Positions 1-64,000 of a DNA stretch of 64,000 nucleotides are shown piece after piece; the stretch's first letter is position 1; every line of letters starts with the position of its first letter. A model generated the notes under the pieces. It had not been told where the DNA came from, ran no database searches, and saw only the letters and a program-made list of their open reading frames with translations. Source of the stretch: Nostoc sp. T09 (GTDB lineage: Bacteria > Cyanobacteriota > Cyanobacteriia > Cyanobacteriales > Nostocaceae); contig NZ_MTAV01000082.1 in the NCBI RefSeq assembly GCF_002154695.1, positions 62,001 through 126,000 on the forward strand, in the 5' to 3' direction. The position numbers and the translations under genes were made by a program.

Positions 1-585
1 GTAGCAGCAAAGCACACAGGAGTTGAAGCAAGAAGTTATGCTGTCGATTTAGCTAGTGTTTGGCAAGTAAAAGAACAAATACAAGCGATCGCTAATGAAT
101 TTGGCGATATAGATATTCTGGTAAACAATGCTGGGATAGCGTATACAGCCACCTTAAGCGAAACTCCCTTAGAAGATTGGCAGCAAGTGATTAACTTAAA
201 TCTAACTAGCGTCTTCCAGTGCATTATGGGGATTTTGCCAGGAATGCGCGATCGCGGCAGAGGCACCATGATCAACGTCGCCTCGATTGCCGGGAAGCAA
301 GCTTTTTCTAATTGGGGTGCATACAGCGTCAGTAAAGCTGGTGTGATTGCTCTTTCTCAAGCCTTAGCGCAAGAAGAACGCGTCCACGGCATTCGCGTCA
401 CCGCGATTTGTCCTGGTGCCGTTAATACCGAACTTTGGGATACAGAAACAGTCCATGCCAACTTTGACCGTTCAAAGATGTTAACGCCGGAAATTGTTGC
501 GCAGTCAATTCTGCACATAGCCTTATTGCCACCACAAGCGGTCATTGATGAATTAATTCTCATGCCCAGCGCTGGCGTTCTCTAA
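1..585 (+). CDS. Short-chain dehydrogenase/reductase (5' end outside window)
   Basis: The reading frame is open from base 1, so the N-terminus, including the Rossmann TGxxxGxG loop, lies outside the window; 194 residues are visible. The classical SDR core is present: NNAG at visible residues 42-45, catalytic Ser95, and Tyr108 with Lys112 (YSVSK) at the family spacing. A PG motif follows the active site, as is usual in NAD(P)-dependent oxidoreductases. The substrate cannot be read from the sequence; 3-oxoacyl reductases and sugar or alcohol dehydrogenases share this layout. It is cytosolic, with no membrane segment in the visible part. The next gene, folE, starts 95 bases downstream after a heptad repeat tract, so the two are probably not tightly coupled. 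Confidence 0.88.
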   Translation, partial: VAAKHTGVEARSYAVDLASVWQVKEQIQAIANEFGDIDILVNNAGIAYTATLSETPLEDWQQVINLNLTSVFQCIMGILPGMRDRGRGTMINVASIAGKQAFSNWGAYSVSKAGVIALSQALAQEERVHGIRVTAICPGAVNTELWDTETVHANFDRSKMLTPEIVAQSILHIALLPPQAVIDELILMPSAGVL

Positions 586-625
586 TCAGTCCTTCGTTTT
601 GTGTCATATGTTTTTGCCAATAACA

Positions 626-664
626 CATGACTAATGACTCAGGACTAATGACTAATGACTAATC
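626..664. repeat. Heptad-type tandem repeat (CTAATGA units)
   Basis: A short run of imperfect copies of ctaatga/actaatgact fills the gap between the dehydrogenase and folE. It resembles the short tandemly repeated sequences of heterocystous cyanobacteria. Related tracts occur near 10250-10313, 11581-11715, 47230-47260 and 57330-57440. Confidence 0.7.
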
Positions 665-680
665 CTTACTAAGACTTAAT

Positions 681-1388
681 ATGACTATCGCAAGTTCTAA
701 CGGTTCTAATCGCTCTCAATCGCCTCTAATTCCAGACTTGACAGATGCCATCAGTCCTAGACCCGATCGCAATACTCACGACGGACGTGAACCAAATTTG
801 CATCCTCCTCAAGAAGAAGAGATGGAGCAAATGACAGCAGCCGTGCGGCAAATACTATTGGGTGTGGGAGAAGATCCGGAACGTGAAGGGCTTCTAAAAA
901 CCCCCAAACGGGTAGCAGAGGCAATGAGGTTTCTGACCAGTGGCTACAACCAATCTCTAGAAGAACTCGTTAATGGAGCCATTTTTAATGAAGGGCATAA
1001 CGAGATGGTTTTAGTACGGGATATTAATTTCTTTAGCCTGTGCGAACACCATATGTTGCCTTTTATGGGTAGAGCACATGTTGCTTATATCCCCAACCAA
1101 AAAGTTGTCGGACTAAGTAAGTTGGCGCGGATTGTCGAGATGTATTCCCGTCGTCTGCAAGTACAGGAAAGGCTCACTCGCCAAATTGCAGAAGCAGTAC
1201 AGACTATCCTCAATCCTCAAGGGGTTGCAGTAGTCATGGAAGCTAGTCATATGTGCATGGTGATGCGGGGTGTGCAAAAACCTGGTTCTTGGACTGTCAC
1301 CAGCGCGATGCTTGGTGTGTTCCAAGATGAACAAAAAACCCGCGAAGAATTCTTGAACTTAATTCGTCACCAAGCAGCATTCTTTTAA
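681..1388 (+). CDS. folE: GTP cyclohydrolase I
   Basis: This enzyme converts GTP to 7,8-dihydroneopterin triphosphate, the first step of tetrahydrofolate and pterin synthesis, in the cytosol. The protein has 235 residues. About 45 polar N-terminal residues precede the catalytic domain. The zinc site is visible as Cys121 and His124 (SLCEHH) with Cys192 (SHMCM). The [11 protein letters not shown] signature follows the first zinc motif, and the C-terminal part has the [15 protein letters not shown] segment typical of the family. The start is the first ATG after the repeat tract; a shorter product from Met48 (EEEMEQM) is possible, because the extension is not conserved in type. Another folate gene, folK, lies about 33 kb away. 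Confidence 0.95.
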
Positions 1389-1533
1389 GTGCTGAGTACG
1401 CGTCACTTGGGTAAAATAGAGCCAAATCCAGCATCAGCCCTCAGTATTCTCCACACCTATCAATGACGAGGTGTACTAAGTATTGAGTCCTGAAAATTTT
1501 TCGCCTCAGGACTCAGCACTTGCCATACTGAAT

Positions 1534-1765
1534 TTACTTACGTAAACTTGGATCGAGTCTAACGGCTTGGTTGTAATCTGCGTAGATGCGTTCGCGGAGC
1601 GTTGCCGCAAGCTAGCAGCTTGTCGTCAGACATGGCGCCTTTTTTGTCTCCCAGTTGTTGACGAACAAGACTGCGGTTGTAGTAAACATAGGTCAATTTG
1701 GGTTGAGACTGATTGATTGTAATCAGCGATCGCTTTTTGCTCCTCCCTTAATTTCTCACAGACAA
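1534..1765 (-). pseudogene. Decayed tetratricopeptide-repeat gene fragment
   Basis: On the minus strand, pieces of TPR sequence can be read in different frames. First comes an AIADYNQS segment, then a frameshift, then YVYYNRSLVRQQLGDKK. About 50 bases of unrelated palindromic sequence follow, and then YADYNQAVRLDPSLRK and a stop at 1534-1536. Put end to end these match a normal TPR unit (YNRGL..LGDK..AIADYNQAVRLDPN). No start is visible. I read it as the 3' remnant of a TPR protein gene inactivated by a frameshift and a repeat insertion. Confidence 0.75.
1575..1625. repeat. Dispersed palindromic repeat inserted in TPR remnant
   Basis: The segment contains gcgttcgcggagcg and gttgccgcaagc, a type of GC-rich dispersed repeat found in Nostoc genomes. 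It interrupts the TPR coding remnant between the residues GDKKGA and ADYNQA. That placement shows it arrived as an insertion. Confidence 0.6.
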
Positions 1766-1813
1766 TTGGCTAATTTGATATTGACCTAAATAAATCGCAT
1801 TTTTGGACATTTA

Positions 1814-2446
1814 TTATTGAATATTTGCTAGCTTGACAAACAACTTGGCGACTTGATCTAAATCTTTATCCCCAGGTGCCTTTTCCACACCACTAGATAA
1901 ATCAATGCCACTGGGTTGTAGCATATTTAGAGCGTCCAAAATATTATCTGGTGTTAATCCCCCAGCTAGAAACCAAGGGCAACTTGGGCTAAATGTTTGT
2001 AACATACTCCAATCTAAAGTTTGACCTGTACCTCCCAGATGCTGCGGATGATAGGCATCCAGCAATAAAGTATCTATATAATTGGTGTACTCAGCTACTT
2101 GCTCAAGATGTTCGCTGCTGCGAATCCTAAAGGCTTTAATAATTTCTATCTCTGGCAAAGCTTGGCGCAGTTGGGAGCAAAATTCTGGTGATTCATTACC
2201 ATGTAACTGCACACTAGTTAAACCAGACTCAACTACTGTTTGCTTGATTTCTGTAATACTGGTGTTGGCGAACACACCGATTTTGTCAATATTTTCTGGT
2301 AGTGGTACCACTGCTGCTTGAATTTGCTGTATATTAACATAGCGGGGTGAATTAGGCACACAAATAAATCCTAGTGCCGTGGCTCCAAGAGAGGCGATCG
2401 CTACAGACTGCTGTGGTTGGGTGATGCCACAAATTTTAATTCGCAT
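1814..2446 (-). CDS. trpF: Phosphoribosylanthranilate isomerase
   Basis: This enzyme catalyses the Amadori rearrangement of N-(5-phosphoribosyl)anthranilate in tryptophan synthesis. The 210-residue protein has the normal monofunctional TrpF length and a TIM-barrel motif set: MRIKICGI with the catalytic Cys at the first strand, [28 protein letters not shown] and GIDLSSGVE near the C-terminus. The start is the ATG that begins the conserved KICGI strand. It stands alone, divergent from psaK (128 bases apart); no other trp gene is nearby, as is usual for dispersed trp genes in cyanobacteria. Confidence 0.95.
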
Positions 2447-2574
2447 AGATATTGAGTTATTTAGGATAAATACCTATATAAAGGTAGATATTTTTGCAAT
2501 AATTTCAGGTTTTTTCCTAATAAATTTTATAATCTTGATGGATTACATAATTATCCTATTTAGGAGACACAAGC

Positions 2575-2829
2575 TTGATTTCATCAATTTTACTAGCAGC
2601 AGCTACAACTGTTCCTGCAACACCTGCATGGAATCCCACAGTAGCAATTATCATCAGCATCAGTAGCATAGTAGTTCTTTTGTTAGCTACGAGAATTGAA
2701 AAGCCCAATGTGGGTCCTAAACTGCCAGGTCTTCCTGTAAGTATTCCCACATTTATTGCTGCAATGGCTTTTGGTCACATTATCGGTACTGGGATTGTTT
2801 TAGGATTGACTAACATCGGTCGTTTGTAA
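2575..2829 (+). CDS. psaK: Photosystem I subunit PsaK
   Basis: This is a small thylakoid membrane subunit at the periphery of photosystem I. The product has 84 residues, close to the usual size. There are two hydrophobic helices (about residues 20-38 and 58-78), and the C-terminus reads AFGHIIGTGIVLGLTNIGRL, the PsaK signature. The start appears to be TTG at 2575, placed 6-7 bases after the strong ribosome-binding sequence taggaga; no in-frame ATG gives the full N-terminus. The stretch before the helices (LLAAATT) resembles the short processed leader of cyanobacterial PsaK. Cyanobacteria often carry more than one psaK; which paralogue this is cannot be told from the window. Confidence 0.88.
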   Translation: MISSILLAAATTVPATPAWNPTVAIIISISSIVVLLLATRIEKPNVGPKLPGLPVSIPTFIAAMAFGHIIGTGIVLGLTNIGRL

Positions 2830-2877
2830 TTTTTATGAATAGAGGCGCGGCAATCCAAGTCTCTTTGAAGCCAAAAC

Positions 2878-2900
2878 CCTGAAAATATATTCAGGTTGTT
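2878..2900 (+). terminator. Probable terminator after psaK
   Basis: CCTGAA and TTCAGG form a six-base stem around an AATATA loop, followed by ttgttt. It lies 48 bases after the psaK stop. Confidence 0.45.
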
Positions 2901-3000
2901 TCTCCGCTAAATATATGCGTTGCTGCCGTTTTCAGATTAAATAACTATCAGCATTCTTTAAATTTTGCTGTGGTTAGCATATTCTTAGTAACGCATTTTA

Positions 3001-3042
3001 CAGGTAGGAGACTAAGTTCTTAGTAAGTGCTTAGTTTCCTGC
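3001..3042. other. Imperfect hairpin in intergenic DNA
   Basis: CAGGTAGGAGACTAAG pairs with CTTAGTTTCCTGCC across a 13-base loop. The region 2830-3250 otherwise shows no gene. The hairpin may be a second terminator or a small dispersed palindrome. Confidence 0.35.
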
Positions 3043-3250
3043 CTTATAGTAATTTAAGATTATATAATAATATTGAGCTACAGGCAGTTTCAGCCATCTC
3101 AAACAATACTATTCATCCCAATTTGCTAGTATTGCAAGCAGCTAGTAAATAAACTAATACCCTTTGACTTGTGAGTTGAAGGTTAATATATATGGCAAGG
3201 AGGGGTAGCAGAAAGGAAAAAATACTCTACTTACTGATGCTTCTGGGGAT

Positions 3251-3538
3251 TTAATTATTTAATTTTCTTAAAAAATCACACATAAAATAAACGATTTGAT
3301 AGCAGAACCAGCGAGTTGGTTTAATAATAAAAGTAAAGATAAAACCTTGAACTATTTCTTTACCTGGTTCGTAACAGTAATATAAAATCATCAGTAGCGG
3401 TAAAAAGATTGCATAGACAAAAAAAGTCGGAATTAAGGAAATATTTTTTGCAATCTTACGAACCTGGACTTCACCGCGAGAAAGATTTACAGTGTCTATT
3501 TGATCGAGACTTTCCATGTAAAAAACTGGTAAAAGCAT
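3251..3538 (-). CDS. Possible small membrane protein, unknown
   Basis: This is an open frame of 95 residues with a polar N-terminus, one strongly hydrophobic segment (about residues 34-55) and a second, aromatic-rich amphipathic stretch near the C-terminus. The start could be Met1 or Met8 (MESLDQ). No family was recognised. It stands alone between two long AT-rich non-coding stretches, so a chance frame is possible. The composition is like that of neighbouring membrane proteins, which is the only positive support. Confidence 0.35.
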   Translation of the reverse strand: MLLPVFYMESLDQIDTVNLSRGEVQVRKIAKNISLIPTFFVYAIFLPLLMILYYCYEPGKEIVQGFIFTFIIKPTRWFCYQIVYFMCDFLRKLNN

Positions 3539-4274
3539 ACTGTTTATCTCAGAAATATAGTATTACTAGCTCCAGTGTTAAATTCACCGTATCATAATCT
3601 TGGTTTAACAAAAGTTCAGCCTTTTACAAATTGTGATAAATTTGTATTTCCTACATTCACCCAGTTAGATATTAGTAAAAAACAAACATATGATTAAGTA
3701 AAAACCGAATTGAAATTTGTTTCTTGTAAAAGCATCAACATACCTTTATTATTGGTTAATGAATGCTTCAGTAATTTTTTGAAAATCGTATTTTTCTGGT
3801 CGCTAGTAAAATTTGCAACTATGGCAAGGATAGTCTATTAGCAATAAAGGTAATCTCTAGTATTTAAATCGGGTTTCTACACCTTCATCTTTAAGGTATT
3901 CAGTAGTTCTGAGTACCAAGTATTACCTCATAGCTAAAGTTGGAGGATTGAGTAGATCAGAAATTACTTTTTTCAATATCGCTAAAGCAGTATCTTTAGA
4001 CAGATTTGCCTTCGTCAAAAGTAACTCTTGACCCCACACTCATTTGCTATTCTTTGGGAAGAAGAATTTTATTTTCTCAAAATGATTAAATATGGTTAAT
4101 TGTCTATTCTAGAAATGAGAGCATCGTCACCAAGGTTTGGTAAAGCCTTCATTTCAGGCATAAGTTTTTGATGAGCGCTCTGTGACTTGATCGTAGGCGA
4201 ATCTCCAGTATAAAAACATACTTGTATCATTTATATCATCTGAAAATGTAAATATCTACTTTTAGGACAATGTC
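3539..4274. other. Long non-coding stretch
   Basis: This is AT-rich sequence with no frame I can support on either strand and no recognisable RNA gene. Its last 100 bases should hold the promoter of the protease gene that follows. Confidence 0.5.
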
Positions 4275-5471
4275 ATGCAAACAAATTGGAAAATCGGGTC
4301 TTTATTTGGAATTCCACTATTTTTAGACCCTTTATGGTTCGTGATTTTAGGATTGGCAACCCTCAACTTTGGGGTAGCTTATCAAGAATGGGGGAGTGTT
4401 TTAGCCTGGAGTGCAGGTATAGTAATGGCACTGCTGCTATTTGGTTCGGTATTGTTACACGAATTAGGTCACAGTTTGGTAGCGCGATCGCAAGGAATTA
4501 GAGTTAATTCGATTACCCTATTTTTGTTTGGTGGCATTGCTGCTATAGAAGAAGAATCCAAAACTCCGGGTAAAGCTTTTCAAGTAGCGATCGCTGGCCC
4601 CTTAGTTAGTATTGGGCTGTTTTTTATACTGCGCCTGGTGGGTTATGTTTTGCCTGAAACTAGCCCAATCAGTGTCATGGTAGGTGATTTGGCGAGAATT
4701 AACTTAGTTGTGGCTCTGTTTAACTTAATTCCCGGCTTACCTCTGGATGGAGGACAAGTGTTAAAAGCTGCACTCTGGAAAGTTACAGGCGATCGCTTTC
4801 AAGCAGTACACTTAGCAGCTAGGTCTGGGCAAATTTTGGGTTATGCTGCGATCGCTCTAGGATTTGCCATAGACTTTTTTACTAGGGAACTGGCTTTAGG
4901 TTTGTGGATTGTATTGTTGGGTTGGTTTGGGATTCGTAACGCCAACACTTATGACAGCGTCACTACATTACAAGAAACTTTACTGAAAGTCACAGCTAGC
5001 GATGCTATGACTCGTGACTTTCGTGTAGTCGATGCCGATCAGACTTTGCGTTCCTTTGCTGATTCATATCTACTAGACACTAACGCTCCACAAGTTTATT
5101 TTGCTGCTTCTGATGGACGTTATCGAGGCATGGTTTCCATTGATGATTTACGCTTAGTAGAAAGAAGTGCATGGGAAACTCAAACTCTCCAAAGCATTGT
5201 GCATCCTCTAACAGAAATACCTACCGTAGCGGAAACAATTTCCCTAGCTGAGGTGATTAACAAGCTGGAAAATGAACACTTACCCCGTATTACTGTACTT
5301 TCTCCCGCTGGTGCTGTAGCTGGTGTTATCGATCGTGGAGATATTGTGAAGACAATAGCACAACAGCTAAATTTGCGGATTGGCGATGCAGAAATTAAGC
5401 GTATCAAAGAAGATGGTAGCTATCCATCAGGTTTGCAATTAGGAGCAATTGCCAAATCAACTACAAATTAA
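4275..5471 (+). CDS. Site-2-type (M50) membrane metalloprotease with CBS domains
   Basis: This is an intramembrane zinc protease of the S2P/M50 type that cleaves substrates inside the membrane; the target is unknown. Zinc ligands are in HELGH (residues 62-66) and in the NLIPGLPLDGG motif (150-160). Several hydrophobic segments lie in the first 220 residues. After about residue 230 come two CBS modules (AMTRDFRVVDADQTL and the PLTEIPTVAETISL region), which usually bind adenine nucleotides. At 398 residues it has the normal size for the CBS-containing subgroup. The start is ATG 4275 with agga eight bases upstream. It is transcribed alone, with 193 bases of repeat-rich DNA before the next gene. 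Confidence 0.93.
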   Translation: MQTNWKIGSLFGIPLFLDPLWFVILGLATLNFGVAYQEWGSVLAWSAGIVMALLLFGSVLLHELGHSLVARSQGIRVNSITLFLFGGIAAIEEESKTPGKAFQVAIAGPLVSIGLFFILRLVGYVLPETSPISVMVGDLARINLVVALFNLIPGLPLDGGQVLKAALWKVTGDRFQAVHLAARSGQILGYAAIALGFAIDFFTRELALGLWIVLLGWFGIRNANTYDSVTTLQETLLKVTASDAMTRDFRVVDADQTLRSFADSYLLDTNAPQVYFAASDGRYRGMVSIDDLRLVERSAWETQTLQSIVHPLTEIPTVAETISLAEVINKLENEHLPRITVLSPAGAVAGVIDRGDIVKTIAQQLNLRIGDAEIKRIKEDGSYPSGLQLGAIAKSTTN

Positions 5472-5490
5472 TTGCTCACGCAGAATAGCA

Positions 5491-5530
5491 GCGAAAAGTC
5501 GGAGCGCCGGAAGCCGGCGATCTGAACTTT
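5491..5530 (+). terminator. GC-rich hairpin after the M50 protease gene
   Basis: CGCCGG and CCGGCG pair around aag, extended by AAAGT and ACTTT arms outside. It ends in a T-rich stretch about 20 bases after the stop codon. It could act as a terminator or be a repeat element. Confidence 0.4.
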
Positions 5531-5586
5531 TCAAGACACAGACGCGGGGAAGAATGTAAGTGTTTGATTTTCTTTGCGTCTTTACA

Positions 5587-5635
5587 ACGCCAGTTGCTTT
5601 AAGCTGGGAAACCCGTCTAACGCACTGGCTCGTCT
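5587..5635. repeat. Dispersed repeat nested in another repeat
   Basis: The motif cgccagttgctttaagctgg with gggaaacccgtc interrupts the common phrase ctttgcgtctttgcg...gtgagc. A reverse-complement relative lies at about 10518-10550 (caactggcg, gggtttcccgg, cttgaagcaactg). It appears to be one mobile repeat inserted into another. Confidence 0.6.
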
Positions 5636-5664
5636 TTGTGTGAGCTTTATAATAACTTTTAAAA

Positions 5665-6081
5665 ATGGCTAGAGATGTTTTCCATCAACAGGTAAAAAAT
5701 GCCTTGATTAAAGATGGCTGGATAATTACCAATGATCCGTTGACAATTCGGATTAGCGAAGTGATTAAAGTCCAGATAGATTTAGCAGCAGAAAATACTA
5801 TTGCAGCCGAACGTGATGCTGAAAAGATAGCAGTTGAAATTAAGAGCTTTATTACAGGTTCGGATATTAATGAATTTCATACGGCACTTGGGCAATATCT
5901 TAATTATCGCCAAGCATTAGAAGAATATGAGACAGATAGAATAATTTATTTAGCTGTTCCTAATGAAACTTACTAAGATTTTTTTCAGCTTGCTTTTGTT
6001 CAAAGTTCACTTCAACGTTATCAAATTAAATTGATAATTTACGACCCTAAAAAAGAGGAGATACGGCAATGGATAAAATAG
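5665..6081 (+). pseudogene. xisH: XisH-family gene with premature stop
   Basis: XisH proteins were defined as factors needed for fdxN-element excision in Anabaena heterocysts. They are now known as a widespread endonuclease-like family usually followed by xisI. The frame encodes a typical N-terminus (residues 1-103: DVFHQQVKNALIKDGW, AVEIKSF, ALGQYLNYR), then a TAA at 5974-5976. The same frame continues with 34 family-like residues (RYQIKLIIYDP, EEIRQWIK) to a TAG at 6079-6081. Without the TAA the protein would be about 138 residues, the normal length. A single CAA-to-TAA change would explain it. The true stop overlaps the xisI start, the usual arrangement. Confidence 0.88.
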
Positions 6082-6404
6082 AACGCTATCGCCAAATAAT
6101 CCAACAAATTTTGACAGAACACGCACAAATTAGTTCTCATAAAGATGCTGTTAAACCGCAATTAATTTTTGATCGTGAGAACGACCACTATCAATTAGCT
6201 TATGTGGGCTGGGATGAGGATAAGCGGGTATTTGGCCCTATAATGCATTTTGATATTTTAAATGGGAAAATATGGATTCAATATAACGGTACAGAAGATC
6301 TGATCGCGGAAAGGTTGGTTGATTTTGGTGTACCTGCCTCAGATATTGTGATTGGTTTCTATTCGCCTTTTAAACGTCAGTTTACTGCTTATGCCGTAGA
6401 GTGA
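6069..6404 (+). CDS. xisI: XisI family protein
   Basis: This is the partner of XisH. The 111-residue product is complete and shows the family pattern: MDKIERYRQIIQQIL at the start, a central DRENDHYQLAYVGWD block, and a C-terminal segment IVIGFYSPFKRQFT. It begins 13 bases inside the last codons of the xisH frame and so is translationally coupled. Upstream xisH carries a nonsense codon, so coupling may be reduced. No xisF recombinase or fdxN-element boundary is seen here, so a direct role in excision of that element cannot be inferred. The common repeat phrase ctttgcgtctttgcgcc follows the stop. Confidence 0.9.
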   Translation: MDKIERYRQIIQQILTEHAQISSHKDAVKPQLIFDRENDHYQLAYVGWDEDKRVFGPIMHFDILNGKIWIQYNGTEDLIAERLVDFGVPASDIVIGFYSPFKRQFTAYAVE

Positions 6405-6716
6405 ATATTTGGCCTTTCTTTGCGTCTTTGCGCCTTAGCGTGAGCTTTTAATAACATAATCAAGCAACGCTTTCATTAGAAAATATTTTTTCCTACCAAG
6501 ACCCGAAGAATCAGGCTCAATTCAAATGCATTTATATAAGCTGGGTATCCCCGCCCTTAAAGACAATCCTTAACTGACTGTAAATAGACTACGTTGTAGG
6601 GGTTTAGCAATGCGCTTTACCCCTAGGACAGTTGTGGTTCAAATAGGTGAAAACTGCTGTAATTGAATCCGTATAATATAGACAAGAGTGAGTTGCACAA
6701 ATGAATTAAGGTTACT
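6405..6716. repeat. Intergenic repeats upstream of the DUF433 gene
   Basis: The first part carries the phrase ctttgcgtctttgcgccttagcgtgagc (6417-6445). A second element at 6595-6624 (gtaggggtttagc, gctttacccc) is a small imperfect palindrome. No gene was seen. The last 60 bases probably hold the promoter of the toxin-antitoxin pair. Confidence 0.5.
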
Positions 6717-7076
6717 ATGTCAAGCAAGAACATTACAGATTATTTCAACTTTCTCTCTCCTGAAGATATTAGAGTGAAAGACTCAAGAATTGGTATTGAA
6801 ACAATTCTTTATGAATACATTGATTGTGGACGTTCTCCAGAAGCAATTGCCCAGATATATACATCTTTGTCTTTAGAACAAGTATATGCAACTATTCTTT
6901 ATTATCTACAAAATAAAGAAACGGTAAGTACTTATATGAAAAACTGGATAGAACATGGTCATAGAATGAGAGAACAACAACGCTTAAATCCTCCACCCAT
7001 ATCAGAAAAAATGCGCCAGATGCGGATTGAAAGACAAGCTAAAAGGCAGAGAGATGGCGTTGAAATATCTGATTGA
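6717..7076 (+). CDS. DUF433-type protein, probable antitoxin
   Basis: The 119-residue product carries the DUF433 helix-turn-helix-like core (RIGIETILYEYIDCGRSPEAIAQIYTSLSLEQVYATILYY with typical GxSPE and LEQVY positions). A basic, charged C-terminal tail (MRQMRIERQAKRQ) follows. DUF433 proteins commonly sit directly before PIN-like DUF5615 genes and act as antitoxins. Here the next gene starts 23 bases inside this one, matching that layout. The function is inferred from family and context; no toxicity data can be read from DNA. Confidence 0.8.
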   Translation: MSSKNITDYFNFLSPEDIRVKDSRIGIETILYEYIDCGRSPEAIAQIYTSLSLEQVYATILYYLQNKETVSTYMKNWIEHGHRMREQQRLNPPPISEKMRQMRIERQAKRQRDGVEISD

Positions 7077-7416
7077 TGAAAATGTCAATCCTATCTATCC
7101 AAATCAAATTAGACTACGAGAACCAAATATTCTCATAAAGGTAGTAGGTGAATCTGAAACGCCACCAAAAAGTACACTAGATCCAGAAATTTTGTGCTGG
7201 TGTGAAGAGAATAATTTCGTACTGGTAACAAATAATAGAACTTCTATGCCAGTACATTTAGCCGATCATATGGATAATAATCGGCATATTCCTGGAATTT
7301 TCATTCTTAATCCAAATTTAAGTTTCGGGGAAAATCTACAAGAATTAATATTAGCTGCTTTAGCTTCCGAAGAAAATGAATATCAAGACTGTATAGTTTA
7401 TTTACCTTTTCCCTAA
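7054..7416 (+). CDS. DUF5615 PIN-like protein, probable toxin
   Basis: The 120-residue product begins MALKYLIDENVNP, where the acidic DEN of the first strand is the PIN-like signature. A second acidic group is at the LDPEILCWCEENNFVLVTNNRT segment, which resembles the central strand with its TNN motif. PIN-like RNases of this kind are toxins partnered by DUF433 proteins. I chose ATG 7054, preceded by gagag, over the TTG at 7027, because homologues begin with the K-x-L-x-DEN strand. The gene overlaps its predicted antitoxin by 23 bases. Confidence 0.75.
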   Translation: MALKYLIDENVNPIYPNQIRLREPNILIKVVGESETPPKSTLDPEILCWCEENNFVLVTNNRTSMPVHLADHMDNNRHIPGIFILNPNLSFGENLQELILAALASEENEYQDCIVYLPFP

Positions 7417-7526
7417 ATTTATTTTTCTCAGATCTCAAAGTTCGTCTTTTCATAAATCTCAATAAAGGGAATAGAAAATCTTTTTTCTCAGGTAGAGGCG
7501 CAAAGTCGCAAAGGAGAAGAGGAAAT

Positions 7527-10238
7527 TTACTGAGGATAATGCTCGGTTAAAAATTCTTGTGCTTCAGTTTTATTTGTAATCACGCCATCTAAGGTAGCAG
7601 CTAGTAGCTCATCAAGGATTTGTCGATATTGCGGGCCGGGTTTGTAGCCTAGTTTCTTTAGATCATTACCATTGAAAATTGGTTGAACATTAGCCCAAAC
7701 TGTTAAATAATGCCAAATCAGCCGTCGGTGCGATCGCGGACTTTGCAAAGCGATTAAAATTAGTGTTGGTAAGTCATATTGTCGCAGCAAATTTACTACC
7801 TGGCTGGGTCGTTTAAAAGTAGATAATGATGCCGTTACCTTAGCTTTTACTTCAGCTAAGTTTTTTAACCTGCTAATACTATCCTCTTGCATTTGGAGAT
7901 TTTTCGCTACTTTCTCCCGATATTCTGGCGATAGGTGAGCGATTAAAGTTTCTAGCCGCATTTGCCAGTGAATTAAGGTTTGTTGGCGATCGAATCGTTG
8001 CAAACAGCGCTCTAGCAAACGTAGCTGCCGTAAGATTTCCGCATCTAATTTGAGAGTGGGATGAATGCACTGCAATGCTCCCAAGTTATCGAGTAACTGC
8101 AAAGCAGGTTTCCAGTAGGCTGCTTCTAGAATATGTTTCAATTCTGCTTTCAAGCGGGTTTGTAAACCTGGGGTTTTGCTATTTTCTTGTGCAGTGCGAT
8201 CGTAAACACCACTATTGATGGCGTAGCGGATATAGTCTTCAGTTTGTGGTTCAATTTCAAATCCGAAGCGTACAGCAAAACGCACGCCACGATAAATGCG
8301 GGTAGGGTCTTCGATAAAGCTGTTGGCGTGTAGAACCCGAATTTGCTTTGCCTGTAAATCTAGCAGCCCCCCAAAGAAATCAAGTAATTCACCAGCACGG
8401 GGGTAAGTCAACCGCAGCGCCATAGCATTAATGGTAAAGTCGCGACGATATAAGTCTTGACGAATAGAACTCGCCTCAACCTCCGGATTCGCGGCAGGAT
8501 AAGGATAGAATTCTGTCCTAGCAGTTGCAATATCTACCCATAAAGAGTCTAATTCTGGGTCTTTGTGCCATAGCAAAGCCGCAGTTTGAAAAGCACCGTG
8601 AATTTCTAAGCGGGCCTCTGGGTGCATTTTTTGCAACGCCTTAGCTAGTTCCACCCCAGCACCAACATCTGCTGATTTATGAAAGCCATCAACTACTAAG
8701 TCAATATCTTTAATCATTAAAGTCCCGGTTGCGTCCTCAGCTAATAGCAAGTCCCGCACTGCACCTCCTACAAGGTACAGATGCCAACCTCTTTTTTCTG
8801 CCTCTTGAGATGCTTGAGTCAGCAGTTGCCATAATTGAGGAGTTAGGCGATTTTTTAACTCAGTGCTGAGTCCTGATTTCTCAGTGCTGAGGGAGACTTG
8901 AGGTTCGGAACTCAGCACTCGAAACTCAGCACTGTTTTGATGTAATTCCCGCAATACATCAGTGCGGGTAACAATCCCGACTAATTGCCCGTTTTCTAAG
9001 ACTGGTAAACGCCCAATATCATAGGTCACCATCAACGCTTCAATTTGTGGCAATGTCGTGTCAGTTGCAATAGTCTTGACATTTGTTGTCATGTAGCCTT
9101 TGACTGGTGCATGACTAAACCCGTGGTGTAGGGCGATATCAATATCCCGCCGAGAAACAATACCTAAAAGTTGCCCTGCGGTATCGACTACGGATAACCC
9201 AGAGTGTCCATAACGCAGTAAGATCCGCTGTGCTTCCGTAATTGTGGTGTCAGGACGGATGGTGCGGACAGGGGAAGACATCAAGTCTCTTGCTGTCAGG
9301 GGATGGGGAATAGTGGATTTGAACTTATCTAAGAGCTGTTTTAAGATTGCTTGGGAATCTACAGCGCGTAAATTCAGCGATGCTGCTTGCGAATGACCCC
9401 CACCGCCTAGAGGTTGAAATAATTGGTTGAGATTTGTATCGGGAATTTGCGATCGCCCAATTACAGTTAAGCGGGAATCATCTGCTGATAAAGGATATTC
9501 ATTTGCCAACAGTAAAGCATTTATTTCAGTTAGCTCTACCAGTTGGGAAGCGAGACTCGATAACCCTGGCACAAATGCCTCAGTTTTCAACGTTACCCAA
9601 GCAATCGTATATCCACGCAAGCAGAGATATTCTAATTTATCTAAAGCCTCGGTTAATAGCTCTTGCAATTGTGGCGATAAACCAGGGTCAATGTAAGTAG
9701 ATATTACCGACAAACTGGTTCCTTGTTGCATCAACCAAGCTAAAGCTAAAGCATCCCTTGGTGTTGCTTGCTCGTATGTCAATGAGCCTGTATCAACGTG
9801 GATACCCAAAGCCATTACAGTCGCTTCAGATGGTGTCAAGGAGATTTGCTGTTGTTGCAATTGCTCCACCATTAAAGTTGTAGTGGCTCCTACAGGGGAA
9901 ATATAGATTTGTGTAGCAGGAATGTTGAGTTCTTGCCCCACGTGATGGTCATAAACAATGACTTCTTTTAAATTAGGTAAATCCAGCCACTCAGCAGCCT
10001 TACCCAAGCGATCGCGCTGTTGAGCGTCCACCACAGTTAAAGAACGAATTTTTTCTGGATTTACCGAACGCCGTTCAATCAGCGGATACTCATCCCGATG
10101 CAGCGCCAAAAAATCTCGTACAGGTGGATGAGCACCACCAGTCAGTACAATCTTGCTTCCTGGTTGTAAACGTGTCAGCCCTACTGCTGCTCCGAGTGCG
10201 TCAAAATCAGCTGTAGTGTGGCAAAGAATTAAGTCCAT
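7527..10238 (-). CDS. DHH-CBS-tRNA nucleotidyltransferase/poly(A) polymerase fusion
   Basis: This is a large cytosolic protein of 903 residues in three parts. Residues 1-310 form a DHH/DHHA1 phosphoesterase domain (HTTADFDALGAA, YDHHVG, GGGGHSQAASL). Residues about 315-430 hold two CBS modules (LMSSPVRTIRPD and YMTTNVKTIATD). From about 480 there is a class II nucleotidyltransferase head (LVGGAVRDLLL, DIDLVVDG, RRDFTINAMAL, EDPTRIYRGVRFAVRFGF) with its helical body. Such fusions in cyanobacteria are thought to act on tRNA 3' ends or poly(A) tails, with nanoRNase-type activity from the DHH part. I chose ATG 10238; GTG 10247 and TTG 10244 are in frame upstream, but MDLILCHTT is the natural first strand. 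The linker before the transferase head contains intergenic-type repeat DNA (about 8865-8940). Confidence 0.9.
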   Translation of the reverse strand: MDLILCHTTADFDALGAAVGLTRLQPGSKIVLTGGAHPPVRDFLALHRDEYPLIERRSVNPEKIRSLTVVDAQQRDRLGKAAEWLDLPNLKEVIVYDHHVGQELNIPATQIYISPVGATTTLMVEQLQQQQISLTPSEATVMALGIHVDTGSLTYEQATPRDALALAWLMQQGTSLSVISTYIDPGLSPQLQELLTEALDKLEYLCLRGYTIAWVTLKTEAFVPGLSSLASQLVELTEINALLLANEYPLSADDSRLTVIGRSQIPDTNLNQLFQPLGGGGHSQAASLNLRAVDSQAILKQLLDKFKSTIPHPLTARDLMSSPVRTIRPDTTITEAQRILLRYGHSGLSVVDTAGQLLGIVSRRDIDIALHHGFSHAPVKGYMTTNVKTIATDTTLPQIEALMVTYDIGRLPVLENGQLVGIVTRTDVLRELHQNSAEFRVLSSEPQVSLSTEKSGLSTELKNRLTPQLWQLLTQASQEAEKRGWHLYLVGGAVRDLLLAEDATGTLMIKDIDLVVDGFHKSADVGAGVELAKALQKMHPEARLEIHGAFQTAALLWHKDPELDSLWVDIATARTEFYPYPAANPEVEASSIRQDLYRRDFTINAMALRLTYPRAGELLDFFGGLLDLQAKQIRVLHANSFIEDPTRIYRGVRFAVRFGFEIEPQTEDYIRYAINSGVYDRTAQENSKTPGLQTRLKAELKHILEAAYWKPALQLLDNLGALQCIHPTLKLDAEILRQLRLLERCLQRFDRQQTLIHWQMRLETLIAHLSPEYREKVAKNLQMQEDSISRLKNLAEVKAKVTASLSTFKRPSQVVNLLRQYDLPTLILIALQSPRSHRRLIWHYLTVWANVQPIFNGNDLKKLGYKPGPQYRQILDELLAATLDGVITNKTEAQEFLTEHYPQ

Positions 10239-10246
10239 AGTCAACA

Positions 10247-10313
10247 CTTAACACTCAAGAGTCAAAAGTCAAGAGTCAATATTTATTTGGACTTTGGACT
10301 TTGGACTTGGGAT
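10247..10313. repeat. Heptad-type short repeats
   Basis: Imperfect tandem copies of gagtcaa and ggacttt units lie directly upstream of the DHH-CBS fusion gene. They match the short tandem repeat style seen elsewhere in the window. Confidence 0.6.
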
Positions 10314-10364
10314 TAATGACTATAGTGACGCAATTTCTGCTAGCTTAACAAATAAGAGCCACTG

Positions 10365-10565
10365 CGGTCTTCTCCCTTTGGGAGAGGCTAGCGCCAAGGG
10401 GTCTCACGCCAGTCCGCTCAACGGGAGGCAACTCCCGCACGCGGGTAGCTCCCCAAGTGGAGGAGGCAGTGCGTTGGAGAGCCAGTGCGTTGCGGAGGTT
10501 CCCTCCGTTGTAGCAACTGGCGTCGGGTTTCCCGGCTTGAAGCAACTGCCGTCAAGTGGCGTGGA
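10365..10565. repeat. Compound GC-rich dispersed repeat block upstream of psbZ
   Basis: About 200 bases, clearly richer in G+C than the surroundings, are made of nested short palindromes (ctccctttgggag, caactcccgcacgcgggtag, ggttccctccgttg). They end in a segment shared in reverse orientation with 5587-5635. No conserved protein frame was seen. The block ends about 65 bases before psbZ. Confidence 0.65.
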
Positions 10566-10631
10566 AAAATGTCAGTGTTGCCCTGTACGATATTCTATCT
10601 TTAGTATTTCGCTGTCTTGGGAGAAGCAAAA

Positions 10632-10820
10632 ATGACCATAATATTCCAAATCTCTTTGTTGGCACTCGTTCTGCTGTCTTTTGTATTAGTGATTGGCGTT
10701 CCTGTGGCTTATGCTACGCCCCAAAATTGGGTTGAATCGAAAAAGTTACTCTGGCTTGGTTCTGGAGTCTGGTTTGCTTTGGTATTCTTAGTCGGGCTAT
10801 TAAACTTTTTTGTAGTATAA
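10632..10820 (+). CDS. psbZ: Photosystem II subunit PsbZ (Ycf9)
   Basis: This is a small thylakoid membrane subunit of the photosystem II core that stabilises the complex with its antenna. The product has exactly the usual 62 residues, starting MTIIFQ, with two membrane helices (about 3-28 and 38-60) separated by the conserved loop [17 protein letters not shown] 10632 has gggag seven bases upstream. A TTG in frame at 10617 would add five residues and is less likely. ribH follows 181 bases later on the same strand, the same order as in related cyanobacteria as far as I recall. Confidence 0.97.
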
Positions 10821-11001
10821 GCGATCGCTTCCGAACGCAAGTAAATAGCATAGATCCTATCAGGGCAGAAGAGCCGAGCTAAAAAGTAATGAGGATGATG
10901 GTTTAACCTTGTTTTTCTTAGCTGATTGTGTTCTTCTGCTCTTCTATCTTTACAGAAGAAATGTATATTAGCCTTGAAGTATAGTTTGTTAAGAGGCGGT
11001 C

Positions 11002-11580
11002 ATGGCAGTTTTTGAGGGAACTTTTACCCAAACAGAACCCTTGCGGTTTGCACTCGTAATTGGTCGATTTAATGACCTTGTTACCGTAAAGCTGCTAGAG
11101 GGATGTCAAGATTGCTTGAAACGCCACGGTGTCGATCCCAACCCCCACGGTAATCAGGTAGACTACGTTTGGGTTCCTGGAAGCTTTGAAGTGCCCGTAG
11201 TCGCCCGTCAGCTAGCACTTTCTCATCGCTATGATGCGATAATTTGCTTGGGTGCTGTCATTAGGGGGCAAACACCTCATTTTGATTATGTCTCTTCGGA
11301 AGTAGCCAAGGGCATTGCCGCCGCTAGCTTCCAAACTGGTGTACCGGTGATTTTTGGCATCTTGACAGTAGACACTATGCAGCAAGCCTTAGAACGGGCA
11401 GGGATAAAAAGCAATCATGGCTGGGAATACGCAATGAATGCCCTAGAAATGGCAAGCCTGATGCGGCAATTACGCTCTAATCTGGCGGAGCCTTACGCTC
11501 TTAATAGTCAATCTCTGCCAGCTTCTTTTCCCAGTGCTAGCTTAGGCAATTTTTCCCCTGAGTCTGAAGAATTGAGCTAA
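11002..11580 (+). CDS. ribH: 6,7-dimethyl-8-ribityllumazine synthase
   Basis: This enzyme condenses 5-amino-6-ribitylaminouracil with 3,4-dihydroxybutanone phosphate, the penultimate step of riboflavin synthesis, in an icosahedral or pentameric assembly. Family motifs are clear: ALVIGRFND near the N-terminus, [26 protein letters not shown] with the catalytic His, and [20 protein letters not shown]. The 192-residue product has a C-terminal extension of about 30 residues rich in Ser and Pro beyond the usual end. Such tails are common in cyanobacterial RibH. The start ATG 11002 follows aagaggcgg. Confidence 0.96.
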
Positions 11581-11720
11581 AAAAGTGCTGAGTGCTGAGT
11601 CAAGAGGCAATAGACAAGAGTCATTTGTCATTTCTGCCCTGCTTCCTCCTTCCCTTTGTTCCCCTACTCTCTTGGTTGACTTAGTACTCAGCACTCGTTA
11701 CTCAAAACTCAACTAAGGCC
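11581..11720. repeat. Short repeats between ribH and tRNA-Gly
   Basis: The phrase agtgctgagt occurs at the start and its complement actcagcactc near 11685-11697, with caattgtcattt-like words between. The same words appear at 1388-1400 and 1509-1521 and inside the coding region near 8870-8935. No gene was seen. Confidence 0.5.
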
Positions 11721-11767
11721 TTGACAACTCAGAACAGATATGAGAGTCTAGTATTTGTCTAAAGATT

Positions 11768-11839
11768 GCGGGTATAGCTCAGTGGTAGAGCGTCACCTTG
11801 CCAAGGTGAATGTCGCGCGTTCGAATCGCGTTACCCGCT
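11768..11839 (+). tRNA. tRNA-Gly (anticodon GCC)
   Basis: The 72-base cloverleaf has acceptor arms GCGGGTA/TACCCGC and a D-arm with AGCTCAGTGGTAGAGC. The anticodon stem CACCT/AGGTG encloses TTGCCAA (anticodon GCC at 11800-11802), and the T-loop is TTCGAAT. The discriminator base is T, and CCA is not encoded. Confidence 0.97.
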
Positions 11840-12613
11840 TTAATGAAGAATACAAAACCCCAGTTCACTAACGTATAAAACTAGCTTAAGCTAATCTTTA
11901 TAGATGTAGCCAATTCGTTTTTTGTACAGTGTACTACACTGGATGAAGGGTGGCTAGATTAATCGCAATATTGTTAGGTGCAAATTGCTGTGTAGCAGTG
12001 AAGTGAGCCAAAATCTACCGAGGGCAAGAGTTGGATAAACTCACTAATGTTTTTAGGCTCCCTGTTCTCAAAAAATCTCTGTGATTTCTTAGTAATACCT
12101 GAGTGTTTATACTTGAAAATAAGCAATAATGAATACACAGGAGAGTAATAACGAGTCAGCCACGATCAATCCAAACAGGGGCATTGGCAATAGCTAAGTA
12201 CTTGATTTGCTGGTACTGATTACTTTTACGGGTAACCTCAAAGAACAGTTGTTTTATGAGATGTCGCCACGTAAACTGAGAACTGTGCCAGATATTCAAA
12301 AAGCATAAATGTCTAAGAACACGACTAAAATTACCTTTTAAGCCACAGATGAAGAGTAGAAAATCCTTAAACAAGATTGCCCAATATAGGGAAGAACCGC
12401 AGACCGATAGCCTCTGGTCAAACATCAGAACTTTAAGATCGTAGTTACGACAGCATAATTTAGCCTCATCTATCCTTGGGGATCATAGCAGTATTGGCTT
12501 TGCCTCCCCATCTATGTAAATCTGGAATATCAGAAAACCAGTACCCAAGGTATAGACCAGGGAATGTTATTTCCACATATTGTAAAAAATAAGCTCAAGT
12601 TATTAGAACGCTT
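11840..12613. other. Long stretch without a supported gene
   Basis: No conserved frame or RNA was recognised. One minus-strand frame (12156-12425, 89 residues, Cys/Trp/Phe-rich) has no start context and no known motif, and I treat it as chance. The stretch may hold decayed sequence. The last 60 bases should carry the promoter of the zinc-ribbon gene. Confidence 0.45.
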
Positions 12614-13021
12614 GTGCAATCTCAAAAACCTGAAAAAATTGACTTCAATACGGAATACCCCTGTCCCTGTCGTCGCCGGGGACGGTTAATTCCGATTACG
12701 CTGACAGATGCATTTGGTTGCGATCGCTGTCAACAAATCTTTGTGGTGGAAAATGATGCTTATGTCCTAGAGCAACTCTCTACCACTTATCCCTACAAGC
12801 GAGCTTGGCGCTGGGTAGGAAATAGTTGGCATGTTGTCCATCCTCGACTGGGAGAAAGCTATCTGCCGATAGCGCTGGGCATTATTTTCGTGCTAGTGAT
12901 TATATGGCTACCATTAGCACTGCGATTAGCAAATGGTTCCACCATTATTGCTTGGGCAATGGTGGCGGTGCTCTTGGCTATTTTGCCAGCACTAATGGTC
13001 TGGCTTACCTACAGACGTTAA
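12614..13021 (+). CDS. Zinc-ribbon membrane protein, conserved type, unknown role
   Basis: The 135-residue product starts at GTG 12614. The N-terminal domain has a CPCRRRG knuckle and a second CDRCQQ knuckle, consistent with a small zinc ribbon. Then come the aromatic stretch WRWVGNSWHVVHP and two membrane helices (about 84-103 and 112-131). The zinc ribbon would face the cytosol. I know of similar uncharacterised proteins in cyanobacteria but cannot assign a function. It ends three bases before proA starts, so the two are probably co-transcribed. Confidence 0.75.
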   Translation: MQSQKPEKIDFNTEYPCPCRRRGRLIPITLTDAFGCDRCQQIFVVENDAYVLEQLSTTYPYKRAWRWVGNSWHVVHPRLGESYLPIALGIIFVLVIIWLPLALRLANGSTIIAWAMVAVLLAILPALMVWLTYRR

Positions 13022-13024
13022 CCA

Positions 13025-14290
13025 ATGACCGTTGAAGTTTTGGATGATCGCCCCGAACCAATCAATAGCGCTAAACGCGCTTATCAAGCTTCCCTAAAGC
13101 TGGGGATCGCAAAGGGAGTAGACCGCAGTCGTGCTGTATTGGCGATGGCACGAGCAATAGAACGCTCATTTGATGACATTCTAGAGGCTAACACTTTAGA
13201 TCTAGAAGCGAGTCGGGAAATGGCTGTGCCAGAGTTGATTTTAGATTGGCTAAAATTAACTCCCACAAGGCTAGAAACGACAGTAGAAATCCTACAACGT
13301 TTGGGGGAATTATCAGATCCGCTGCGGCGAGTGAGAAACGCTGAGTATCAACAAGATGATTCTCAAAGCTACTCCCAGCTAATGCCCTTAGGTGTCATTG
13401 CATTTATTTATGAAGCCTTTCCTGATTTAGGAGCGATCGCAGCGGGTTTATGTATCAAAACTGGTAATAGTATCATTCTTAAAGGTAGTACAGAGGCCAG
13501 CCATTCTAACGAAGCGATCGCGAATGTACTACAAACTGCTATTACTGAAGCAGGTCTACCATCAGGCTGTTTAGAACTGATTACGACAGAACATGGCGCA
13601 TCCATTCGGGATTTAGTCATCCAAGACCAATACTTGAATTTAGTCATTCCCTACGGACGTTCCACCTTGGTACAGCAGGTAATGCGGCAAGCAACTTGCC
13701 CAGTTTTAAAATCAGCAATGGGCAACTGTTACCTTTATTGGTCGCTAAATAGCAGCTTGGAGATGGTGCGGTGGATGATTATTGATAGCCATGAAAGCGA
13801 GCCAGATCCAGTCAACGCTATTGAAAAAGTACTAATTCATCGGCAAGCCTTACCATCATCATTGGCAGTTCTGTGGAACAGCTTAAAGGACAAAGGGTTT
13901 GAAGTCAAAGGCGATGCCGAATTAGTAGAAGCCTTTCCCCAATTGCAACTAGCTAAGGAAGGTGAATGGGGAAGCGCCTATTTAACCAAGACAGTAGCTT
14001 TTAAACTAGTTGATAGCCTAGAGGGTGCGATCGCTTGGATTAATCAATACAGTAGCGGTCATGCCGACTGCATTGTGACTGAATCCTACCAAGAAAGCCG
14101 ACAATTTGCCTTGGGAGTCAACAGCGCTTCTACTTATATCAATGCTTCCCCCCGTTTTTCCCGCAATCCCTCACGCGGAGATGCAGTATTCCTAGGTATG
14201 TCTAATCAAAAAGGTCATCGTCGCGGATTTATTAGCCTGGAAACCCTGACGACAGTCAAGCATATTGTCCAAGGAAATGGACGATTTTAG
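13025..14290 (+). CDS. proA: Gamma-glutamyl phosphate reductase
   Basis: This enzyme reduces gamma-glutamyl phosphate to glutamate semialdehyde in proline synthesis, with NADPH, in the cytosol. The 421 residues match the usual length. It has the aldehyde dehydrogenase fold with the PLGVIAFIYEAFPD segment, the KTGNSIILKGSTEASHSN nucleotide-binding region, LNLVIPYGRSTLV, the catalytic cysteine in GNCYLY, and the C-terminal NASPRFS...LGMSNQKGHRRGF block. The last block diverges from the usual GLGAEVGIST form of ProA, so this may be the divergent second ProA-type protein found in many cyanobacteria. It lies three bases after the zinc-ribbon gene. Confidence 0.88.
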   Translation: MTVEVLDDRPEPINSAKRAYQASLKLGIAKGVDRSRAVLAMARAIERSFDDILEANTLDLEASREMAVPELILDWLKLTPTRLETTVEILQRLGELSDPLRRVRNAEYQQDDSQSYSQLMPLGVIAFIYEAFPDLGAIAAGLCIKTGNSIILKGSTEASHSNEAIANVLQTAITEAGLPSGCLELITTEHGASIRDLVIQDQYLNLVIPYGRSTLVQQVMRQATCPVLKSAMGNCYLYWSLNSSLEMVRWMIIDSHESEPDPVNAIEKVLIHRQALPSSLAVLWNSLKDKGFEVKGDAELVEAFPQLQLAKEGEWGSAYLTKTVAFKLVDSLEGAIAWINQYSSGHADCIVTESYQESRQFALGVNSASTYINASPRFSRNPSRGDAVFLGMSNQKGHRRGFISLETLTTVKHIVQGNGRF

Positions 14291-14321
14291 AGAAACGCAG
14301 AGGACACAACTGAAAAATCTG

Positions 14322-14357
14322 GGCTTCTTAATTGGAGATTTCAACTACAATTAAGCC
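14322..14357. terminator. Hairpin between convergent proA and hydrolase genes
   Basis: GGCTTCTTAATT and AATTAAGCC form an imperfect stem around a 15-base loop. It sits between two genes that converge, and could end transcription from either side. Confidence 0.35.
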
Positions 14358-14452
14358 TTATTTGATTAAAAGTGGATGCGGACTTTGCTTTTTGAGGAAG
14401 TAGTTGAAACCCTAAAGAGAAGAAAATGTTGGATTTCCTATAGAACGAAGGC

Positions 14453-15301
14453 TTAGCTATTGAAAAGCCAGTTGATCAACTCTTTATCGAATAGTTCCGG
14501 CTCTTCAAAGTGAGGCGCATGGCTGCTTTTCTCAAATATGCGGATAGTCAGATTACTGAACTTGTCTCTTACAGATTCCCACATATGTGCTGGTGGAATC
14601 AGGTAATCATACTGACCGAGAGCAAGGAGTACAGGCGCTTCCAACTTATCTAAGTTCTCAGTAATATCTATGTCCCGAAAAACCTCACCCCAAACATAAT
14701 CAAACATAGCCATATTTACTTCCACACCCTCCCAAAGTTTTGTCGCGTCATAGTTATAGTCAAACCAACTTTTGGGTCCCATGAGAAGGCAATACGTAAT
14801 AAAAGCTTTCTCAGGTGCGGTTGCCATTTCTTGAGGCAACCTAGTCAGGTTAAGAGCAAGAGCTGCTTTACGTTCAGGACAAACAGAGTCATTCAGATAT
14901 TGTTCCGCAGCAGCACGCCCTTCAGGTGAGAAATTTGGTGCTGCACACATCATTACCACATGAGACACATTAGCAGGATATTTCTTGGCATACTCTAGCG
15001 CGATAAATGCATGGCCTGAATGACCAATAACAATAACATTGTCAAATCCTAACTCTTTCCTAACGAGTTCTATATCATCAACTAGTAAGTCTAAATTATA
15101 CTGAGAAATATCTTTACAATCATGAGGAGGTGAAAAACCTCGATGATCGACAAAGACCAACTTTAAACTGTTACGAAGATTCTTAGAAAACGTTCGAGAG
15201 TAATACAGTGAACTTCCAACCACGATAGTAGGAACGCCGTTACCTTCAACAATGTATTGGAGTTTGAAACCGCTTGAATAGACATGGCCCCTGAAAGACA
15301 T
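14453..15301 (-). CDS. Alpha/beta-fold hydrolase
   Basis: The 282-residue protein has the alpha/beta hydrolase layout: an oxyanion-side motif near VVGSSLYYSRTF, the HRGFSPP strand, the nucleophile elbow GHSGHA with the catalytic Ser, an acid candidate in LALGQYDYLIP, and the catalytic His in SSHAPHFEEPE. There is no signal peptide or membrane segment. The overall pattern is like prolyl aminopeptidases and small ester hydrolases; the substrate is unknown. ATG 15301 is preceded by ggaga at proper spacing. It lies downstream of the desD gene on the same strand but is separated by 361 bases containing two hairpins. Confidence 0.85.
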   Translation of the reverse strand: MSFRGHVYSSGFKLQYIVEGNGVPTIVVGSSLYYSRTFSKNLRNSLKLVFVDHRGFSPPHDCKDISQYNLDLLVDDIELVRKELGFDNVIVIGHSGHAFIALEYAKKYPANVSHVVMMCAAPNFSPEGRAAAEQYLNDSVCPERKAALALNLTRLPQEMATAPEKAFITYCLLMGPKSWFDYNYDATKLWEGVEVNMAMFDYVWGEVFRDIDITENLDKLEAPVLLALGQYDYLIPPAHMWESVRDKFSNLTIRIFEKSSHAPHFEEPELFDKELINWLFNS

Positions 15302-15476
15302 ATTCTTATATCTCCAGATTTTAGAATTGATATTGATTTACTTTGGCAATTTTAGTTAACGTAAATTATAAACCTGCCGAAATTATTAGATTAAAGTTTG
15401 AAATTATATTTTTAACTGATGCTCGAATTAGATTTTGAGATTTAACCTTAAACTTCTTGAACATAACATAAAGAAA

Positions 15477-15511
15477 GGAGAATGTGATTTCATATGCCAT
15501 CACAGTTCTCC
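15477..15511. promoter_or_regulatory. Inverted repeat upstream of the hydrolase gene
   Basis: GGAGAATGTGAT and ATCACAGTTCTCC form a 12-pair stem with one bulged base around a 10-base loop. It lies 176 bases before the hydrolase start and may be an operator or a transcript hairpin. Confidence 0.4.
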
Positions 15512-15598
15512 GATATCATCTCTCGAAATTCTGCATTTATTTTTGTACACTCTGAATATTCTTAAAGATCATCACGCTTCATAGTCAAGTTAATTACA

Positions 15599-15645
15599 TA
15601 TATACGTAGGAACACAGTATTACCATGTCCCTACGTATATATTAC
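15599..15645 (-). terminator. Hairpin downstream of desD
   Basis: The arms tatatacgtagg and cctacgtatata pair, with the centre acacagtattaccatgt. It ends 18 bases after the desD stop (minus strand). It is AT-rich outside the core and is a plausible terminator. Confidence 0.5.
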
Positions 15646-15662
15646 GGAAATTTCAAATTCTA

Positions 15663-16784
15663 CTAGTTATTCACCAAAGCTGGAGCTTTATATTCTGCAT
15701 TTGGCGTAGTTCCTAGATATTTCAGCCAGCGAAAATTAGAAACAAGTGCTGCTGTAAATGTTGGACAAACATTATATTTCACTCCATACTCCTCACACAA
15801 TTCTGCCAATATAGGAGCTATTTTTGGATAGTGAATATGGCATACATGAGGAAATAAATGATGAATAACTTGATAATTAAGACCACCTAAATACCAATTT
15901 AAAAAGTGATTATTAGGAGCGAAATCAACAGTTGTTCTGACTTGAAAAATTGCCCATTCATCATCAATTTCCTCTAGTTTTCCATCTGGTTGAATAAACT
16001 CTGCTGTGTCCATGACATGAGCCAGCATGAAAACTATGCAAATCCAAAATCCATAGGTCATGTAAGTGATGAGAAATCCTACAAGCACCTGAATTGGATT
16101 GTATCCAACAGCAATAGGTACCCCGATAAAAAGTGCCAGCCAAATGACTTTACCACCAAAAAGGATAAGCATATCTAGTGGTTTAGGTGTAGGAACCACA
16201 TGGGAATGATATTTACGCTTAAACAGAATGATATGAATATCAGCAAAAGACCAATAAATTGGTATGACTGTATAGATAGATAAAATAAATATGTGTTGAA
16301 ATGAGTGATACCATTTATGTTCCATATAAGGAGTCATCCGCACTAAGCCATCACCATGTATTTCTACATCATGACCTAATATATTCGTAAAAGTATGATG
16401 TAAAAAATTATGACGGTATCTCCATAAATAACTAGATAATCCAATCACGTCATAAGTCGAACCCAAGACATTATTAACCCATTTTTTACTAGAATAACCA
16501 CCATGATTAGCGTCATGTCCTACACTAAATCCAACAGCAGCAATACCAAATCCTAGAACAATGCAGCCAATCACTTTTAGCCATATTTGCGGTGGACCAA
16601 ACAGAGTAAATGTCCAGGCAGAAATTACCCATGCTGCAATAATGAATGTTTTTAAGTACATTGCTGGATTATCTCTTGTTGCAATGTTTTCTGACTTAAA
16701 ATAAGCATCAACTCGTTTATTGAGTTCTTTTCTAAAACCGAAGTTTTTAGTAAAAGTTACTCGTGTTAGCTGTGGTTGCGTCAT
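15663..16784 (-). CDS. desD: Delta-6 acyl-lipid desaturase
   Basis: This membrane di-iron desaturase would introduce a cis double bond at delta-6 of C18 acyl chains on glycolipids, using ferredoxin. The 373 residues carry the delta-6 (front-end) histidine boxes: GHDANHGG, RHNFLHHTFTN and, distinctively, QVIHHLFPHVCHIHY with Gln in place of the first His. The FGFRKELNKRVDAYF N-terminus and the FMLAHVMDTAEF segment agree with DesD. There is no cytochrome b5 domain, as in cyanobacterial forms. ATG 16784 follows gagg at proper spacing. It adjoins desB, so the host is predicted to make gamma-linolenic and stearidonic acids. Confidence 0.93.
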   Translation of the reverse strand: MTQPQLTRVTFTKNFGFRKELNKRVDAYFKSENIATRDNPAMYLKTFIIAAWVISAWTFTLFGPPQIWLKVIGCIVLGFGIAAVGFSVGHDANHGGYSSKKWVNNVLGSTYDVIGLSSYLWRYRHNFLHHTFTNILGHDVEIHGDGLVRMTPYMEHKWYHSFQHIFILSIYTVIPIYWSFADIHIILFKRKYHSHVVPTPKPLDMLILFGGKVIWLALFIGVPIAVGYNPIQVLVGFLITYMTYGFWICIVFMLAHVMDTAEFIQPDGKLEEIDDEWAIFQVRTTVDFAPNNHFLNWYLGGLNYQVIHHLFPHVCHIHYPKIAPILAELCEEYGVKYNVCPTFTAALVSNFRWLKYLGTTPNAEYKAPALVNN

Positions 16785-17005
16785 AGAAAATCCTCAGTTA
16801 AATAAAATGTAAATTAATTGACAAAAATTGCTTAGACTGAGGTTGTGTTGCCAAAATTAACAACCTAGAATCTACCTTGAAAGTCGTGCTTAGAAAGAGA
16901 GAATAGTAAAAATAATTTTTACTGGTTATTCTTAGTACTCATTCATAGAAGACTTGCATCTTTGCCAACAAGCAGGCTAGCATTAGTTAGCCAAAATGTA
17001 AAAAA

Positions 17006-17054
17006 GCGTAGAGAGATACAACTGAAAGTAAATTTCAAATCTCTTGCTCTACGC
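17006..17054 (-). terminator. Hairpin downstream of desB
   Basis: GCGTAGAG and CTCTACGC form the core stem, with agat/atct also pairing inside. It overlaps the end region just after the desB stop on the minus strand, before the desD promoter region. Confidence 0.5.
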
Positions 17055-17066
17055 CTATGCTTTAGT

Positions 17067-18182
17067 TCATAAAAAGCTGTCTCTTGATGAACCTTTGACA
17101 AATTTACTATTGGATGTATAGTAAACTTTTGCTCCAGAATCGGGCACAAAATGACAGCTAAAACAGGAATGCCATAATGATTTCCAAATCGGTTCTTGAG
17201 ACTCACGAAATAAGTCTCCCATAACTGGTTTAATTGCCTCAGTTGCCTTTAGCAAATTGTAGTGAGGGATGTTTAGGAATATATGGTGAGCTACATGAGT
17301 ACCGATATCATGATGGATATGATTTAGCCAACCGTAATTGCGGTCAATGCTGGAAATAGCGCCTTTAAGGAAAGTCCAATCTTCCCCACGATACCAGGGA
17401 ATATCTGGCTCAGTATGATGTAAGAATGTCACCATATCTAGCCAAATTACAAACACAATGTATGGTACGGCATAATTTTTCAACAACCATATCCAACCCC
17501 ATTGATATGTGAAAAACCCAAGTAAGGCTACCATGCAAGTCCAAAGTACAGTGCTGGTAATGACATCCCATTTTTCGGATGACTTGAAAAGTGGGCTACT
17601 GGGCAAAAAGTGGGAACCTTCTTTATTAGGAGAACGCTTGAACAGATATACCGGATAAGCTAATAAAAACACATAATATCGGCCTATCTTTTGTGACCAC
17701 GGCATTTCTTTGTACTGTGATTCGTTCACAGGATACCAACTTTCGTCATTATCAAGATTACCCGTATTGAGATGGTGGGTTCTGTGGCTAATTCGCCAAC
17801 CATGATAAGGGACGAGTATCGGTGTGTGAGCAAAATGGCCAATTAAATCATTGAGCCATTTCTTTTTAGAAAAAGACTGATGTCCGCAGTCATGTCCAAC
17901 TACAAACAAAGCCCAGAACATAGTTCCTTGCATTAGCCAAAAAACAGGCCAGAAAAACCAAGAATCCAGATAATTAGCGACTGCGTAGAGTAGACAAATA
18001 ATTAGGATGTCTCGAAAAAAATAAAAAAGTGATTTCCCTAAATTGGGCTGAAAGCATTCAGGTGGGATTGCAGCTTTTAATTCCTGAAGGGTAAAGGGTA
18101 GTTTTGTGTAATCTTCAGATGATTGTGAGCTAGGGAGATGGAGTACGTTAAGGCTATTTGCTGGAATACTATTTGATGGCAC
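17067..18182 (-). CDS. desB: Omega-3 (delta-15) acyl-lipid desaturase
   Basis: This is a thylakoid/plasma membrane di-iron desaturase that adds the omega-3 double bond to C18 chains. The 371 residues have the three His boxes: VVGHDCGHQSF, HRTHHLNTGN and HIHHDIGTHVAHHIF. The segment LVPYHGWRISHRTHH and the PDIPWYRGEDWTFLKGA block are typical of omega-3 types. Four or more hydrophobic segments surround the boxes. The start seems to be GTG 18182, since no in-frame ATG exists nearby upstream and the next Met is far inside the conserved region; no clear ribosome-binding sequence precedes it. It follows desA with 249 bases between, enough for its own promoter. desB genes are often cold-induced. Confidence 0.92.
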   Translation of the reverse strand: MPSNSIPANSLNVLHLPSSQSSEDYTKLPFTLQELKAAIPPECFQPNLGKSLFYFFRDILIICLLYAVANYLDSWFFWPVFWLMQGTMFWALFVVGHDCGHQSFSKKKWLNDLIGHFAHTPILVPYHGWRISHRTHHLNTGNLDNDESWYPVNESQYKEMPWSQKIGRYYVFLLAYPVYLFKRSPNKEGSHFLPSSPLFKSSEKWDVITSTVLWTCMVALLGFFTYQWGWIWLLKNYAVPYIVFVIWLDMVTFLHHTEPDIPWYRGEDWTFLKGAISSIDRNYGWLNHIHHDIGTHVAHHIFLNIPHYNLLKATEAIKPVMGDLFRESQEPIWKSLWHSCFSCHFVPDSGAKVYYTSNSKFVKGSSRDSFL

Positions 18183-18431
18183 TGGATTCGATGAAATATA
18201 AATTCTAGCCTTGCTTTCAACAAGGAAATGTTACCTCTGCAATGGAAAGCTTTGGAGACATCTCTGTTCTCACTAACCCGCACAAGGATATTTTCTGGCA
18301 ATTCCCTGAACAATGTTCATCAGTAGAAACTGCCAGAATCGAGATAGCTCACAGAGCGATCACACAAAGAAGTTTAGGGTAAAACTTTCAGGAAGACTAT
18401 ACACCTTCCCAAGTTATACTTCCTCTTTGAA

Positions 18432-19484
18432 TTATCGCCCTGAGTAATAGTCGTCAAAAGTCTGATAACCAACATCAGTTATGTACAGTTGACATTGGCC
18501 TGTAATTTGTTTCATTAATGCCCAAGAGAACTTGCTTTCATCATGCAGATAATCCCCCCAATTTTCTTTGATGCTGCTGTAAGCTAGCCGCAGATTATAA
18601 GAAGGAATAGCAGTAGAAAGATGATGGGGTACATGAACATTAATATCATGGCACAGGAATTCTACCCAGCGTGGATAATCACAGTGAATAGTTCCCGATA
18701 GTTGTGCTAAAGCCTCGTTCCACTTGTTCGCTGCCACAAAAGGTACATCTGAAGCAGTATGGTGAACAATTGTAAAAGTACTCATCCAAAAATGGTAAAC
18801 CAACCAGGGTAAAAGCCAAAATTTGACAAATCCCCAGATACCAGTTGTAGCGATGAGTAATGGGAACGCCACTGCTGCAAACAAAACTACTACAGCCACA
18901 GAAAGCTTAACACTTGATTGGTCTTTAGTTTTAAAATTACGCCAATCAAAATGTACAACTGCCCAATGTCCAACAGAACCTACCCACCAGAGGCGGTTAC
19001 GCATGAAGCCTTCAAAAATAGACTGGTGGAATGAACCCCAATTTTCAAATACTTCTGTTCTAATTGGATGCCAAGCATTGTCCTCATCCAGCTTATTTGT
19101 ATGCTTATGGTGATAATTATGCTTAATACGCCAACTGTGAAATGGGTAAATCAAAGGCATCATCAACAAATGCCCTACCAAATCGTTTACCCAGCGACGG
19201 TTAGCAAACGAACGATGACCACAATCATGAGCGATAACAAAAAAACCTGTTAAAGCAGTGCCTGTAAAAATCCAAGCAAAGGGCAAGAGGAACCAAGGAG
19301 AAATGGCGATGCTGAAGTAGCCTAAAGCCACCATCACCACAGCAATCAGCACCTTTGTCCAAGCTTTACGCCTATTCTTCTGAAAGCACTCCTTTGGCAA
19401 GGTTTTAATTATATCTTTAAGCCTCAGGTCGGAATTACTAAGGTTATAAGCTTGTTTCTGATTTTGGATTATTGATGTAGTCAT
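18432..19484 (-). CDS. desA: Delta-12 acyl-lipid desaturase
   Basis: This enzyme converts oleoyl to linoleoyl chains on membrane glycolipids; it is ferredoxin-dependent and di-iron. The 350 residues match the usual size. The [13 protein letters not shown]-terminal block is the delta-12 signature, followed by [32 protein letters not shown] and [12 protein letters not shown] boxes. I start at ATG 19484 (MTTSII). An upstream in-frame ATG at 19586 would add 34 residues with no counterpart in known DesA, so it is rejected. desC lies upstream and desB downstream on the same strand, the classical desC-desA-desB order of Nostoc-type cyanobacteria. Confidence 0.95.
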
Positions 19485-19701
19485 GAAAACCTGAAAAACA
19501 ACAAAATCTATCTCCAACACACCACATAGTGGTTTGCCGCAAAGTTTCTTAACATTAGCGTCTCGGATTATAGCAATCTCACCCACTCTTTTTTCGAAAT
19601 TATTGAATGGATATCATAGTTGCTAAAAAAACTTCGTCGCCAATTAAACGTCTACAGCCAAGCATCCAATGTCAAGACCTGACTGAAAATTAACGATTTG
19701 C

Positions 19702-20520
19702 TTAAGACTTTTTATCTGCAAGCTTCACATTTGTAGCGAGACCTAGAGCTTGCAGCAATTGAATAGTCATCCAAGTCATGTCAATTTCCCACCATTCCAA
19801 ACCGTGACGAGCTGAGTATTGGAAAGCATGATGATTATTGTGCCAGCCTTCACCAAACACCAGTAAGGCTACCCACCAGCAGTTAGTCGAGCGATCGCCA
19901 GCTTCATGGCTACGATAACCAAATTTGTGAGTGGCGCTATTGACCAACCAAGTACAGTGGTAAACCCAAACAATCCGCACAAAAATTCCCCAAACCACCA
20001 TCGGCCAACCGCCAATAGCTAATAGCAATAAACCCAGAGCTACTTGGACGAGAATGAAATATTTTTGCAAAAACTGATAGACTGGGTCATCGGCAATGTC
20101 TTTAGTGAAGCGAGGAACTTCTGCGTGAGCAGGTGCGTGATAAATCAGCCAACCCATGTGACTCCACCAAAAACCCTTATTGGAATCATGGGGGTCTTGT
20201 TCAGTATCCGAATGTAGATGATGGATACGGTGCGTACCTACCCACTCAATTGGCCCACCTTGACAGGCGAGAGTTCCGAAAATAACCAATAGATATTCCA
20301 GCCACTTGGGAGTTTGAAAACTGCGATGGGTAACCAGGCGGTGAAATCCCAAAGTAATTCCTAAACCACCAGTGATCCAGTAGAGCAATAAACCGACACC
20401 AACTGCATTCCAGCTAAAGTTACTAGGAACCAAGGCAAACAGAGCTCCGATGTGCAATGCAGCGAAGAATAGGGTATTAACCCAGTTAATTTGAAGTTTG
20501 GTTGAGGTAGCAATTGTCAT
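19702..20520 (-). CDS. desC: Delta-9 acyl-lipid desaturase
   Basis: This enzyme introduces the first double bond into stearoyl chains. The 272 residues carry the delta-9 His boxes: HRLVTH (60-65), HRIHH (97-101, in WVGTHRIHHLHSD) and HNNHH in EGWHNNHHAF. Hydrophobic segments flank the boxes. The start at ATG 20520 gives the usual length. It is divergent from the PLP lyase gene (83 bases between starts), so the promoters of both must fit there. Together with desA, desB and desD it covers the full route from 18:0 to 18:4. Confidence 0.95.
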   Translation of the reverse strand: MTIATSTKLQINWVNTLFFAALHIGALFALVPSNFSWNAVGVGLLLYWITGGLGITLGFHRLVTHRSFQTPKWLEYLLVIFGTLACQGGPIEWVGTHRIHHLHSDTEQDPHDSNKGFWWSHMGWLIYHAPAHAEVPRFTKDIADDPVYQFLQKYFILVQVALGLLLLAIGGWPMVVWGIFVRIVWVYHCTWLVNSATHKFGYRSHEAGDRSTNCWWVALLVFGEGWHNNHHAFQYSARHGLEWWEIDMTWMTIQLLQALGLATNVKLADKKS

Positions 20521-20603
20521 GGGAAACCTGAATAGGAAAGGTCAAGCCTAGTCTGCGCGATTTAAAAATCCGCATCTTAAATTTTTTTGTGAACGAGGAA
20601 ACA

Positions 20604-21833
20604 ATGAACAGCTTGGAACAGCTGCGGCAAGCAGAACAGGCACTGTTAGAGATTTTTTCTGGAATTGACGCTCAGGTCAAGCAAAATCTTCAAAAAGTGC
20701 TGAATGCCTTTCGTAATCACCGTGTCGGTGCACACCATTTTGCGGGTGTAAGTGGCTATGGTCACGATGATTTAGGACGAGAAACTTTAGATAAAGTATT
20801 TGCCGAAGTAATGGGTGCCGAAGCAGCGGCGGTGCGAGTGCAGTTTGTTTCCGGGACTCATGCGATCGCTTGTGCGTTATTTGGTGTGCTACGTCCTGGA
20901 GATGAAATGTTAGCAGTGGTCGGTTCTCCCTACGATACGCTCGAAGAAGTAATTGGTCTAAGGGGTCAAGGGCAAGGCTCCCTTATTGAGTTTGGCATAA
21001 ATTACCGCCAATTAGACTTAACCTCGGACGGAACCATAGACTGGCAAGGTTTAAGCACTCAGGTAGGTGATAATACTCGCTTAGTGTTAATTCAGCGTTC
21101 TTGTGGTTATTCTTGGCGTCCTAGCTTATCCATTGCTGACATCGAAAAAATCGTTCATTTAGTCAAACAACAAAATCCCAACACCATTTGCTTTGTAGAC
21201 AACTGCTACGGCGAATTCATCGAAACAAAAGAACCCACAGCCGTCGGTGCTGATTTAATGGCAGGGTCATTGATTAAAAATCCTGGTGGCACGATTGTCA
21301 CTGCTGGTGGATATGTCGCTGGTCATGCTGACTTAGTAGAAGCTGCTGCCTGCCGCCTCACTGCTCCTGGTATTGGTAGTTATGGTGGTGCTACTTTTGA
21401 CCAAAATCGTCTGCTATTCCAAGGCTTATTTTTAGCTCCGCAGATGGTAGGTGAGGCGATCAAAGGTACTCATCTGACTGGTTATGTATTTGACAAGCTT
21501 GGCTATCCAGTAAATCCAGCACCATTTGCTTCTCGTCGAGATGTAATTCAAGCAATCAAACTCGGTTCTGCGCAAAAGCTGATTGCCTTCTGTAAAGCTG
21601 TACAACAAAATTCTCCCATCGGTTCCTACCTAGACCCGATCCCCGATGAAATGCCGGGATATGAGAGCCAGGTAGTCATGGCTGGGGGGACATTTATCGA
21701 GGGAAGTACCTTGGAGTTCTCAGCGGATGGGCCTTTGCGTGAGCCGTATGTGGTTTATTGCCAAGGGGGGACGCATTGGACTCATATTGCGATCGCTTTG
21801 GAGGCGGCGATAGAAGCAGTGGGGATGGCTTGA
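20604..21833 (+). CDS. PLP-dependent methionine gamma-lyase-like protein (aluminium resistance family)
   Basis: The 409-residue protein belongs to the fold-type I PLP family first annotated as aluminium resistance proteins and related to methionine gamma-lyases. Visible features are RVGAHHFAGVSGYGHDDLGRE near the N-terminus, VSGTHAIACALFG, FVDNCYGEFIE with the cofactor Asp, and GSLIKNPGGT with the probable PLP lysine. The true substrate in cyanobacteria is not known to me. ATG 20604 has gagg eight bases upstream. A GTG five codons earlier (20589) would overlap that site and is less likely. It is divergent from desC. Confidence 0.85.
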   Translation: MNSLEQLRQAEQALLEIFSGIDAQVKQNLQKVLNAFRNHRVGAHHFAGVSGYGHDDLGRETLDKVFAEVMGAEAAAVRVQFVSGTHAIACALFGVLRPGDEMLAVVGSPYDTLEEVIGLRGQGQGSLIEFGINYRQLDLTSDGTIDWQGLSTQVGDNTRLVLIQRSCGYSWRPSLSIADIEKIVHLVKQQNPNTICFVDNCYGEFIETKEPTAVGADLMAGSLIKNPGGTIVTAGGYVAGHADLVEAAACRLTAPGIGSYGGATFDQNRLLFQGLFLAPQMVGEAIKGTHLTGYVFDKLGYPVNPAPFASRRDVIQAIKLGSAQKLIAFCKAVQQNSPIGSYLDPIPDEMPGYESQVVMAGGTFIEGSTLEFSADGPLREPYVVYCQGGTHWTHIAIALEAAIEAVGMA

Positions 21834-21869
21834 TGATGGTGTCCTAAGTAACATGAGTTAGGATTGTGT

Positions 21870-21898
21870 CACGCAGAGACGCGGAGGCGCAGAGGAGA
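21870..21898 (+). repeat. Dispersed CGCAGAG-type repeat, left copy
   Basis: The words acgcagagac, gcggaggcgc and agaggaga form one of the common Nostoc dispersed repeats. Its end (gagga) doubles as the ribosome-binding sequence of the next gene. An inverted relative lies just after that gene at 22281-22310. Confidence 0.65.
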
Positions 21899-22276
21899 AT
21901 GATTGAGAATGAGATTTCGGGTGCAGTTGTGGATGCTGCTTACAAGGTTCATATGGCTTTGGGACCTGGTTTACTGGAATCTGTGTATGAGACTGTAATG
22001 GACTTTGAGTTACGGAAGCGCAAGTTACAGGTAAGAAGACAGGTAATTATTCCGGTTGTTTATGAGGGTGTAGTTTTAGATGAAGGCTTTCGTGCTGATT
22101 TAATAGTCCAAGATCAGGTGATTGTTGAACTCAAATCAGTGGAAGCCGTTCATCCAGTACACAAAAAGCAACTTCTTACCTACCTACGCCTTGCTGATAA
22201 GCGAGTTGGATTGCTGATCAACTTTAACGTCTCACTAATTAAAGACGGTATCTCACGGGTAGTTAATAACCTCTAA
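21899..22276 (+). CDS. GxxExxY protein (PD-(D/E)XK-like)
   Basis: The 125-residue product carries the family motif GLLESVY near residue 24. An acidic/lysine set (FRADLIVQDQVIVELKS) fits a PD-(D/E)XK nuclease-like core, and the end has RVGLLINFNV. Proteins of this family are small, widespread and uncharacterised; nuclease activity is inferred from the fold only. ATG 21899 is preferred over GTG 21866, because the latter would translate the dispersed repeat. The gene is flanked by inverted copies of a CGCAGAG repeat, so it may have moved as a unit. It converges with bciB, leaving 34 bases between stops. Confidence 0.8.
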   Translation: MIENEISGAVVDAAYKVHMALGPGLLESVYETVMDFELRKRKLQVRRQVIIPVVYEGVVLDEGFRADLIVQDQVIVELKSVEAVHPVHKKQLLTYLRLADKRVGLLINFNVSLIKDGISRVVNNL

Positions 22277-22280
22277 CAGC

Positions 22281-22310
22281 TCTCTCTGCGCCTCTGCGCC
22301 TCTGCGTGAG
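22281..22310 (-). repeat. Dispersed CGCAGAG-type repeat, right inverted copy
   Basis: The words tctctctgcg, cctctgcgcc and tctgcgtgag are the inverse of the copy at 21870-21898. They fill the space between the GxxExxY gene and the bciB stop. Confidence 0.65.
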
Positions 22311-23507
22311 CTATTCCTCCGGTAACTTATACTGCCCAACGATCCGCTTGGCATAGTCCGGCACATGCGCCTCCAACTTCTCCGGATGATTCCGCTTCAC
22401 ATACAAATAATTCCTTGTAAAGTGCGAATCAATCGAGAACCGCGCATATTCCAAACCCTTAGGCCCAATTCTTTCAATCACCACACCCATCAACTTTGCT
22501 GCCCACATGGGTAAAGTAACGGCTTTATCGTAAGCGGGAATGCTTTGTTGTACAGCTTCTTTACGATTACCTTGGGACATGACAGGTTGAGTGTCTAACT
22601 GGTCTTTCACCAAGTTCAACATTTCTTTGCCTGTGTCATTTCTAACTACAATCCACTGCCAGCCGAAGGGTGCGCCCATGTAGCCGACAACTAAATCTGC
22701 TAGGGAGTTGACATAATCAAAGCAACTCATGCAAGAAGGGGCAAAGACATTTTTGAGTTTATTGGTCTTTAAGCCAAAGAATGGCACGGTTTCCGTAGAA
22801 CCATCCTCATGTTTGAAGTGAACTCGGAAGTCTTGCATAAATTCATAATGCACGACTGTCTCAGGCGATCGGCTGGTGGTTTCTAAGAATTTTTGGAGTC
22901 CAGCACGGCTAACGTTATCTACGCAAGGTGTACCTAAGACATACAGCTTTTCTAACCCAAGCTGTTTTTCTACGGCTCTTAATGCCTGGATTTGGCAACC
23001 AACTCCAATCACCAATAGCCGCTTCATCCCTGATTTTTCTATCTGTTCTAAAACAGATAAATTGGGTGATAGTGTTGGTTTATTTACTTTAGCTGCCAGT
23101 ATTTCCTCTGGGGTACGGGCAATAATGGGCATGGGTTGAAAGCGGTCTTCTTTGGTGTTTTGCACGCAGACAACACCTTCAACTATGCCACGATTCAACA
23201 TTTCAATGGCAATACTGCTGACAATACCAGTCCATTGCGCCCCTTCGATAGGCTGCTGTTTCCGCGCCGCCATCATGTCTTGATGAACACCAAAGTAGAG
23301 TTCATCGGGGTTATCGAGATTGCGGGGGCGAGTGTGGGCTTGTTCTTCAAGTTCGCCTATCTGCTGATTAATAAAGGCGCAAGCTTCTTTGACGTAGTGG
23401 ATGTAGTATGTATCGCACAGTCCGCACTCGCTACAAAGTTCTTTCGCAGGACGGCGGCTAGTGGCTTTTAAAGCTCTGGCTTTTTTATGAGGAGAAACCG
23501 AAGTCAT
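22311..23507 (-). CDS. bciB: Ferredoxin-type divinyl (proto)chlorophyllide 8-vinyl reductase
   Basis: This enzyme reduces the 8-vinyl group of divinyl chlorophyllide precursors in chlorophyll synthesis. The 398-residue protein is of the coenzyme F420 hydrogenase beta-subunit type, as in Synechocystis Slr1923. Iron-sulfur ligands are visible in CSECGLC (Cys25, 28, 31) and in APSCMSCFDY. VIGVGCQIQALRA and GTPCVDN are family motifs of the flavin domain. No membrane segment is present. Homologous proteins include plant hydroxymethyl chlorophyll a reductase, but the cyanobacterial member is normally BciB. The upstream region 23508-23968 should hold its promoter on the minus strand. Confidence 0.9.
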   Translation of the reverse strand: MTSVSPHKKARALKATSRRPAKELCSECGLCDTYYIHYVKEACAFINQQIGELEEQAHTRPRNLDNPDELYFGVHQDMMAARKQQPIEGAQWTGIVSSIAIEMLNRGIVEGVVCVQNTKEDRFQPMPIIARTPEEILAAKVNKPTLSPNLSVLEQIEKSGMKRLLVIGVGCQIQALRAVEKQLGLEKLYVLGTPCVDNVSRAGLQKFLETTSRSPETVVHYEFMQDFRVHFKHEDGSTETVPFFGLKTNKLKNVFAPSCMSCFDYVNSLADLVVGYMGAPFGWQWIVVRNDTGKEMLNLVKDQLDTQPVMSQGNRKEAVQQSIPAYDKAVTLPMWAAKLMGVVIERIGPKGLEYARFSIDSHFTRNYLYVKRNHPEKLEAHVPDYAKRIVGQYKLPEE

Positions 23508-23968
23508 ATAAATTGTTTGTTTTATCCAGGCATAGCTTTTACTACAATACCGTCACAGGCTATGAACTTCACTATAAGAAATTGAGCAAGAAGAGGATAA
23601 GCTTTTTCTAGCGGTGGGGATTGATTGTTCTGGTGTCCTGGCTATAGGTGACAGAAATAAGAAACTTTTGCTAGTAGTTCTCAAGCTTTACCTATGGGTA
23701 TTTTGCTGAAAACGAACCGCAGAGGCCCAGAGAACATAGAGAAAGAAGAAAATAAAGAGTTATTTCTATAAGGTAAAACTTAAAATGTCTGAAGATTTGT
23801 GATCGCAGTTTAAATTTTTTCATAAATAAGCTTAATGAACTGTGTATTTTTACTTTTACTGCTTCACGAAAAGCTAATTCAAGATTTAAGTAAAAGCACA
23901 AATGGAGTCTAAAACAAGCTTCTGTTATTTTTTTTATAGATCTAATTAATTTTTAGGTAAAAAAGATA
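23508..23968. other. Divergent intergenic region, bciB / mini-protein unit
   Basis: No gene was supported. A repeat phrase accgcagaggcccagagaac occurs near 23718. The AT-rich last 90 bases, with taggtaaaaaagataATG, lead to the first Gly/Ala-rich gene. Confidence 0.45.
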
Positions 23969-24178
23969 ATGGCTAAAAAACGCCAGGAAGATGATATTAA
24001 AGAAGCTGCGGCATTTGCAGCAGGTGGAGCCGCAGCAGGTGCAGGGGTCGCAGCGACCGTTGGCGGTATGGGTCTAGCAGTAGGAGGAACTGCTGTTGCT
24101 ATTGGCGCTGCTCCGGTAGTAGCTGCTGGTGCAGTGGTTGGACTTGCTGCTTATGGCTTGAAGAAAATTTTTGACTAA
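23969..24178 (+). CDS. Gly/Ala-rich hydrophobic mini-protein A
   Basis: The 69-residue product has a charged N-terminus (MAKKRQEDDIKEAA), then about 45 residues made almost only of Gly, Ala and Val with GxxxG and AxxxG spacing, and a basic end AAYGLKKIFD. This is the pattern of a glycine-zipper membrane peptide. No family was recognised. The next gene, 28 bases on, encodes a similar protein ending AAYGVKKVFFD, and an HNH nuclease follows. It may be a membrane-active peptide, a small holin-like or bacteriocin-like protein, or an assembly-forming partner of the nuclease; sequence alone does not decide. Confidence 0.7.
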   Translation: MAKKRQEDDIKEAAAFAAGGAAAGAGVAATVGGMGLAVGGTAVAIGAAPVVAAGAVVGLAAYGLKKIFD

Positions 24179-24206
24179 GTAAGCTGTAAATACAGGATAC
24201 ACATAA

Positions 24207-24431
24207 ATGCTAAGCTCACAAGACTCTAATGCTATACGTGCTATTGCAGCTGCTTCATCGGCTGCTGCTGGTCTAGGCTCTATTACAGTAGCTACACTTA
24301 CTTCAACTGCACCTGGAATTTTAGGTGTTCTAGGATTTACGACAACGACAGTTGTTGCATTACCAGCAGCAGGAATTGTTGCAACCGCAGGACTTGCAGC
24401 TTATGGAGTGAAGAAAGTCTTTTTTGACTAA
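24207..24431 (+). CDS. Gly/Ala-rich hydrophobic mini-protein B
   Basis: The 74-residue product resembles mini-protein A in layout. A short polar start (MLSSQDSNAIRAI) is followed by long Ala/Gly/Thr/Val-rich hydrophobic segments broken by Pro, and it ends AAYGVKKVFFD, almost the same end as A. The C-terminal match in two otherwise different tandem mini-proteins suggests a common recognition or anchoring function. It sits seven bases before the HNH gene, so translation is probably coupled. No known family was recognised. Confidence 0.7.
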   Translation: MLSSQDSNAIRAIAAASSAAAGLGSITVATLTSTAPGILGVLGFTTTTVVALPAAGIVATAGLAAYGVKKVFFD

Positions 24432-24438
24432 GCTGTAG

Positions 24439-24807
24439 ATGGCAAAAAATCCTCCTAATCCACTGCAAAAACTGGTAAGAGGTATGATTCGGGATTTGAT
24501 TAATCAGGCTAATGGTCAAAAAGCCGATAAAGCAAAAAAGCTAAAGGCTAAAAAACCTGCTACCAAATCCCAATCCAAATCTAACCAGCAAACAAAAAAG
24601 CGATCGCGTCATATTCCCCTATCAATTCGTTTTGCAGTTTTGCAAAGAGATGACCATAAATGTGTTTCTTGTGGTCAAAGTCCACCACAAGTCACGCTAG
24701 AAGTTGACCATAAAAAGCCTTTTTCTAAAGGAGGCAGTAACGACATGAACAATTTGCAAACGCTGTGTTTCCATTGCAATCGTGGAAAAGGTGCGCGTAG
24801 TTTATAA
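24439..24807 (+). CDS. HNH endonuclease with lysine-rich N-terminus
   Basis: The 122-residue protein has an amphipathic start (NPLQKLVRGMIRDLINQA) and a Lys/Gln/Ser-rich linker (about 27-56) probably binding DNA or RNA. A C-terminal HNH domain follows: CxxC at 75-78, Asp90-His91, Asn105 and CxxC at 110-113, in McrA-like order. HNH domains of this kind hydrolyse DNA with a bound metal. It is the third gene of a compact unit with two Gly/Ala-rich mini-proteins and is followed by a clear terminator, so the three genes form one transcription unit. Confidence 0.88.
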   Translation: MAKNPPNPLQKLVRGMIRDLINQANGQKADKAKKLKAKKPATKSQSKSNQQTKKRSRHIPLSIRFAVLQRDDHKCVSCGQSPPQVTLEVDHKKPFSKGGSNDMNNLQTLCFHCNRGKGARSL

Positions 24808-24841
24808 TGACGTATACAATATTTGCCAAATAACAAAGATG

Positions 24842-24873
24842 ACCCTTCGGTATTTTAACTGAAGGGTTTTACT
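24842..24873 (+). terminator. Rho-independent terminator after the HNH gene
   Basis: ACCCTTCGGT and ACTGAAGGGT form a stem around attttA, followed by TTTTACT. It lies 35 bases after the HNH stop. Confidence 0.75.
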
Positions 24874-25716
24874 GTTTCAAAAATTACCAATTGCAACAGG
24901 AGGAAAGAGTCAAGCACGATCGCATCTCTACCTACTCTCTTCCTTTGCACCTACCCTTCGGGAAGCCGCTTCGTGTCTATGCGCCTTTGCGTGAACCTTA
25001 TTTTATATAAAGCTGTCAGGCAACTCAAAAATGATCATTTTGATATTGTTTTAATAATCACTTTAACTACGCTAAATATTGCTTATTCTTCATTTATCAA
25101 CAAGAATATAAAAATTTATTACTCCTCACTCTGATATACGTCACATTTTGCATACTTACTCTTACAGGCTCGCTGCTTAATGGGTAAATAAGTTACAATA
25201 TATAATCCTTAAGAAGTATTGACTTCTAAAATTTTTTAATTATTCATATTGCATATTCTGAAAAAACGTTATAAATTATTAAGTTATAGGGGAATAAATT
25301 AATTTGTAGTCTGAAAAACTAAGCCCTAGTTAAGTAGAGATACTTTAACTAGGGAAAAAATTAAGGAAATCTTATAACAGTGCTAGCAATATATATTTGT
25401 TTGGCAACGCAAACACTCCGGACATGAAAGCTTGTTAAACAATCTAAAAATATATTTTGCGTAAGTGCTTTAAAAGTAATATTATTGCTTAAGGTGAAAA
25501 AATAAAATTGTCATTCACCAAGATGATCGTTGCTTAAAAGCAAATTAACTGTCAATTAAGCTGCAAAAAATCGGCAGTTACAGACATCTTTTTTAGACTT
25601 CATTATTCCCAAATTCTATTTGCTATTCCAAAAATCGTCTTTGTTATGATCTGAATAGCAGCATAAATCAAAGCGCATCTACACCAATTTACAATCCTAA
25701 TGGAGTTATTCTGGCG
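24874..25716. other. Long intergenic region before the invertase pair
   Basis: Repeat words (cctttgcacctacccttcgg, cgccttttgcgtg-like) occur at 24940-25000. The rest is AT-rich with no supported frame. A candidate NtcA-type spacing near 25192-25204 has seven rather than eight bases between GTA and TAC, so I do not call it. The promoter of the first invertase gene must be in the last few hundred bases. Confidence 0.45.
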
Positions 25717-27165
25717 ATGCAAATAAACGAATTGGTAATAGCTGAAAATATAGAAGAAGAAGCCTGGCAAGCACTAGAAAAGTCAATTATCTATTATCAA
25801 GGTCGTCCTATTGGGACTTTGGCCGCATACGATGCATCTGTAGAGGCGCTGAATTACGACCAATGCTTTATCCGAGATTTTGTTTCGTCGGCTCTAATTT
25901 TCCTAATCAAAGGTAAAACGGAAATTGTCCGCAATTTTCTAGAAGAAACATTAAAGTTACAGCCTAAAGAAAGAGCATTAGATGCATATAAACCTGGAAG
26001 AGGTCTAATTCCAGCTAGCTTCAAAGTTGTGTCTCTCAATGGTGAGGAATATTTAGAAGCAGATTTTGGCGAACATGCGATCGCTAGAGTTACACCTGTT
26101 GATTCCTGTCTCTGGTGGATTATTTTATTGCGTGCTTATGTAGTCGCTACTAAAGATTATTCCATAGCGTATCAGCCTGAATTTCAAAATGGTATCAAGT
26201 TGATTATGGAAATCTGCTTGGCGAATCGTTTTGATATGTACCCAACGTTGTTGGTTCCAGATGGCGCTTGTATGATTGATCGCCGTTTGGGTATATATGG
26301 TCATCCTCTAGAAATTCAAGTTTTATTTTATACGGCTCTGCGTGCTGCTCGTGAACTGCTAATTTGTCAAGGTAATCAGGATATTGTGGCAGCAATTGAT
26401 AACCGCTTACCTCTTTTATGCGCTCATATTCGTCAACATTATTGGATAGATATAAATCGCTTGAATGCGATTTATCGCTTCAAGAGTGAAGAGTATGGCA
26501 AAGGAGCAGTCAATTTATTCAATATATATGTAGACTCTCTTCCTTATTATGAATTAGATAAATGGCTACCGAGAAAAGGTGGTTATTTAGCTGGTAATGT
26601 TGGTCCTTCTCAACTAGATACTCGTTTCTTTTCCCTTGGTAATTTGATGGCGATCATTTCCGATCTTGCAACTGAAGAACAGTCGCAAGCGATTATGAAC
26701 CTCATTGAGGAAAGATGGGACGATTTGGTGGGAGATATGCCAATGAAAATTTGTTTCCCAGCTTTAGAACACGAAGAGTATAGAATTGTCACAGGATGTG
26801 ACCCCAAAAATATTCCTTGGTCTTATCATAATGCTGGAAGCTGGCCAGTTTTGATGTGGATGATGGCAGCTGCTGCTGTGAAAACTAACAAAACAGGTTT
26901 AGTTAGAAAGGCTATTGAACTTGCCCAAACACGTCTAAGTGAAGATGAATGGCCAGAATATTACGATGGTAAAAAAGGACGATTGATTGGTAAGCAAGCT
27001 AGGAAATATCAAACTTGGTCTATTGCTGGGTTCTTATTAGCAAAAGAACTGATAGCTAACCCCAGTTATTTACGATTAGTAAGTTTTGATGAATTATCCC
27101 CAGAAGCAGTTTCTAGAGCATGTGAGTTTGAAATTGGTAGTATAGATCCATACATGCCGCGATAG
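25717..27165 (+). CDS. Neutral/alkaline invertase (GH100), upstream copy
   Basis: This enzyme hydrolyses sucrose to glucose and fructose in the cytosol. The 482-residue protein shows the GH100 pattern: [26 protein letters not shown] holding the catalytic acid region, [64 protein letters not shown] and [19 protein letters not shown] near the end. No signal peptide. It is about three quarters identical by eye to the gene that follows, so the two are tandem paralogues. The usual RDFVPSA is RDFVSSA here. Such invertases are needed to use sucrose during heterocyst-based nitrogen fixation. Confidence 0.94.
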
Positions 27166-27221
27166 CAGCAAAGTTTTATTGCTACTAAAATAAACTGATT
27201 GTTCAGGATAAACAATATTTT

Positions 27222-27254
27222 AAAAGCCCCTTTGTAGCTATAGGGGCTTTTCTG
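27222..27254 (+). terminator. Terminator between the invertase genes
   Basis: AAAAGCCCC and GGGGCTTTT form a perfect nine-pair stem around tttgtagctata, followed by ctgtttt. It implies the second invertase has its own promoter. Confidence 0.85.
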
Positions 27255-27496
27255 TTTTCTAAATTGCTCTCTACGAGCACTTCAAGAATATGTCATCACA
27301 GAAAATGAAGTAAGTGAAAAAGTTGGCCTATCCTGAGAGAATGGACAATGAATTATAGCGCTGGAGAAAGTGTGGCAAAAGCTCAGTGACTATATATTTT
27401 TGTCTTTATTAATCGGCGAAAAAGCATTACATCAACAAAGAAAAATAAAAGTATCATTTACTGCCAAAATCCAAGAAAGATGGAGTGGTTCTCGTA

Positions 27497-28912
27497 ATGG
27501 AAAGAGAGGAATTAGTAATATTTGATGAGATAGAGAAACAGGCATGGGAACTACTAGAAAAGTCGATTATTTACTATCAAGGTCGCCCTATAGGTACAAT
27601 CGCCGCTAGCGAGCCATCAGAAGTAGCATTGAATTACGATCATTGCTTTGTCAGAGATTTTGTACCATCAGCCTTACTTTTTCTGATCAAAGGTAGATAT
27701 GATATTGTCCGTAATTTCCTTGAAGAAACTTTAAAATTACAACCAACTGAAAATCTCTTAAATGCTTATACCCCTGGTCGAGGTTTGATACCAGCAAGCT
27801 TCAAAGTGGTATCAACGAATGAGCAAGAATATTTAGAAGCAGATTTTGGCGAACATGCGATCGCTAGAGTTACACCAGTTGATTCCTGCCTCTGGTGGAT
27901 TATTATTTTATATGCATATGTCAAAGCCACAAAAGATATAAATTTCGCCTTGCAACCTGAGTTTCAGCAGGGAATCGTGTTAATCATGGAACTCTGCTTG
28001 GCGACTCGATTTGATATGTACCCAACGCTATTAGTTCCAGATGGCGCTTGTATGATTCAACGGCGTTTGGGTATTTACGGCTATCCTTTAGAAATTCAAG
28101 CTCTATTTTATGGGGCATTGCGTGCTGCTCGCAAGTTACTAATTTGTGCAGGCGATGAAGAGATTGTTATAGGTATTGATAATCGCTTACCTGTATTACG
28201 AGATCATATTCGGAATCATTATTGGATAGATATGCATCGCCTGAATGCAATTTATCGCTTTAAAGGTGAAGAATATGGTCATACAGCCGTCAATCAGTTC
28301 AATATATATGCAGATTCAATTGCTTATGCTAAGTTGGCTCTTTGGTTACCAAAACTCGGTGGTTATTTAGCTGGTAATGTTGGTCCCTCGCAGCTAGATA
28401 CTCGCTTTTTTTCACTTGGAAATTTGATGGCGATTTTGACTTCTTTAGCTAGCGATCGCCAATCACAAGCAATTATGAATTTGATTGAAGAACAGTGGCA
28501 AGACTTAGTGGCAGAAATGCCGATGAAAATCTGTTTCCCTGCTATAGAAAAAGAAGAGTACAGAATTTTTACAGGATGTGACCCCAAAAATCCACCTTGG
28601 TCGTATCATAATGGTGGCAGTTGGCCAGTCTTATTGTGGTTGTTAACTGCTGCTGCTCAAAAAACAGGTAGAACAAGTCTTGCTCAACGCGCTATTGAAA
28701 TTGCCCAAACCCGTCTTAGTGAAGATCAATGGCCGCAATATTACGATGGGACGAGGGGATTATTAATTGGTAAAGAAGCCAGGAGATATCAAACCTGGAC
28801 AATTACCGGGTTTTTATTAGCAAAAGAATTGATGCGCAACTCTGATTATTTAGAATTAATGAGTTTTGCAGAATTTGATTTAAACAATGCTTCCCAAATT
28901 TGTGATTTATAA
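27497..28912 (+). CDS. Neutral/alkaline invertase (GH100), downstream copy
   Basis: This is a second cytosolic sucrose hydrolase, 471 residues from ATG 27497, which has ggag 12 bases upstream. The GTG at 27485 overlaps that site and is less likely. It has the same motif order as its neighbour: [78 protein letters not shown] and [11 protein letters not shown]. Nostoc strains usually carry two such enzymes (InvA and InvB) at separate loci; here two lie in tandem, separated by a terminator. Which corresponds to InvA or InvB cannot be settled by eye. Confidence 0.94.
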
Positions 28913-29200
28913 GTTTAAAGTTAGATAAAATCAGATAATTTGTATTGCTCTTATCTTATTTGCAAGCAAATAATTAATCATCCTGTAGGGCTGGCAATGC
29001 TTAGCCTAGATTACTTAATATTTTTTATAATTAATTGATGATTCCTGGAAATTTAATATTTAATAAATGAATCGCCAAGAACTCTAAGGAAGAGTGAGGT
29101 AATCATTAAGCGCAAGTTTATAGATAAGTACTATAAATATTGTCAGAATGTAAACATAGGATTCCTCATATATCCTGAAATCCATAATTTAAATATTTTC

Positions 29201-30565
29201 ATGATAAACCCCCGTCACATAGCTTTTCTTGCCCTGCGAGATGTTCACAAAGGGGCTTATGCTGATGTTGCTCTAGACAAAGTGCTGCAAAAGGTTAAAT
29301 TACAAGATATTGATCGCCGTTTAGTAACAGAATTAGTGTATGGCAGTGTCAGGCGACAACGCACCCTAGACACCTTGATTGACCAACTCGCCAAAAAGAA
29401 ATCTCACCAACAACCAAAAGACCTCCGTACTATTCTGCATTTAGGTTTATACCAACTATGCTATCAAGAACGGATTCCCGCCTCTGCGGCTGTTAATACT
29501 ACAGTCCAACTAGCTAAAGAAAATGGCTTTTCTGGACTTACGGGTTTTGTGAATGGTTTGTTGCGACAGTCCATTCGTGTTGCAGAGAATGATCGGGGAA
29601 ATTCTTCTCATCTCCCCTTGCAACTCCCAGAAAATCCTGTGGAACGCTTGGGTATTTTACACAGCTTTCCTGACTGGATTATTCAAGTATGGTTAGAACA
29701 ACTGAGTTTTGCTGAAACAGAACAGTTGTGTGAATGGATGAATCAATCACCAACAATTGACTTGCGAATCAACCCGCTTCGCACTTCTATAGATATAGTT
29801 GAAGCAGCGTTGCAATCGGCTGATGTGTTAGTGAAACGCCTTCCCAACTTGCCGCAAGCTTTAAGATTAATTAGCAACAGTGGCCCAATTCAAAATTTAC
29901 CGGGTTTTAGTGAAGGTTGGTGGGTTGTACAGGATAGTAGCGCTCAGATGGTGAGCCATTTGCTTGACCCCCAACCAGGTGAGGTGGTGATTGATGCGTG
30001 CGCTGCACCAGGGGGAAAAACAACTCACATGGCTGAGTTGATGGGGGATAAGGGTAAGATTTGGGCTTGCGATCGCACTCCCTCTAGGCTGCGTAAACTC
30101 CAAGAAAATGCCCGACGGTTAAATTTACAATCTATTCAAATTTGTATTGGGGACAGTCGCCAATTCTTAGAATTTCAAAATACCGCCGATCGCGTTTTAC
30201 TAGATGCTCCATGCTCTGGTTTGGGAACTTTGCATCGCCATGCTGATGCGCGTTGGCGACAAACACCAGAAACTGTCCAAGAACTTTCCCGGCTGCAAAA
30301 AGAATTACTTTCACATACCTCAACTTTTGTTAAACCAGGTGGAGTACTCGTCTACGCCACTTGTACGCTGCATCCAGCAGAAAATGAAGAGGTGATTTCA
30401 GAGTTTTTAACTCAATTCCCTAATTGGCAAATAGAGCCTCCTAGCGTTGATTCGCCTCTTGTTGGCTATTCCACTCCACAAGGTTGGTGCAAAGTTTGGC
30501 CCCATCGTCAGAATATGGATGGCTTTTTTATGGTTCGCTTAAGAAAAACTAATGATTCCGGGTGA
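29201..30565 (+). CDS. rsmB: 16S rRNA (cytosine-967-C5)-methyltransferase
   Basis: This enzyme methylates C967 of 16S rRNA with S-adenosylmethionine. The 454-residue protein has an N-terminal NusB-like RNA-binding domain (about 1-150, with LVYGSVRRQRTLDTLID and the TTVQLAK helix) and a C-terminal Rossmann methyltransferase. Key motifs are DACAAPGGKTTHMAELM, the first Cys motif LDAPCSGLGTLHRH and the catalytic ATCTLHPAENEEV. The length is normal. The start is ATG 29201. The next gene, a TerB-like protein, begins 57 bases after the stop, so co-transcription is possible. Confidence 0.96.
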   Translation: MINPRHIAFLALRDVHKGAYADVALDKVLQKVKLQDIDRRLVTELVYGSVRRQRTLDTLIDQLAKKKSHQQPKDLRTILHLGLYQLCYQERIPASAAVNTTVQLAKENGFSGLTGFVNGLLRQSIRVAENDRGNSSHLPLQLPENPVERLGILHSFPDWIIQVWLEQLSFAETEQLCEWMNQSPTIDLRINPLRTSIDIVEAALQSADVLVKRLPNLPQALRLISNSGPIQNLPGFSEGWWVVQDSSAQMVSHLLDPQPGEVVIDACAAPGGKTTHMAELMGDKGKIWACDRTPSRLRKLQENARRLNLQSIQICIGDSRQFLEFQNTADRVLLDAPCSGLGTLHRHADARWRQTPETVQELSRLQKELLSHTSTFVKPGGVLVYATCTLHPAENEEVISEFLTQFPNWQIEPPSVDSPLVGYSTPQGWCKVWPHRQNMDGFFMVRLRKTNDSG

Positions 30566-30622
30566 ATACTGGATTGGGATTGTACGATTTGATGGAGGTT
30601 TAAATCTCCCAGAGGATGCAGC

Positions 30623-31045
30623 ATGGTTACTGATTCCAATGTGAAAAACTTAGTGAAAATCCTGATCGGTGCGGCGTGGATTGATGGTGTAATCCAGCCG
30701 GAAGAACGGCAATACCTCCGAGAAATAGCCCAAGCCAAAGGTGTAGCTACCGATCCAGAGATTAAGCCGTGGTTGTACGAATTGGTTCCTGTACAACCAA
30801 AAGAATGCTATGGCTGGGTGCAAGAATATTTAGGCGATCGCCCCAGCATTGAAGATTGTGTCAGCCTAATTGAAGCTATCAGTGGTTTAATTTACAGCGA
30901 CGGCGACGTGGCGATAGAGGAAGCAAGACTCCTGACAAAATTACAGGAGATTACTAAGGCCAGTGAGTCAACCCAATCAGCCCACACTGCTTTGCTCAAA
31001 CAAATTCAAAAGCTTTATCGGCGTTGGGTTGAAGTTCAAAACTAA
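30623..31045 (+). CDS. TerB-family protein
   Basis: The 140-residue, all-helical protein has the TerB layout: two repeats of an acidic-helix motif, AAWIDGVIQPEERQYLREIA and SGLIYSDGDVAIEEARLL, whose Asp/Glu residues can bind metal ions. TerB proteins are cytosolic and occur in tellurite or stress-response sets, but single TerB-like genes such as this are common and of unknown role. No other ter genes are nearby. It follows rsmB on the same strand. Confidence 0.75.
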   Translation: MVTDSNVKNLVKILIGAAWIDGVIQPEERQYLREIAQAKGVATDPEIKPWLYELVPVQPKECYGWVQEYLGDRPSIEDCVSLIEAISGLIYSDGDVAIEEARLLTKLQEITKASESTQSAHTALLKQIQKLYRRWVEVQN

Positions 31046-31139
31046 CAGAGATTTATGATTTGTGAGTTAATCAGACGCGGTTTATCGCGCCTGTTGATGA
31101 TTTTAAAATTTGATAATTTAACTCAGCACTCATTACTGC

Positions 31140-31364
31140 TTATGACTTCGGTTCACCCACACCCGGAGTCTCTTCTTTTTCAACTTTGGGCACAAAGTCA
31201 GGACGCTCTTTGCTTTCCCAACCGGGGGGACGCTTAGAGTTGTACCAGGCGATCGAGCCAATGGTGACAGCAGCAATAAAACCAACAACATACACTAAGG
31301 TAAAGGCAAAAGGAAAATGCGGCGCATCTGCTGCTTGTGCTGCTGTTTGCATCAATAAAAGCAT
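31140..31364 (-). CDS. Small one-helix membrane protein, cyanobacterial type
   Basis: The 74-residue product has a short start (MLLLMQTAAQAADA), one membrane helix (about 18-40, FAFTLVYVVGFIAAVTIGSI), the motif WYNSKRPPGWE just after the helix, and a charged Lys/Glu/Pro tail. ATG 31364 has taggaga at ideal spacing. It is like the small one-helix proteins that accompany photosystem II assembly (for example Psb35 in size and topology), but I am not certain of the family. The charged tail would lie on the cytosolic side. It is convergent with the TerB gene and downstream of the penicillin-binding protein gene. Confidence 0.7.
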   Translation of the reverse strand: MLLLMQTAAQAADAPHFPFAFTLVYVVGFIAAVTIGSIAWYNSKRPPGWESKERPDFVPKVEKEETPGVGEPKS

Positions 31365-31458
31365 GAGTATATTCTCCTAATCTAGGTAACACTGCTTATC
31401 AGACTATAAAACGAGCGTAGCACCTAACATCCCCCCCTAGTTTGAACAGTTAAATATC

Positions 31459-31490
31459 AACAGTTGAATATCGGTTGATATTCAACTGTT
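31459..31490. terminator. Perfect 14-pair hairpin after the PBP gene
   Basis: AACAGTTGAATATC and GATATTCAACTGTT pair perfectly around GGTT. A near-copy of the left arm (AACAGTTAAATATC) stands directly upstream at 31445-31458. It is immediately followed by a second hairpin. Confidence 0.6.
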
Positions 31491-31520
31491 TAGTTTCCTT
31501 AGCTACAGCTAAGGAAACTA
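31491..31520 (-). terminator. Perfect 13-pair hairpin after the PBP gene
   Basis: TAGTTTCCTTAGC and GCTAAGGAAACTA pair around TACA. It lies 36 bases downstream of the PBP gene (minus strand) and abuts the other hairpin with no spacer. Confidence 0.65.
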
Positions 31521-31555
31521 AAAGATGCGCAAGCTAGCAACTTAAATAATTAGTC

Positions 31556-34012
31556 TCATTCCGAAGAGGATGGTTTAAGCCTGTCCCGCCAGGAAGGTTG
31601 ACTTGAAGAGGAATTTGAGGAACCAGATGACCTATTACCTGAGGACGATGATGACCTCCGATATCTGCGAGGCGAGGAAGATTCAGAAGACTCTACCCGC
31701 CGACTGCGCCGTCTGGGACGAGATTCTGAAGAATCACTGTTGTTGCTCACTTCTTCGCTACGATACCGACGCCGTCTGCGAGATGAACCTGTTTCATCAT
31801 CTTGCTGTTGATAATAACGTCTGCGGCGTCTTGGAGTTTCTTCTTGTTGCTGGTCTTGTTGATAATATCTACGTCTTCTAGATGGACGCTCCTCATTGCT
31901 AGAGTTATCCTCATCGTCATCACCAGAGGAAACAGCCTTATTCACAATTCGTTTAGGCTTCAGAGGTTGGGCCTTGATAGTGCCTTTACGACCGTCTAGT
32001 TTAGGACGTGCAGGAAACTTTTCTACTGGCATATCTTTTACGGCTTTTTCCATAAATTCATGCCAGGTATAAGCAGCACTACCGCTACTACCCCAAGTCG
32101 GGCGGTTATCATCATTACCTAGCCAAACTCCTGTCACCAGTTGGGGGATGTAGCCAATAAACCATAAATCGCGGGCTTCATCGGAGGTGCCAGTCTTCCC
32201 AGCTACAGGTCTATTATCTAATTGAGCAGCAGCACCAGTACCCGCTTCTACTACGTTACGTAGCATCCAGGTCATGATAGCCGTACTATCAGCGTCAAGG
32301 GCGCGCTTGGAAGCGAAATTAGCCGACCAAATTACTTGTCCTTGGCGGTTAAGGATACGGCGAATACCATGAACTTCTGTGTGTAAGCCTTGGGTAGCAA
32401 AGCTACCATAAGCGCTAGTCAACTCCAGTAGATTCACTTCATTCGAGCCAAGGGCTAAGGAATAGGTAGGCTTGAGTTCTGATTTAATTCCCATATCATG
32501 GGCAAGTTTAATTGTTGGCTCAAATCCCACATCAATTAATGTCTTCACCGCAATGATATTAATCGAACTGGTGAGGGCATCTCGCATACTCATCCAGCCC
32601 CGGAAGTTTTCACTGTAGTTTTTCGGTTCATAGCCATCTACGACAAAGGGAGCATCTAAGTAGCTGTCATAGGGACTCTTACCAGTAGCGATCGCGGTGG
32701 CATAGACAAATCCTTTAAATGTCGAGCCTGGCTGACGTTGGGCTTGAGTCACGCGATTAAACTGGTTTTTCCCAAAGTCTTTGCCCCCAACCATTGCCTG
32801 AATTTCACCATTACGGGGGTCAATGGCAACCATTGCTGCTTGTTTAAAATTTTCCCAGCGACCTTGATTTCTTAGCGTTTTCGCCACTGCTTCTTCTGCA
32901 AACTTCTGCCAAGTTGGGTTTAAGGTAGTTTCCACTACTAAACCCCCGCCTGCTAACACATCAGGAGAAACATACTTGGGCAATTCTTTTTGAACATAGG
33001 TAGTAAAGTAGGGTGAATCTACTTGCAGGCGCTTAGGTAAGCTACTGTTGAGGGTTACTGGTTCCCGAGTTGCTGCTTCTCTTTCAACGGCTGTAATTAC
33101 GCCATCTTCTTGCATCCGCTGCAACACCAAATTCCGCCTGGCTTTAGCAGCTTCTGGATTTCTCTCTGGGGAGTAGAGACTGGGGGCTGGCGCTAATCCG
33201 GCGATGGTGGCCATTTCCGGTAAGGTCAGTTGATCCACTGATTTGCTGAAGTATACCCATGCAGCATCAGCTACACCATAAGCCCCAGATCCCAAATACA
33301 CCAGATTTAAGTAACGCTCAAGAATCTGGTCTTTGGTCAATTCGTGCTCCATCTTTTGTGCCAGACGGACTTCTTTGAGCTTGCGCCAGACTGTCTTTTC
33401 TTGTTTGAGGAAGAGAATTCGCGCTAGCTGTTGAGTAATCGTGCTACCACCTTCAACAACATCTTGCGATCGCAAGTTATTCCAAACTGCTCTGACTATT
33501 CCTTGAGGATCAACTCCATTGTGTTGCTGAAATCTTCTATCTTCTGAGGCGATGAAAGCTTTTTTAAACTTTTCTGGTATTTGCTCCAGCTTTAGCTGTT
33601 CTCTTGCTGCTTCTCCTTGCTGTTGCAAGATAGTACCGTCAGCAGCTTTAATGGTTAATGTTTGCTCTCGGACAACGGCGTTCAATTCAGCTTTATCTGG
33701 CAATGTGCGGTCTATTGTCCCAATGCCGTAGTTAAAGGCGATAATTCCACCACCTAGACTTAAGCCTGCCCAGAACCAAAGGCGACGATAAAACGGTTTA
33801 TCGCTACTGGATAGTTTGGCAATTACTCCAGATGAGACGTTTTGCATCTGGCTTAGTACCTGCCTTCCTTTGCCCAGCTTTGTTGGTGGTAAGTTCTCAT
33901 TGACAGATTCTTCATTTTCGAGATGATTACCAGGCGACAATCGCGGTTTCTCCTTGTCAGATGCACTTAAATCACTTGATCCTTGCTTGAACCAGGAGGT
34001 TAGTTTCCCCAC
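31556..34012 (-). CDS. Class A penicillin-binding protein (transglycosylase/transpeptidase)
   Basis: This bifunctional peptidoglycan synthase is anchored in the cytoplasmic membrane with its domains outside. The 818 residues start with a charged cytosolic part, then one membrane helix (about 79-100). The glycosyltransferase 51 domain has EDRRFQQHNGVD (catalytic Glu157) and GGSTITQQLA (188-197). The transpeptidase domain has STFK (430-433, acylated Ser430), SSIN (482-485) and KTGTS (606-610). After about residue 690 there is an unusual tail of Arg, Ser, Tyr, Gln and Glu repeats (RRRRYYQQ, RRRRRYRSEE, then Ser runs) ending SQPSWRDRLKPSSSE. Such tails may bind peptidoglycan or other wall polymers. 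Confidence 0.95.
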   Translation of the reverse strand: MGKLTSWFKQGSSDLSASDKEKPRLSPGNHLENEESVNENLPPTKLGKGRQVLSQMQNVSSGVIAKLSSSDKPFYRRLWFWAGLSLGGGIIAFNYGIGTIDRTLPDKAELNAVVREQTLTIKAADGTILQQQGEAAREQLKLEQIPEKFKKAFIASEDRRFQQHNGVDPQGIVRAVWNNLRSQDVVEGGSTITQQLARILFLKQEKTVWRKLKEVRLAQKMEHELTKDQILERYLNLVYLGSGAYGVADAAWVYFSKSVDQLTLPEMATIAGLAPAPSLYSPERNPEAAKARRNLVLQRMQEDGVITAVEREAATREPVTLNSSLPKRLQVDSPYFTTYVQKELPKYVSPDVLAGGGLVVETTLNPTWQKFAEEAVAKTLRNQGRWENFKQAAMVAIDPRNGEIQAMVGGKDFGKNQFNRVTQAQRQPGSTFKGFVYATAIATGKSPYDSYLDAPFVVDGYEPKNYSENFRGWMSMRDALTSSINIIAVKTLIDVGFEPTIKLAHDMGIKSELKPTYSLALGSNEVNLLELTSAYGSFATQGLHTEVHGIRRILNRQGQVIWSANFASKRALDADSTAIMTWMLRNVVEAGTGAAAQLDNRPVAGKTGTSDEARDLWFIGYIPQLVTGVWLGNDDNRPTWGSSGSAAYTWHEFMEKAVKDMPVEKFPARPKLDGRKGTIKAQPLKPKRIVNKAVSSGDDDEDNSSNEERPSRRRRYYQQDQQQEETPRRRRRYYQQQDDETGSSRRRRRYRSEEVSNNSDSSESRPRRRSRRVESSESSSPRRYRRSSSSSGNRSSGSSNSSSSQPSWRDRLKPSSSE

Positions 34013-34227
34013 CTTAGTTCCTCGCTCAAATGTAGTTGTTACCTAACCACCAGTAGTTTCGGGGTTAGCTTACCACCTTTGTGTTAGTATAATATCCCAT
34101 AAATAAACCAGAGAATTAAGTATCAAACAGTGATTTTTTGGAATTCTTTAAATTTGATCCCGTAAATATTAATACAGAATTTTATTAAAATTTCGCAGTC
34201 AAAATACTGCCTTCAGAAACTAAAACT

Positions 34228-34773
34228 ATGCCGCAAGGTACAGGCACAAAGACGAGCAGCATGTTGAAAACTGGTGCGATCGCTAAAGGCGTTCGTGCTG
34301 CGATCGCGCTTGGTAGTAATATCGGAGATTCAAGGGAAATTTTAGAAGCAGCGATCGCAACTTTAGCCAAAACACCAGGTATTGTTCTAGAAGCCAAGTC
34401 TCATTGGTATAAAACTAAAGCCGTAGGTCCGCCACAGCCAGATTACTTAAACGGCTGCGTCATAGTGAGAATCTTTATGCTACCGCAGCTGTTATTAGAA
34501 ACTTTATTAGCGATTGAACAAAAATTTGGGCGTGTTCGTCAAGAACGTTGGGGACCCCGCACCCTAGATTTAGATTTGCTCTTATATGATGACTTAATTG
34601 TAGATACACCAACCCTGCAAATTCCCCATCCCCGAATGCGGGAGCGGGCTTTTGTGTTGGTTCCCTTGACAGAAATTGCCCCAGATTGGGTAGAACCAGT
34701 TTCTGGATGTGTTATTAAAGATTTGGTTAAAGAGGTAAACTGTTCTGATGTACATTTATTGATGGGCAGTTAA
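34228..34773 (+). CDS. folK: 2-amino-4-hydroxy-6-hydroxymethyldihydropteridine pyrophosphokinase
   Basis: This enzyme transfers pyrophosphate from ATP to 6-hydroxymethyl-7,8-dihydropterin in folate synthesis. The 181-residue product has IALGSNIGDSREILEAAI, SHWYKTKAVGPPQPDYLNGCV and the signature ERWGPRTLDLDLLLYDD (metal-binding Asp pair), followed by IPHPRMRERAFVLVPL. The start at ATG 34228 gives about 20 extra residues before the first strand. ATG 34261 would be closer to the usual N-terminus and is a fair alternative. The NUDIX gene begins 88 bases downstream. Confidence 0.95.
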   Translation: MPQGTGTKTSSMLKTGAIAKGVRAAIALGSNIGDSREILEAAIATLAKTPGIVLEAKSHWYKTKAVGPPQPDYLNGCVIVRIFMLPQLLLETLLAIEQKFGRVRQERWGPRTLDLDLLLYDDLIVDTPTLQIPHPRMRERAFVLVPLTEIAPDWVEPVSGCVIKDLVKEVNCSDVHLLMGS

Positions 34774-34861
34774 AATTACCATCCATAAATGCAGAGAGCT
34801 TCTGAGTTGTACAACCAGCTTCAGTGTTTGCCTGTGTATCTAAAGACAATATAATTTTACT

Positions 34862-35410
34862 ATGCCATTAGGTAGAGAATTACCACAGCTGCTGAAACAA
34901 CGCTTGTTCTATAAAGGGCGCAAGTTTAATTTTGAAGTTAATCGCTTGCGGTTACCCAACAAAGCGGAGGGAGAATGGGAATGTATTCGTCATCCAGGTG
35001 GTGCTCTAGCTGTGCCCGTAACAGCAGAGGGTAAGCTGATATTGCTGCGCCAGTACCGTTTTGCAATTCAAGGCAGAATCATCGAATTTCCGGCGGGTAC
35101 AGTAGAACCCGGTGAAGATCCCCTAGAAACGGTGCAGCGTGAACTTCAAGAAGAAACTGGTTATCGTGCCCAAAAGTGGGACAAGTTAGGAGAGTTTTTT
35201 TTAGCTCCTGGCTATTCGGATGAAATTCTCTACGCTTTTCTCGCGCGAGATGTAGAAGAGTTAGAGACACCACCAGCCAAAGAAGAGGATGAAGATATTG
35301 AAATCCTCTATTACACTCCGCAAGAACTGGAGAAAGCTTTTCTAGACGGTGAACCAGTAGATGCTAAAACGATTTCTAGCTTTTTGTTGGCTCGTCCTTT
35401 CTTAGTTTAA
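34862..35410 (+). CDS. NUDIX hydrolase, probable ADP-ribose pyrophosphatase
   Basis: The 182-residue protein has a complete Nudix box at residues 79-101 (G79, E85, REL and the EETG metal-binding glutamates). It has the layout of ADP-ribose pyrophosphatases: a substrate-side N-terminal strand set, QYRFAIQGRIIEFPAGTVEPGE, and YSDEILYAFLARD after the box. It would split ADP-ribose to AMP and ribose 5-phosphate. The next gene, seven bases on, encodes an ADP-ribosylglycohydrolase, so the pair can release and then break down ADP-ribose. The substrate is inferred from family and context. Confidence 0.88.
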   Translation: MPLGRELPQLLKQRLFYKGRKFNFEVNRLRLPNKAEGEWECIRHPGGALAVPVTAEGKLILLRQYRFAIQGRIIEFPAGTVEPGEDPLETVQRELQEETGYRAQKWDKLGEFFLAPGYSDEILYAFLARDVEELETPPAKEEDEDIEILYYTPQELEKAFLDGEPVDAKTISSFLLARPFLV

Positions 35411-35417
35411 GGTCAAT

Positions 35418-36263
35418 ATGCTCATAGAATTAGCGATCGGTGATGCCTACGGAGCCGGCTTTGAATACGCTGACGAAATGAGCGTTTATAACGATTTGAG
35501 TCGATACGTCACACATCCTCGTCATCGACTCAATCCATGTAGCTATACAGACGACACGCAAATGAGCATTGCCATTGCCGAAGTGATTGTGTCGCAAGCA
35601 CCTTGGACACCGCAAGTCTTAGCTGATAGTTTCGTTACCTGCTTTAAACGCGATCGCAGAGAAGGCTACGCTGGTGGTTTCTACGATTTTCTCGTAAATA
35701 TTCAACATGGAAAAGAGTTTTTAGCAAAAATTCGCCCAGACAGTGACAAAAGCGGTGCTGCAATGCGTGCAGGGCCAATTGGCATTTATTCCACACCCGA
35801 AAAGGTGATAGAAGCCGCAACCATTCAAGCAGCAATTACCCACAACACACCCGATGGCATTAACGCCGCCATTGCAGCGGCGCTGATGTCCCATTATTTT
35901 ATTTACCGACTAGGGCCAAAACAAAATTTAGGACAGTTTCTCGAAAGCTATGTATCTGGAGAATGGTCTAAAGCGTGGGAGGGTAAAGTTAAGTCTAAAG
36001 GATGGATGAGCGTTAGAGCAGCAATTACAGCGCTTATCCGAAATGACAGCATAAGCGAACTCTTGCAAGACTGTATTGCCTTTACCGGCGATGTGGATAC
36101 AGTCGCAACAATTGCCCTAGCTGCTGGTTCATGCAGTGAAGAAATTAGACAGGACATTCCCATTCATCTAGTTACAAGTTTAGAAAATGGTGCCTACGGT
36201 AGAGATTATCTCATCGAATTGGATAAACAGTTGATGAGTTTAATCGGCAACAAGATTAATTAA
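35418..36263 (+). CDS. ADP-ribosylglycohydrolase (DraG-like)
   Basis: The 281-residue protein has the family's metal sites: GDAYGAGFE at the N-terminus, YTDDTQM (44-48) and a C-terminal TGDVDTVATIALAAG. These bind the two divalent metals of ADP-ribosyl hydrolases. Members remove ADP-ribose from proteins (in diazotrophs DraG reactivates dinitrogenase reductase) or from small molecules. It is translationally close to the NUDIX gene (seven bases). No DraT-type transferase is seen in the window, so the target is unknown. Confidence 0.88.
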   Translation: MLIELAIGDAYGAGFEYADEMSVYNDLSRYVTHPRHRLNPCSYTDDTQMSIAIAEVIVSQAPWTPQVLADSFVTCFKRDRREGYAGGFYDFLVNIQHGKEFLAKIRPDSDKSGAAMRAGPIGIYSTPEKVIEAATIQAAITHNTPDGINAAIAAALMSHYFIYRLGPKQNLGQFLESYVSGEWSKAWEGKVKSKGWMSVRAAITALIRNDSISELLQDCIAFTGDVDTVATIALAAGSCSEEIRQDIPIHLVTSLENGAYGRDYLIELDKQLMSLIGNKIN

Positions 36264-36677
36264 ATAGATTAAATATATTTTCCAAAATTATTAATAGCCA
36301 TTTCTAATTTCCTGTAGGATAGCAAGCCTAAATCATTGGGAAAAATTAGTAATTCTGTAGGGTAGGCAATGCCCACCAAAATCCGAATATGCAGACAATG
36401 CCCAACCGGCAAAGGTTTTACAAATTAAATAAAAAGGCGATATAGGTATTTCGTAAGAACATAATAATGTTCCCTACGGTAGTTGTGGTAACCCTACTAA
36501 CAGCGCATTTTCCCCAGACTACTCTAGCTAAATAGAGTGCTTTGCAATCTTTGGTATACCTTCAGAAGGCTTGTTTGGTAGGTGCAATTATGACATATTT
36601 GTATCTAGACATTATTACTTTAGTATTCCGAGCAAGTTACCGTATTTATATGCTCTACCTTGGTTTTAAAGATAGTT
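36264..36677. repeat. Intergenic region with the GTAGGGTRGGCAATGCCCACC palindrome
   Basis: A copy of the dispersed element lies at 36356-36378, with a degenerate companion (gcagacaatgcccaacc) about 15 bases on. The rest is AT-rich and no gene is seen. The final bases must contain the SPFH promoter. Confidence 0.6.
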
Positions 36678-37487
36678 ATGAAACAATATAAAGCTTTCAA
36701 TAGTGCTGGTAAATTAACTGCACTATTAATATTGATAACTATATTTTTGACACCCTTTGTAATTGTTAACGCTGGTGAACGCGGCGTTTTAATGGAGTTT
36801 GGTAAAGTGCAAAATAGAATACTAGGAGAAGGTATTCACGTAATTATTCCTGTAGTCAACACAGTAAAAAAATTGAGCGTTCGCGTGCAAAATCAAGAAA
36901 TTTCGGCTGAGGCATCCTCGAAAGATTTACAAGATGTTTTTACTGATGTAGCGCTCAATTGGCATATTATCCCTGAGGAAGCAAATGCCATTTTTCAACA
37001 GATTGGAGATGAGAAAGACGTAGTTAAAAGTATTATTCATCCAGCAGTAGAAGAAGTTTTAAAAGCAATCATTGCTAAGTATACGGCTGAAGAAATTATT
37101 ACTAAACGAGGGGAAGTTAAAGGCAGTGTAGATAATGCATTGAGTACACGACTGGGTAATTATCACATTGCTGTTGACGATATTTCTTTAGTTCATGTTC
37201 ATTTTTCAGAACGATTTGGCGAAGCAGTAGAGGCAAAACAAGTTGCTGAGCAAGAAGCAAAGCGAGCAGAATTTATAGCGATTAGAGCAGCAAAAGAAGC
37301 TGAGGCTAAAGTGAATTTGGCAAAAGGAGAAGCTGAGGTACAAAGGTTACTGCGAGACGGTTTGACCACAGAAATACTGCAAAGACAAGCAATAGAAAAG
37401 TGGAATGGCAAACTACCATTAATTGTTGGTAAGGAAACGCCCAAATTTTGGAATTTGAGCGAACTTTTTAAAGATTACGAAAATTAA
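36678..37487 (+). CDS. SPFH/prohibitin-family membrane protein
   Basis: The 269-residue protein has an N-terminal membrane anchor (about 12-32), then the SPFH domain starting NAGERGVLMEFGKVQ. A long charged helix rich in Glu, Ala and Lys (EAKQVAEQEAKRAEFIAIRAAKEAEAKVNLAKGEAEVQ) follows and can form a coiled coil. This is the prohibitin pattern. Such proteins form large ring or scaffold assemblies on membranes and modulate proteases. ATG 36678 is chosen over TTG 36660, because the anchor begins soon after it. The next gene is on the opposite strand, converging 28 bases away. Confidence 0.92.
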   Translation: MKQYKAFNSAGKLTALLILITIFLTPFVIVNAGERGVLMEFGKVQNRILGEGIHVIIPVVNTVKKLSVRVQNQEISAEASSKDLQDVFTDVALNWHIIPEEANAIFQQIGDEKDVVKSIIHPAVEEVLKAIIAKYTAEEIITKRGEVKGSVDNALSTRLGNYHIAVDDISLVHVHFSERFGEAVEAKQVAEQEAKRAEFIAIRAAKEAEAKVNLAKGEAEVQRLLRDGLTTEILQRQAIEKWNGKLPLIVGKETPKFWNLSELFKDYEN

Positions 37488-37514
37488 TCTTGCTTTTTCT
37501 AGATAAAGCGATCG

Positions 37515-37976
37515 CTAACCATTAGAGAACAAAACTGGAGTATCAAGTATTTTTAACTGTATCAATACCATAATTACAAGAGTATAAACAGTTGAAGAAA
37601 CTAAACCTGTCAATAGCTCTTTTTTCAAATTACGCTCTTTGGCTTCGTTTTGAAAAACATCCGCAGACCCAAATTGCATTAAAAGAATACCTACGATGTT
37701 AGATAGCCAATATCCTATAATTGAACAAGGTAGAAGTAATTTGGGTGATAGTAAACTACACATATACCCAAAAAAGTAAGCAATCGGTAAATTAAATAAC
37801 AGGTCATTCCACCAACACAGCGGTGAGAGTAAATATCCAAGTACCAGGAAGAAACCACCTCTAAGCTTTTTTAAAATACCTTTTTTTAACTCCTGGGGTG
37901 CAGCCTGTTGTAATTGCTCCGGCTGTTTTTCCCCTGCTAAGCTCAACTCTTGACTAACTTCTTGGACGCTTTCCAT
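37515..37976 (-). CDS. Integral membrane protein, unknown
   Basis: The 153-residue product has a polar Glu/Gln-rich N-terminus (about 1-30) and then about four hydrophobic segments (41-60, 63-80, 81-105, 125-145). There is a conserved-looking GGFFLVLGYLLSPLCWWNDLLFN stretch at the first helix. The topology resembles small membrane proteins of unknown function in cyanobacteria; no family was recognised. It converges with the SPFH gene and is divergent from a two-helix protein 285 bases away. Confidence 0.65.
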   Translation of the reverse strand: MESVQEVSQELSLAGEKQPEQLQQAAPQELKKGILKKLRGGFFLVLGYLLSPLCWWNDLLFNLPIAYFFGYMCSLLSPKLLLPCSIIGYWLSNIVGILLMQFGSADVFQNEAKERNLKKELLTGLVSSTVYTLVIMVLIQLKILDTPVLFSNG

Positions 37977-38261
37977 AAAAACACACTAATCCTACCAGTC
38001 TAGTGTAGTTTAATCTAGAAGCCGAAAAAAAGTCTAGTACAGTACTGATACCATTTGAAATTTTGACTATTTTAATTAGTAAATTGCTTTAATTTATAGT
38101 GTAAAAATATACTAGTATTTACATTTATATCAGTACTGGTGCTAAAAAGTACGATATAAACTATGAGCAAGTTACTGAATACAGTAGGCTGAACCAGATT
38201 TTTGGGTTGGGTGAAAAATTTTATAATCGCTATAATCAAAATTATGAATGTTTAAAAGAGT

Positions 38262-38534
38262 ATGACAAATTTTCCTTCAACTAACGTCTTTCTAATTGTG
38301 GGAATTGTTTTCCTTTTGATTGCTGTTTTGGGGCAAACTAAACTGGGTTTTGCTGAAATTAATCCAGGTTGTTTCGGCAGAACTTTAGCTTTATTGATTG
38401 GTTTGTTAAGTTTAGCGGTTGCTCTTTTATCAGGAACTACTTCTGTAGAGACCCTGGATTTATTAAGAACCTATCTAACAAATCTAATTCAACAAAGTAC
38501 AGGATTTGTTAATGACTATTTATTTGGCTCTTAA
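38262..38534 (+). CDS. Two-helix membrane protein, unknown
   Basis: The 90-residue product begins MTNFPSTNV, with hydrophobic helices at about 8-27 and 43-61 separated by a loop with GFAEINPGCFGRT. The C-terminal third is amphipathic. The start codon is ATG 38262. It stands alone between divergent and convergent genes, and no family was recognised. The even hydrophobic pattern and normal codon use support a real gene. Confidence 0.6.
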   Translation: MTNFPSTNVFLIVGIVFLLIAVLGQTKLGFAEINPGCFGRTLALLIGLLSLAVALLSGTTSVETLDLLRTYLTNLIQQSTGFVNDYLFGS

Positions 38535-38700
38535 GCGAATTGCAAAATTTTACTGTAGTAATATATGAATAAATCTCTGATATAACCAAATGAATGTTTT
38601 TATATAAATGAAGCTTAAGTTTAGGGTGGACAGTACCTACCCTACTTATACTTCAAAACTCAAGGATGAATTCTGCACGTGACTGCTAACTTTAACAATA

Positions 38701-39219
38701 TTAGTAATAGGCTCCCACAAGGCTATAAGTTAAACTAGCCAATACTATCAAAGTCACAACAATGTAGATAAACTCTCGTCGCCATATAAAAGCCAATAAA
38801 GAAATTACCACACGCAAAACAGGGGTAGCGATTAATAATAGCAGTCCAAGTTGGATAATGCCGCGTCGGCTACCTGATAAAACTGCATTTATGACGCCTA
38901 CTGGTGAGCGAAATTCTGATGGCTCTCCTTGAAAAAACTGATAGGTAACAGGCTCAGAACCGTGGCGTATTAAGTATAGTATTCCCCCTATTAATACCAC
39001 AGTACTAGCAAGCAAAACCCCATATTTTAGGAGGTTGCTAAGTAAAGTTTCTAGCTGTTGCTCGCTTAATGTTTTTGTTAAATTCTTTTTATTGGCTTGT
39101 TGTTCTTGCAATTGTTTGATATCAGAACCTAAATCTTGTTGTGGTAAAGCTATTGCGACTATTTCACTTTCTGCCCGTGTTGATGAGAGTGACTGAAAAA
39201 CCGAATTGAATTTATACAT
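38701..39219 (-). CDS. DUF1634 membrane protein (TauE/SafE partner)
   Basis: The 172-residue product has a polar N-terminus and three hydrophobic segments (about 65-85, 113-135, 145-168). Family motifs are the central LLKYGVLLASTVVLIGGILYLIRHG and the FRSPVGVINAVLSGSRRGIIQLGLLLLIATPVLRV block. DUF1634 genes commonly follow TauE/SafE genes, as here, with one base between. It probably forms a complex with that transporter; its own role is unknown. Confidence 0.85.
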   Translation of the reverse strand: MYKFNSVFQSLSSTRAESEIVAIALPQQDLGSDIKQLQEQQANKKNLTKTLSEQQLETLLSNLLKYGVLLASTVVLIGGILYLIRHGSEPVTYQFFQGEPSEFRSPVGVINAVLSGSRRGIIQLGLLLLIATPVLRVVISLLAFIWRREFIYIVVTLIVLASLTYSLVGAYY

Positions 39220-39220
39220 T

Positions 39221-40057
39221 TTACAGCCCTCCTATGACACTGTTGTAGACCATCTTCAAAGCCATTACTACCAGTACAAGACTAAAAATTATTCTCAAAG
39301 TTTGGGTTTTGGCTCCTAAAAGGACTCTAGCACCTAAAAAAGCACCAGGTAGTACTCCCAACATTACTGGCATTGACAAACCCGGATCGATGTAACCCCG
39401 TGCTAGGTAAACTCCTGCTGATGCGGCGGCTGTAACACCAATCATAAAATTGCTAGTAGTGGTAGAAACTTTGAAGGGTAAACGCATGGCTTGATCCATA
39501 GCTAATACTTTAAACCCCCCTGAACCAATACCAAGCAAACCAGAAAGCACGCCTGCTATTACCATCACGCTAAATCCTGCTGGAACAGCATGAACTTGGT
39601 AAGATATCAGTCCATCAGCAGTTGGATAAGTTCCATTGAGTTTGAGATAGTTTGCTAAAGGATCGGCTGGTTCATCTTCAATATGTTCGATTCTAGGTCT
39701 TTGAGAAAGGTATGCTGAATAAATGAGGACGATCGCTAGCACAATAGTCAGTGCTTTAACAGAGACAACAGTTGCTAATAAAGCACCAACTATAGCTCCT
39801 AAAGTTGTGGCTACTTCCAAAAACATTCCCAGCCTTAAATTGGTGTAGCCTTTTTTAATATAGGTAGACGCAGCACCTAAGGAAGTAGCAATTACAGATA
39901 CTAGAGAAGCACCAACAGCGTATCGAATATCAACACCAAATACCGAAGTTAATAAGGGAACGATTACAACTCCGCCGCCTAAACCAGTTAATGCACCTAA
40001 AAAGCCAGCAGTAAATGAACCTGTCCAAACTAGTAAAGAAAATTCTAGGATATTCAA
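39221..40057 (-). CDS. TauE/SafE-family anion permease
   Basis: The 278-residue membrane protein has about eight hydrophobic segments in two homologous halves. Each half carries the family motif: GFLGALTGLGGGVVIVPLL in the first, GVLSGLLGIGSGGFKVLAM in the second. TauE/SafE proteins export sulfite, sulfoacetate or related sulfur-containing anions. It lies one base upstream of the DUF1634 gene and 170 bases downstream of a CadD-like gene. Many genes in this part of the window concern sulfur or metals. Confidence 0.9.
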   Translation of the reverse strand: MNILEFSLLVWTGSFTAGFLGALTGLGGGVVIVPLLTSVFGVDIRYAVGASLVSVIATSLGAASTYIKKGYTNLRLGMFLEVATTLGAIVGALLATVVSVKALTIVLAIVLIYSAYLSQRPRIEHIEDEPADPLANYLKLNGTYPTADGLISYQVHAVPAGFSVMVIAGVLSGLLGIGSGGFKVLAMDQAMRLPFKVSTTTSNFMIGVTAAASAGVYLARGYIDPGLSMPVMLGVLPGAFLGARVLLGAKTQTLRIIFSLVLVVMALKMVYNSVIGGL

Positions 40058-40227
40058 ATTTCATACCTCTGTCTTAGATATATATGAATGTGTGATGAGA
40101 TTTTTAATATAGATGATAAATAAATAATTACTCTCTGGCAGGCGGATGAAAGCTAAATATGATGCTTAGATAACATTTCATTTTTTTGATACTTCCAGCG
40201 CCAGCCGATGATTTTTGTTGCTTGGAA

Positions 40228-40890
40228 TTATAAGGGAGGTAAGAACAATTCGCCCTTTAATAGATTTACGAGAGTCAAAGACCCACTTTCTAACAAAATA
40301 AAAGCTCCTAATCCCATCAAAACAAAAGGCATAATATTATTACCGTAGCGAGCCATAACATCTGCGATCGCTCTGTTATGGGTTAATTTATATGCTGCGT
40401 AGCACAAGCATCCAACTAACAGAAAAAATACCGTTAAAATTATCAGTAAGCTCTCCCCAGTACTACTAGCAAATAAAGGAACATAGATGCTGATGTTATC
40501 TGTACCATTGGCAAAGGTCACAGCAGCCACACTGTAAGTTTGGATATTGAGAAATTTGGTTAAAACTGAGTGATGAGACTGCTTTATTTCTGTCTCGTCT
40601 GCCTCCGAATTGTCTTCTTCCTGTTTAAGTAAAGAACGGATTCCTATAACTATTGGCACTATACCAAATAGACCAATCCAAGGACGTGGGATAATCAAGC
40701 CGCCAAAGAAACCGGGAAGACTAGCGACTATTAGTGCTGTAAAACCTAGATACTGACCAGCAATAATATGCCAACGGCGAAACTTAGCATTTACTTGTGA
40801 GAAAAACAGCGTCAGCAGCACCATATCATCAATGTTGGTAGCGCTGAAAGCTGCGATCCCAGTGTTAATTGCAGTGACTAAACCACTCAT
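40228..40890 (-). CDS. CadD-like cadmium resistance transporter, copy 1
   Basis: The 220-residue membrane protein is of the CadD family (LysE superfamily). Its motif FSATNIDDMVLLTLFFSQV at residues 15-33 has the paired Asp, followed by AGQYLGFTALIVASLPGFFGGL and a second-half FANGTDNISIYVPLF. Five or six hydrophobic segments are visible. CadD proteins export cadmium or other divalent cations. A short acidic/histidine-containing loop (residues 90-110) interrupts the two halves. Two more copies lie at 47304 and 48130. It follows the permease gene by 41 bases and is likely co-transcribed. Confidence 0.88.
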   Translation of the reverse strand: MSGLVTAINTGIAAFSATNIDDMVLLTLFFSQVNAKFRRWHIIAGQYLGFTALIVASLPGFFGGLIIPRPWIGLFGIVPIVIGIRSLLKQEEDNSEADETEIKQSHHSVLTKFLNIQTYSVAAVTFANGTDNISIYVPLFASSTGESLLIILTVFFLLVGCLCYAAYKLTHNRAIADVMARYGNNIMPFVLMGLGAFILLESGSLTLVNLLKGELFLPPL

Positions 40891-40931
40891 ATCAATTTTA
40901 GATTTTTAAATTTGGAGAAAGGAAACAAAAA

Positions 40932-42386
40932 TTAAGGAATTTTTCTGTCGCTGAATCTAGCGTGAATTTCTTCAATTCCTTGGCGCATACCTGCAACTAG
41001 GTTGGGAGAACGAAGCCTTTTAATGTTGAACCATCCACAAGTGACAACTAGATAGAACAAGAATAGGTAGGGAAACAGATCGTAAGGAGCTTCGGGAACT
41101 GGAAAGAGTTTACTACCAGGAATTCCAATACTTCCTAGAACTGGGATGATCATGAATCCAACTGCCAAAACTGAGAACAATACATCTCGCAAACGAAGTT
41201 GTCTAATGTTGTATAGGTAAACTGGTGCGGCAACGGATATCAAAATGTACACTGTTAAAAATCCATAGCTACAGATTGCACCTAAATAACCCATACTCTC
41301 AAACAATTTGATATGACATAGAGACATGAAAGCAGGCACAAGAAATGTAATTAACGAACACATTGTGACTGCAACATGAGGGGTTTTGTTGGATGAATGT
41401 GCTGTACCTAAAGAGGAATGAAAAAGACCATGACGCGCCATCAAAAAGAACACTCTAGCAGCAGGATTAATACTGCCAAGGATGCAAGCAAAGAAGCTAA
41501 GTAAGGCACCTAAAGCAACTAATTCTCCTAAAAAACCAACTCCGGCTTGTTGTGATAAAAAACCCAGTGGTTCTTCAGTTTTGGTAATTGAAACTCCTGT
41601 ACCGCTAAACCCCAATACCTCTATATAAGTAGTTGCAATGTAGAACAAACCCGCCAGGATTACGCTACCCTTTACAGCTTTAGGGATGGTTTGCAAAGGG
41701 TGTTTTGCTTCATCACCTAGGGATGTTGCACTTTCAAAGCCAGAAAAAGCAAACATTACTAAGACAAGACCTGTTGCCACGCTACCTGGTGTTGTACTAG
41801 ATAAAGTCAATTGGGAAATATCTAGCACAAAACCTTTGTGTGCCCAAATGATGATGCACAAAATAGCGATCAAAAAAATGGATACTCCCTCCATTAATAG
41901 CATCGCTACTGCGGAAATTTGAATATCTTTATAAGCTGCATACCAGGAAATTCCAGCACCGATTGCTAACAGCGTAATACTAGACGGATGGATACCTAAA
42001 TGACCGAAGAACATGCCGCTGAAGTTTGCAAAACCGCAGAGTACTGACATCCCAGTTAATAAATAAGCTAAGACCAAACTCCAGCCGCAAATTACACCAG
42101 CCATCGGACCGAGTCCTTTACTGATGTAAGAATAGAGTGAACCGGGAGAGGCGGAACGGCTAGCAAATTGGTTGATATTAATGCTGACAAATAATAACCC
42201 GATCAGGCCTATTAAAAAACTCAACCAAGTTCCATTCCCTGAAAGCGCAACTATCAAGCCAATGTTAGATGCGGGTATTGTTGTGGGTGCAATTACAGCA
42301 AAAGATTGCGCTAAAACTTCTGTGAAGGAAAGACATTCTGGCTTTAAGCCATGAACACTGCGATGCGATGAGATTTCCTTGTTCAT
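40932..42386 (-). CDS. APC-superfamily amino acid permease
   Basis: The 484-residue integral membrane protein has about 12 hydrophobic segments. Near the N-terminus is the APC motif ECLSFTEVLAQSFAVIAPTTIPASNIGLIVALSG; a middle FAFSGFESATSLGDEAKHP holds the substrate-site Glu. It probably imports amino acids or amines by proton or ion coupling; the substrate is not readable. Upstream of its start is a hairpin at 42521-42556. It is the first gene of a minus-strand run with CadD, TauE and DUF1634 genes. Confidence 0.9.
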   Translation of the reverse strand: MNKEISSHRSVHGLKPECLSFTEVLAQSFAVIAPTTIPASNIGLIVALSGNGTWLSFLIGLIGLLFVSININQFASRSASPGSLYSYISKGLGPMAGVICGWSLVLAYLLTGMSVLCGFANFSGMFFGHLGIHPSSITLLAIGAGISWYAAYKDIQISAVAMLLMEGVSIFLIAILCIIIWAHKGFVLDISQLTLSSTTPGSVATGLVLVMFAFSGFESATSLGDEAKHPLQTIPKAVKGSVILAGLFYIATTYIEVLGFSGTGVSITKTEEPLGFLSQQAGVGFLGELVALGALLSFFACILGSINPAARVFFLMARHGLFHSSLGTAHSSNKTPHVAVTMCSLITFLVPAFMSLCHIKLFESMGYLGAICSYGFLTVYILISVAAPVYLYNIRQLRLRDVLFSVLAVGFMIIPVLGSIGIPGSKLFPVPEAPYDLFPYLFLFYLVVTCGWFNIKRLRSPNLVAGMRQGIEEIHARFSDRKIP

Positions 42387-42520
42387 GTTGCTGCTTTTGC
42401 GGAGGAATAGTACATATATCGAGGGGATTATGGGTGTTTACGATATTGCTTTAAAGCACAATATCCCTTTTCAGCTATCCCTAAATTTTGAGCATATTCG
42501 ATATATATCTCAATTAGACA

Positions 42521-42556
42521 ACCTCTATCATTGGTTGTATTTCTCACGATAGAGGT
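42521..42556. promoter_or_regulatory. Hairpin upstream of the permease gene
   Basis: ACCTCTATC and GATAGAGGT form a nine-pair stem around an 18-base loop, 135 bases before the permease start. It may be a regulatory RNA hairpin or operator. The word agcacaatatcc occurs at 42459-42470 and again at about 42803-42814. Confidence 0.4.
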
Positions 42557-43024
42557 CATACTACCTCATGTATTTTCTACAATCAAGTATTAGTAAAAAA
42601 TAATTTTTAAAATTTTTCTAAAGATAGATTATTCACACTAAGTATATCGGAATAGTGTAAATTTATTATTGAGAAATAACATTGATAGTTGTTACCTTGA
42701 ATAAGGAGATAAAAATAATACCCGATAAGCTCATGGGGATTAGAGCCATTTAATTTAATTACATGATGGGATCAAATATAGGTAGGGCTGAAGCTGATAT
42801 ACAGCACAATATCCACTTAAAGGCAAAAAGTATAAAACTCAATTAAAAAACGAATGTTGCCAATTCTGAGTTAAAATGGTAGGTTAAAATTAATAGTTAT
42901 TCTGAAAAATCCGAAGTATTAGAAAATAATTTTTTAAAATAATAAAATTTTAGTTTTTGTTATAAAATTGACAATTTATGTAGTTAAATATAAACTGCAA
43001 TTTGTAAAAAGTAGGACATATAAT
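42557..43024. other. Intergenic region, permease to secreted protein
   Basis: AT-rich with no supported gene. It must contain divergent promoters for the permease and the secreted protein. The copy of agcacaatatcc near 42803 is the only repeat noted. Confidence 0.45.
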
Positions 43025-43678
43025 ATGAAAACCTGCAAATACATTTTGATGGCAGTGCTATTACTAGTCAATCTAGTTTTTGCGCAACCTTCATTTGCCG
43101 ATCGCCCGAAATTTACGAAAAACCCTGATTATATAGCTTTAACTGAAGAGATTAATAAACTGCAAGCCGCTAAAGACACGCAGGCTCAATTAGAGGGCTA
43201 TAAACCAGAGCAAATTGAGCAAGCAATCAATGAGTTAGAGTTGCAAAAATATGCTTTTGAGTCGGGGATTGACTGGGGGCAGTGTACTAATCAAACAGGT
43301 AAGACTTTAGCTGTCTATGGGCCAGAACCAAATCTAGATGATGATGACTACTCCCAAGGAGCTGCACTGTATTTTTTGGGTAATGGTCAGACAACTCGAG
43401 ATAGATGGAATTGTAAGGGTATTTATCTGCCGAGTGATGTGACAGCTGCGGCTTTGAACCAAGATGGACAAAGCGCAGAAGTGGCAGGTGGTGTTGTGAT
43501 TAAGGTTCCAAACGGAACTAACTTAGCCCTGAAGGCAAATCCAGATACCGGGACAATTGAATTTAATCAAGCTGGTACTAAAATTCTCAAATCTGGTGAT
43601 GTGGACTGGTTTATCCCTAATGTGTCGCAGGCAATTGTGGATGCACGAGTAACTAATGCGCCTACCAAAAAGGCTTAA
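43025..43678 (+). CDS. Secreted protein, unknown
   Basis: The 217-residue product has a clear signal peptide (MKTCKYILMAVLLLVNLVFA, then SFADRPK, cleavage probably after the FA near residue 26). The mature part begins with a charged helix-forming region (KLQAAKDTQAQLEGYKPEQIEQAI), then a segment with GQCTNQTG and RWNCKGIYLP cysteines that could pair, and a C-terminal beta-rich region. No known family was recognised. ATG 43025 is chosen because it begins the signal peptide and follows tagga; the TTG at 42968 would extend upstream without reason. Confidence 0.65.
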   Translation: MKTCKYILMAVLLLVNLVFAQPSFADRPKFTKNPDYIALTEEINKLQAAKDTQAQLEGYKPEQIEQAINELELQKYAFESGIDWGQCTNQTGKTLAVYGPEPNLDDDDYSQGAALYFLGNGQTTRDRWNCKGIYLPSDVTAAALNQDGQSAEVAGGVVIKVPNGTNLALKANPDTGTIEFNQAGTKILKSGDVDWFIPNVSQAIVDARVTNAPTKKA

Positions 43679-43691
43679 ATCTAGATAAATT

Positions 43692-43759
43692 AAGAACCAC
43701 AGATGCACACAGATAAACACAGATAAGTATCGGTGTTCATCTGTGTTTATCTGTGGTTT
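43692..43759. repeat. Large inverted repeat (ACACAGATAAACACAGAT type)
   Basis: AACCACAGAT plus ACACAGATAAACACAGAT on the left pair with ATCTGTGTTTATCTGTGG plus TT on the right, around aagtatcggtgttc. It lies between convergent genes (secreted protein and PAP2) and could end transcription from both sides. It is a dispersed element type common in Nostoc. Confidence 0.7.
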
Positions 43760-43806
43760 AATATCCATAACACCTGTACTGTGTTCACAACAGGTAGAGG
43801 ATAGGT

Positions 43807-44598
43807 TTAATCTTTTGCTAAAAGCTGTTTTTCTTCTGGTAATAAAGAAGTTTCATCTACAGTTTTATCGGCAATTATCGGGTTGGCTAAATTCAAATGG
43901 GGTTTGATAATTAGACTCACTCCAATGGCCCAGGCGATCGCAACCATCCAGCCTGCCAGAATATCGCTAGGGAAGTGAACTCCCAAGTACAGCCTTGTCC
44001 AGGCAATAGCCAAGAGATATAAACTACCGAAAAGAAGAATCAACCAACGCCAAGGATAACCTCTGCTCAAAATTAGCAGAACTATTACTAGCGTCATACT
44101 TGTCATTGCATGACCGCTGGGAAATGCATAATCAAATTCAGGCGCACCAGACACCCACAGTTGCGGACGCACTCGATGCATGAGTTCCTTGGCGGTGCGG
44201 TTGATGATCACACTTCCCAATGTTGTGGTGAGCAAATAAGTTAGCGATCGCCACCACCGTTTTTGCCATAATATGATGGCGATCGCCGTAAAAATCGGTA
44301 ACGCAGTCCAAAACGAGCCAAACTTCGTCAGAATCACCGCCACTACATCTAATTGTGGCAGTGCTTGAGAGTGGATTGACAGCAGAATCGGTACATCCCA
44401 AGGAAAGCCACCTGCATTCTGCCAGACTTTCACTGCCAAAATTTCAAAGAACTGAAAAGGTAAATAAACTCCTATTAATAGGATCAATAAAGAACGCCAA
44501 TGGGCAATAAGTAGGTTTTTGAGAAAACTCAGCGGCGAACGGCGCTCATTAGTCGCTTGTTTCACAGTTTCCATGATTTTTTGTTGGTTCAATTCCAC
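43807..44598 (-). CDS. PAP2-family membrane phosphatase
   Basis: The 263-residue membrane protein has about six hydrophobic segments and the three PAP2 signature motifs: KELMHRVRP, PSGHAMTSMT with the catalytic His, and LYLGVHFPSDILAGW. Such enzymes dephosphorylate phosphatidic acid, undecaprenyl pyrophosphate or diacylglycerol pyrophosphate; the substrate is not clear from sequence. It converges with the secreted protein gene and is divergent from the alpha-fucosidase gene, with only 59 bases between starts. Confidence 0.9.
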   Translation of the reverse strand: MELNQQKIMETVKQATNERRSPLSFLKNLLIAHWRSLLILLIGVYLPFQFFEILAVKVWQNAGGFPWDVPILLSIHSQALPQLDVVAVILTKFGSFWTALPIFTAIAIILWQKRWWRSLTYLLTTTLGSVIINRTAKELMHRVRPQLWVSGAPEFDYAFPSGHAMTSMTLVIVLLILSRGYPWRWLILLFGSLYLLAIAWTRLYLGVHFPSDILAGWMVAIAWAIGVSLIIKPHLNLANPIIADKTVDETSLLPEEKQLLAKD

Positions 44599-44657
44599 AA
44601 TAAATATTAATCTCAGATAAGTCCTCTAATTAAGGACTGAATTTTATAAATAAAACT

Positions 44658-45911
44658 ATGAATAATAATTGGTTTCAAACAGCGCGGTTGGGGATGTTTA
44701 TTCATTGGGGACATAGTTCTCAACAAGGCTGGGAGTTATCCTGGCCAATGGTTGGAGGTGTGTTTAGCCTTCCTTTTTGCCAAAATATTTTGATTGAAGA
44801 GTATTACAGTACAGCTGATACTTTTAATCCCCAGCAGTACAATCCCCAAGAATGGGCAGATTTAGCCAAAAGTTTAGGAGTTCAGTACGTTATTTTAACG
44901 ACCAAACATCATGATGGTTTTGCTTTATTTCATACTCAGCAATCAGATTTTTCAATTGCAAACACACCTTATCAAGGGGACATTGTGGATGAATTTGTCA
45001 CAGCTATGCGCGCTCAAGGATTGCGTATTGGTCTTTATTTTTCTTTGAGTGACTGGCATCATCCTGACTACCCTGCTTTTACGGAAGCTGATAAACCTTA
45101 CCGTTTTGATAAACTGCCTCAACCCACACAGCAACAGTGGGAACGATATCGCCAGTTTATGTTCAATCAGGTAAAAGAATTGTTGACCAACTATGGTCAA
45201 ATTGACATCATTTGGTTTGATGGTAGTTGGGAACGAACTCCAGAGCAATGGCAAGCTGAAGAGTTGGCAAAAATGATTCGTGAGTTACAACCCAATATTC
45301 TCATCAGCGATCGCTTACCAAATTGTGGAGACTTTGAAACTCCTGAGCAGTTTATTCCCCATCAACCGCCTGCTCATCCTTGGGAAACTTGTTTGACTAT
45401 CAATGAAAGTTGGGGATATAACTCAAGCGATTGTAACTTCAAATCCTCTCGTCAGCTAATTCATACGCTGTGTGAAGTTGCTGGTAAAAGCGGTAACCTG
45501 CTGCTGAATATTAGTCCAATGGGTGATGGGCAAATTCCACCTGAACAGCTAGAACGTTTAGAGGACATAGCCAGTTGGATGTCTCGCCACGCTGAAAGTA
45601 TCCTGGGTACAACACCAGGACTAGAACCCTGGCAATTTTATGGCCCTTCAACTCGAAAAGGCAATCGGATCTATCTGCACCTGTTGATGAAGCCTTATGA
45701 AACTATCTCTGTGAGGGGTTTACCAATTAAACAAGTGCAGTCGGTATCGCTACTAGCCGATGGTACACAACTAGCCTACACAAGTCGTTGTGCAATTATG
45801 GATTCTATATTAAATCCCGATCCCTTAGGTGAGTTAACTATTTCTGTTCCCAAATCAGCCATCGATCCCTACGCCACAGTCATTTGTATCGATATTGGCT
45901 CAATTAATTAA
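44658..45911 (+). CDS. Alpha-L-fucosidase (GH29)
   Basis: The 417-residue protein has the GH29 layout: WFQTARLGMFIHWG at the very start, YVILTTKHHDGFALF, LYFSLSDWHHPDYP, and the nucleophile region DIIWFDGSWE (Asp). A C-terminal domain of beta-rich sequence follows. No signal peptide is visible, so it probably acts on small fucosides in the cytosol. The start ATG 44658 leads directly into the catalytic barrel. It is divergent from the PAP2 gene, with a shared promoter region of about 60 bases. Confidence 0.92.
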   Translation: MNNNWFQTARLGMFIHWGHSSQQGWELSWPMVGGVFSLPFCQNILIEEYYSTADTFNPQQYNPQEWADLAKSLGVQYVILTTKHHDGFALFHTQQSDFSIANTPYQGDIVDEFVTAMRAQGLRIGLYFSLSDWHHPDYPAFTEADKPYRFDKLPQPTQQQWERYRQFMFNQVKELLTNYGQIDIIWFDGSWERTPEQWQAEELAKMIRELQPNILISDRLPNCGDFETPEQFIPHQPPAHPWETCLTINESWGYNSSDCNFKSSRQLIHTLCEVAGKSGNLLLNISPMGDGQIPPEQLERLEDIASWMSRHAESILGTTPGLEPWQFYGPSTRKGNRIYLHLLMKPYETISVRGLPIKQVQSVSLLADGTQLAYTSRCAIMDSILNPDPLGELTISVPKSAIDPYATVICIDIGSIN

Positions 45912-46434
45912 CAAAATCATAGCAGGCGATCGCTCTTGTACGTCTTAGCACCACCCAAATTTCTGGGAACTGGCAAGGCACGCACTGAGGTGGGTAACTT
46001 TTATAGCAGCAATAACCAGAGAATCCCTTTTAATGGCATGTATTATCCAAAATTTTTGTGATTTATAACACGAGTACCCTAGACTTTAAATCAACTTTAC
46101 GATTAAAATACGGTAAGCCAGTCGGTTTTCCGTGTTTACATGTAAAACTACAAAAAATCAATCGGCAGTTAAACCTAGCAGGACAAGCGATCGATAAGCA
46201 GTTATCACGGTTTGCTTAATAGCGATGCCAGCATCCATGCTCAAACAACTCCTAAATGTTTTTTGTGGACTGGAGATTAACTCGACCAAAGCTTGAGTTT
46301 GGATAACCTTTGTGTTACCTATCCCTTGAGCAGTACCATAACTGACCGAGCTTAGTCTACCACTAGGCTAAATTTCGCCTGCTTAAGTCCTAGCTGACTT
46401 CATTACACTTGAAACCTCGTTTCTGGATAGGAGT
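45912..46434. other. Intergenic leader region before TauE/SafE copy 2
   Basis: No coding frame is supported. The segment 45955-46000 (ctgggaactggcaaggcacg, ggtgggtaact) and a self-complementary stretch near 46350-46400 look structured. The length suggests a long 5' leader, but no known riboswitch was recognised. Confidence 0.35.
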
Positions 46435-47232
46435 ATGCACTATTTATTACTACCAGTCTTTAGCTTCTTTGTTGGCATCATTGTTGGGTTAACAGGAATT
46501 GGTGGAGCCTCCCTGATCACTCCCATGTTGATTTTTGTCTTCCAGGTTCCCCCTTCCATTGCTGTAAGTTCTGATGTGGTAGCTGCAACATTGATGAAGG
46601 TTGTTGGTAGTGCCAAACACTGGCAGCAGAAAACCCTTGATGTGGAAGTTGTAAAATGGCTGGCGCTGGGAAGCGTTCCTGGTTCGCTGTTTGGGGTAGG
46701 AATTTTGCACTTTCTCCGGCGCACAGGCGAGTATCATCTAGATAACATGATGCTGCGAATGCTAGGAGTGATGATTCTCCTAGTGACAGTGTTAGCACTA
46801 GTACAATTGCTGCTGTTGACTTTTTTCCCCAAGTTCAATTTACCCGAATTGCCAAAGTTAGATTTAAAAACCAACTTGGGTCGTTTTCTAACAATCCTCA
46901 TAGGCGCAGTTTTGGGCTGCTTGGTAGGACTGACTAGCGTTTCATCAGGCTCAATGTTTGCCTTAGTAATGATTGCCTTTTTCCGTCTTGATGCACGTAA
47001 ATTAGTGGGTACAGATATTTCCCAGGCAGCGATTTTATTGCTATTTACTTCTCTAGGACATCTCACCCTAGGAACAGTTAATTGGAGCCTGGTATTGCCA
47101 ATATGGATAGGCTCAATTCCAGGTGTTTTACTAGGTGCAAAAATCTGCCAAATTGCGCCTCAACGTCCACTAAGGTTTATTGTTTACGCAATTTTGATGA
47201 TGGTAAGTTGGAAGTTAGTTTATCAGGTGTAA
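46435..47232 (+). CDS. TauE/SafE-family anion permease, copy 2
   Basis: The 265-residue membrane protein has two homologous halves with the family motif: FFVGIIVGLTGIGGASLITPML and GAVLGCLVGLTSVSSGSMFALVM. Eight hydrophobic segments are visible. It likely exports sulfite or another organic or sulfur anion. It is only distantly similar to the copy at 39221 and has no DUF1634 partner. ATG 46435 has ggatagga close upstream. CadD-like genes lie on both strands just after it. Confidence 0.9.
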   Translation: MHYLLLPVFSFFVGIIVGLTGIGGASLITPMLIFVFQVPPSIAVSSDVVAATLMKVVGSAKHWQQKTLDVEVVKWLALGSVPGSLFGVGILHFLRRTGEYHLDNMMLRMLGVMILLVTVLALVQLLLLTFFPKFNLPELPKLDLKTNLGRFLTILIGAVLGCLVGLTSVSSGSMFALVMIAFFRLDARKLVGTDISQAAILLLFTSLGHLTLGTVNWSLVLPIWIGSIPGVLLGAKICQIAPQRPLRFIVYAILMMVSWKLVYQV

Positions 47233-47262
47233 GTAGGTTGTCATTTGTCATTTGTCATTTGT
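47228..47262. repeat. Tandem TCATTTG heptads
   Basis: Three successive copies of gtcatttgtcatttgt-type heptads lie just after the TauE stop codon. It is a short tandem repeat tract of the kind common in heterocystous cyanobacteria. Confidence 0.6.
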
Positions 47263-47303
47263 AAGTGTTTCAGGTGTGGTTACATATCTACTTAATGTCA
47301 ATA

Positions 47304-47966
47304 TTATGATCTCACCCACGGTAGTAAGTTGAATGTACCTCTTTCATACATGATCAACAAACCCAAGCCAATCAATACAAAAGGTACTATATGGTGACCG
47401 TAGCGATTTAAAACAGAAGCAATGGTAGCGTGACGACTTAAATAATAAGCGATCGCACACCAAATCCCGACCATAACAAAAAATACCATTAAAATTACCC
47501 CAAAGCTGGCAAGGTTATGTCCAGCAAATAAGGGGATATATATACTAATATTGTCGCCACCATTAGCAATTGTTACTGCTGCCACTTTATAGGTTTGGGG
47601 ATGCAGAACACTCAAAAGAAAAGACAGGATAAAGTTACTAGGTGATGTCTGTGCAAAATTAGTAGATACTGTCTGCACTTCTGTAGTTTCTTGTTGCCAA
47701 GATAGTAATTGCTTAAGACCAATTGCAATTGGTAGTATTCCCAATAATCCAATCCATTCTCGTCGTACCACCAAGCCACCAAAGAATCCTGGTAAGCTAG
47801 CAAGGATAATTGCTACAAAACCTAGGTACTGACCAATTATGATATGCCGCCGTCTAAAGTTAGTATCTACTTGGGTAAAAAATAACAGTAGGATAAGTAT
47901 GTCATCAAGATTAGTAGCAACAAAGGCGATAATTCCTTCAGTGAAAGCTGCCCCAAGCTGGCTCAT
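47304..47966 (-). CDS. CadD-like cadmium resistance transporter, copy 2
   Basis: The 220-residue membrane protein has the paired-Asp motif FVATNLDDILILLLFFTQV, IIGQYLGFVAIILASLPGFFGGLV and a second-half IANGGDNISIYIPLF. It has the same layout as copies 1 and 3; the middle loop differs and is Thr/Gln-rich. As in copy 1, it should export cadmium or other cations. It is divergent from copy 3 (163 bases between starts), so both may share control. Confidence 0.88.
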   Translation of the reverse strand: MSQLGAAFTEGIIAFVATNLDDILILLLFFTQVDTNFRRRHIIIGQYLGFVAIILASLPGFFGGLVVRREWIGLLGILPIAIGLKQLLSWQQETTEVQTVSTNFAQTSPSNFILSFLLSVLHPQTYKVAAVTIANGGDNISIYIPLFAGHNLASFGVILMVFFVMVGIWCAIAYYLSRHATIASVLNRYGHHIVPFVLIGLGLLIMYERGTFNLLPWVRS

Positions 47967-48037
47967 GGTGGATGGTTAGAATGTACAATTTACCACCATA
48001 CCAAATTAACAAATTCAAAATTCAAAATTGCAGAGTA

Positions 48038-48094
48038 TGTAGAGTGGGCATTGCCCAATAGAACTTAGATATGGTGGGCATTGCCTACCCTACT
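48038..48094. repeat. Two copies of the GTGGGCATTGCCCACC-type palindrome
   Basis: Two degenerate copies (tgtagagtgggcattgccca and atggtgggcattgcctacc) lie side by side between the divergent CadD-like genes. Confidence 0.65.
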
Positions 48095-48129
48095 AAAATC
48101 CTTTCTCCCAACTTGATTTCTCTGAATAT

Positions 48130-48834
48130 ATGAACGAGTTCATCACTGCAATTAGCACAGGAGTAGCCGCATTCAGTGCTACAAACATTGATGATATTGT
48201 TATTTTGCTACTGTTCTTTTCTCAGATTAATGCTACCTTCCGCCCTTGGCACATCTTTGCTGGCCAATATTTAGGTTTCACTGCATTGTTAATACTGAGC
48301 CTTCCCGGTTTTTTTGGTGGATTAGTTGTACCGCAAAACTGGATTGGATTACTTGGTTTGATTCCTCTGGCAATTGGTCTTAGTAGCCTAGTCAATTGGG
48401 AAGCCAATTCATCAGCAGAATTAGTACCAGAAATGGAACAAGTTGAAAGCTCAGCTGTTGCTAGTTTTATTTCTCCACAAATTTATACTGTGGCATCACT
48501 GACAGTAGCTAATGGTAGCGATAACATTAGCGTGTATGTGCCTTTATTTGCTAACAATAATTTAGAGAGTTTTGTTGTTATTATCGCTTTATTTTTTTTG
48601 CTTTTAGGAGTATGGTGCTACGCAACATATCAGCTAACCCATCAGAAAACAATAGCTAATTTCTTAACTCGCTACGGCAACAATATTGTGCCTTTCGTAC
48701 TGATGGGTTTAGGTGCTTTTATTGTATTGAAAAGCGAAGCTTTAAGTTTAATAAAGCTTGCTGGTAGTTGTCTTTGTTTGACAATTCTGTTAAAAAATGA
48801 TGATGAAAATGTCAAAGAAATGAAAAAAAACTAG
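48130..48834 (+). CDS. CadD-like cadmium resistance transporter, copy 3
   Basis: The 234-residue membrane protein has FSATNIDDIVILLLFFSQI, AGQYLGFTALLILSLPGFFGGLV and VANGSDNISVYVPLF. It is closer to copy 1 than to copy 2 by eye. An extra charged tail (KNDDENVKEMKKN) follows the last helix. Its stop codon lies only three bases from the cysK stop on the other strand, leaving no room for a separate terminator. Confidence 0.88.
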   Translation: MNEFITAISTGVAAFSATNIDDIVILLLFFSQINATFRPWHIFAGQYLGFTALLILSLPGFFGGLVVPQNWIGLLGLIPLAIGLSSLVNWEANSSAELVPEMEQVESSAVASFISPQIYTVASLTVANGSDNISVYVPLFANNNLESFVVIIALFFLLLGVWCYATYQLTHQKTIANFLTRYGNNIVPFVLMGLGAFIVLKSEALSLIKLAGSCLCLTILLKNDDENVKEMKKN

Positions 48835-48837
48835 GCA

Positions 48838-49800
48838 TCAAACCTTACTTAACCATTCACTTTCCTCTGGATCTCTAAACAACGAGGTACTGAGATAGCG
48901 TTCGCCAAAGCTAGGTTGCACCATGACAATCAGGCGACCTTCATTTTCTGGTCGCTGTGCTACTACAAGTGCTGCATATAAAGCCGCACCAGCAGAAATA
49001 CCTGAAAGTAATCCTTCTTCTTTTGCTAAACGACGGCTGTAGGAAATCGCCTGCTCATCTGTAACTTCAATGACCTCATCTACCAAATCTGGGCGGTAAA
49101 TTGCTGGAACAAATCCGGGGCCTATCCCTTGAATTTTATGAGGGCCTGGTTTACCACCTGCTAATACAGGACTGTTGGTAGGTTCAACTGCGATCGCTTG
49201 GAAACTTGGCTTGCGTTGTTTAATGACTTCTGACACGCCTGTAATTGTCCCGCCAGTACCGACTCCGGCGATAAGGATATCCACTTGTCCATCTGTGTCA
49301 GCCCAAATTTCTTCAGCCGTAGTTGAGGCGTGAACTTTGGGATTTGCAGGGTTGCGGAACTGTTGCAACATATAAGCATTGGGCGTTTTGGCGACAATTT
49401 CCTCCGCACGCGCGATCGCTCCGCGCATCCCTTCTACTCCAGGCGTTAACTCTAATTGCGCGCCATAAGCTTTCAACATTGCTCGCCGTTCTTGGCTCAT
49501 CGTATCAGGCATCGCTAGAATAAGATGGTAGCCCTTAGCGGCCGCCACCATTGCCAGAGCAATACCTGTATTACCGGAGGTTGGCTCTACTAAAATGGTT
49601 TTTCCCGGCTGAATCCAACCCCCTTTTTCTGCGGCTTCCACCATGCTGACACCAATTCTGTCTTTGACAGAAGAAGCTGGGTTCATGCTTTCTAGCTTCA
49701 CCACAATCTGAGCAACTGCGCCCGCAGCTTGGGGAATCTTGTTTAATTGAACTAAAGGCGTCCGTCCGACTAACTCTGTGATGTCTTTTGCTATCCGCAT
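48838..49800 (-). CDS. cysK: Cysteine synthase A
   Basis: This enzyme makes cysteine from O-acetylserine and sulfide with PLP in the cytosol. The 320 residues carry [11 protein letters not shown] with the PLP lysine, [26 protein letters not shown] and the C-terminal [10 protein letters not shown] near GISAG. The length is normal. An Rrf2-family gene lies 19 bases upstream on the same strand, so the two form an operon. cysE lies divergent beyond that. Confidence 0.96.
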
Positions 49801-49819
49801 CAGGGGTACTCCTGCGTAA

Positions 49820-50287
49820 CTAAATGTAATACATTGGACTCTGCTGTGCGCGAGCCTCTCTTTGCTGGCATAAGTCTTGGAGTGTATAGCTATTTAACAC
49901 CTCAATCGAGGCTGCATTAGCCTGCTCCCAAACTTCATGCACCAGACTCTTCTCTAAAGTGCGAGCTTCAGAGCTGTCTTTCTCTTTGCGTTCACCTTCC
50001 ACCACAGTAACAATTTCTAGTAAGGTAATCTGCCACGGCTCACGCACTAAAATGAAACCTCCTTTAGAGCCGCGTTGACTCTGCACCACACCAGCACGCC
50101 GCAGGTTGGTCAAAATTTGTTCCAGATAGCGTTCGGGTATGGGTTGCTTGGCAGTAATCTCACTCATAGTCAGAGGAACTTTTTTGCTGTGGTTGCTTGC
50201 CAACTCTAAAAGTGCCAGCAGTGCGTATTCGACTTTGGAAGACAGATCCAGGAGAGCGTATGTTTGGCTATTCAAGTCTCTACTCAA
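49820..50287 (-). CDS. Rrf2-family transcriptional regulator
   Basis: The 155-residue protein has the Rrf2 winged-helix pattern: [46 protein letters not shown], and a C-terminal dimerisation helix. The three-cysteine cluster used for iron-sulfur binding in IscR and NsrR is absent; only one Cys is seen near the end. That resembles CymR-like members that sense cysteine metabolism with CysK. The first 14 residues precede the usual start (LSSKVEYA), so an internal start is possible. It is the first gene of an operon with cysK. Confidence 0.88.
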
Positions 50288-50514
50288 TATACTACGGTGG
50301 GTCGATTGATTTATCGTTATTTATGCGGTTAAAAGTGGAACATGCGATCGCATCTTCACTTATTGCACAAATCTCCGTATACCTATCGACTTACCGTAGA
50401 TTATCTTATAAAATTCTCATAAATAGTTTGAATCTTTTGTAGAAATTATCGGACTCCTGCGTTCCTCAACATCCAGAGCCTCGCCCATCAACGACAATCT
50501 CAATCAACAGATGT

Positions 50515-51240
50515 ATGTTACTAACTGATTTGCGAACAATTTACGAGCGCGACCCAGCAGCTCGTAACTGGCTAGAGGTATTGTTTTGTTATCCTGGGCT
50601 GCAAGCCTTGCTGTTTCATCGATTAGCACACAGGCTGCATAAAGCGGGAATTCCTTTTCTACCGAGATTTATTTCCCATCTGAGTCGGTTTTTCACTGGA
50701 ATTGAAATTCACCCTGGTGCAGTGATTGGTAAGGGTGTGTTTATCGACCACGGAATGGGAGTAGTAATTGGCGAGACGGCGATTGTGGGTGACTATGCCT
50801 TAATTTATCAAGGTGTTACCCTTGGTGGTACTGGGAAAGAAAGCGGTAAGCGCCATCCCACATTAGGTAGCCATGTAGTTGTGGGAGCAGGTGCAAAGGT
50901 TTTGGGAAATATTCAAATTGGCGATCGCGTGCGTGTCGGCGCAGGTTCGGTAGTGCTGCGAGATGTACCAAGCGATACTACTGTTGTTGGGATTCCCGGA
51001 CGGATAACTCGTCAAAACAACATAAATGGCGATGTTCTAGCTCATGGTAAAGTCCGGGACGTGGAAGCTGAAGCAATTCGCGCTTTGTTTGAACGGGTTA
51101 AGGCTTTAGAGAAACACCTAGAACAGTTACACGCTGAGTCAAGTTTGTCGTCAATCCAACAAGACAATGGAGTAATAGAAAGTAGTACCTGTGATAGCGA
51201 TCGCGTAATTGCAGACTTTCTTGATGGTGCGGGAATTTAA
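50515..51240 (+). CDS. cysE: Serine O-acetyltransferase
   Basis: This enzyme acetylates serine to O-acetylserine, the substrate of CysK. The 241 residues have a helical N-terminal domain and a left-handed beta-helix of hexapeptide repeats, with [41 protein letters not shown] and VVGVPGR-like ([10 protein letters not shown]). The C-terminal tail is long and acidic. Divergent from the Rrf2-cysK operon, it shares the upstream region 50288-50514. Together they form a cysteine-synthesis locus, and the Rrf2 protein is a plausible regulator of both. Confidence 0.95.
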
Positions 51241-51535
51241 CGAAGTAGCCAGTATGAATTACGTATACCAGCACGTACAGCAGAATTTAGGAGTTAGAAT
51301 TCAGAATTCAGAAGTAAAACAGTCTTTATGCTTGGGTTTGAGCCTGAGGATCTGTACTTCACTAACTTGAAATTCGCTGTATAAAAACCTTTTTTCTTTG
51401 TGTCTTAGTGTCTTAGTGGTTCAATATTACTTAAAATACCAAGGCACAAAGTATTTTCAAGCAAGACTAATTTCTTCCTGCTGTTCTACATTTCTCTCTG
51501 TGTTAGATATTGTGGAACAAAGCAGGACTATAGGA

Positions 51536-52294
51536 ATGTTGCTAAAAGTTTCTCTGGAATCTCCGGTATTTATTTTATTAATAATTATTAGTTTTTTATT
51601 GGTAACTTTAACAGCTTGGTTATCGCAACGACCTTTGGAGTTAAAACCCTTTGGGTTAGATGATATTATGCAGTTACTTACGTTACCGTTTTTTATTTCA
51701 CTTTTATTAGAGCGTTCCTTAGAAGTTTTTATAACTACTTGGCGAGGTCCTACTACAGAACAGCTAGAAATTAGTATTCAACAGCAAACCGCTCTAATTT
51801 CTGAAAAGCGAAAATTTATCGAAGAACAACAAAGTCAAAATCAAGTCTCTTCTTTAGAAGCAAGTCCTATCAAAGTTAATCAGTCAGGTGGAACCACTTT
51901 AGAACAGCAACTCATCCAAGATTCTAACCAAATTCCTACACAAGCATTTCAGCAATTACAACCGCATATTAATGATTTAAATACCAGAATTAAGAATTTG
52001 AATGAAATAGAACGGCAGCGAGTAAATTATAAGTCTGATACTAGAATAATTGCTTTATGGACATCTCTTTTATGCGGTTTATTAATTAGTGCGATCGGTA
52101 TTCGCTCTATTGAACCACTAATTGTACTTGATGCTAATAATCCCATTCAAATAATTATTTTTCGCTGTTTAGATGCATTATTAACAGGTGGTTTAATTGC
52201 TGGCGGTAGCGAGGGAATACATAAGTTCACCCAAGTATTTACTGATTTTTTAGAAGCTACTTCTAGGCAAGCCAAAGATAGAAAATTATCTTGA
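51536..52294 (+). CDS. Membrane protein with coiled-coil loop, unknown
   Basis: The 252-residue product has hydrophobic segments at about 9-30, 46-63, 176-192 and 208-230. Between the second and third lies a long Gln/Glu-rich region (about 75-165) likely to be coiled-coil on one side of the membrane. The upstream frame continues to 51398, but that part translates a common repeat phrase (tgtgtcttagtgtcttagtg), so ATG 51536 is chosen. No family was recognised. Confidence 0.65.
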   Translation: MLLKVSLESPVFILLIIISFLLVTLTAWLSQRPLELKPFGLDDIMQLLTLPFFISLLLERSLEVFITTWRGPTTEQLEISIQQQTALISEKRKFIEEQQSQNQVSSLEASPIKVNQSGGTTLEQQLIQDSNQIPTQAFQQLQPHINDLNTRIKNLNEIERQRVNYKSDTRIIALWTSLLCGLLISAIGIRSIEPLIVLDANNPIQIIIFRCLDALLTGGLIAGGSEGIHKFTQVFTDFLEATSRQAKDRKLS

Positions 52295-52369
52295 GAAAGC
52301 AAAGTAATACAATCGTGGAATCTACAAAAAGAAAACAGATTCAGGATTGAAATTCTTATTTTTTCAAAT

Positions 52370-52732
52370 TCATGCTAAAGTCAAAACTCCTGATGGCATA
52401 TCTGCAACTAAGCGCATAGTTTTTAACCATTGGCTACCTAGTAAAATTTCTGTAATTTCTTCGCCAGTATAGACAGGAACTTCAAACTCTTGCCTATCTA
52501 AGCGGACTTTTCCTAAATAAATTCTAAAAATTGTTATTCACTGTGCTGTTCGTAACTGTCGTTCTCGCAAAAAGCTCCAACCTAGCCCTTCTACATCCTG
52601 GGAATTAACAGCAAGTAACTCTGTAAATCCAGTATCCAGCATAGCAGTTACTGGTAATTCTAATCCATCAGCAGCAATCAACTCAATTTCAAAAAAAAGC
52701 TCACCATCACTGCCAAAATTCCCTTCGATCAT
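52370..52732 (-). pseudogene. Retropepsin-like aspartic protease gene with in-frame stop
   Basis: The frame starts at ATG 52732 and encodes FGSDGELFFEIEL and TAMLDTGFTELLAV, the catalytic DTG (residues 33-35) of clan AA retropepsin-like proteins. A TGA at 52538-52540 (codon 65) interrupts it. The same frame then continues for 55 family-like residues (FRIYLGKVRLDRQEFEVPVYTG, ILLGSQWLKTMRL) to a stop at 52370-52372. The full length would be 120 residues, normal for these proteins. A single GGA- or CGA-to-TGA change would explain it. It overlaps the upstream partner gene by ATGA. Confidence 0.85.
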
Positions 52733-53046
52733 ATTCTCCCAGCTACCCCTGTTTCGTTGATCACAAAAATGAAAGGGATAGCATTTGGATATTTTTGAAG
52801 GCACATTTGGGTAACTATTTCTTCATTTTGATCAATAAAATAATCCCCACTCTCTGCTTCTACTGCCATAAACCATTTATAGTGGGTTTTTAGCAACTCT
52901 GGCTGAAGGCGCTCAAAAATGATTTTGCAGCGTTGGTAATGTTCTTCTAGTGTCCTTCTCCATTGTGTTTTTTGTTCTTCTGTCCATTGTATTTCAGGAA
53001 ATAATCTTCCCTGACGTACTATGTGATTATGCTTGGTTTCAGTCAT
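52729..53046 (-). CDS. Partner of the retropepsin-like gene, unknown
   Basis: The 105-residue, mainly charged protein (QWTEEQKTQWRRTLEEHYQRCKIIFERLQPELLKTHYKWFM region) has no signal peptide or membrane segment. Its stop overlaps the start of the retropepsin-like gene (ATGA), so both are one operon. I recognise the two-gene arrangement as common in cyanobacteria, but no function is known to me. With its partner interrupted, it may be decaying too. Confidence 0.65.
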   Translation of the reverse strand: MTETKHNHIVRQGRLFPEIQWTEEQKTQWRRTLEEHYQRCKIIFERLQPELLKTHYKWFMAVEAESGDYFIDQNEEIVTQMCLQKYPNAIPFIFVINETGVAGRI

Positions 53047-53187
53047 GGCTTTGTATTCTCTATCAGTTCAGGAATAGTGAGTAAAAGCTAACTTAAAATA
53101 TACTCATAGTTTGTAGTGAGTGCTAAAGCACTCAGAGTAAGATTTTAAGAAGGGCTAGAGCCTCGGACTACAAACTTAAGTTTATCT

Positions 53188-54627
53188 TTATCCCAGCACT
53201 TGTTTTTGCTCTTGATAACGCTGCTTAAATTGCTGTTGCTGAATTTTATGCTCGACAATGGGGTCAGGATAGCCAACAGCGCGACGTTCCAAAGGTGTGA
53301 TTTTACCAGTTACTAAATATTCAGTATCTATCGACCGCAATTCTGGCAACCATTGGCGGATGTATTCGGCATCTGGATCGAATTTTTGTGCTTGGCTGGC
53401 TGGGTTGAAAATCCGCACTGGTTTGGGGTCCATGCCACTGGAAGCACTCCACTGCCAACCACCATTATTGGCAGATAAATCAGCATCAATCAATCTCTGC
53501 ATAAAGTATTTTTCTCCTCGTTGAGGACTAATTAATAAGTCTTTAGTGAGGAAGCTGGCAACAATCATTCGGCAACGATTATGCATCCAGCCGCTTTCAT
53601 TCATTTGACGCATGGCTGCATCGACAATGGGATAACCTGTTCTGCCTTCACACCATGCTTGGAAATGTTCTTCGTTGTTTTCCCAAGGAAAGGTTTTGAA
53701 AGTATCGCGGTAAGCACCTTCAGCCAATTCCGGAAAGTTATACATTGCGTGTTGATAAAATTCCCGCCATGCTAATTCCTGTTGCCATGTGCGGATATTG
53801 GCGGCTGTTTCTTCACTGCGGCTATTTTCTTCGGCTTCTAGGGTGGCTTGCCAAACGGTGCGAATGCCAATGACGCCAAATTTTAAAGCTGCACTTAGTT
53901 GGGATGTACCATCAACTGCGGGAAAGTTGCGCTGTTCCCGATATTCATTAATGGAAGTTGCGCTAAATCCCTCTAGTCGTTCTTGTGCTGCGGCTTCTCC
54001 TGGGGAAAGAATCAAGTCTCCATCCCAGATAAATCCTAAATCTTTGGCTGTTGGTAATGAGATTGCTCCTGTTTGCTTGGCAATTTCCTGTTCATCTGGT
54101 GTCAATCCCTCAACATCGTGGAGAGTTTCTACTGGTTTAGCCTTGGTTCTGCTACTCCAATTTTTCCAGAAGGGAGTGTAAACAGTATAAGGGCCATTGC
54201 CACCTGTGCGAATTTGTTCTGGTGCGTGCAGGATTTGATCCCAGTTGTGGTCTAGAAACGCAATACCTTTTTCTTTGAGGGCATTAATTATAGTGCGATC
54301 GCGTTCTTGGGAGTAAGGTTCTACATCCCAGTTCCAAAAAACAGCTTTGGCATTCAAAGCCGCTGCTAACGCGGGAATTGCTTGTACAGGATTGGCGTGG
54401 AGGATTAACAGTTGGCTACCAGCTTGAGCATATCGCTCTTGTAGTGCCTGTAAACAGCCAATCATGTAAGTTGCTCTGACTGGAGCAACATCATCCCGTT
54501 CGAGAATATTAGGATCGAGGCAAAATACTCCCACTACTTTGGGACTTTGTTTGCGTGCCGCAGCCAGTCCTGTATTATCAGCAATACGCAAATCACGGCG
54601 ATGCCAAAATAAAATTAAGTCAGACAT
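53188..54627 (-). CDS. phrA: Class I deoxyribodipyrimidine photolyase
   Basis: This is a blue-light-driven enzyme that splits cyclobutane pyrimidine dimers with reduced FAD. The 479 residues have the N-terminal antenna-binding domain ([18 protein letters not shown]) and the C-terminal FAD domain with [35 protein letters not shown] and [19 protein letters not shown]. This set is typical of cyanobacterial photolyases using a deazaflavin antenna. It is transcribed alone. The cupin gene is divergent from it, with 291 bases between. Confidence 0.95.
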
Positions 54628-54918
54628 TCCATACTCATAATAGTTCGCCCGTACTAGTTTAAAGTCTTATGTACCTGTAAGCATCACTCTAGCGATAAAT
54701 TTCTGGGCAAAAATCCAAAATCAAGGTTTTTGAATTATATTTTGAGCGCTATTAGTCAGAGACTCTAGCCTTTTCAATAGCACCAAACAGCGTACTACAC
54801 AAACATAATTGCCGTGTCAGCGAACGAGAATATACAACTCCGGTTTACCTATCGGCATAGTGGCTAATTAATTAAAATTTAAGTATACTTTTGTTAATGG
54901 TTAATTAGTGTTTCTGTT

Positions 54919-55473
54919 ATGGCTACTCTATTGCTTGACGACGGTACAATCGAGAGTGATTTAGGCGATATAGTGCGTGAATTGGCTCCTCTTGGCATTC
55001 ACCTGAAACACTACGATCCAGGAACATCGCTGCTTTTTCCCCACTTAGTAGAGCAAGACGTTGTTACAGAATCTGAGAAGCGCTACATTTTAGAACTCCA
55101 CAATGGTGTCTTTGAATTTCTCCAGCAAGAAACAGGCTATCTCTGGTGTGACTTGCTAAATGTGCATCCTGGTTCCCCGCATATCGAGACGCTAATTGCC
55201 ACTTACAGCCGTTATCATACTCACACTGCTGCTGAACCCATCTACGTTTTGGCAGGAGAGATGATATTTGGCTTTGTGAAACCCGATGGTAGTCAGATAC
55301 AGCTTTTAATTCAAGCTCAAGATTATCTCGTTATTCCGGCGGGAGTTGAGCATTGGTCTAGTCCTAATGCATCTTTGAATTTTAAAGCAGTTCGCTATTT
55401 CATTACCGCAGAAGGTTGGTTGCCTAATTACACAGGAACTCAGTTAAGTGATTCTCTCAATAAACCGCGCTAA
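54919..55473 (+). CDS. Acireductone dioxygenase-like cupin
   Basis: The 184-residue single-domain cupin has metal ligands in RYHTHTAAEPIYVLAGEMIFG (His, His, Glu) and a later GVEHWSS His, the pattern of acireductone dioxygenase in the methionine salvage pathway. That enzyme oxidises 1,2-dihydroxy-3-keto-5-methylthiopentene. No other methionine salvage genes are seen nearby. A methionine gamma-lyase-like gene lies at 20604, far away. It ends before a strong bidirectional hairpin. Confidence 0.82.
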   Translation: MATLLLDDGTIESDLGDIVRELAPLGIHLKHYDPGTSLLFPHLVEQDVVTESEKRYILELHNGVFEFLQQETGYLWCDLLNVHPGSPHIETLIATYSRYHTHTAAEPIYVLAGEMIFGFVKPDGSQIQLLIQAQDYLVIPAGVEHWSSPNASLNFKAVRYFITAEGWLPNYTGTQLSDSLNKPR

Positions 55474-55505
55474 TATAACAGTGCTAAATCATACGTGAAA
55501 AACAA

Positions 55506-55536
55506 GATTCCCGACTTTTTAAAAAAGTCGGGAATC
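55506..55536. terminator. Bidirectional terminator, perfect 15-pair stem
   Basis: GATTCCCGACTTTTT and AAAAAGTCGGGAATC pair with a one-base centre, flanked by A-rich and T-rich ends on both sides. It lies between the convergent cupin and small membrane protein genes. Confidence 0.85.
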
Positions 55537-55542
55537 TTTGTT

Positions 55543-55863
55543 CTAACGATTGGTAAATAGTAGTAAAAAACAAGTGCCATTTAATAAAGCCGTAATTACT
55601 GCACCAATAATTACCCCTTTCATCATTGCTAGGCGCTGTTGCCGTCTTAGCCAAATACAAAGGGGAATTACATATAACATTTGCCAAATAAAAAATCCCC
55701 AAGCACCAATAATCCAAATACCTAAATAATTGTAACTACTATAACCAAATATTTGACCATAAATCCAGCCCAACAAAAAGATTATAGCTATTGCTATTAT
55801 ATGCAGTCCAAATAAAAGAAATATCCCTAAAAAAACATTTAAAATTTCATTTCTTTGAGACAT
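55543..55863 (-). CDS. Small membrane protein, unknown
   Basis: The 106-residue product has three hydrophobic segments (about 8-32, 45-70 and 79-103) and a basic loop (WLRRQQRLAMMKG) between the last two, likely cytosolic. No family was recognised. It follows the radical SAM gene on the same strand, 36 bases after its stop, so it may belong to the same transcription unit. Confidence 0.65.
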   Translation of the reverse strand: MSQRNEILNVFLGIFLLFGLHIIAIAIIFLLGWIYGQIFGYSSYNYLGIWIIGAWGFFIWQMLYVIPLCIWLRRQQRLAMMKGVIIGAVITALLNGTCFLLLFTNR

Positions 55864-55899
55864 TAATTTAGCCCTGTAGATGATACTGATAAATTTATT

Positions 55900-57318
55900 T
55901 TAAACAGGACGGTTATTCACTAGGTGATATCCAGCACTGCCTTCGCGGTAAAACATATTAAAGGTATCAAATGGGATAATCCTACCATCTGGATGCACAA
56001 TATGAATGCAAGAACGCTTGACTGAACGGACATCAAAGTTAAAAGGGTCGAGAAACTGAACAATCATCACTCGAAATATATTAGAGTAGTTAATTCCTTC
56101 TGGTACGGCTATCATTGGTAAACAACACAAAAGCTGCTTGAGTGATAAAGCCGCAGAATTTGGTGAATGACTGGTAGAAAATAATTGGAAAATTTGCTGC
56201 TTCAGTTCTTCATTTTGCTCATAAAGTACACTGTTAGGCATAATTTTCACAAAAACATCTGGATTAATTAAGCCAGTCAAAGGTATTACTTCGCCATTTA
56301 TTTTCAATGCATAAGCCATCGCTAAAGAATCGGGATGGCAGGGAACTGGGAGAATATCTTCAGGTTTAAAATAAGGACTTTGTTCTAAAATTGAGCGACG
56401 AACTTCTGTTAAAGTGTATCTGTCTCGCTTGGGGTCAAATCCTGCTAACCTTCCGGCTGCTTGTATCGGTTGAAAAGTCACGCCTCGGATACATTTCTGT
56501 TGCAAAGCATACTCAATAATTTTCCCAATTTCGTGGTCATTTAATCCTTTTTTGAGTGTGACAACCAAAGTAGTTGAGATATTATACTCGTTGAGATTGG
56601 CAATTGCTTTTTCGCGGACAGTCCGTAAATCTGCACCGCGTAACTCTTTTAAAGCGTCGGCTTCAAAGCTATCAAATTGCAAATATATTTCAATCCCTGG
56701 CATATATTGGCTCAAGCGCTCGCAGAATGATTTATCCTTAGCAATCATCACGCCATTGGTATTGATCATTAAATGCTTAATCGGCTTACTTTTGACAATC
56801 TCCAAGATTTGAAAAAACTCAGGATGAATAGTTGGTTCACCACCACTTAATTGAACTATCTGCGGTTCTCCTTCATTTGCTACTACCGCATCAATCATCT
56901 GTTCAATTTGCGCTAAACTGCGATGCAGTCGTGGTTGCTGGGATAATTGGGAAACTTCTTCTGCACCAGAATCGGCGTAACAAATTGGACAGGAAAGATT
57001 GCACCGATCTGTAACTTCGATTAATGTTAAACAACTATGTTGTTCATGATCGGGACAAAGCCCACAATCATAAGGACAGCCATATTTTATCGGAGTATTA
57101 AACTTGAGAGGCATATCCCCCGGTTTAATAAATTCTAGAGACTTTTTATAATATTCAATATCATCAGCTATTAAAACTTCTTCTCGTCCATGAGTGGGAC
57201 AATGCTTAACTAAGTAAACACAATCATCTTGAAAAATGATTTTGGCTTCTACCTTAATTAAACATTTTGAACAAACACTATTAGTTAAGGCGTAAAATAG
57301 ATAATTACGAGTAGGCAT
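55900..57318 (-). CDS. Radical SAM enzyme of the Tes (MJ0619)-like type
   Basis: The 472-residue protein has a radical SAM cluster motif CNLSCPIC (Cys106, 110, 113). It also has an N-terminal CSKC (16-19) and a CPYDCGLCPDHEQHSC cluster (Cys81, 85, 88, 96), the pattern of the MJ0619/Tes family that includes archaeal tetraether lipid synthase. The glycine-rich SGGEPTIHPEFF and GVTFQPIQAAGR motifs are typical of the barrel. The start is ATG 57318 (MPTRNYLFYALT); 25 residues upstream come from a short tandem repeat (ggcagaggg) and are rejected. An Lgt-like gene lies upstream and a small membrane protein downstream on the same strand. The product could modify lipids by C-C bond formation; that is an inference from family alone. 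Confidence 0.85.
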   Translation of the reverse strand: MPTRNYLFYALTNSVCSKCLIKVEAKIIFQDDCVYLVKHCPTHGREEVLIADDIEYYKKSLEFIKPGDMPLKFNTPIKYGCPYDCGLCPDHEQHSCLTLIEVTDRCNLSCPICYADSGAEEVSQLSQQPRLHRSLAQIEQMIDAVVANEGEPQIVQLSGGEPTIHPEFFQILEIVKSKPIKHLMINTNGVMIAKDKSFCERLSQYMPGIEIYLQFDSFEADALKELRGADLRTVREKAIANLNEYNISTTLVVTLKKGLNDHEIGKIIEYALQQKCIRGVTFQPIQAAGRLAGFDPKRDRYTLTEVRRSILEQSPYFKPEDILPVPCHPDSLAMAYALKINGEVIPLTGLINPDVFVKIMPNSVLYEQNEELKQQIFQLFSTSHSPNSAALSLKQLLCCLPMIAVPEGINYSNIFRVMIVQFLDPFNFDVRSVKRSCIHIVHPDGRIIPFDTFNMFYREGSAGYHLVNNRPV

Positions 57319-57329
57319 AGTATTAGATA

Positions 57330-57440
57330 AGGCAGAGGGCAGAGGGCAGAAGGCAGAAGGGGATTTAGAAGGGGAGCATCCCAATTTTGCCAACAGAAAA
57401 TTTGTAGTGGGAGCATCTTGCTCTCTAAGCAGGAGGCAGA
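57330..57440. repeat. GGCAGAG short tandem repeats before the radical SAM gene
   Basis: Tandem ggcagaggg and ggcagaagg units lie directly upstream of the start codon. They would translate into an N-terminal extension that is not conserved. Confidence 0.6.
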
Positions 57441-57461
57441 AGGAAAGTCTAAAAAAGTTTT

Positions 57462-57487
57462 TGTAGGATGGGCAGTGCCCACCTTAC
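57462..57487. repeat. GTAGGATGGGCAGTGCCCACC palindrome copy
   Basis: One copy of the dispersed element lies between the radical SAM and Lgt-like genes. Confidence 0.65.
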
Positions 57488-57516
57488 GATTATTGAAAAT
57501 AATGCATAATATGCAA

Positions 57517-58257
57517 TTAATGTTTGAATTGAAAAATCTGGCGAATGCTGTGACGATAATACAAAATAGTTAATAGGCAAGCAACTTGAATAGCACTCAA
57601 CCCTAAAAAAGGATGAAAATCCGGTTTAATGAAATCTACCAGAAAACGAAACCCGAAATAGGAAACTAAATAAAATTTAAATAAATCACCATTTTGATAT
57701 TTATAGCGGCTGCGAAAGTGCAAAAATAGTATTAGTAATCCTAAAAATAAGATTTCATATAATTGTGTGGGATGGCGGTGAATACCATCGCCAAAATCTA
57801 TTCCCCAAGGTAATTTTGTGGCAATTCCGTAAGTGCGATCGCTCAAGCCTGTAAGAAAGCAACCAATCCTGCCAATTGCGGTGCCTACAATTAAAGGATA
57901 TACAAATACATCGCCAGTAGACTGATGAATACCAATAATTTTTTTGGTAGTTTCTACACCAATCAGTCCACCTAAAAGTGCGCCTACTACTGTTTTTCCT
58001 TGCAATAATAGTAATAATAATTGCTGTTGATTTTGCCAGATTAAATCAAGATGTTGCAGCCAAACCAAAATTTTGGCACCAATTAAAGCACCTATCATAC
58101 CACCAACTATTACAGAACTGCGTTGGCTAGGTGCAATAGAATCTTTGCGGACATGACGTAACAATAAACGAAAGGCAGCGGCATAAGCCAAAGACTCAAA
58201 CAAAAGATGAGGGTGAATTCGCCACGAACCTAGCCAAATATAAACAGGGAAAGTCAC
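57517..58257 (-). CDS. Lgt-like prolipoprotein diacylglyceryl transferase family protein
   Basis: The 246-residue membrane protein has six or seven hydrophobic segments and Lgt-type motifs: SLAYAAAFRLL near the start, GRIGCFLTGLSDRTYG (the Arg-Gly signature of Lgt) and HRHPTQLYEILF (Lgt family HPxQLYE). It lacks part of the usual Lgt core, so it may have another lipid-transfer role. Authentic Lgt attaches diacylglyceryl to lipoprotein cysteines from phosphatidylglycerol. It lies upstream of the Tes-like radical SAM gene on the same strand, so an associated lipid-modifying role is possible. Confidence 0.8.
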   Translation of the reverse strand: MTFPVYIWLGSWRIHPHLLFESLAYAAAFRLLLRHVRKDSIAPSQRSSVIVGGMIGALIGAKILVWLQHLDLIWQNQQQLLLLLLQGKTVVGALLGGLIGVETTKKIIGIHQSTGDVFVYPLIVGTAIGRIGCFLTGLSDRTYGIATKLPWGIDFGDGIHRHPTQLYEILFLGLLILFLHFRSRYKYQNGDLFKFYLVSYFGFRFLVDFIKPDFHPFLGLSAIQVACLLTILYYRHSIRQIFQFKH

Positions 58258-58406
58258 AGAATGCTTGACTCCAGTTGTGAGTGTTGGTTAAAAAAAGTCG
58301 AACTTTATTCTAGAGAATGCAGAGTTAAAAGTATTGTTATGTACGTTTAATTAAATTAAATAAAAAACTTAATATAAGATTCATATCTAGTTTTTGAAAT
58401 ACATAT

Positions 58407-58430
58407 AAGGTGGGCATTGCCCACCCTACA
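58407..58430. repeat. GGTGGGCATTGCCCACC palindrome copy
   Basis: This is a nearly perfect copy of the dispersed element, with a 17-base palindrome centred on att at 58409-58425. It lies between the Lgt-like and CBS-HEPN-like genes. Confidence 0.75.
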
Positions 58431-58509
58431 TTTCAGACTTCAGATAGGTGATTTTCTCAAAAATTAAAACCAGATTCCTATACAAATTTCTATTACTGTC
58501 GTCATAATA

Positions 58510-59307
58510 TCACTCAATTTCCTCACAGCGAATTAATAATGTTTCCATCGCCTCGGCTAGGGAAATTAAGTCTATCCAAGAGGAACCACTAACTAAATTT
58601 TGCGCGTGCGCCAATCGGTTGCGTAGCTGTTCAGCAGACTTGAGAAAACGCTCTCCAAATCGCTTCGATTTCAGTCCAAGTTGCTCAAGAAGTTCTGGCT
58701 GATTTAAGACTAACTCTCGTTTATCGCAAAATTGGAGATAATCTAACAAATCTGTGGCTTCGTTTCTTTCTTGGCTTTCTTGCCATAGTCGTTGAGCAAC
58801 TCGTAAACGTTCTGGTTTGAGAACTTTTTGCCAGGAATCTTGAGGATAGTAAAGCCGCACCAGCCGCAGCAAATTCATCTCTAGCAAAGTTACTAACCCA
58901 AATAGCAGCATTCGTGCAGGTGCTTTTTGCAAATCGCCACAGGTAATAATTCCTGTTACTTGATTGCAGTCAAGCACAAATAATCGGGGAGTTTGTTGCA
59001 GAATTGGTAGCAATTTCATCAGTGGAGTGGAGATAGCGATAAGTTCTTTAGGATGAAACACTCGCTGATAATCACTGCACTTACCTGATGTGGCTTTTAT
59101 CAAGCTGATGCGTTCTACATAACCGCTAATAGTATCTTCCGACTCCACACCAACCACATCAAAATCTCGTGCTTGCATCCAATGCAGCACCTCTGTTACT
59201 TCTGCTTCACCTGAAACTGCTTTGAGGGGTTCTGCTACGTATTCAATCGTGATGTTGTTCTCAAACAAACTCCGCAAATCTTGAGAACGCGATTTAAGGT
59301 GTTTCAT
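58510..59307 (-). CDS. CBS-domain protein with C-terminal HEPN-like region
   Basis: The 265-residue protein starts with two CBS-type modules (about 15-75 and 85-130, with YVAEPLKAVSGEAEVTEVL and RLFVLDCNQVTGIITCGDL). The second half is all-helical and contains LRNRLAHAQN at about residues 228-238, matching the RX4-6H motif (Arg229, His234) of HEPN nucleases and HEPN nucleotide-binding domains. CBS modules usually bind AMP, ATP or S-adenosyl ligands. The combination suggests ligand-controlled RNA cleavage or nucleotide transfer, but no activity is proven. It is transcribed alone, and no antitoxin-like (MNT) gene is adjacent. Confidence 0.75.
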   Translation of the reverse strand: MKHLKSRSQDLRSLFENNITIEYVAEPLKAVSGEAEVTEVLHWMQARDFDVVGVESEDTISGYVERISLIKATSGKCSDYQRVFHPKELIAISTPLMKLLPILQQTPRLFVLDCNQVTGIITCGDLQKAPARMLLFGLVTLLEMNLLRLVRLYYPQDSWQKVLKPERLRVAQRLWQESQERNEATDLLDYLQFCDKRELVLNQPELLEQLGLKSKRFGERFLKSAEQLRNRLAHAQNLVSGSSWIDLISLAEAMETLLIRCEEIE

Positions 59308-59514
59308 CTGCGTTTATTTGTAAGTCATCCGCAGCACAAGTATTTCATGACAACCTACATCGTATCAGTTGCTCTCAGGCTAAAAGCCTAAAGCTAAATA
59401 AACTAAGCCAGCCTGTGCAGACTGTTTAGCTAAAAAATGTTTTTGTTAGGTTGGGATTTTTTGTTTTAACCTGTTGCTTCCAAAATAAGATGTACCCCAT
59501 AACCATAAATATAC

Positions 59515-59551
59515 TTCAAGCGCCCAGACTTTTTGAGCCTGAGCGCTTGAA
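59515..59551. terminator. Hairpin after the Cys/Met-rich protein gene
   Basis: TTCAAGCGCCCAGAC and GCCTGAGCGCTTGAA form an imperfect 15-pair stem (two mismatches) around tttttga. It lies 38 bases downstream of the gene on the minus strand. Confidence 0.6.
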
Positions 59552-59588
59552 TATTAGGTTGCAGAGAAACTTCTGCTGGTTATTGAAG

Positions 59589-59966
59589 TTAAGCAGGCAT
59601 CATTTGCATAGAACGGCAAGATTCTGCACACTTACGGCAAGCTGCGGCGCATTCCATCATTTTAGAATCGTCGCTCATTTGTTCACAAGACATTGCACAG
59701 CGATCGCACATTTCTGCACATAGCATACAAGTGCGTCCCATGAATTCGGAACCACTCATCATCATGTTCATGCACATCATGCACATTTCAGCGCAGTCGC
59801 GCATCATGCCCATCATGCTCATCATGTTCATGTCCATCTGTTTGCCTTTAGACATAGACATACAGTGAGTCATGGTTTCCATGCACATTTTATGACATTC
59901 CATGCAAGCGTCCATGCAAGTTTGCATTTCAGTTGTCATGGATTCGTTCATCATCATCATCATCAT
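59589..59966 (-). CDS. Cys/Met-rich four-helix copper-binding protein (DUF326/Csp-like)
   Basis: The 125-residue product contains 17 cysteines and very many methionines, mostly spaced as CxxxC or CxxC along helices (TCMDACMECHKMC, CMLCAEMCDRCAMSC, CAAACRKCAESC). This is the DUF326 four-helix bundle layout, as in copper storage proteins. It has no signal peptide and so is cytosolic. The start is the first of six Mets at 59966, preceded by taggagg at ideal spacing. It could store or buffer Cu(I); metal identity is inferred. CadD-like transporters and TauE proteins lie 11-20 kb away. Confidence 0.88.
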   Translation of the reverse strand: MMMMMMNESMTTEMQTCMDACMECHKMCMETMTHCMSMSKGKQMDMNMMSMMGMMRDCAEMCMMCMNMMMSGSEFMGRTCMLCAEMCDRCAMSCEQMSDDSKMMECAAACRKCAESCRSMQMMPA

Positions 59967-60654
59967 AGGAAAACCTCCTAACTTGCTGATGCATTGTGAG
60001 TCGTCCTTGGGAGGACTTAATTATCACGTTAGACTTATATTTTTTAAGAGTCAATAGGGTTTGTAGGTGGGTATTTATAAGTTACCTATCCCGATATGTT
60101 TACCGCTAATTTCTATTAATTCCACATAAACTAGTGATATTTATAGTGAGATGTTGCTGAGAATTATTGTAGATAAAGGAATGGAAACTCCCATAAAAAA
60201 GTGGTGTTTAGTCAAAGAAGTAAATTTCTAAATGTAGAATCAACAATTAGGGTTACTTTGGTGAGAGATTAATGTCAGTTTTTTTTAACAAATGGCTATA
60301 TAAATATTTGTAAATTTATTGAGGTAATGCTTACCAAAAGCCGGATACGGTAGGCAATGCCCACTCTACTGAGGACTAATATGATGTCCGTTCAAATGCC
60401 CGTCATTGCGTTCGCCCTTGGCGTTCCCGAAGGGTACGAAGTGAAGCAATCGCAGAGTCCTTGTGATTGCTACTCTGCGAGAACGCCTTCGGCGAACGCT
60501 CCACTTCGTTCCGCTCGCAATGACATATTAAGGGTAATTTGCCGGACATCATATAACCTTCAATTCCCAATCGCTCTTTTCCCTAAGCGTGGCTGAGTCA
60601 TTTGTATAATCACTGGAATGGGCAGTAGTAGCAAGCTGATTCGGGTGATTTTTC
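59967..60654. repeat. Long intergenic region with dispersed palindromes
   Basis: It holds a copy of the GTAGGCAATGCCCAC element (60346-60370). At about 60400-60525 there is a large imperfect palindrome (gtcattgcg ... cgcaatgac with nested agcaatcgcagagt / actctgcg arms). The palindrome is like a dispersed repeat type of Nostoc genomes. No real gene was seen; the upstream 380 bases are AT-rich. Confidence 0.6.
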
Positions 60655-61956
60655 ATGAAACTGGATTTAAAGAAGTTTTTTCAGGCGTCCAACCCCAGCA
60701 AGACTTTGGTTGTCAGCAAAGCAGAGGATCGGCAGTATTATATTGATTTTTCTAAAGTGCGGGGTGCGAAGATTATTGAGGAATTAGGGCGAACTATCAC
60801 CCGCCTTTCACCAGAGGAGCCAACCTGCCAATTATTTACGGGACATATCGGTTGTGGCAAGTCTACCGAATTACTGCGATTAAAGGCAGAGTTAGAACAG
60901 CAGGGATTTCATGTAGTTTATTTTGAGTCTAGCCAAAGCCTGGATATGGCAGATGTTGATGTTACAGATATTTTATTAGCTATAGCTCGTGAGGTAAGTC
61001 AAAGTCTAGAAGCAATAAAAATTAACATCAAACCGGGATATTTTCAAAATTTATTTAAGGAAATCACCGATTTATTACTTACACCGATGGAACTTTCTCA
61101 AGTTGAACTATCGGCGGGTATTGCTAAGATTACTGCTAAAACTAAAGATAGCCCAAAGCTTCGTAGTCAGTTGCGCCAATATCTAGAACCGCGCACCAAT
61201 GGAATTTTAGAAGCAATTAATAAAGAATTACTCCAGCCTGGTAGAGACAAGCTGAAAGAGAAAGGTAAAGCCGGATTGGTGGTAATTGTGGATAATCTTG
61301 ACCGAGTTGATAATTCCTTAAAGCCATCGGGTTATTACCAGCCTGAATATTTGTTTGTGGAACGCGGTGAACAGTTAAACCAGCTAAATTGTCATGTTAT
61401 TTATACAATTCCCCTAGTTTTAGTATTTTCTAACGCTTTGGGCAGGTTAACCAATCGCTTTGGCGTAGACCCGAAAGTTTTACCGATGGTTCCGGTGCAG
61501 TTACGAGATAGTTCTGATTCTCAACAGGGAATTACGTTATTGCAAAAGATGATTATGGTTAGGGCTTTTCCTGGGGTAAGTTGGGAACAAAGCCAAAATC
61601 TAATTACTCAGGTTTTTGACAGTCCAGATACATTAGAACGAATTTGCCGAGTTAGCGGTGGACATCTGCGTAACTTGTTGATGCTGTTGTTTCGTTGTTT
61701 GCAAAGAGAAGATCCACCGCTTTCGCGTGATTGCGTAGAAAGCGTAATTAAACAACGCCGCAATGAGCTAACTTTAGGGATTACACCTGATGAATGGCAA
61801 TCATTGCGTGAGGTAGTGCAAGATAAAAGCTTTAGAGGACATGAAAAATACGAACTTTTGCTTCGCAGTATGTTTGTATTTGAATATCGGGATGAGGATG
61901 GTTCTTGGTTTGATATCAATCCAATTTTGATAGAGGCAAAAGAATTTCGGTTATGA
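60655..61956 (+). CDS. P-loop ATPase, STAND-like, unknown role
   Basis: The 433-residue cytosolic protein has a Walker A motif GHIGCGKST (63-71) after a YYIDFSKVRG start and a Walker B LVVIVDNLDRVD (208-217), followed by a Thr/Tyr sensor-like YTIPLVL. This fits the STAND/AAA ATPases of the KAP- or NACHT-like group. After residue 280 there is a winged-helix-like region (SGGHLRNLLMLLFR) and a C-terminal domain with FEYRDEDGSWFDINP. The gene downstream encodes a much larger TPR-STAND protein. Such linked ATPases often belong to signalling or defence modules. It follows long repeat-rich DNA, so it has its own promoter. Confidence 0.82.
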   Translation: MKLDLKKFFQASNPSKTLVVSKAEDRQYYIDFSKVRGAKIIEELGRTITRLSPEEPTCQLFTGHIGCGKSTELLRLKAELEQQGFHVVYFESSQSLDMADVDVTDILLAIAREVSQSLEAIKINIKPGYFQNLFKEITDLLLTPMELSQVELSAGIAKITAKTKDSPKLRSQLRQYLEPRTNGILEAINKELLQPGRDKLKEKGKAGLVVIVDNLDRVDNSLKPSGYYQPEYLFVERGEQLNQLNCHVIYTIPLVLVFSNALGRLTNRFGVDPKVLPMVPVQLRDSSDSQQGITLLQKMIMVRAFPGVSWEQSQNLITQVFDSPDTLERICRVSGGHLRNLLMLLFRCLQREDPPLSRDCVESVIKQRRNELTLGITPDEWQSLREVVQDKSFRGHEKYELLLRSMFVFEYRDEDGSWFDINPILIEAKEFRL

Positions 61957-61980
61957 ATGATGCATCACAAACTCTGCTGC

Positions 61981-62017
61981 TTAGATCCCCGACTTCTTCA
62001 AGAAGTCGAGGATCTAA
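61981..62017. terminator. Inverted repeat between the two ATPase genes
   Basis: TTAGATCCCCGACTTCT and AGAAGTCGAGGATCTAA form a 17-pair stem with one mismatch around tca. It lies 24 bases after the ATPase stop. Confidence 0.6.
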
Positions 62018-62024
62018 ATCACAA

Positions 62025-62047
62025 ATGTAGGCAATGCCCATCCTACT
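62025..62047. repeat. GTAGGCAATGCCCATCCTAC palindrome copy
   Basis: One more copy of the dispersed element lies just before the start of the STAND gene. Confidence 0.65.
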
Positions 62048-62064
62048 AAATAAATCATTATGTT

Positions 62065-64000
62065 ATGAGTCATGAAGAAATAGAAAATTTAGACGTTGAT
62101 AACGAAAGCTCATTAAAAACTCTGGTAAGAGCGATTACCTTTTCGCAAGGTGAATTCTCGCTGATTTTACTGCGCTGTAATTATGATGATTTGCGTCAGC
62201 GCATAGTGCAACGCCTCCACCAATTATCTCCGGTGAAAATCCGCGAAATTACTTTACCTGCATCGGTGAGAACGCTTTACACAGCGATTAAAGAACAACT
62301 GGGAGATGAACAACCACCAGCATTAATGGTTTTTGGTTTGGAGTCGGTTAAAGATATTGATACGGTTCTGACTGCGGCAAATCAGGTTAGGGAAGAGTTT
62401 AGAAAAAACTTTCCTTTTCCTATATTGTTGTGGATTAATGACCAAGTTCTGCAAAAGATGATTCGCTTGGCAGCAGATTTGGATAATTGGGCGACGACAA
62501 TTGCTTTTAATAATACTACTAATAATTTAATTCAGTTTCTGCGGCAAAAAACTGATGAGATATTTGCTGGTGATGTTATCCCCAATCCGCAAATTTGTTG
62601 GGAACTAACAACTGCTCAACAAGATTTACAAAGTCGCCAGCAAGTTTTAGACTCAGCAATTCAAGCAAGTCTCGAATTTGTACTTGGTTTGCATGATTAT
62701 TTACACGATCGGATTGATTCGGCTTTAGCACAGTATCAGCAAAGCTTGGGTTTTTGGCGACAAAGTAATCATTTAGAACGGCAAGGTATATTATTAGCGC
62801 ATATCGCTTTAGCATATCAACGCCAAGCTAGTATTAATTCGGTGGAAAATCAAGGCGATTGGCAAGAAGCAAGAAATTATTTTCAGCAAGCTATTGAGAT
62901 TTTTGAAGACGCACAAAAGCCAGATTTAATTGCTCAATATATTAGTAAATTGGATGAAGTTCTGCGCAGCTTACAAGCATGGAGCGATCTACAAAGCCTT
63001 GCGGAACAATCTTTAATACTGCATCAAGATTATGGTACACCGCGACAGATAGCTGAAGATTACGGTTTTTTGGCAGAGGTGGCGTTACAGCGATCGCACT
63101 GGGAAGAGGCGCAGCAATTTGCTGAACAAGCGCTGGAAGTATTAAATATAGCGATTTCCGTGGGGATGCAGTACGCTTTTACCCCACCCCGACAAAGCGC
63201 CGCTTTGGCGGGGTGGGGTTCATCGGGTTTAGTAAGTAATCAACCGGACATGATATTACAAACCCATGAGCGTAGTTTTTATCGGGTTTTGTTGGCTCGT
63301 GCGCAACGGGGTTTAGGACAAGTAGAAGCAGAAATCAGTAGCTTGGAACTCGCAAAATCAGAAAGTAATCCCCAGTACAATCCGCAATTATATATATCGA
63401 TTTTGGAAAGATTGCGCGAACTTTACTTTGAGCAAGCTAGATATTTAGATGCATTTCATCTCAAGCAAGAACGATTACAAATTGAACAGCAATATGGTTT
63501 TCGTGCTTTTATAGGTGCATCTTATCTTAACCCGCAGCGACAGGCAATTAACCCGGCACAGATACAAGTAGAAAATACAGAAACAATTGCTCAAGAAATT
63601 GCAGTTTCTAGCCGAGTACAAGATGTTAAACGCTTACGCGAAAGAATTAGCGGGACTGAATATAAGTTGACTGTAATTCATGGACAGTCGGGAGTGGGGA
63701 AAAGTTCAATTTTGCAGGGGGGATTAATACCAGCGTTGCAACAACAACCAATTGGTGAGCGAGAAGCTTTACCAATTTTGTTGCGAAGTTATACAGATTG
63801 GGTGGGGATGTTAGGACGCAAGTTACTAGAAAGTGTCCAGAGGTTGCAGGGAATATCTCTAAATTCTGCGGCAGATATATTAGAGCAGTTGCGTAACAAT
63901 GAAAGACGGAATTTATTAACAGTTTTAATTTTTGACCAGTTTGAAGAGTTTTTCTTTGTTTATAAAGACCAAGCTCAAAGGCGACCGTTTTATGAATTTC
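62065..64000 (+). CDS. Large TPR-STAND NTPase, truncated by the window end
   Basis: A frame of 645 codons stays open to the last base. The N-terminal part (about 1-165) is a soluble helical/strand domain (ITFSQGEFSLILLRCNYDDL, LMVFGLESVKDIDTV) of unknown type, possibly an effector or adaptor domain. Residues about 190-520 are helical, TPR-like repeats. Then comes an NTPase core with Walker A GQSGVGKSS at 540-548 and Walker B LTVLIFDQFEEFF near 617-629, the nSTAND1 pattern. A WD40 or TPR sensor often follows such cores, beyond the window. A palindromic repeat at 63181-63220 lies in frame inside the helical part. ATG 62065 is the best start. Confidence 0.85.
   Translation, partial: MSHEEIENLDVDNESSLKTLVRAITFSQGEFSLILLRCNYDDLRQRIVQRLHQLSPVKIREITLPASVRTLYTAIKEQLGDEQPPALMVFGLESVKDIDTVLTAANQVREEFRKNFPFPILLWINDQVLQKMIRLAADLDNWATTIAFNNTTNNLIQFLRQKTDEIFAGDVIPNPQICWELTTAQQDLQSRQQVLDSAIQASLEFVLGLHDYLHDRIDSALAQYQQSLGFWRQSNHLERQGILLAHIALAYQRQASINSVENQGDWQEARNYFQQAIEIFEDAQKPDLIAQYISKLDEVLRSLQAWSDLQSLAEQSLILHQDYGTPRQIAEDYGFLAEVALQRSHWEEAQQFAEQALEVLNIAISVGMQYAFTPPRQSAALAGWGSSGLVSNQPDMILQTHERSFYRVLLARAQRGLGQVEAEISSLELAKSESNPQYNPQLYISILERLRELYFEQARYLDAFHLKQERLQIEQQYGFRAFIGASYLNPQRQAINPAQIQVENTETIAQEIAVSSRVQDVKRLRERISGTEYKLTVIHGQSGVGKSSILQGGLIPALQQQPIGEREALPILLRSYTDWVGMLGRKLLESVQRLQGISLNSAADILEQLRNNERRNLLTVLIFDQFEEFFFVYKDQAQRRPFYEF
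63181..63220. repeat. In-frame palindromic repeat within the STAND gene
   Basis: ACCCCACCCC and GGGGTGGGGT flank aaagcg/cgcttt. The whole 40 bases are translated in frame (TPPRQSAALAGWG), with no frameshift or stop. The segment is G+C-rich compared with its surroundings and looks like a dispersed palindrome that entered the gene. Confidence 0.75.

Follow-up and report, generated by a model that had tools for sequence, protein, structure and literature searches.

A conserved cyanobacterial gene pair of a putative membrane module and a nuclease with an exchangeable head

Our analyses have identified two genes, encoding a small Gly/Ala/Val-rich protein (here termed GZ) and a nuclease, that constitute a conserved pair. 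The pair occurs in many cyanobacteria and in a predicted prophage, and its nuclease head varies by lineage, which points to a form of membrane-tethered defence against incoming DNA that has yet to be described. We give an even chance to the reading that the unit is a two-gene, membrane-tethered nuclease cutting incoming DNA, of which the tethering and the defence role are what we infer. The fuller proposal, that this is an undescribed two-gene immune system of cyanobacteria and of a Mu-like prophage, in which a new membrane module would hold a nuclease with an exchangeable head at the membrane and so destroy entering DNA, is advanced tentatively, at somewhat short of an even chance.

The gene pair and its distribution

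The window, viz. the whole stretch of 64,000 nucleotides that was analysed, lies on contig C21 of a genome of 8.25 Mb and carries the pair with a further small gene, P2, between its members (Table 1). An earlier, sequence-only reading had described three tightly spaced genes ending in a single terminator, and both points have been borne out. The ORF list of the window gives gaps of 28 bases between GZ and P2 and 7 bases between P2 and HNH, and the terminator-like hairpin past the nuclease gene has 11 pairs, 5 of them G-C, and a T-rich tail (the hairpin scan gave 3 terminator-like sites in 1,451 bases vs. a shuffle mean of 1.4). The flanking gene was identified by its FrhB_FdhB_C domain (Pfam E 3.2e-32). 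Neither GZ nor P2 is significantly matched in Pfam, NCBIfam, PADLOC or PHROGs, and the window genome contains one copy of each at the limits used. Two tandem paralogues of 482 and 475 aa, which we take to resemble neutral invertase, are also found in the window (25717–27165 and 27485–28912), and a relative of them is present downstream of GZ-P2 in genome G111.

Table 1. Features of the three-gene unit in the window and positions of GZ-bearing paralogues at other loci.
Feature	Sequence	Coordinates	Strand	Basis
GZ, 69 aa, Gly/Ala/Val-rich, one module copy; putative membrane tether	Window	23969–24178	+	ORF
P2, 74 aa, small hydrophobic protein between GZ and HNH	Window	24207–24431	+	ORF
HNH nuclease, 122 aa; putative effector of the pair	Window	24439–24807	+	ORF, Pfam, fold matches
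N-terminal amphipathic cationic helix of nuclease, residues 8–25; putative dock to GZ/membrane	Window	24460–24513	+	Model, moment
Lys-rich linker of nuclease, residues 26–55, largely predicted disordered	Window	24514–24603	+	pLDDT
HNH domain, residues 75–120	Window	24661–24798	+	Pfam PF01844, pLDDT
Intrinsic-terminator-like hairpin, 33 bases past HNH stop	Window	24841–24868	+	Hairpin scan
FrhB/FdhB-domain gene, flanking, outside the unit, divergent upstream of GZ	Window	22311–23507	-	Pfam
GZ-bearing PspA/Vipp1 paralogue	L042	3657–4805		
GZ-bearing PspA/Vipp1 paralogue	L117	5303–6451		
GZ-bearing PspA/Vipp1 paralogue	L132	4556–5326		
GZ-bearing PspA/Vipp1 paralogue	L146	4028–4843		
GZ-bearing PspA/Vipp1 paralogue	L033	4766–5569		

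In a search with the HNH protein that took no account of GZ, 17 genomes were listed whose match starts from residue 1–7 (E up to 2.1e-25), and the nuclease gene adjoins a GZ gene in all 17; the further matches listed are weaker and mostly cover only the HNH domain. Among these 17, the HNH gene is thus never found without the mini-protein, whereas its usual occurrence alone would, in the sequence-only reading, have spoken against a system. When nuclease residues 1–28 were searched alone in 291 genomes, matches (E up to 0.01) were obtained in 38: in 31 an intact nuclease gene follows GZ, 2 have decayed pairs (G016 and G196), and 5 give weak partial matches (G174, G242, G121, G129 and G031) that were set aside as short and with weak E-values. 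Sixteen of the 31 intact genes are rows of the search profile, and the 15 new ones consist of 14 with a second, PD-(D/E)XK-like type of nuclease domain (PD-type) and that of G263. The intact pairs are spread over 11 family labels. Outside the order, the helix search matched only in part and in other frames, in three genomes (G315, G325 and G485), none of which is among those listed as GZ-positive in the phylum-wide sample described below.

The two genes are closely spaced. Among 26 pairs measured (17 HNH, 1 prophage and 8 of the 14 PD-type), with gene starts picked by script, gaps range from -23 to 119 bases except in the window, where the presence of P2 in between brings the distance to 260 bases. 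The genes overlap or lie at most 9 bases apart in 20 of these pairs, and in each of the six PD-type loci outside this set GZ is directly upstream. As called, the GZ partners of the nucleases have lengths of 61 to 179 residues. In G111 and G206, GZ-P2 is found without HNH at the same FrhB-side locus. The conserved gene order anticipated earlier holds for GZ and the nuclease, which is kept across cyanobacteria, but not for GZ-P2-HNH, which among the loci examined was found only in the window; G061 has GZ-HNH-P2.

Relatives of all three genes are under purifying selection, and they are therefore not the chance frames that the sequence-only reading had considered. The dN/dS values are 0.20–0.33 for HNH in 10 pairwise comparisons, 0.10–0.24 for GZ in five of six (with one saturated), 0.06–0.38 for P2 in 6, and 0.02–0.17 for the PD type in 11 of the 12 comparisons shown, with 0.65 in G127–G167.

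One prophage contig in IMG/VR (IMGVR_UViG_2506783054_000001, L153), and only one, carries the GZ-HNH pair, here encoding proteins of 130 aa and 112 aa with a one-base overlap. Within the stretch of about 10 kb of its 47 kb that was read, the pair is flanked by an HTH gene on one side and a KilA-N gene (KilA-N 4.4e-19) on the other; a Mu-type transposase is encoded nearby (Mu-transpos_C 4.9e-18), as is a C5 methyltransferase (2.3e-36), and the contig is predicted to be a Mu-like prophage. The N-terminal part of the KilA-N protein also matches the BstA abortive-infection family (8.7e-11). At the limits used, the plasmid collection contained no match to HNH, GZ or two-copy GZ, and the named-phage collection none to GZ.

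The nuclease: a shared helix and two heads

The identification of the third gene as an HNH nuclease with a Lys-rich linker is supported by Pfam PF01844 (E 9.7e-14; 51.7 bits vs. a cut-off of 21.4) and by a linker that is predicted to be disordered. The window protein carries the motifs VDH, CVSC and CFHC; C75, C78, C110 and C113 are invariant in 16 aligned HNH proteins, and H91 is present in at least 90%. One exception is the HNH protein of G073 (L102, 5114–5470), which has Tyr for the motif His and may be an inactive enzyme; its GZ neighbour is an open frame. The best fold matches are 6ghc (EcoKMcrA; E 9.9e-5), although with an rmsd of 16 across the full length, and 5zmm (ScoMcrA; E 0.017), with an rmsd of 2.8 for 67 columns; the best sequence match is 5h0m (E 8.4e-10), and no second known domain was found by Pfam in the 122-residue protein.

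The 16 HNH proteins, when aligned, display PNPLQKLVRGxIRDLINQ at the N-terminus, then a Lys-rich linker and the HNH domain. The structure model of the window nuclease agrees with this arrangement, with a helix, a disordered linker (pLDDT under 50 at residues 29–38 and 42–52) and a confident HNH domain (block means of 89–96 over residues 61–110 and 78 over 111–120). The hydrophobic moment of the window helix is 0.58 (shuffle p 0.017); in 14 sequences it ranges from 0.44 to 0.69, with p below 0.03 in ten and 0.05–0.13 in the other four.

Of the 31 intact genes, 17 have an HNH domain behind the helix, and the other 14 a PD-(D/E)XK-like domain. In 11 aligned proteins of these 14, the residues E44, D70, E79-x-K81 and Q92-x3-Y96 are invariant, a series (E..D..ExK..QxxxY) which we take to be the pattern of the PD-(D/E)XK superfamily; L274, outside this alignment, has Arg at the Gly before Q92 and retains Q92. 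A PD-(D/E)XK fold of the second head is likely, short of proved, because profile support is weak and the domain has no PDB match: among six PD-type proteins, PDDEXK_9 was found in three (best E 0.0043, below cut-off) and Cas4b in three (best 7.6e-4), HSDR_N and Tox-REase-3 matched weakly in one, and families of no relation scored about as well by chance, e.g. MCR_D at 0.0017 in another PD-type protein. With a PD-type protein as query, five HNH-type proteins were matched, and only over their first 24–34 residues (E 3.5e-6 to 4.5e-5). The helix is common to the two heads, and it is therefore the helix, rather than the nuclease domain, that goes with GZ. A tree built on a short alignment of 39 C-terminal copies of GZ places the eight PD-linked copies in one clade (support 0.874) among the HNH-linked copies, so that a single exchange of the head suffices to explain the distribution.

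The PD-like domain is also found in seven IMG/VR contigs, in which the matches start at residue 42–51. Among the four that were read (L278, L279, L282 and L284), the domain follows a Cys-rich N-terminal stretch in two and has other surroundings in the remaining two; two of the four lie near genes labelled by eye as terminase-like.

The GZ module and its occasional companion P2

Relatives of the window GZ were detected in 88 of the 291 genomes of the order, the window genome included (E up to 0.001). In a phylum-wide sample 38 of 292 genomes are positive at E up to 1e-4, and 37 of these 38 belong to the window's order; within cyanobacteria, the module is thus found almost only in one order. It occurs as a single copy, as a tandem double (about 130–180 aa as a rule), and as a double that opens a larger protein or lies close to its N-terminus. 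GZ has hydropathy peaks (KD19) of 2.15 and 1.51, residues 13–64 of the window protein are uncharged, and 17 aligned GZ proteins all have G20, G24, G54 and G58; the structure model is of low confidence (pLDDT 63). The glycine-zipper spacing that had been proposed as a signature of both small proteins did not hold, since GxxxG is not above shuffles (3 vs. a mean of 2.5 in GZ and 0 vs. 0.8 in P2 of the window).

Two types of larger proteins contain the module. In each of the five WD40 proteins whose whole sequence was read (L032, L033, L034, L036 and L040), two GZ copies precede a WD40 propeller, and a J domain forms the C-terminus, as confirmed by Pfam in the one WD40-J protein that was run (L036, 4090–5985; WD40 2.1e-77, DnaJ 1.5e-15). 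Frames of about 580–610 aa with GZ matches are frequent within the window's own family. In eight further proteins (L033, L037, L038, L039, L042, L117, L132 and L146), two GZ copies are located inside a paralogue of PspA/Vipp1 (ESCRT-III), placed, by eye, after the apparent first helix of the family in seven of the eight; Pfam PspA_IM30 was matched in all three that were run (L042 4.6e-43, L132 2.7e-12, L146 5e-14). The first helix of the PspA/Vipp1 family binds membranes. Because it is found in WD40-J proteins and inserted in PspA/Vipp1 paralogues, GZ is read as a membrane module, and it probably sits in the membrane. At L113 (2864–4939), another membrane-type context of GZ is seen, in the gene row GZ, P2, a DUF1232 protein and a GTPase with DUF697.

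The P2 family is present in 20 of 291 genomes, the window genome included, and 8 of the 15 strong P2 loci adjoin GZ. The two mini-proteins do not form the fixed pair that had been supposed; P2 is an optional, occasional companion of GZ and a small membrane-type protein. The matching AAYG(L/V)KK(I/V)F ends reported earlier are both present in the window (AAYGLKKIF and AAYGVKKVF), but an AAYG-type shared end is found in only 2 of 15 aligned P2 proteins (the window and G111), many others ending GYGxYKG, which argues against a targeting tag. Comparison of the GZ and P2 profiles gave 31% probability over 33 columns, and the GZ profile matches P2 of the window at 2e-5 and of G111 at 2e-4 and no other P2 at 1e-3; the kinship of the two families is unsettled. 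The 3' DNA ends of GZ and P2 are alike within a genome (scores of 27 in the window and 28 in G111, neither reached in 500 codon shuffles) and less so between genomes (22 and 20, reached by 3 and 2 of 500), in a shuffle that leaves protein likeness uncontrolled. We read the like ends as local exchange or convergence and not as a tag of the system.

Seven P2 loci (L133–L139) lie away from GZ, and four of their neighbours were tested, with no control set. In L139 (1106–4642) a DISARM drmD gene is located 115 bases downstream of P2 (PADLOC 1.1e-299), and in L134 (4472–9001) P2 is followed at about 1.3 kb by a drmD-like gene (3.1e-118); L138 has a GmrSD_N gene near P2 (4.4e-25), on the opposite strand, and in L136 a Panacea-domain gene (1.9e-16) lies about 0.7 kb past P2. 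A further HNH-like gene and a small RelE/HTH-like pair were recognised by eye near P2 in L137, and no comparable gene in L133 and L135. Where they precede drmD-type helicase genes of DISARM, P2-family genes are possibly a small accessory of defence loci. No P2 was found in the viral contigs searched. Directly 3' of P2 in L133, L134 and L137 is a 91-aa Ala/Gly-rich gene (MKPEEVLAAGTG or MKPEEILAAGTG...), for which a likeness to Ifi-6-16 was considered and rejected, there being no Pfam match.

Proposed mechanism, alternatives and known systems

In the mechanism that we propose, GZ, as a small alpha-helical protein, would insert in the cytoplasmic or thylakoid membrane, and the nuclease would dock on GZ, or on the membrane beside it, by means of its conserved N-terminal amphipathic helix. 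The flexible linker would let the head, whether HNH or PD-(D/E)XK-like, cut DNA near the membrane, the most likely target being phage or other foreign DNA during entry, with P2 as an optional small membrane-type companion. The proposal draws on the pairing and close spacing of the genes, the helix common to both heads, the joint decay in G016 and G196, the loss of the helix in the two HNH relatives with no GZ nearby (G239 and G256), the purifying selection, the PspA/Vipp1 insertions, the McrA-type kin by fold and the prophage copy. Against it weigh the FrhB-type neighbour kept in seven loci, the 57 of 88 GZ-positive genomes with no intact pair, GZ-P2 without HNH in G111 and G206, the empty plasmid and named-phage searches at the limits used, the single prophage contig, the absence of a specific PADLOC match for GZ or P2, the low-confidence GZ model and the Tyr in the HNH motif of G073. 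If true, this would represent a minimal two-gene form of membrane-held nuclease immunity, in which tether and nuclease are separate and the head has been exchanged in evolution, and GZ would be a new membrane module linking ESCRT-III-type membrane proteins, J-domain proteins and nucleases. G112 and a contig of Microcystis aeruginosa LEGE 91341 share an identical stretch of 7,000 bases, and Microcystis sp. LSC13-02 has the same pair; the matches listed in a named-genome scan with a single protein include at least two Microcystis records. Microcystis thus carries the PD-(D/E)XK-like form, and a role in phage infection is therefore testable in an ecologically important host.

The alternative that survives best is a housekeeping role in membrane stress or DNA maintenance, in which GZ would mark damaged or special membrane zones, as PspA/Vipp1 does, and the nuclease would process DNA there (in uptake, damage or segregation) with no part in conflict. 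Such a role would suit the presence of GZ in PspA/Vipp1 and WD40-J proteins, the purifying selection and the FrhB-type neighbour, which is found within about 1 kb in seven loci from families f1, f15, f18 and f33 (the window, whose copy was assigned by Pfam, and, by eye, L093, L094, L099, L041, L107 and L110). This neighbour marks an orthologous position, and its retention makes the locus look vertical, unlike a roaming defence gene. However, the intact pair is patchily present (31 of 291 genomes, and 1 of the 29 sampled from the window's family), its nuclease domain has been exchanged, and a predicted Mu-like prophage carries it, and we consider the housekeeping role unlikely.

It is more improbable still that the genes are a toxin-antitoxin or nuclease-immunity pair, with GZ neutralising a toxic nuclease encoded just 3' of it. 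The layout is that of type II toxin-antitoxin pairs, the small gene being upstream and overlapping or close (with exactly one base of overlap in 10 of 26 pairs), and the partners have decayed jointly in G016, where GZ has an internal gap and HNH is split by about 1 kb, and in G196, where remnants of both lie downstream of an intact GZ-PspA gene. Against this, GZ has been retained beside two nuclease domains that are unrelated, which makes an active-site inhibitor unlikely and argues against a GZ that binds the nuclease domain; 57 of the 88 GZ-positive genomes have no intact pair; and G239 and G256 contain HNH remnants, close relatives without the helix, with GZ absent from the 10-kb stretches examined. 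A selfish, free-standing endonuclease of homing type, spreading together with the GZ gene, is very improbable: both the HNH and the PD-(D/E)XK-like domain do occur in phage or predicted viral sequences, but the helix is kept on two unrelated nucleases, the seven viral relatives match only from residue 42–51, and the pairs have different neighbours in different families. Least credible is the bacteriocin-like set suggested by the sequence-only reading, in which secreted mini-proteins would permeabilise a rival's membrane for a killing nuclease, since the weak resemblance of the two-copy GZ protein of G044 to Bacteriocin_IIc (E 0.046) falls below cut-off (PF10439, 14.1 vs. 27.1 bits for one two-copy protein), window GZ and P2 match no class II bacteriocin profile, no leader, export or immunity gene was recognised by eye among the neighbours, and GZ is built into PspA and WD40-J proteins; the membrane-linked nuclease or defence function that the same reading had offered is the best reading and one that we infer.

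The open-access literature yielded nothing on the combination of glycine zipper, HNH and cyanobacteria; among the papers listed, none treats the GZ-nuclease pair as judged by title or opening of the abstract, and none of those listed for PspA/Vipp1 mentions a glycine zipper. Neither "glycine zipper" nor "nuclease" occurs in the main text of a survey of PSP proteins (PMC11237479). A paper on the CoCoNuT restriction systems describes a glycine-zipper protein beside an ATPase, which is a different set (PMC11090510). Some cyanobacterial members of the PspA/IM30 (Vipp1) ESCRT-III family have the two-copy GZ module, whereas the window GZ, P2 and HNH proteins have no PspA part (Pfam). McrA-type HNH restriction enzymes have the HNH fold in common with the window nuclease, which differs in having a helix and linker instead of a second known domain. 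Matches to PtuB of Septu are weak and limited to the HNH region (best 1.5e-5, PADLOC), and the three-gene unit has no ATPase.

The closest analogues are Zorya II and SNIPE, and the unit is a member of neither. In Zorya II, the HNH nickase ZorE reaches the membrane during infection under the direction of ZorAB (PMC11890865), which resembles the combination of a membrane component (here the putative GZ) with an HNH-domain partner; however, ZorA and ZorB are MotAB-like, whereas nuclease-paired GZ proteins are hydrophobic and of 61 to 179 residues, and the window's three proteins have no PADLOC match to ZorA, ZorB or ZorE at E up to 1. SNIPE is a nuclease that is bound to the membrane and cuts phage DNA while this is being injected; it is a single protein with DUF4041 and a GIY-YIG nuclease in which the membrane-targeting N-terminal parts are variable and the nuclease is conserved (PMC13190303). 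The pair would share with it a nuclease placed at the membrane, as SNIPE is when it cuts phage DNA on entry (PMC13190303). Pfam found no DUF4041 or GIY-YIG in the window's three proteins, and the pair differs from SNIPE in that its putative membrane part is a separate gene and its head, HNH or PD-(D/E)XK-like, is variable.
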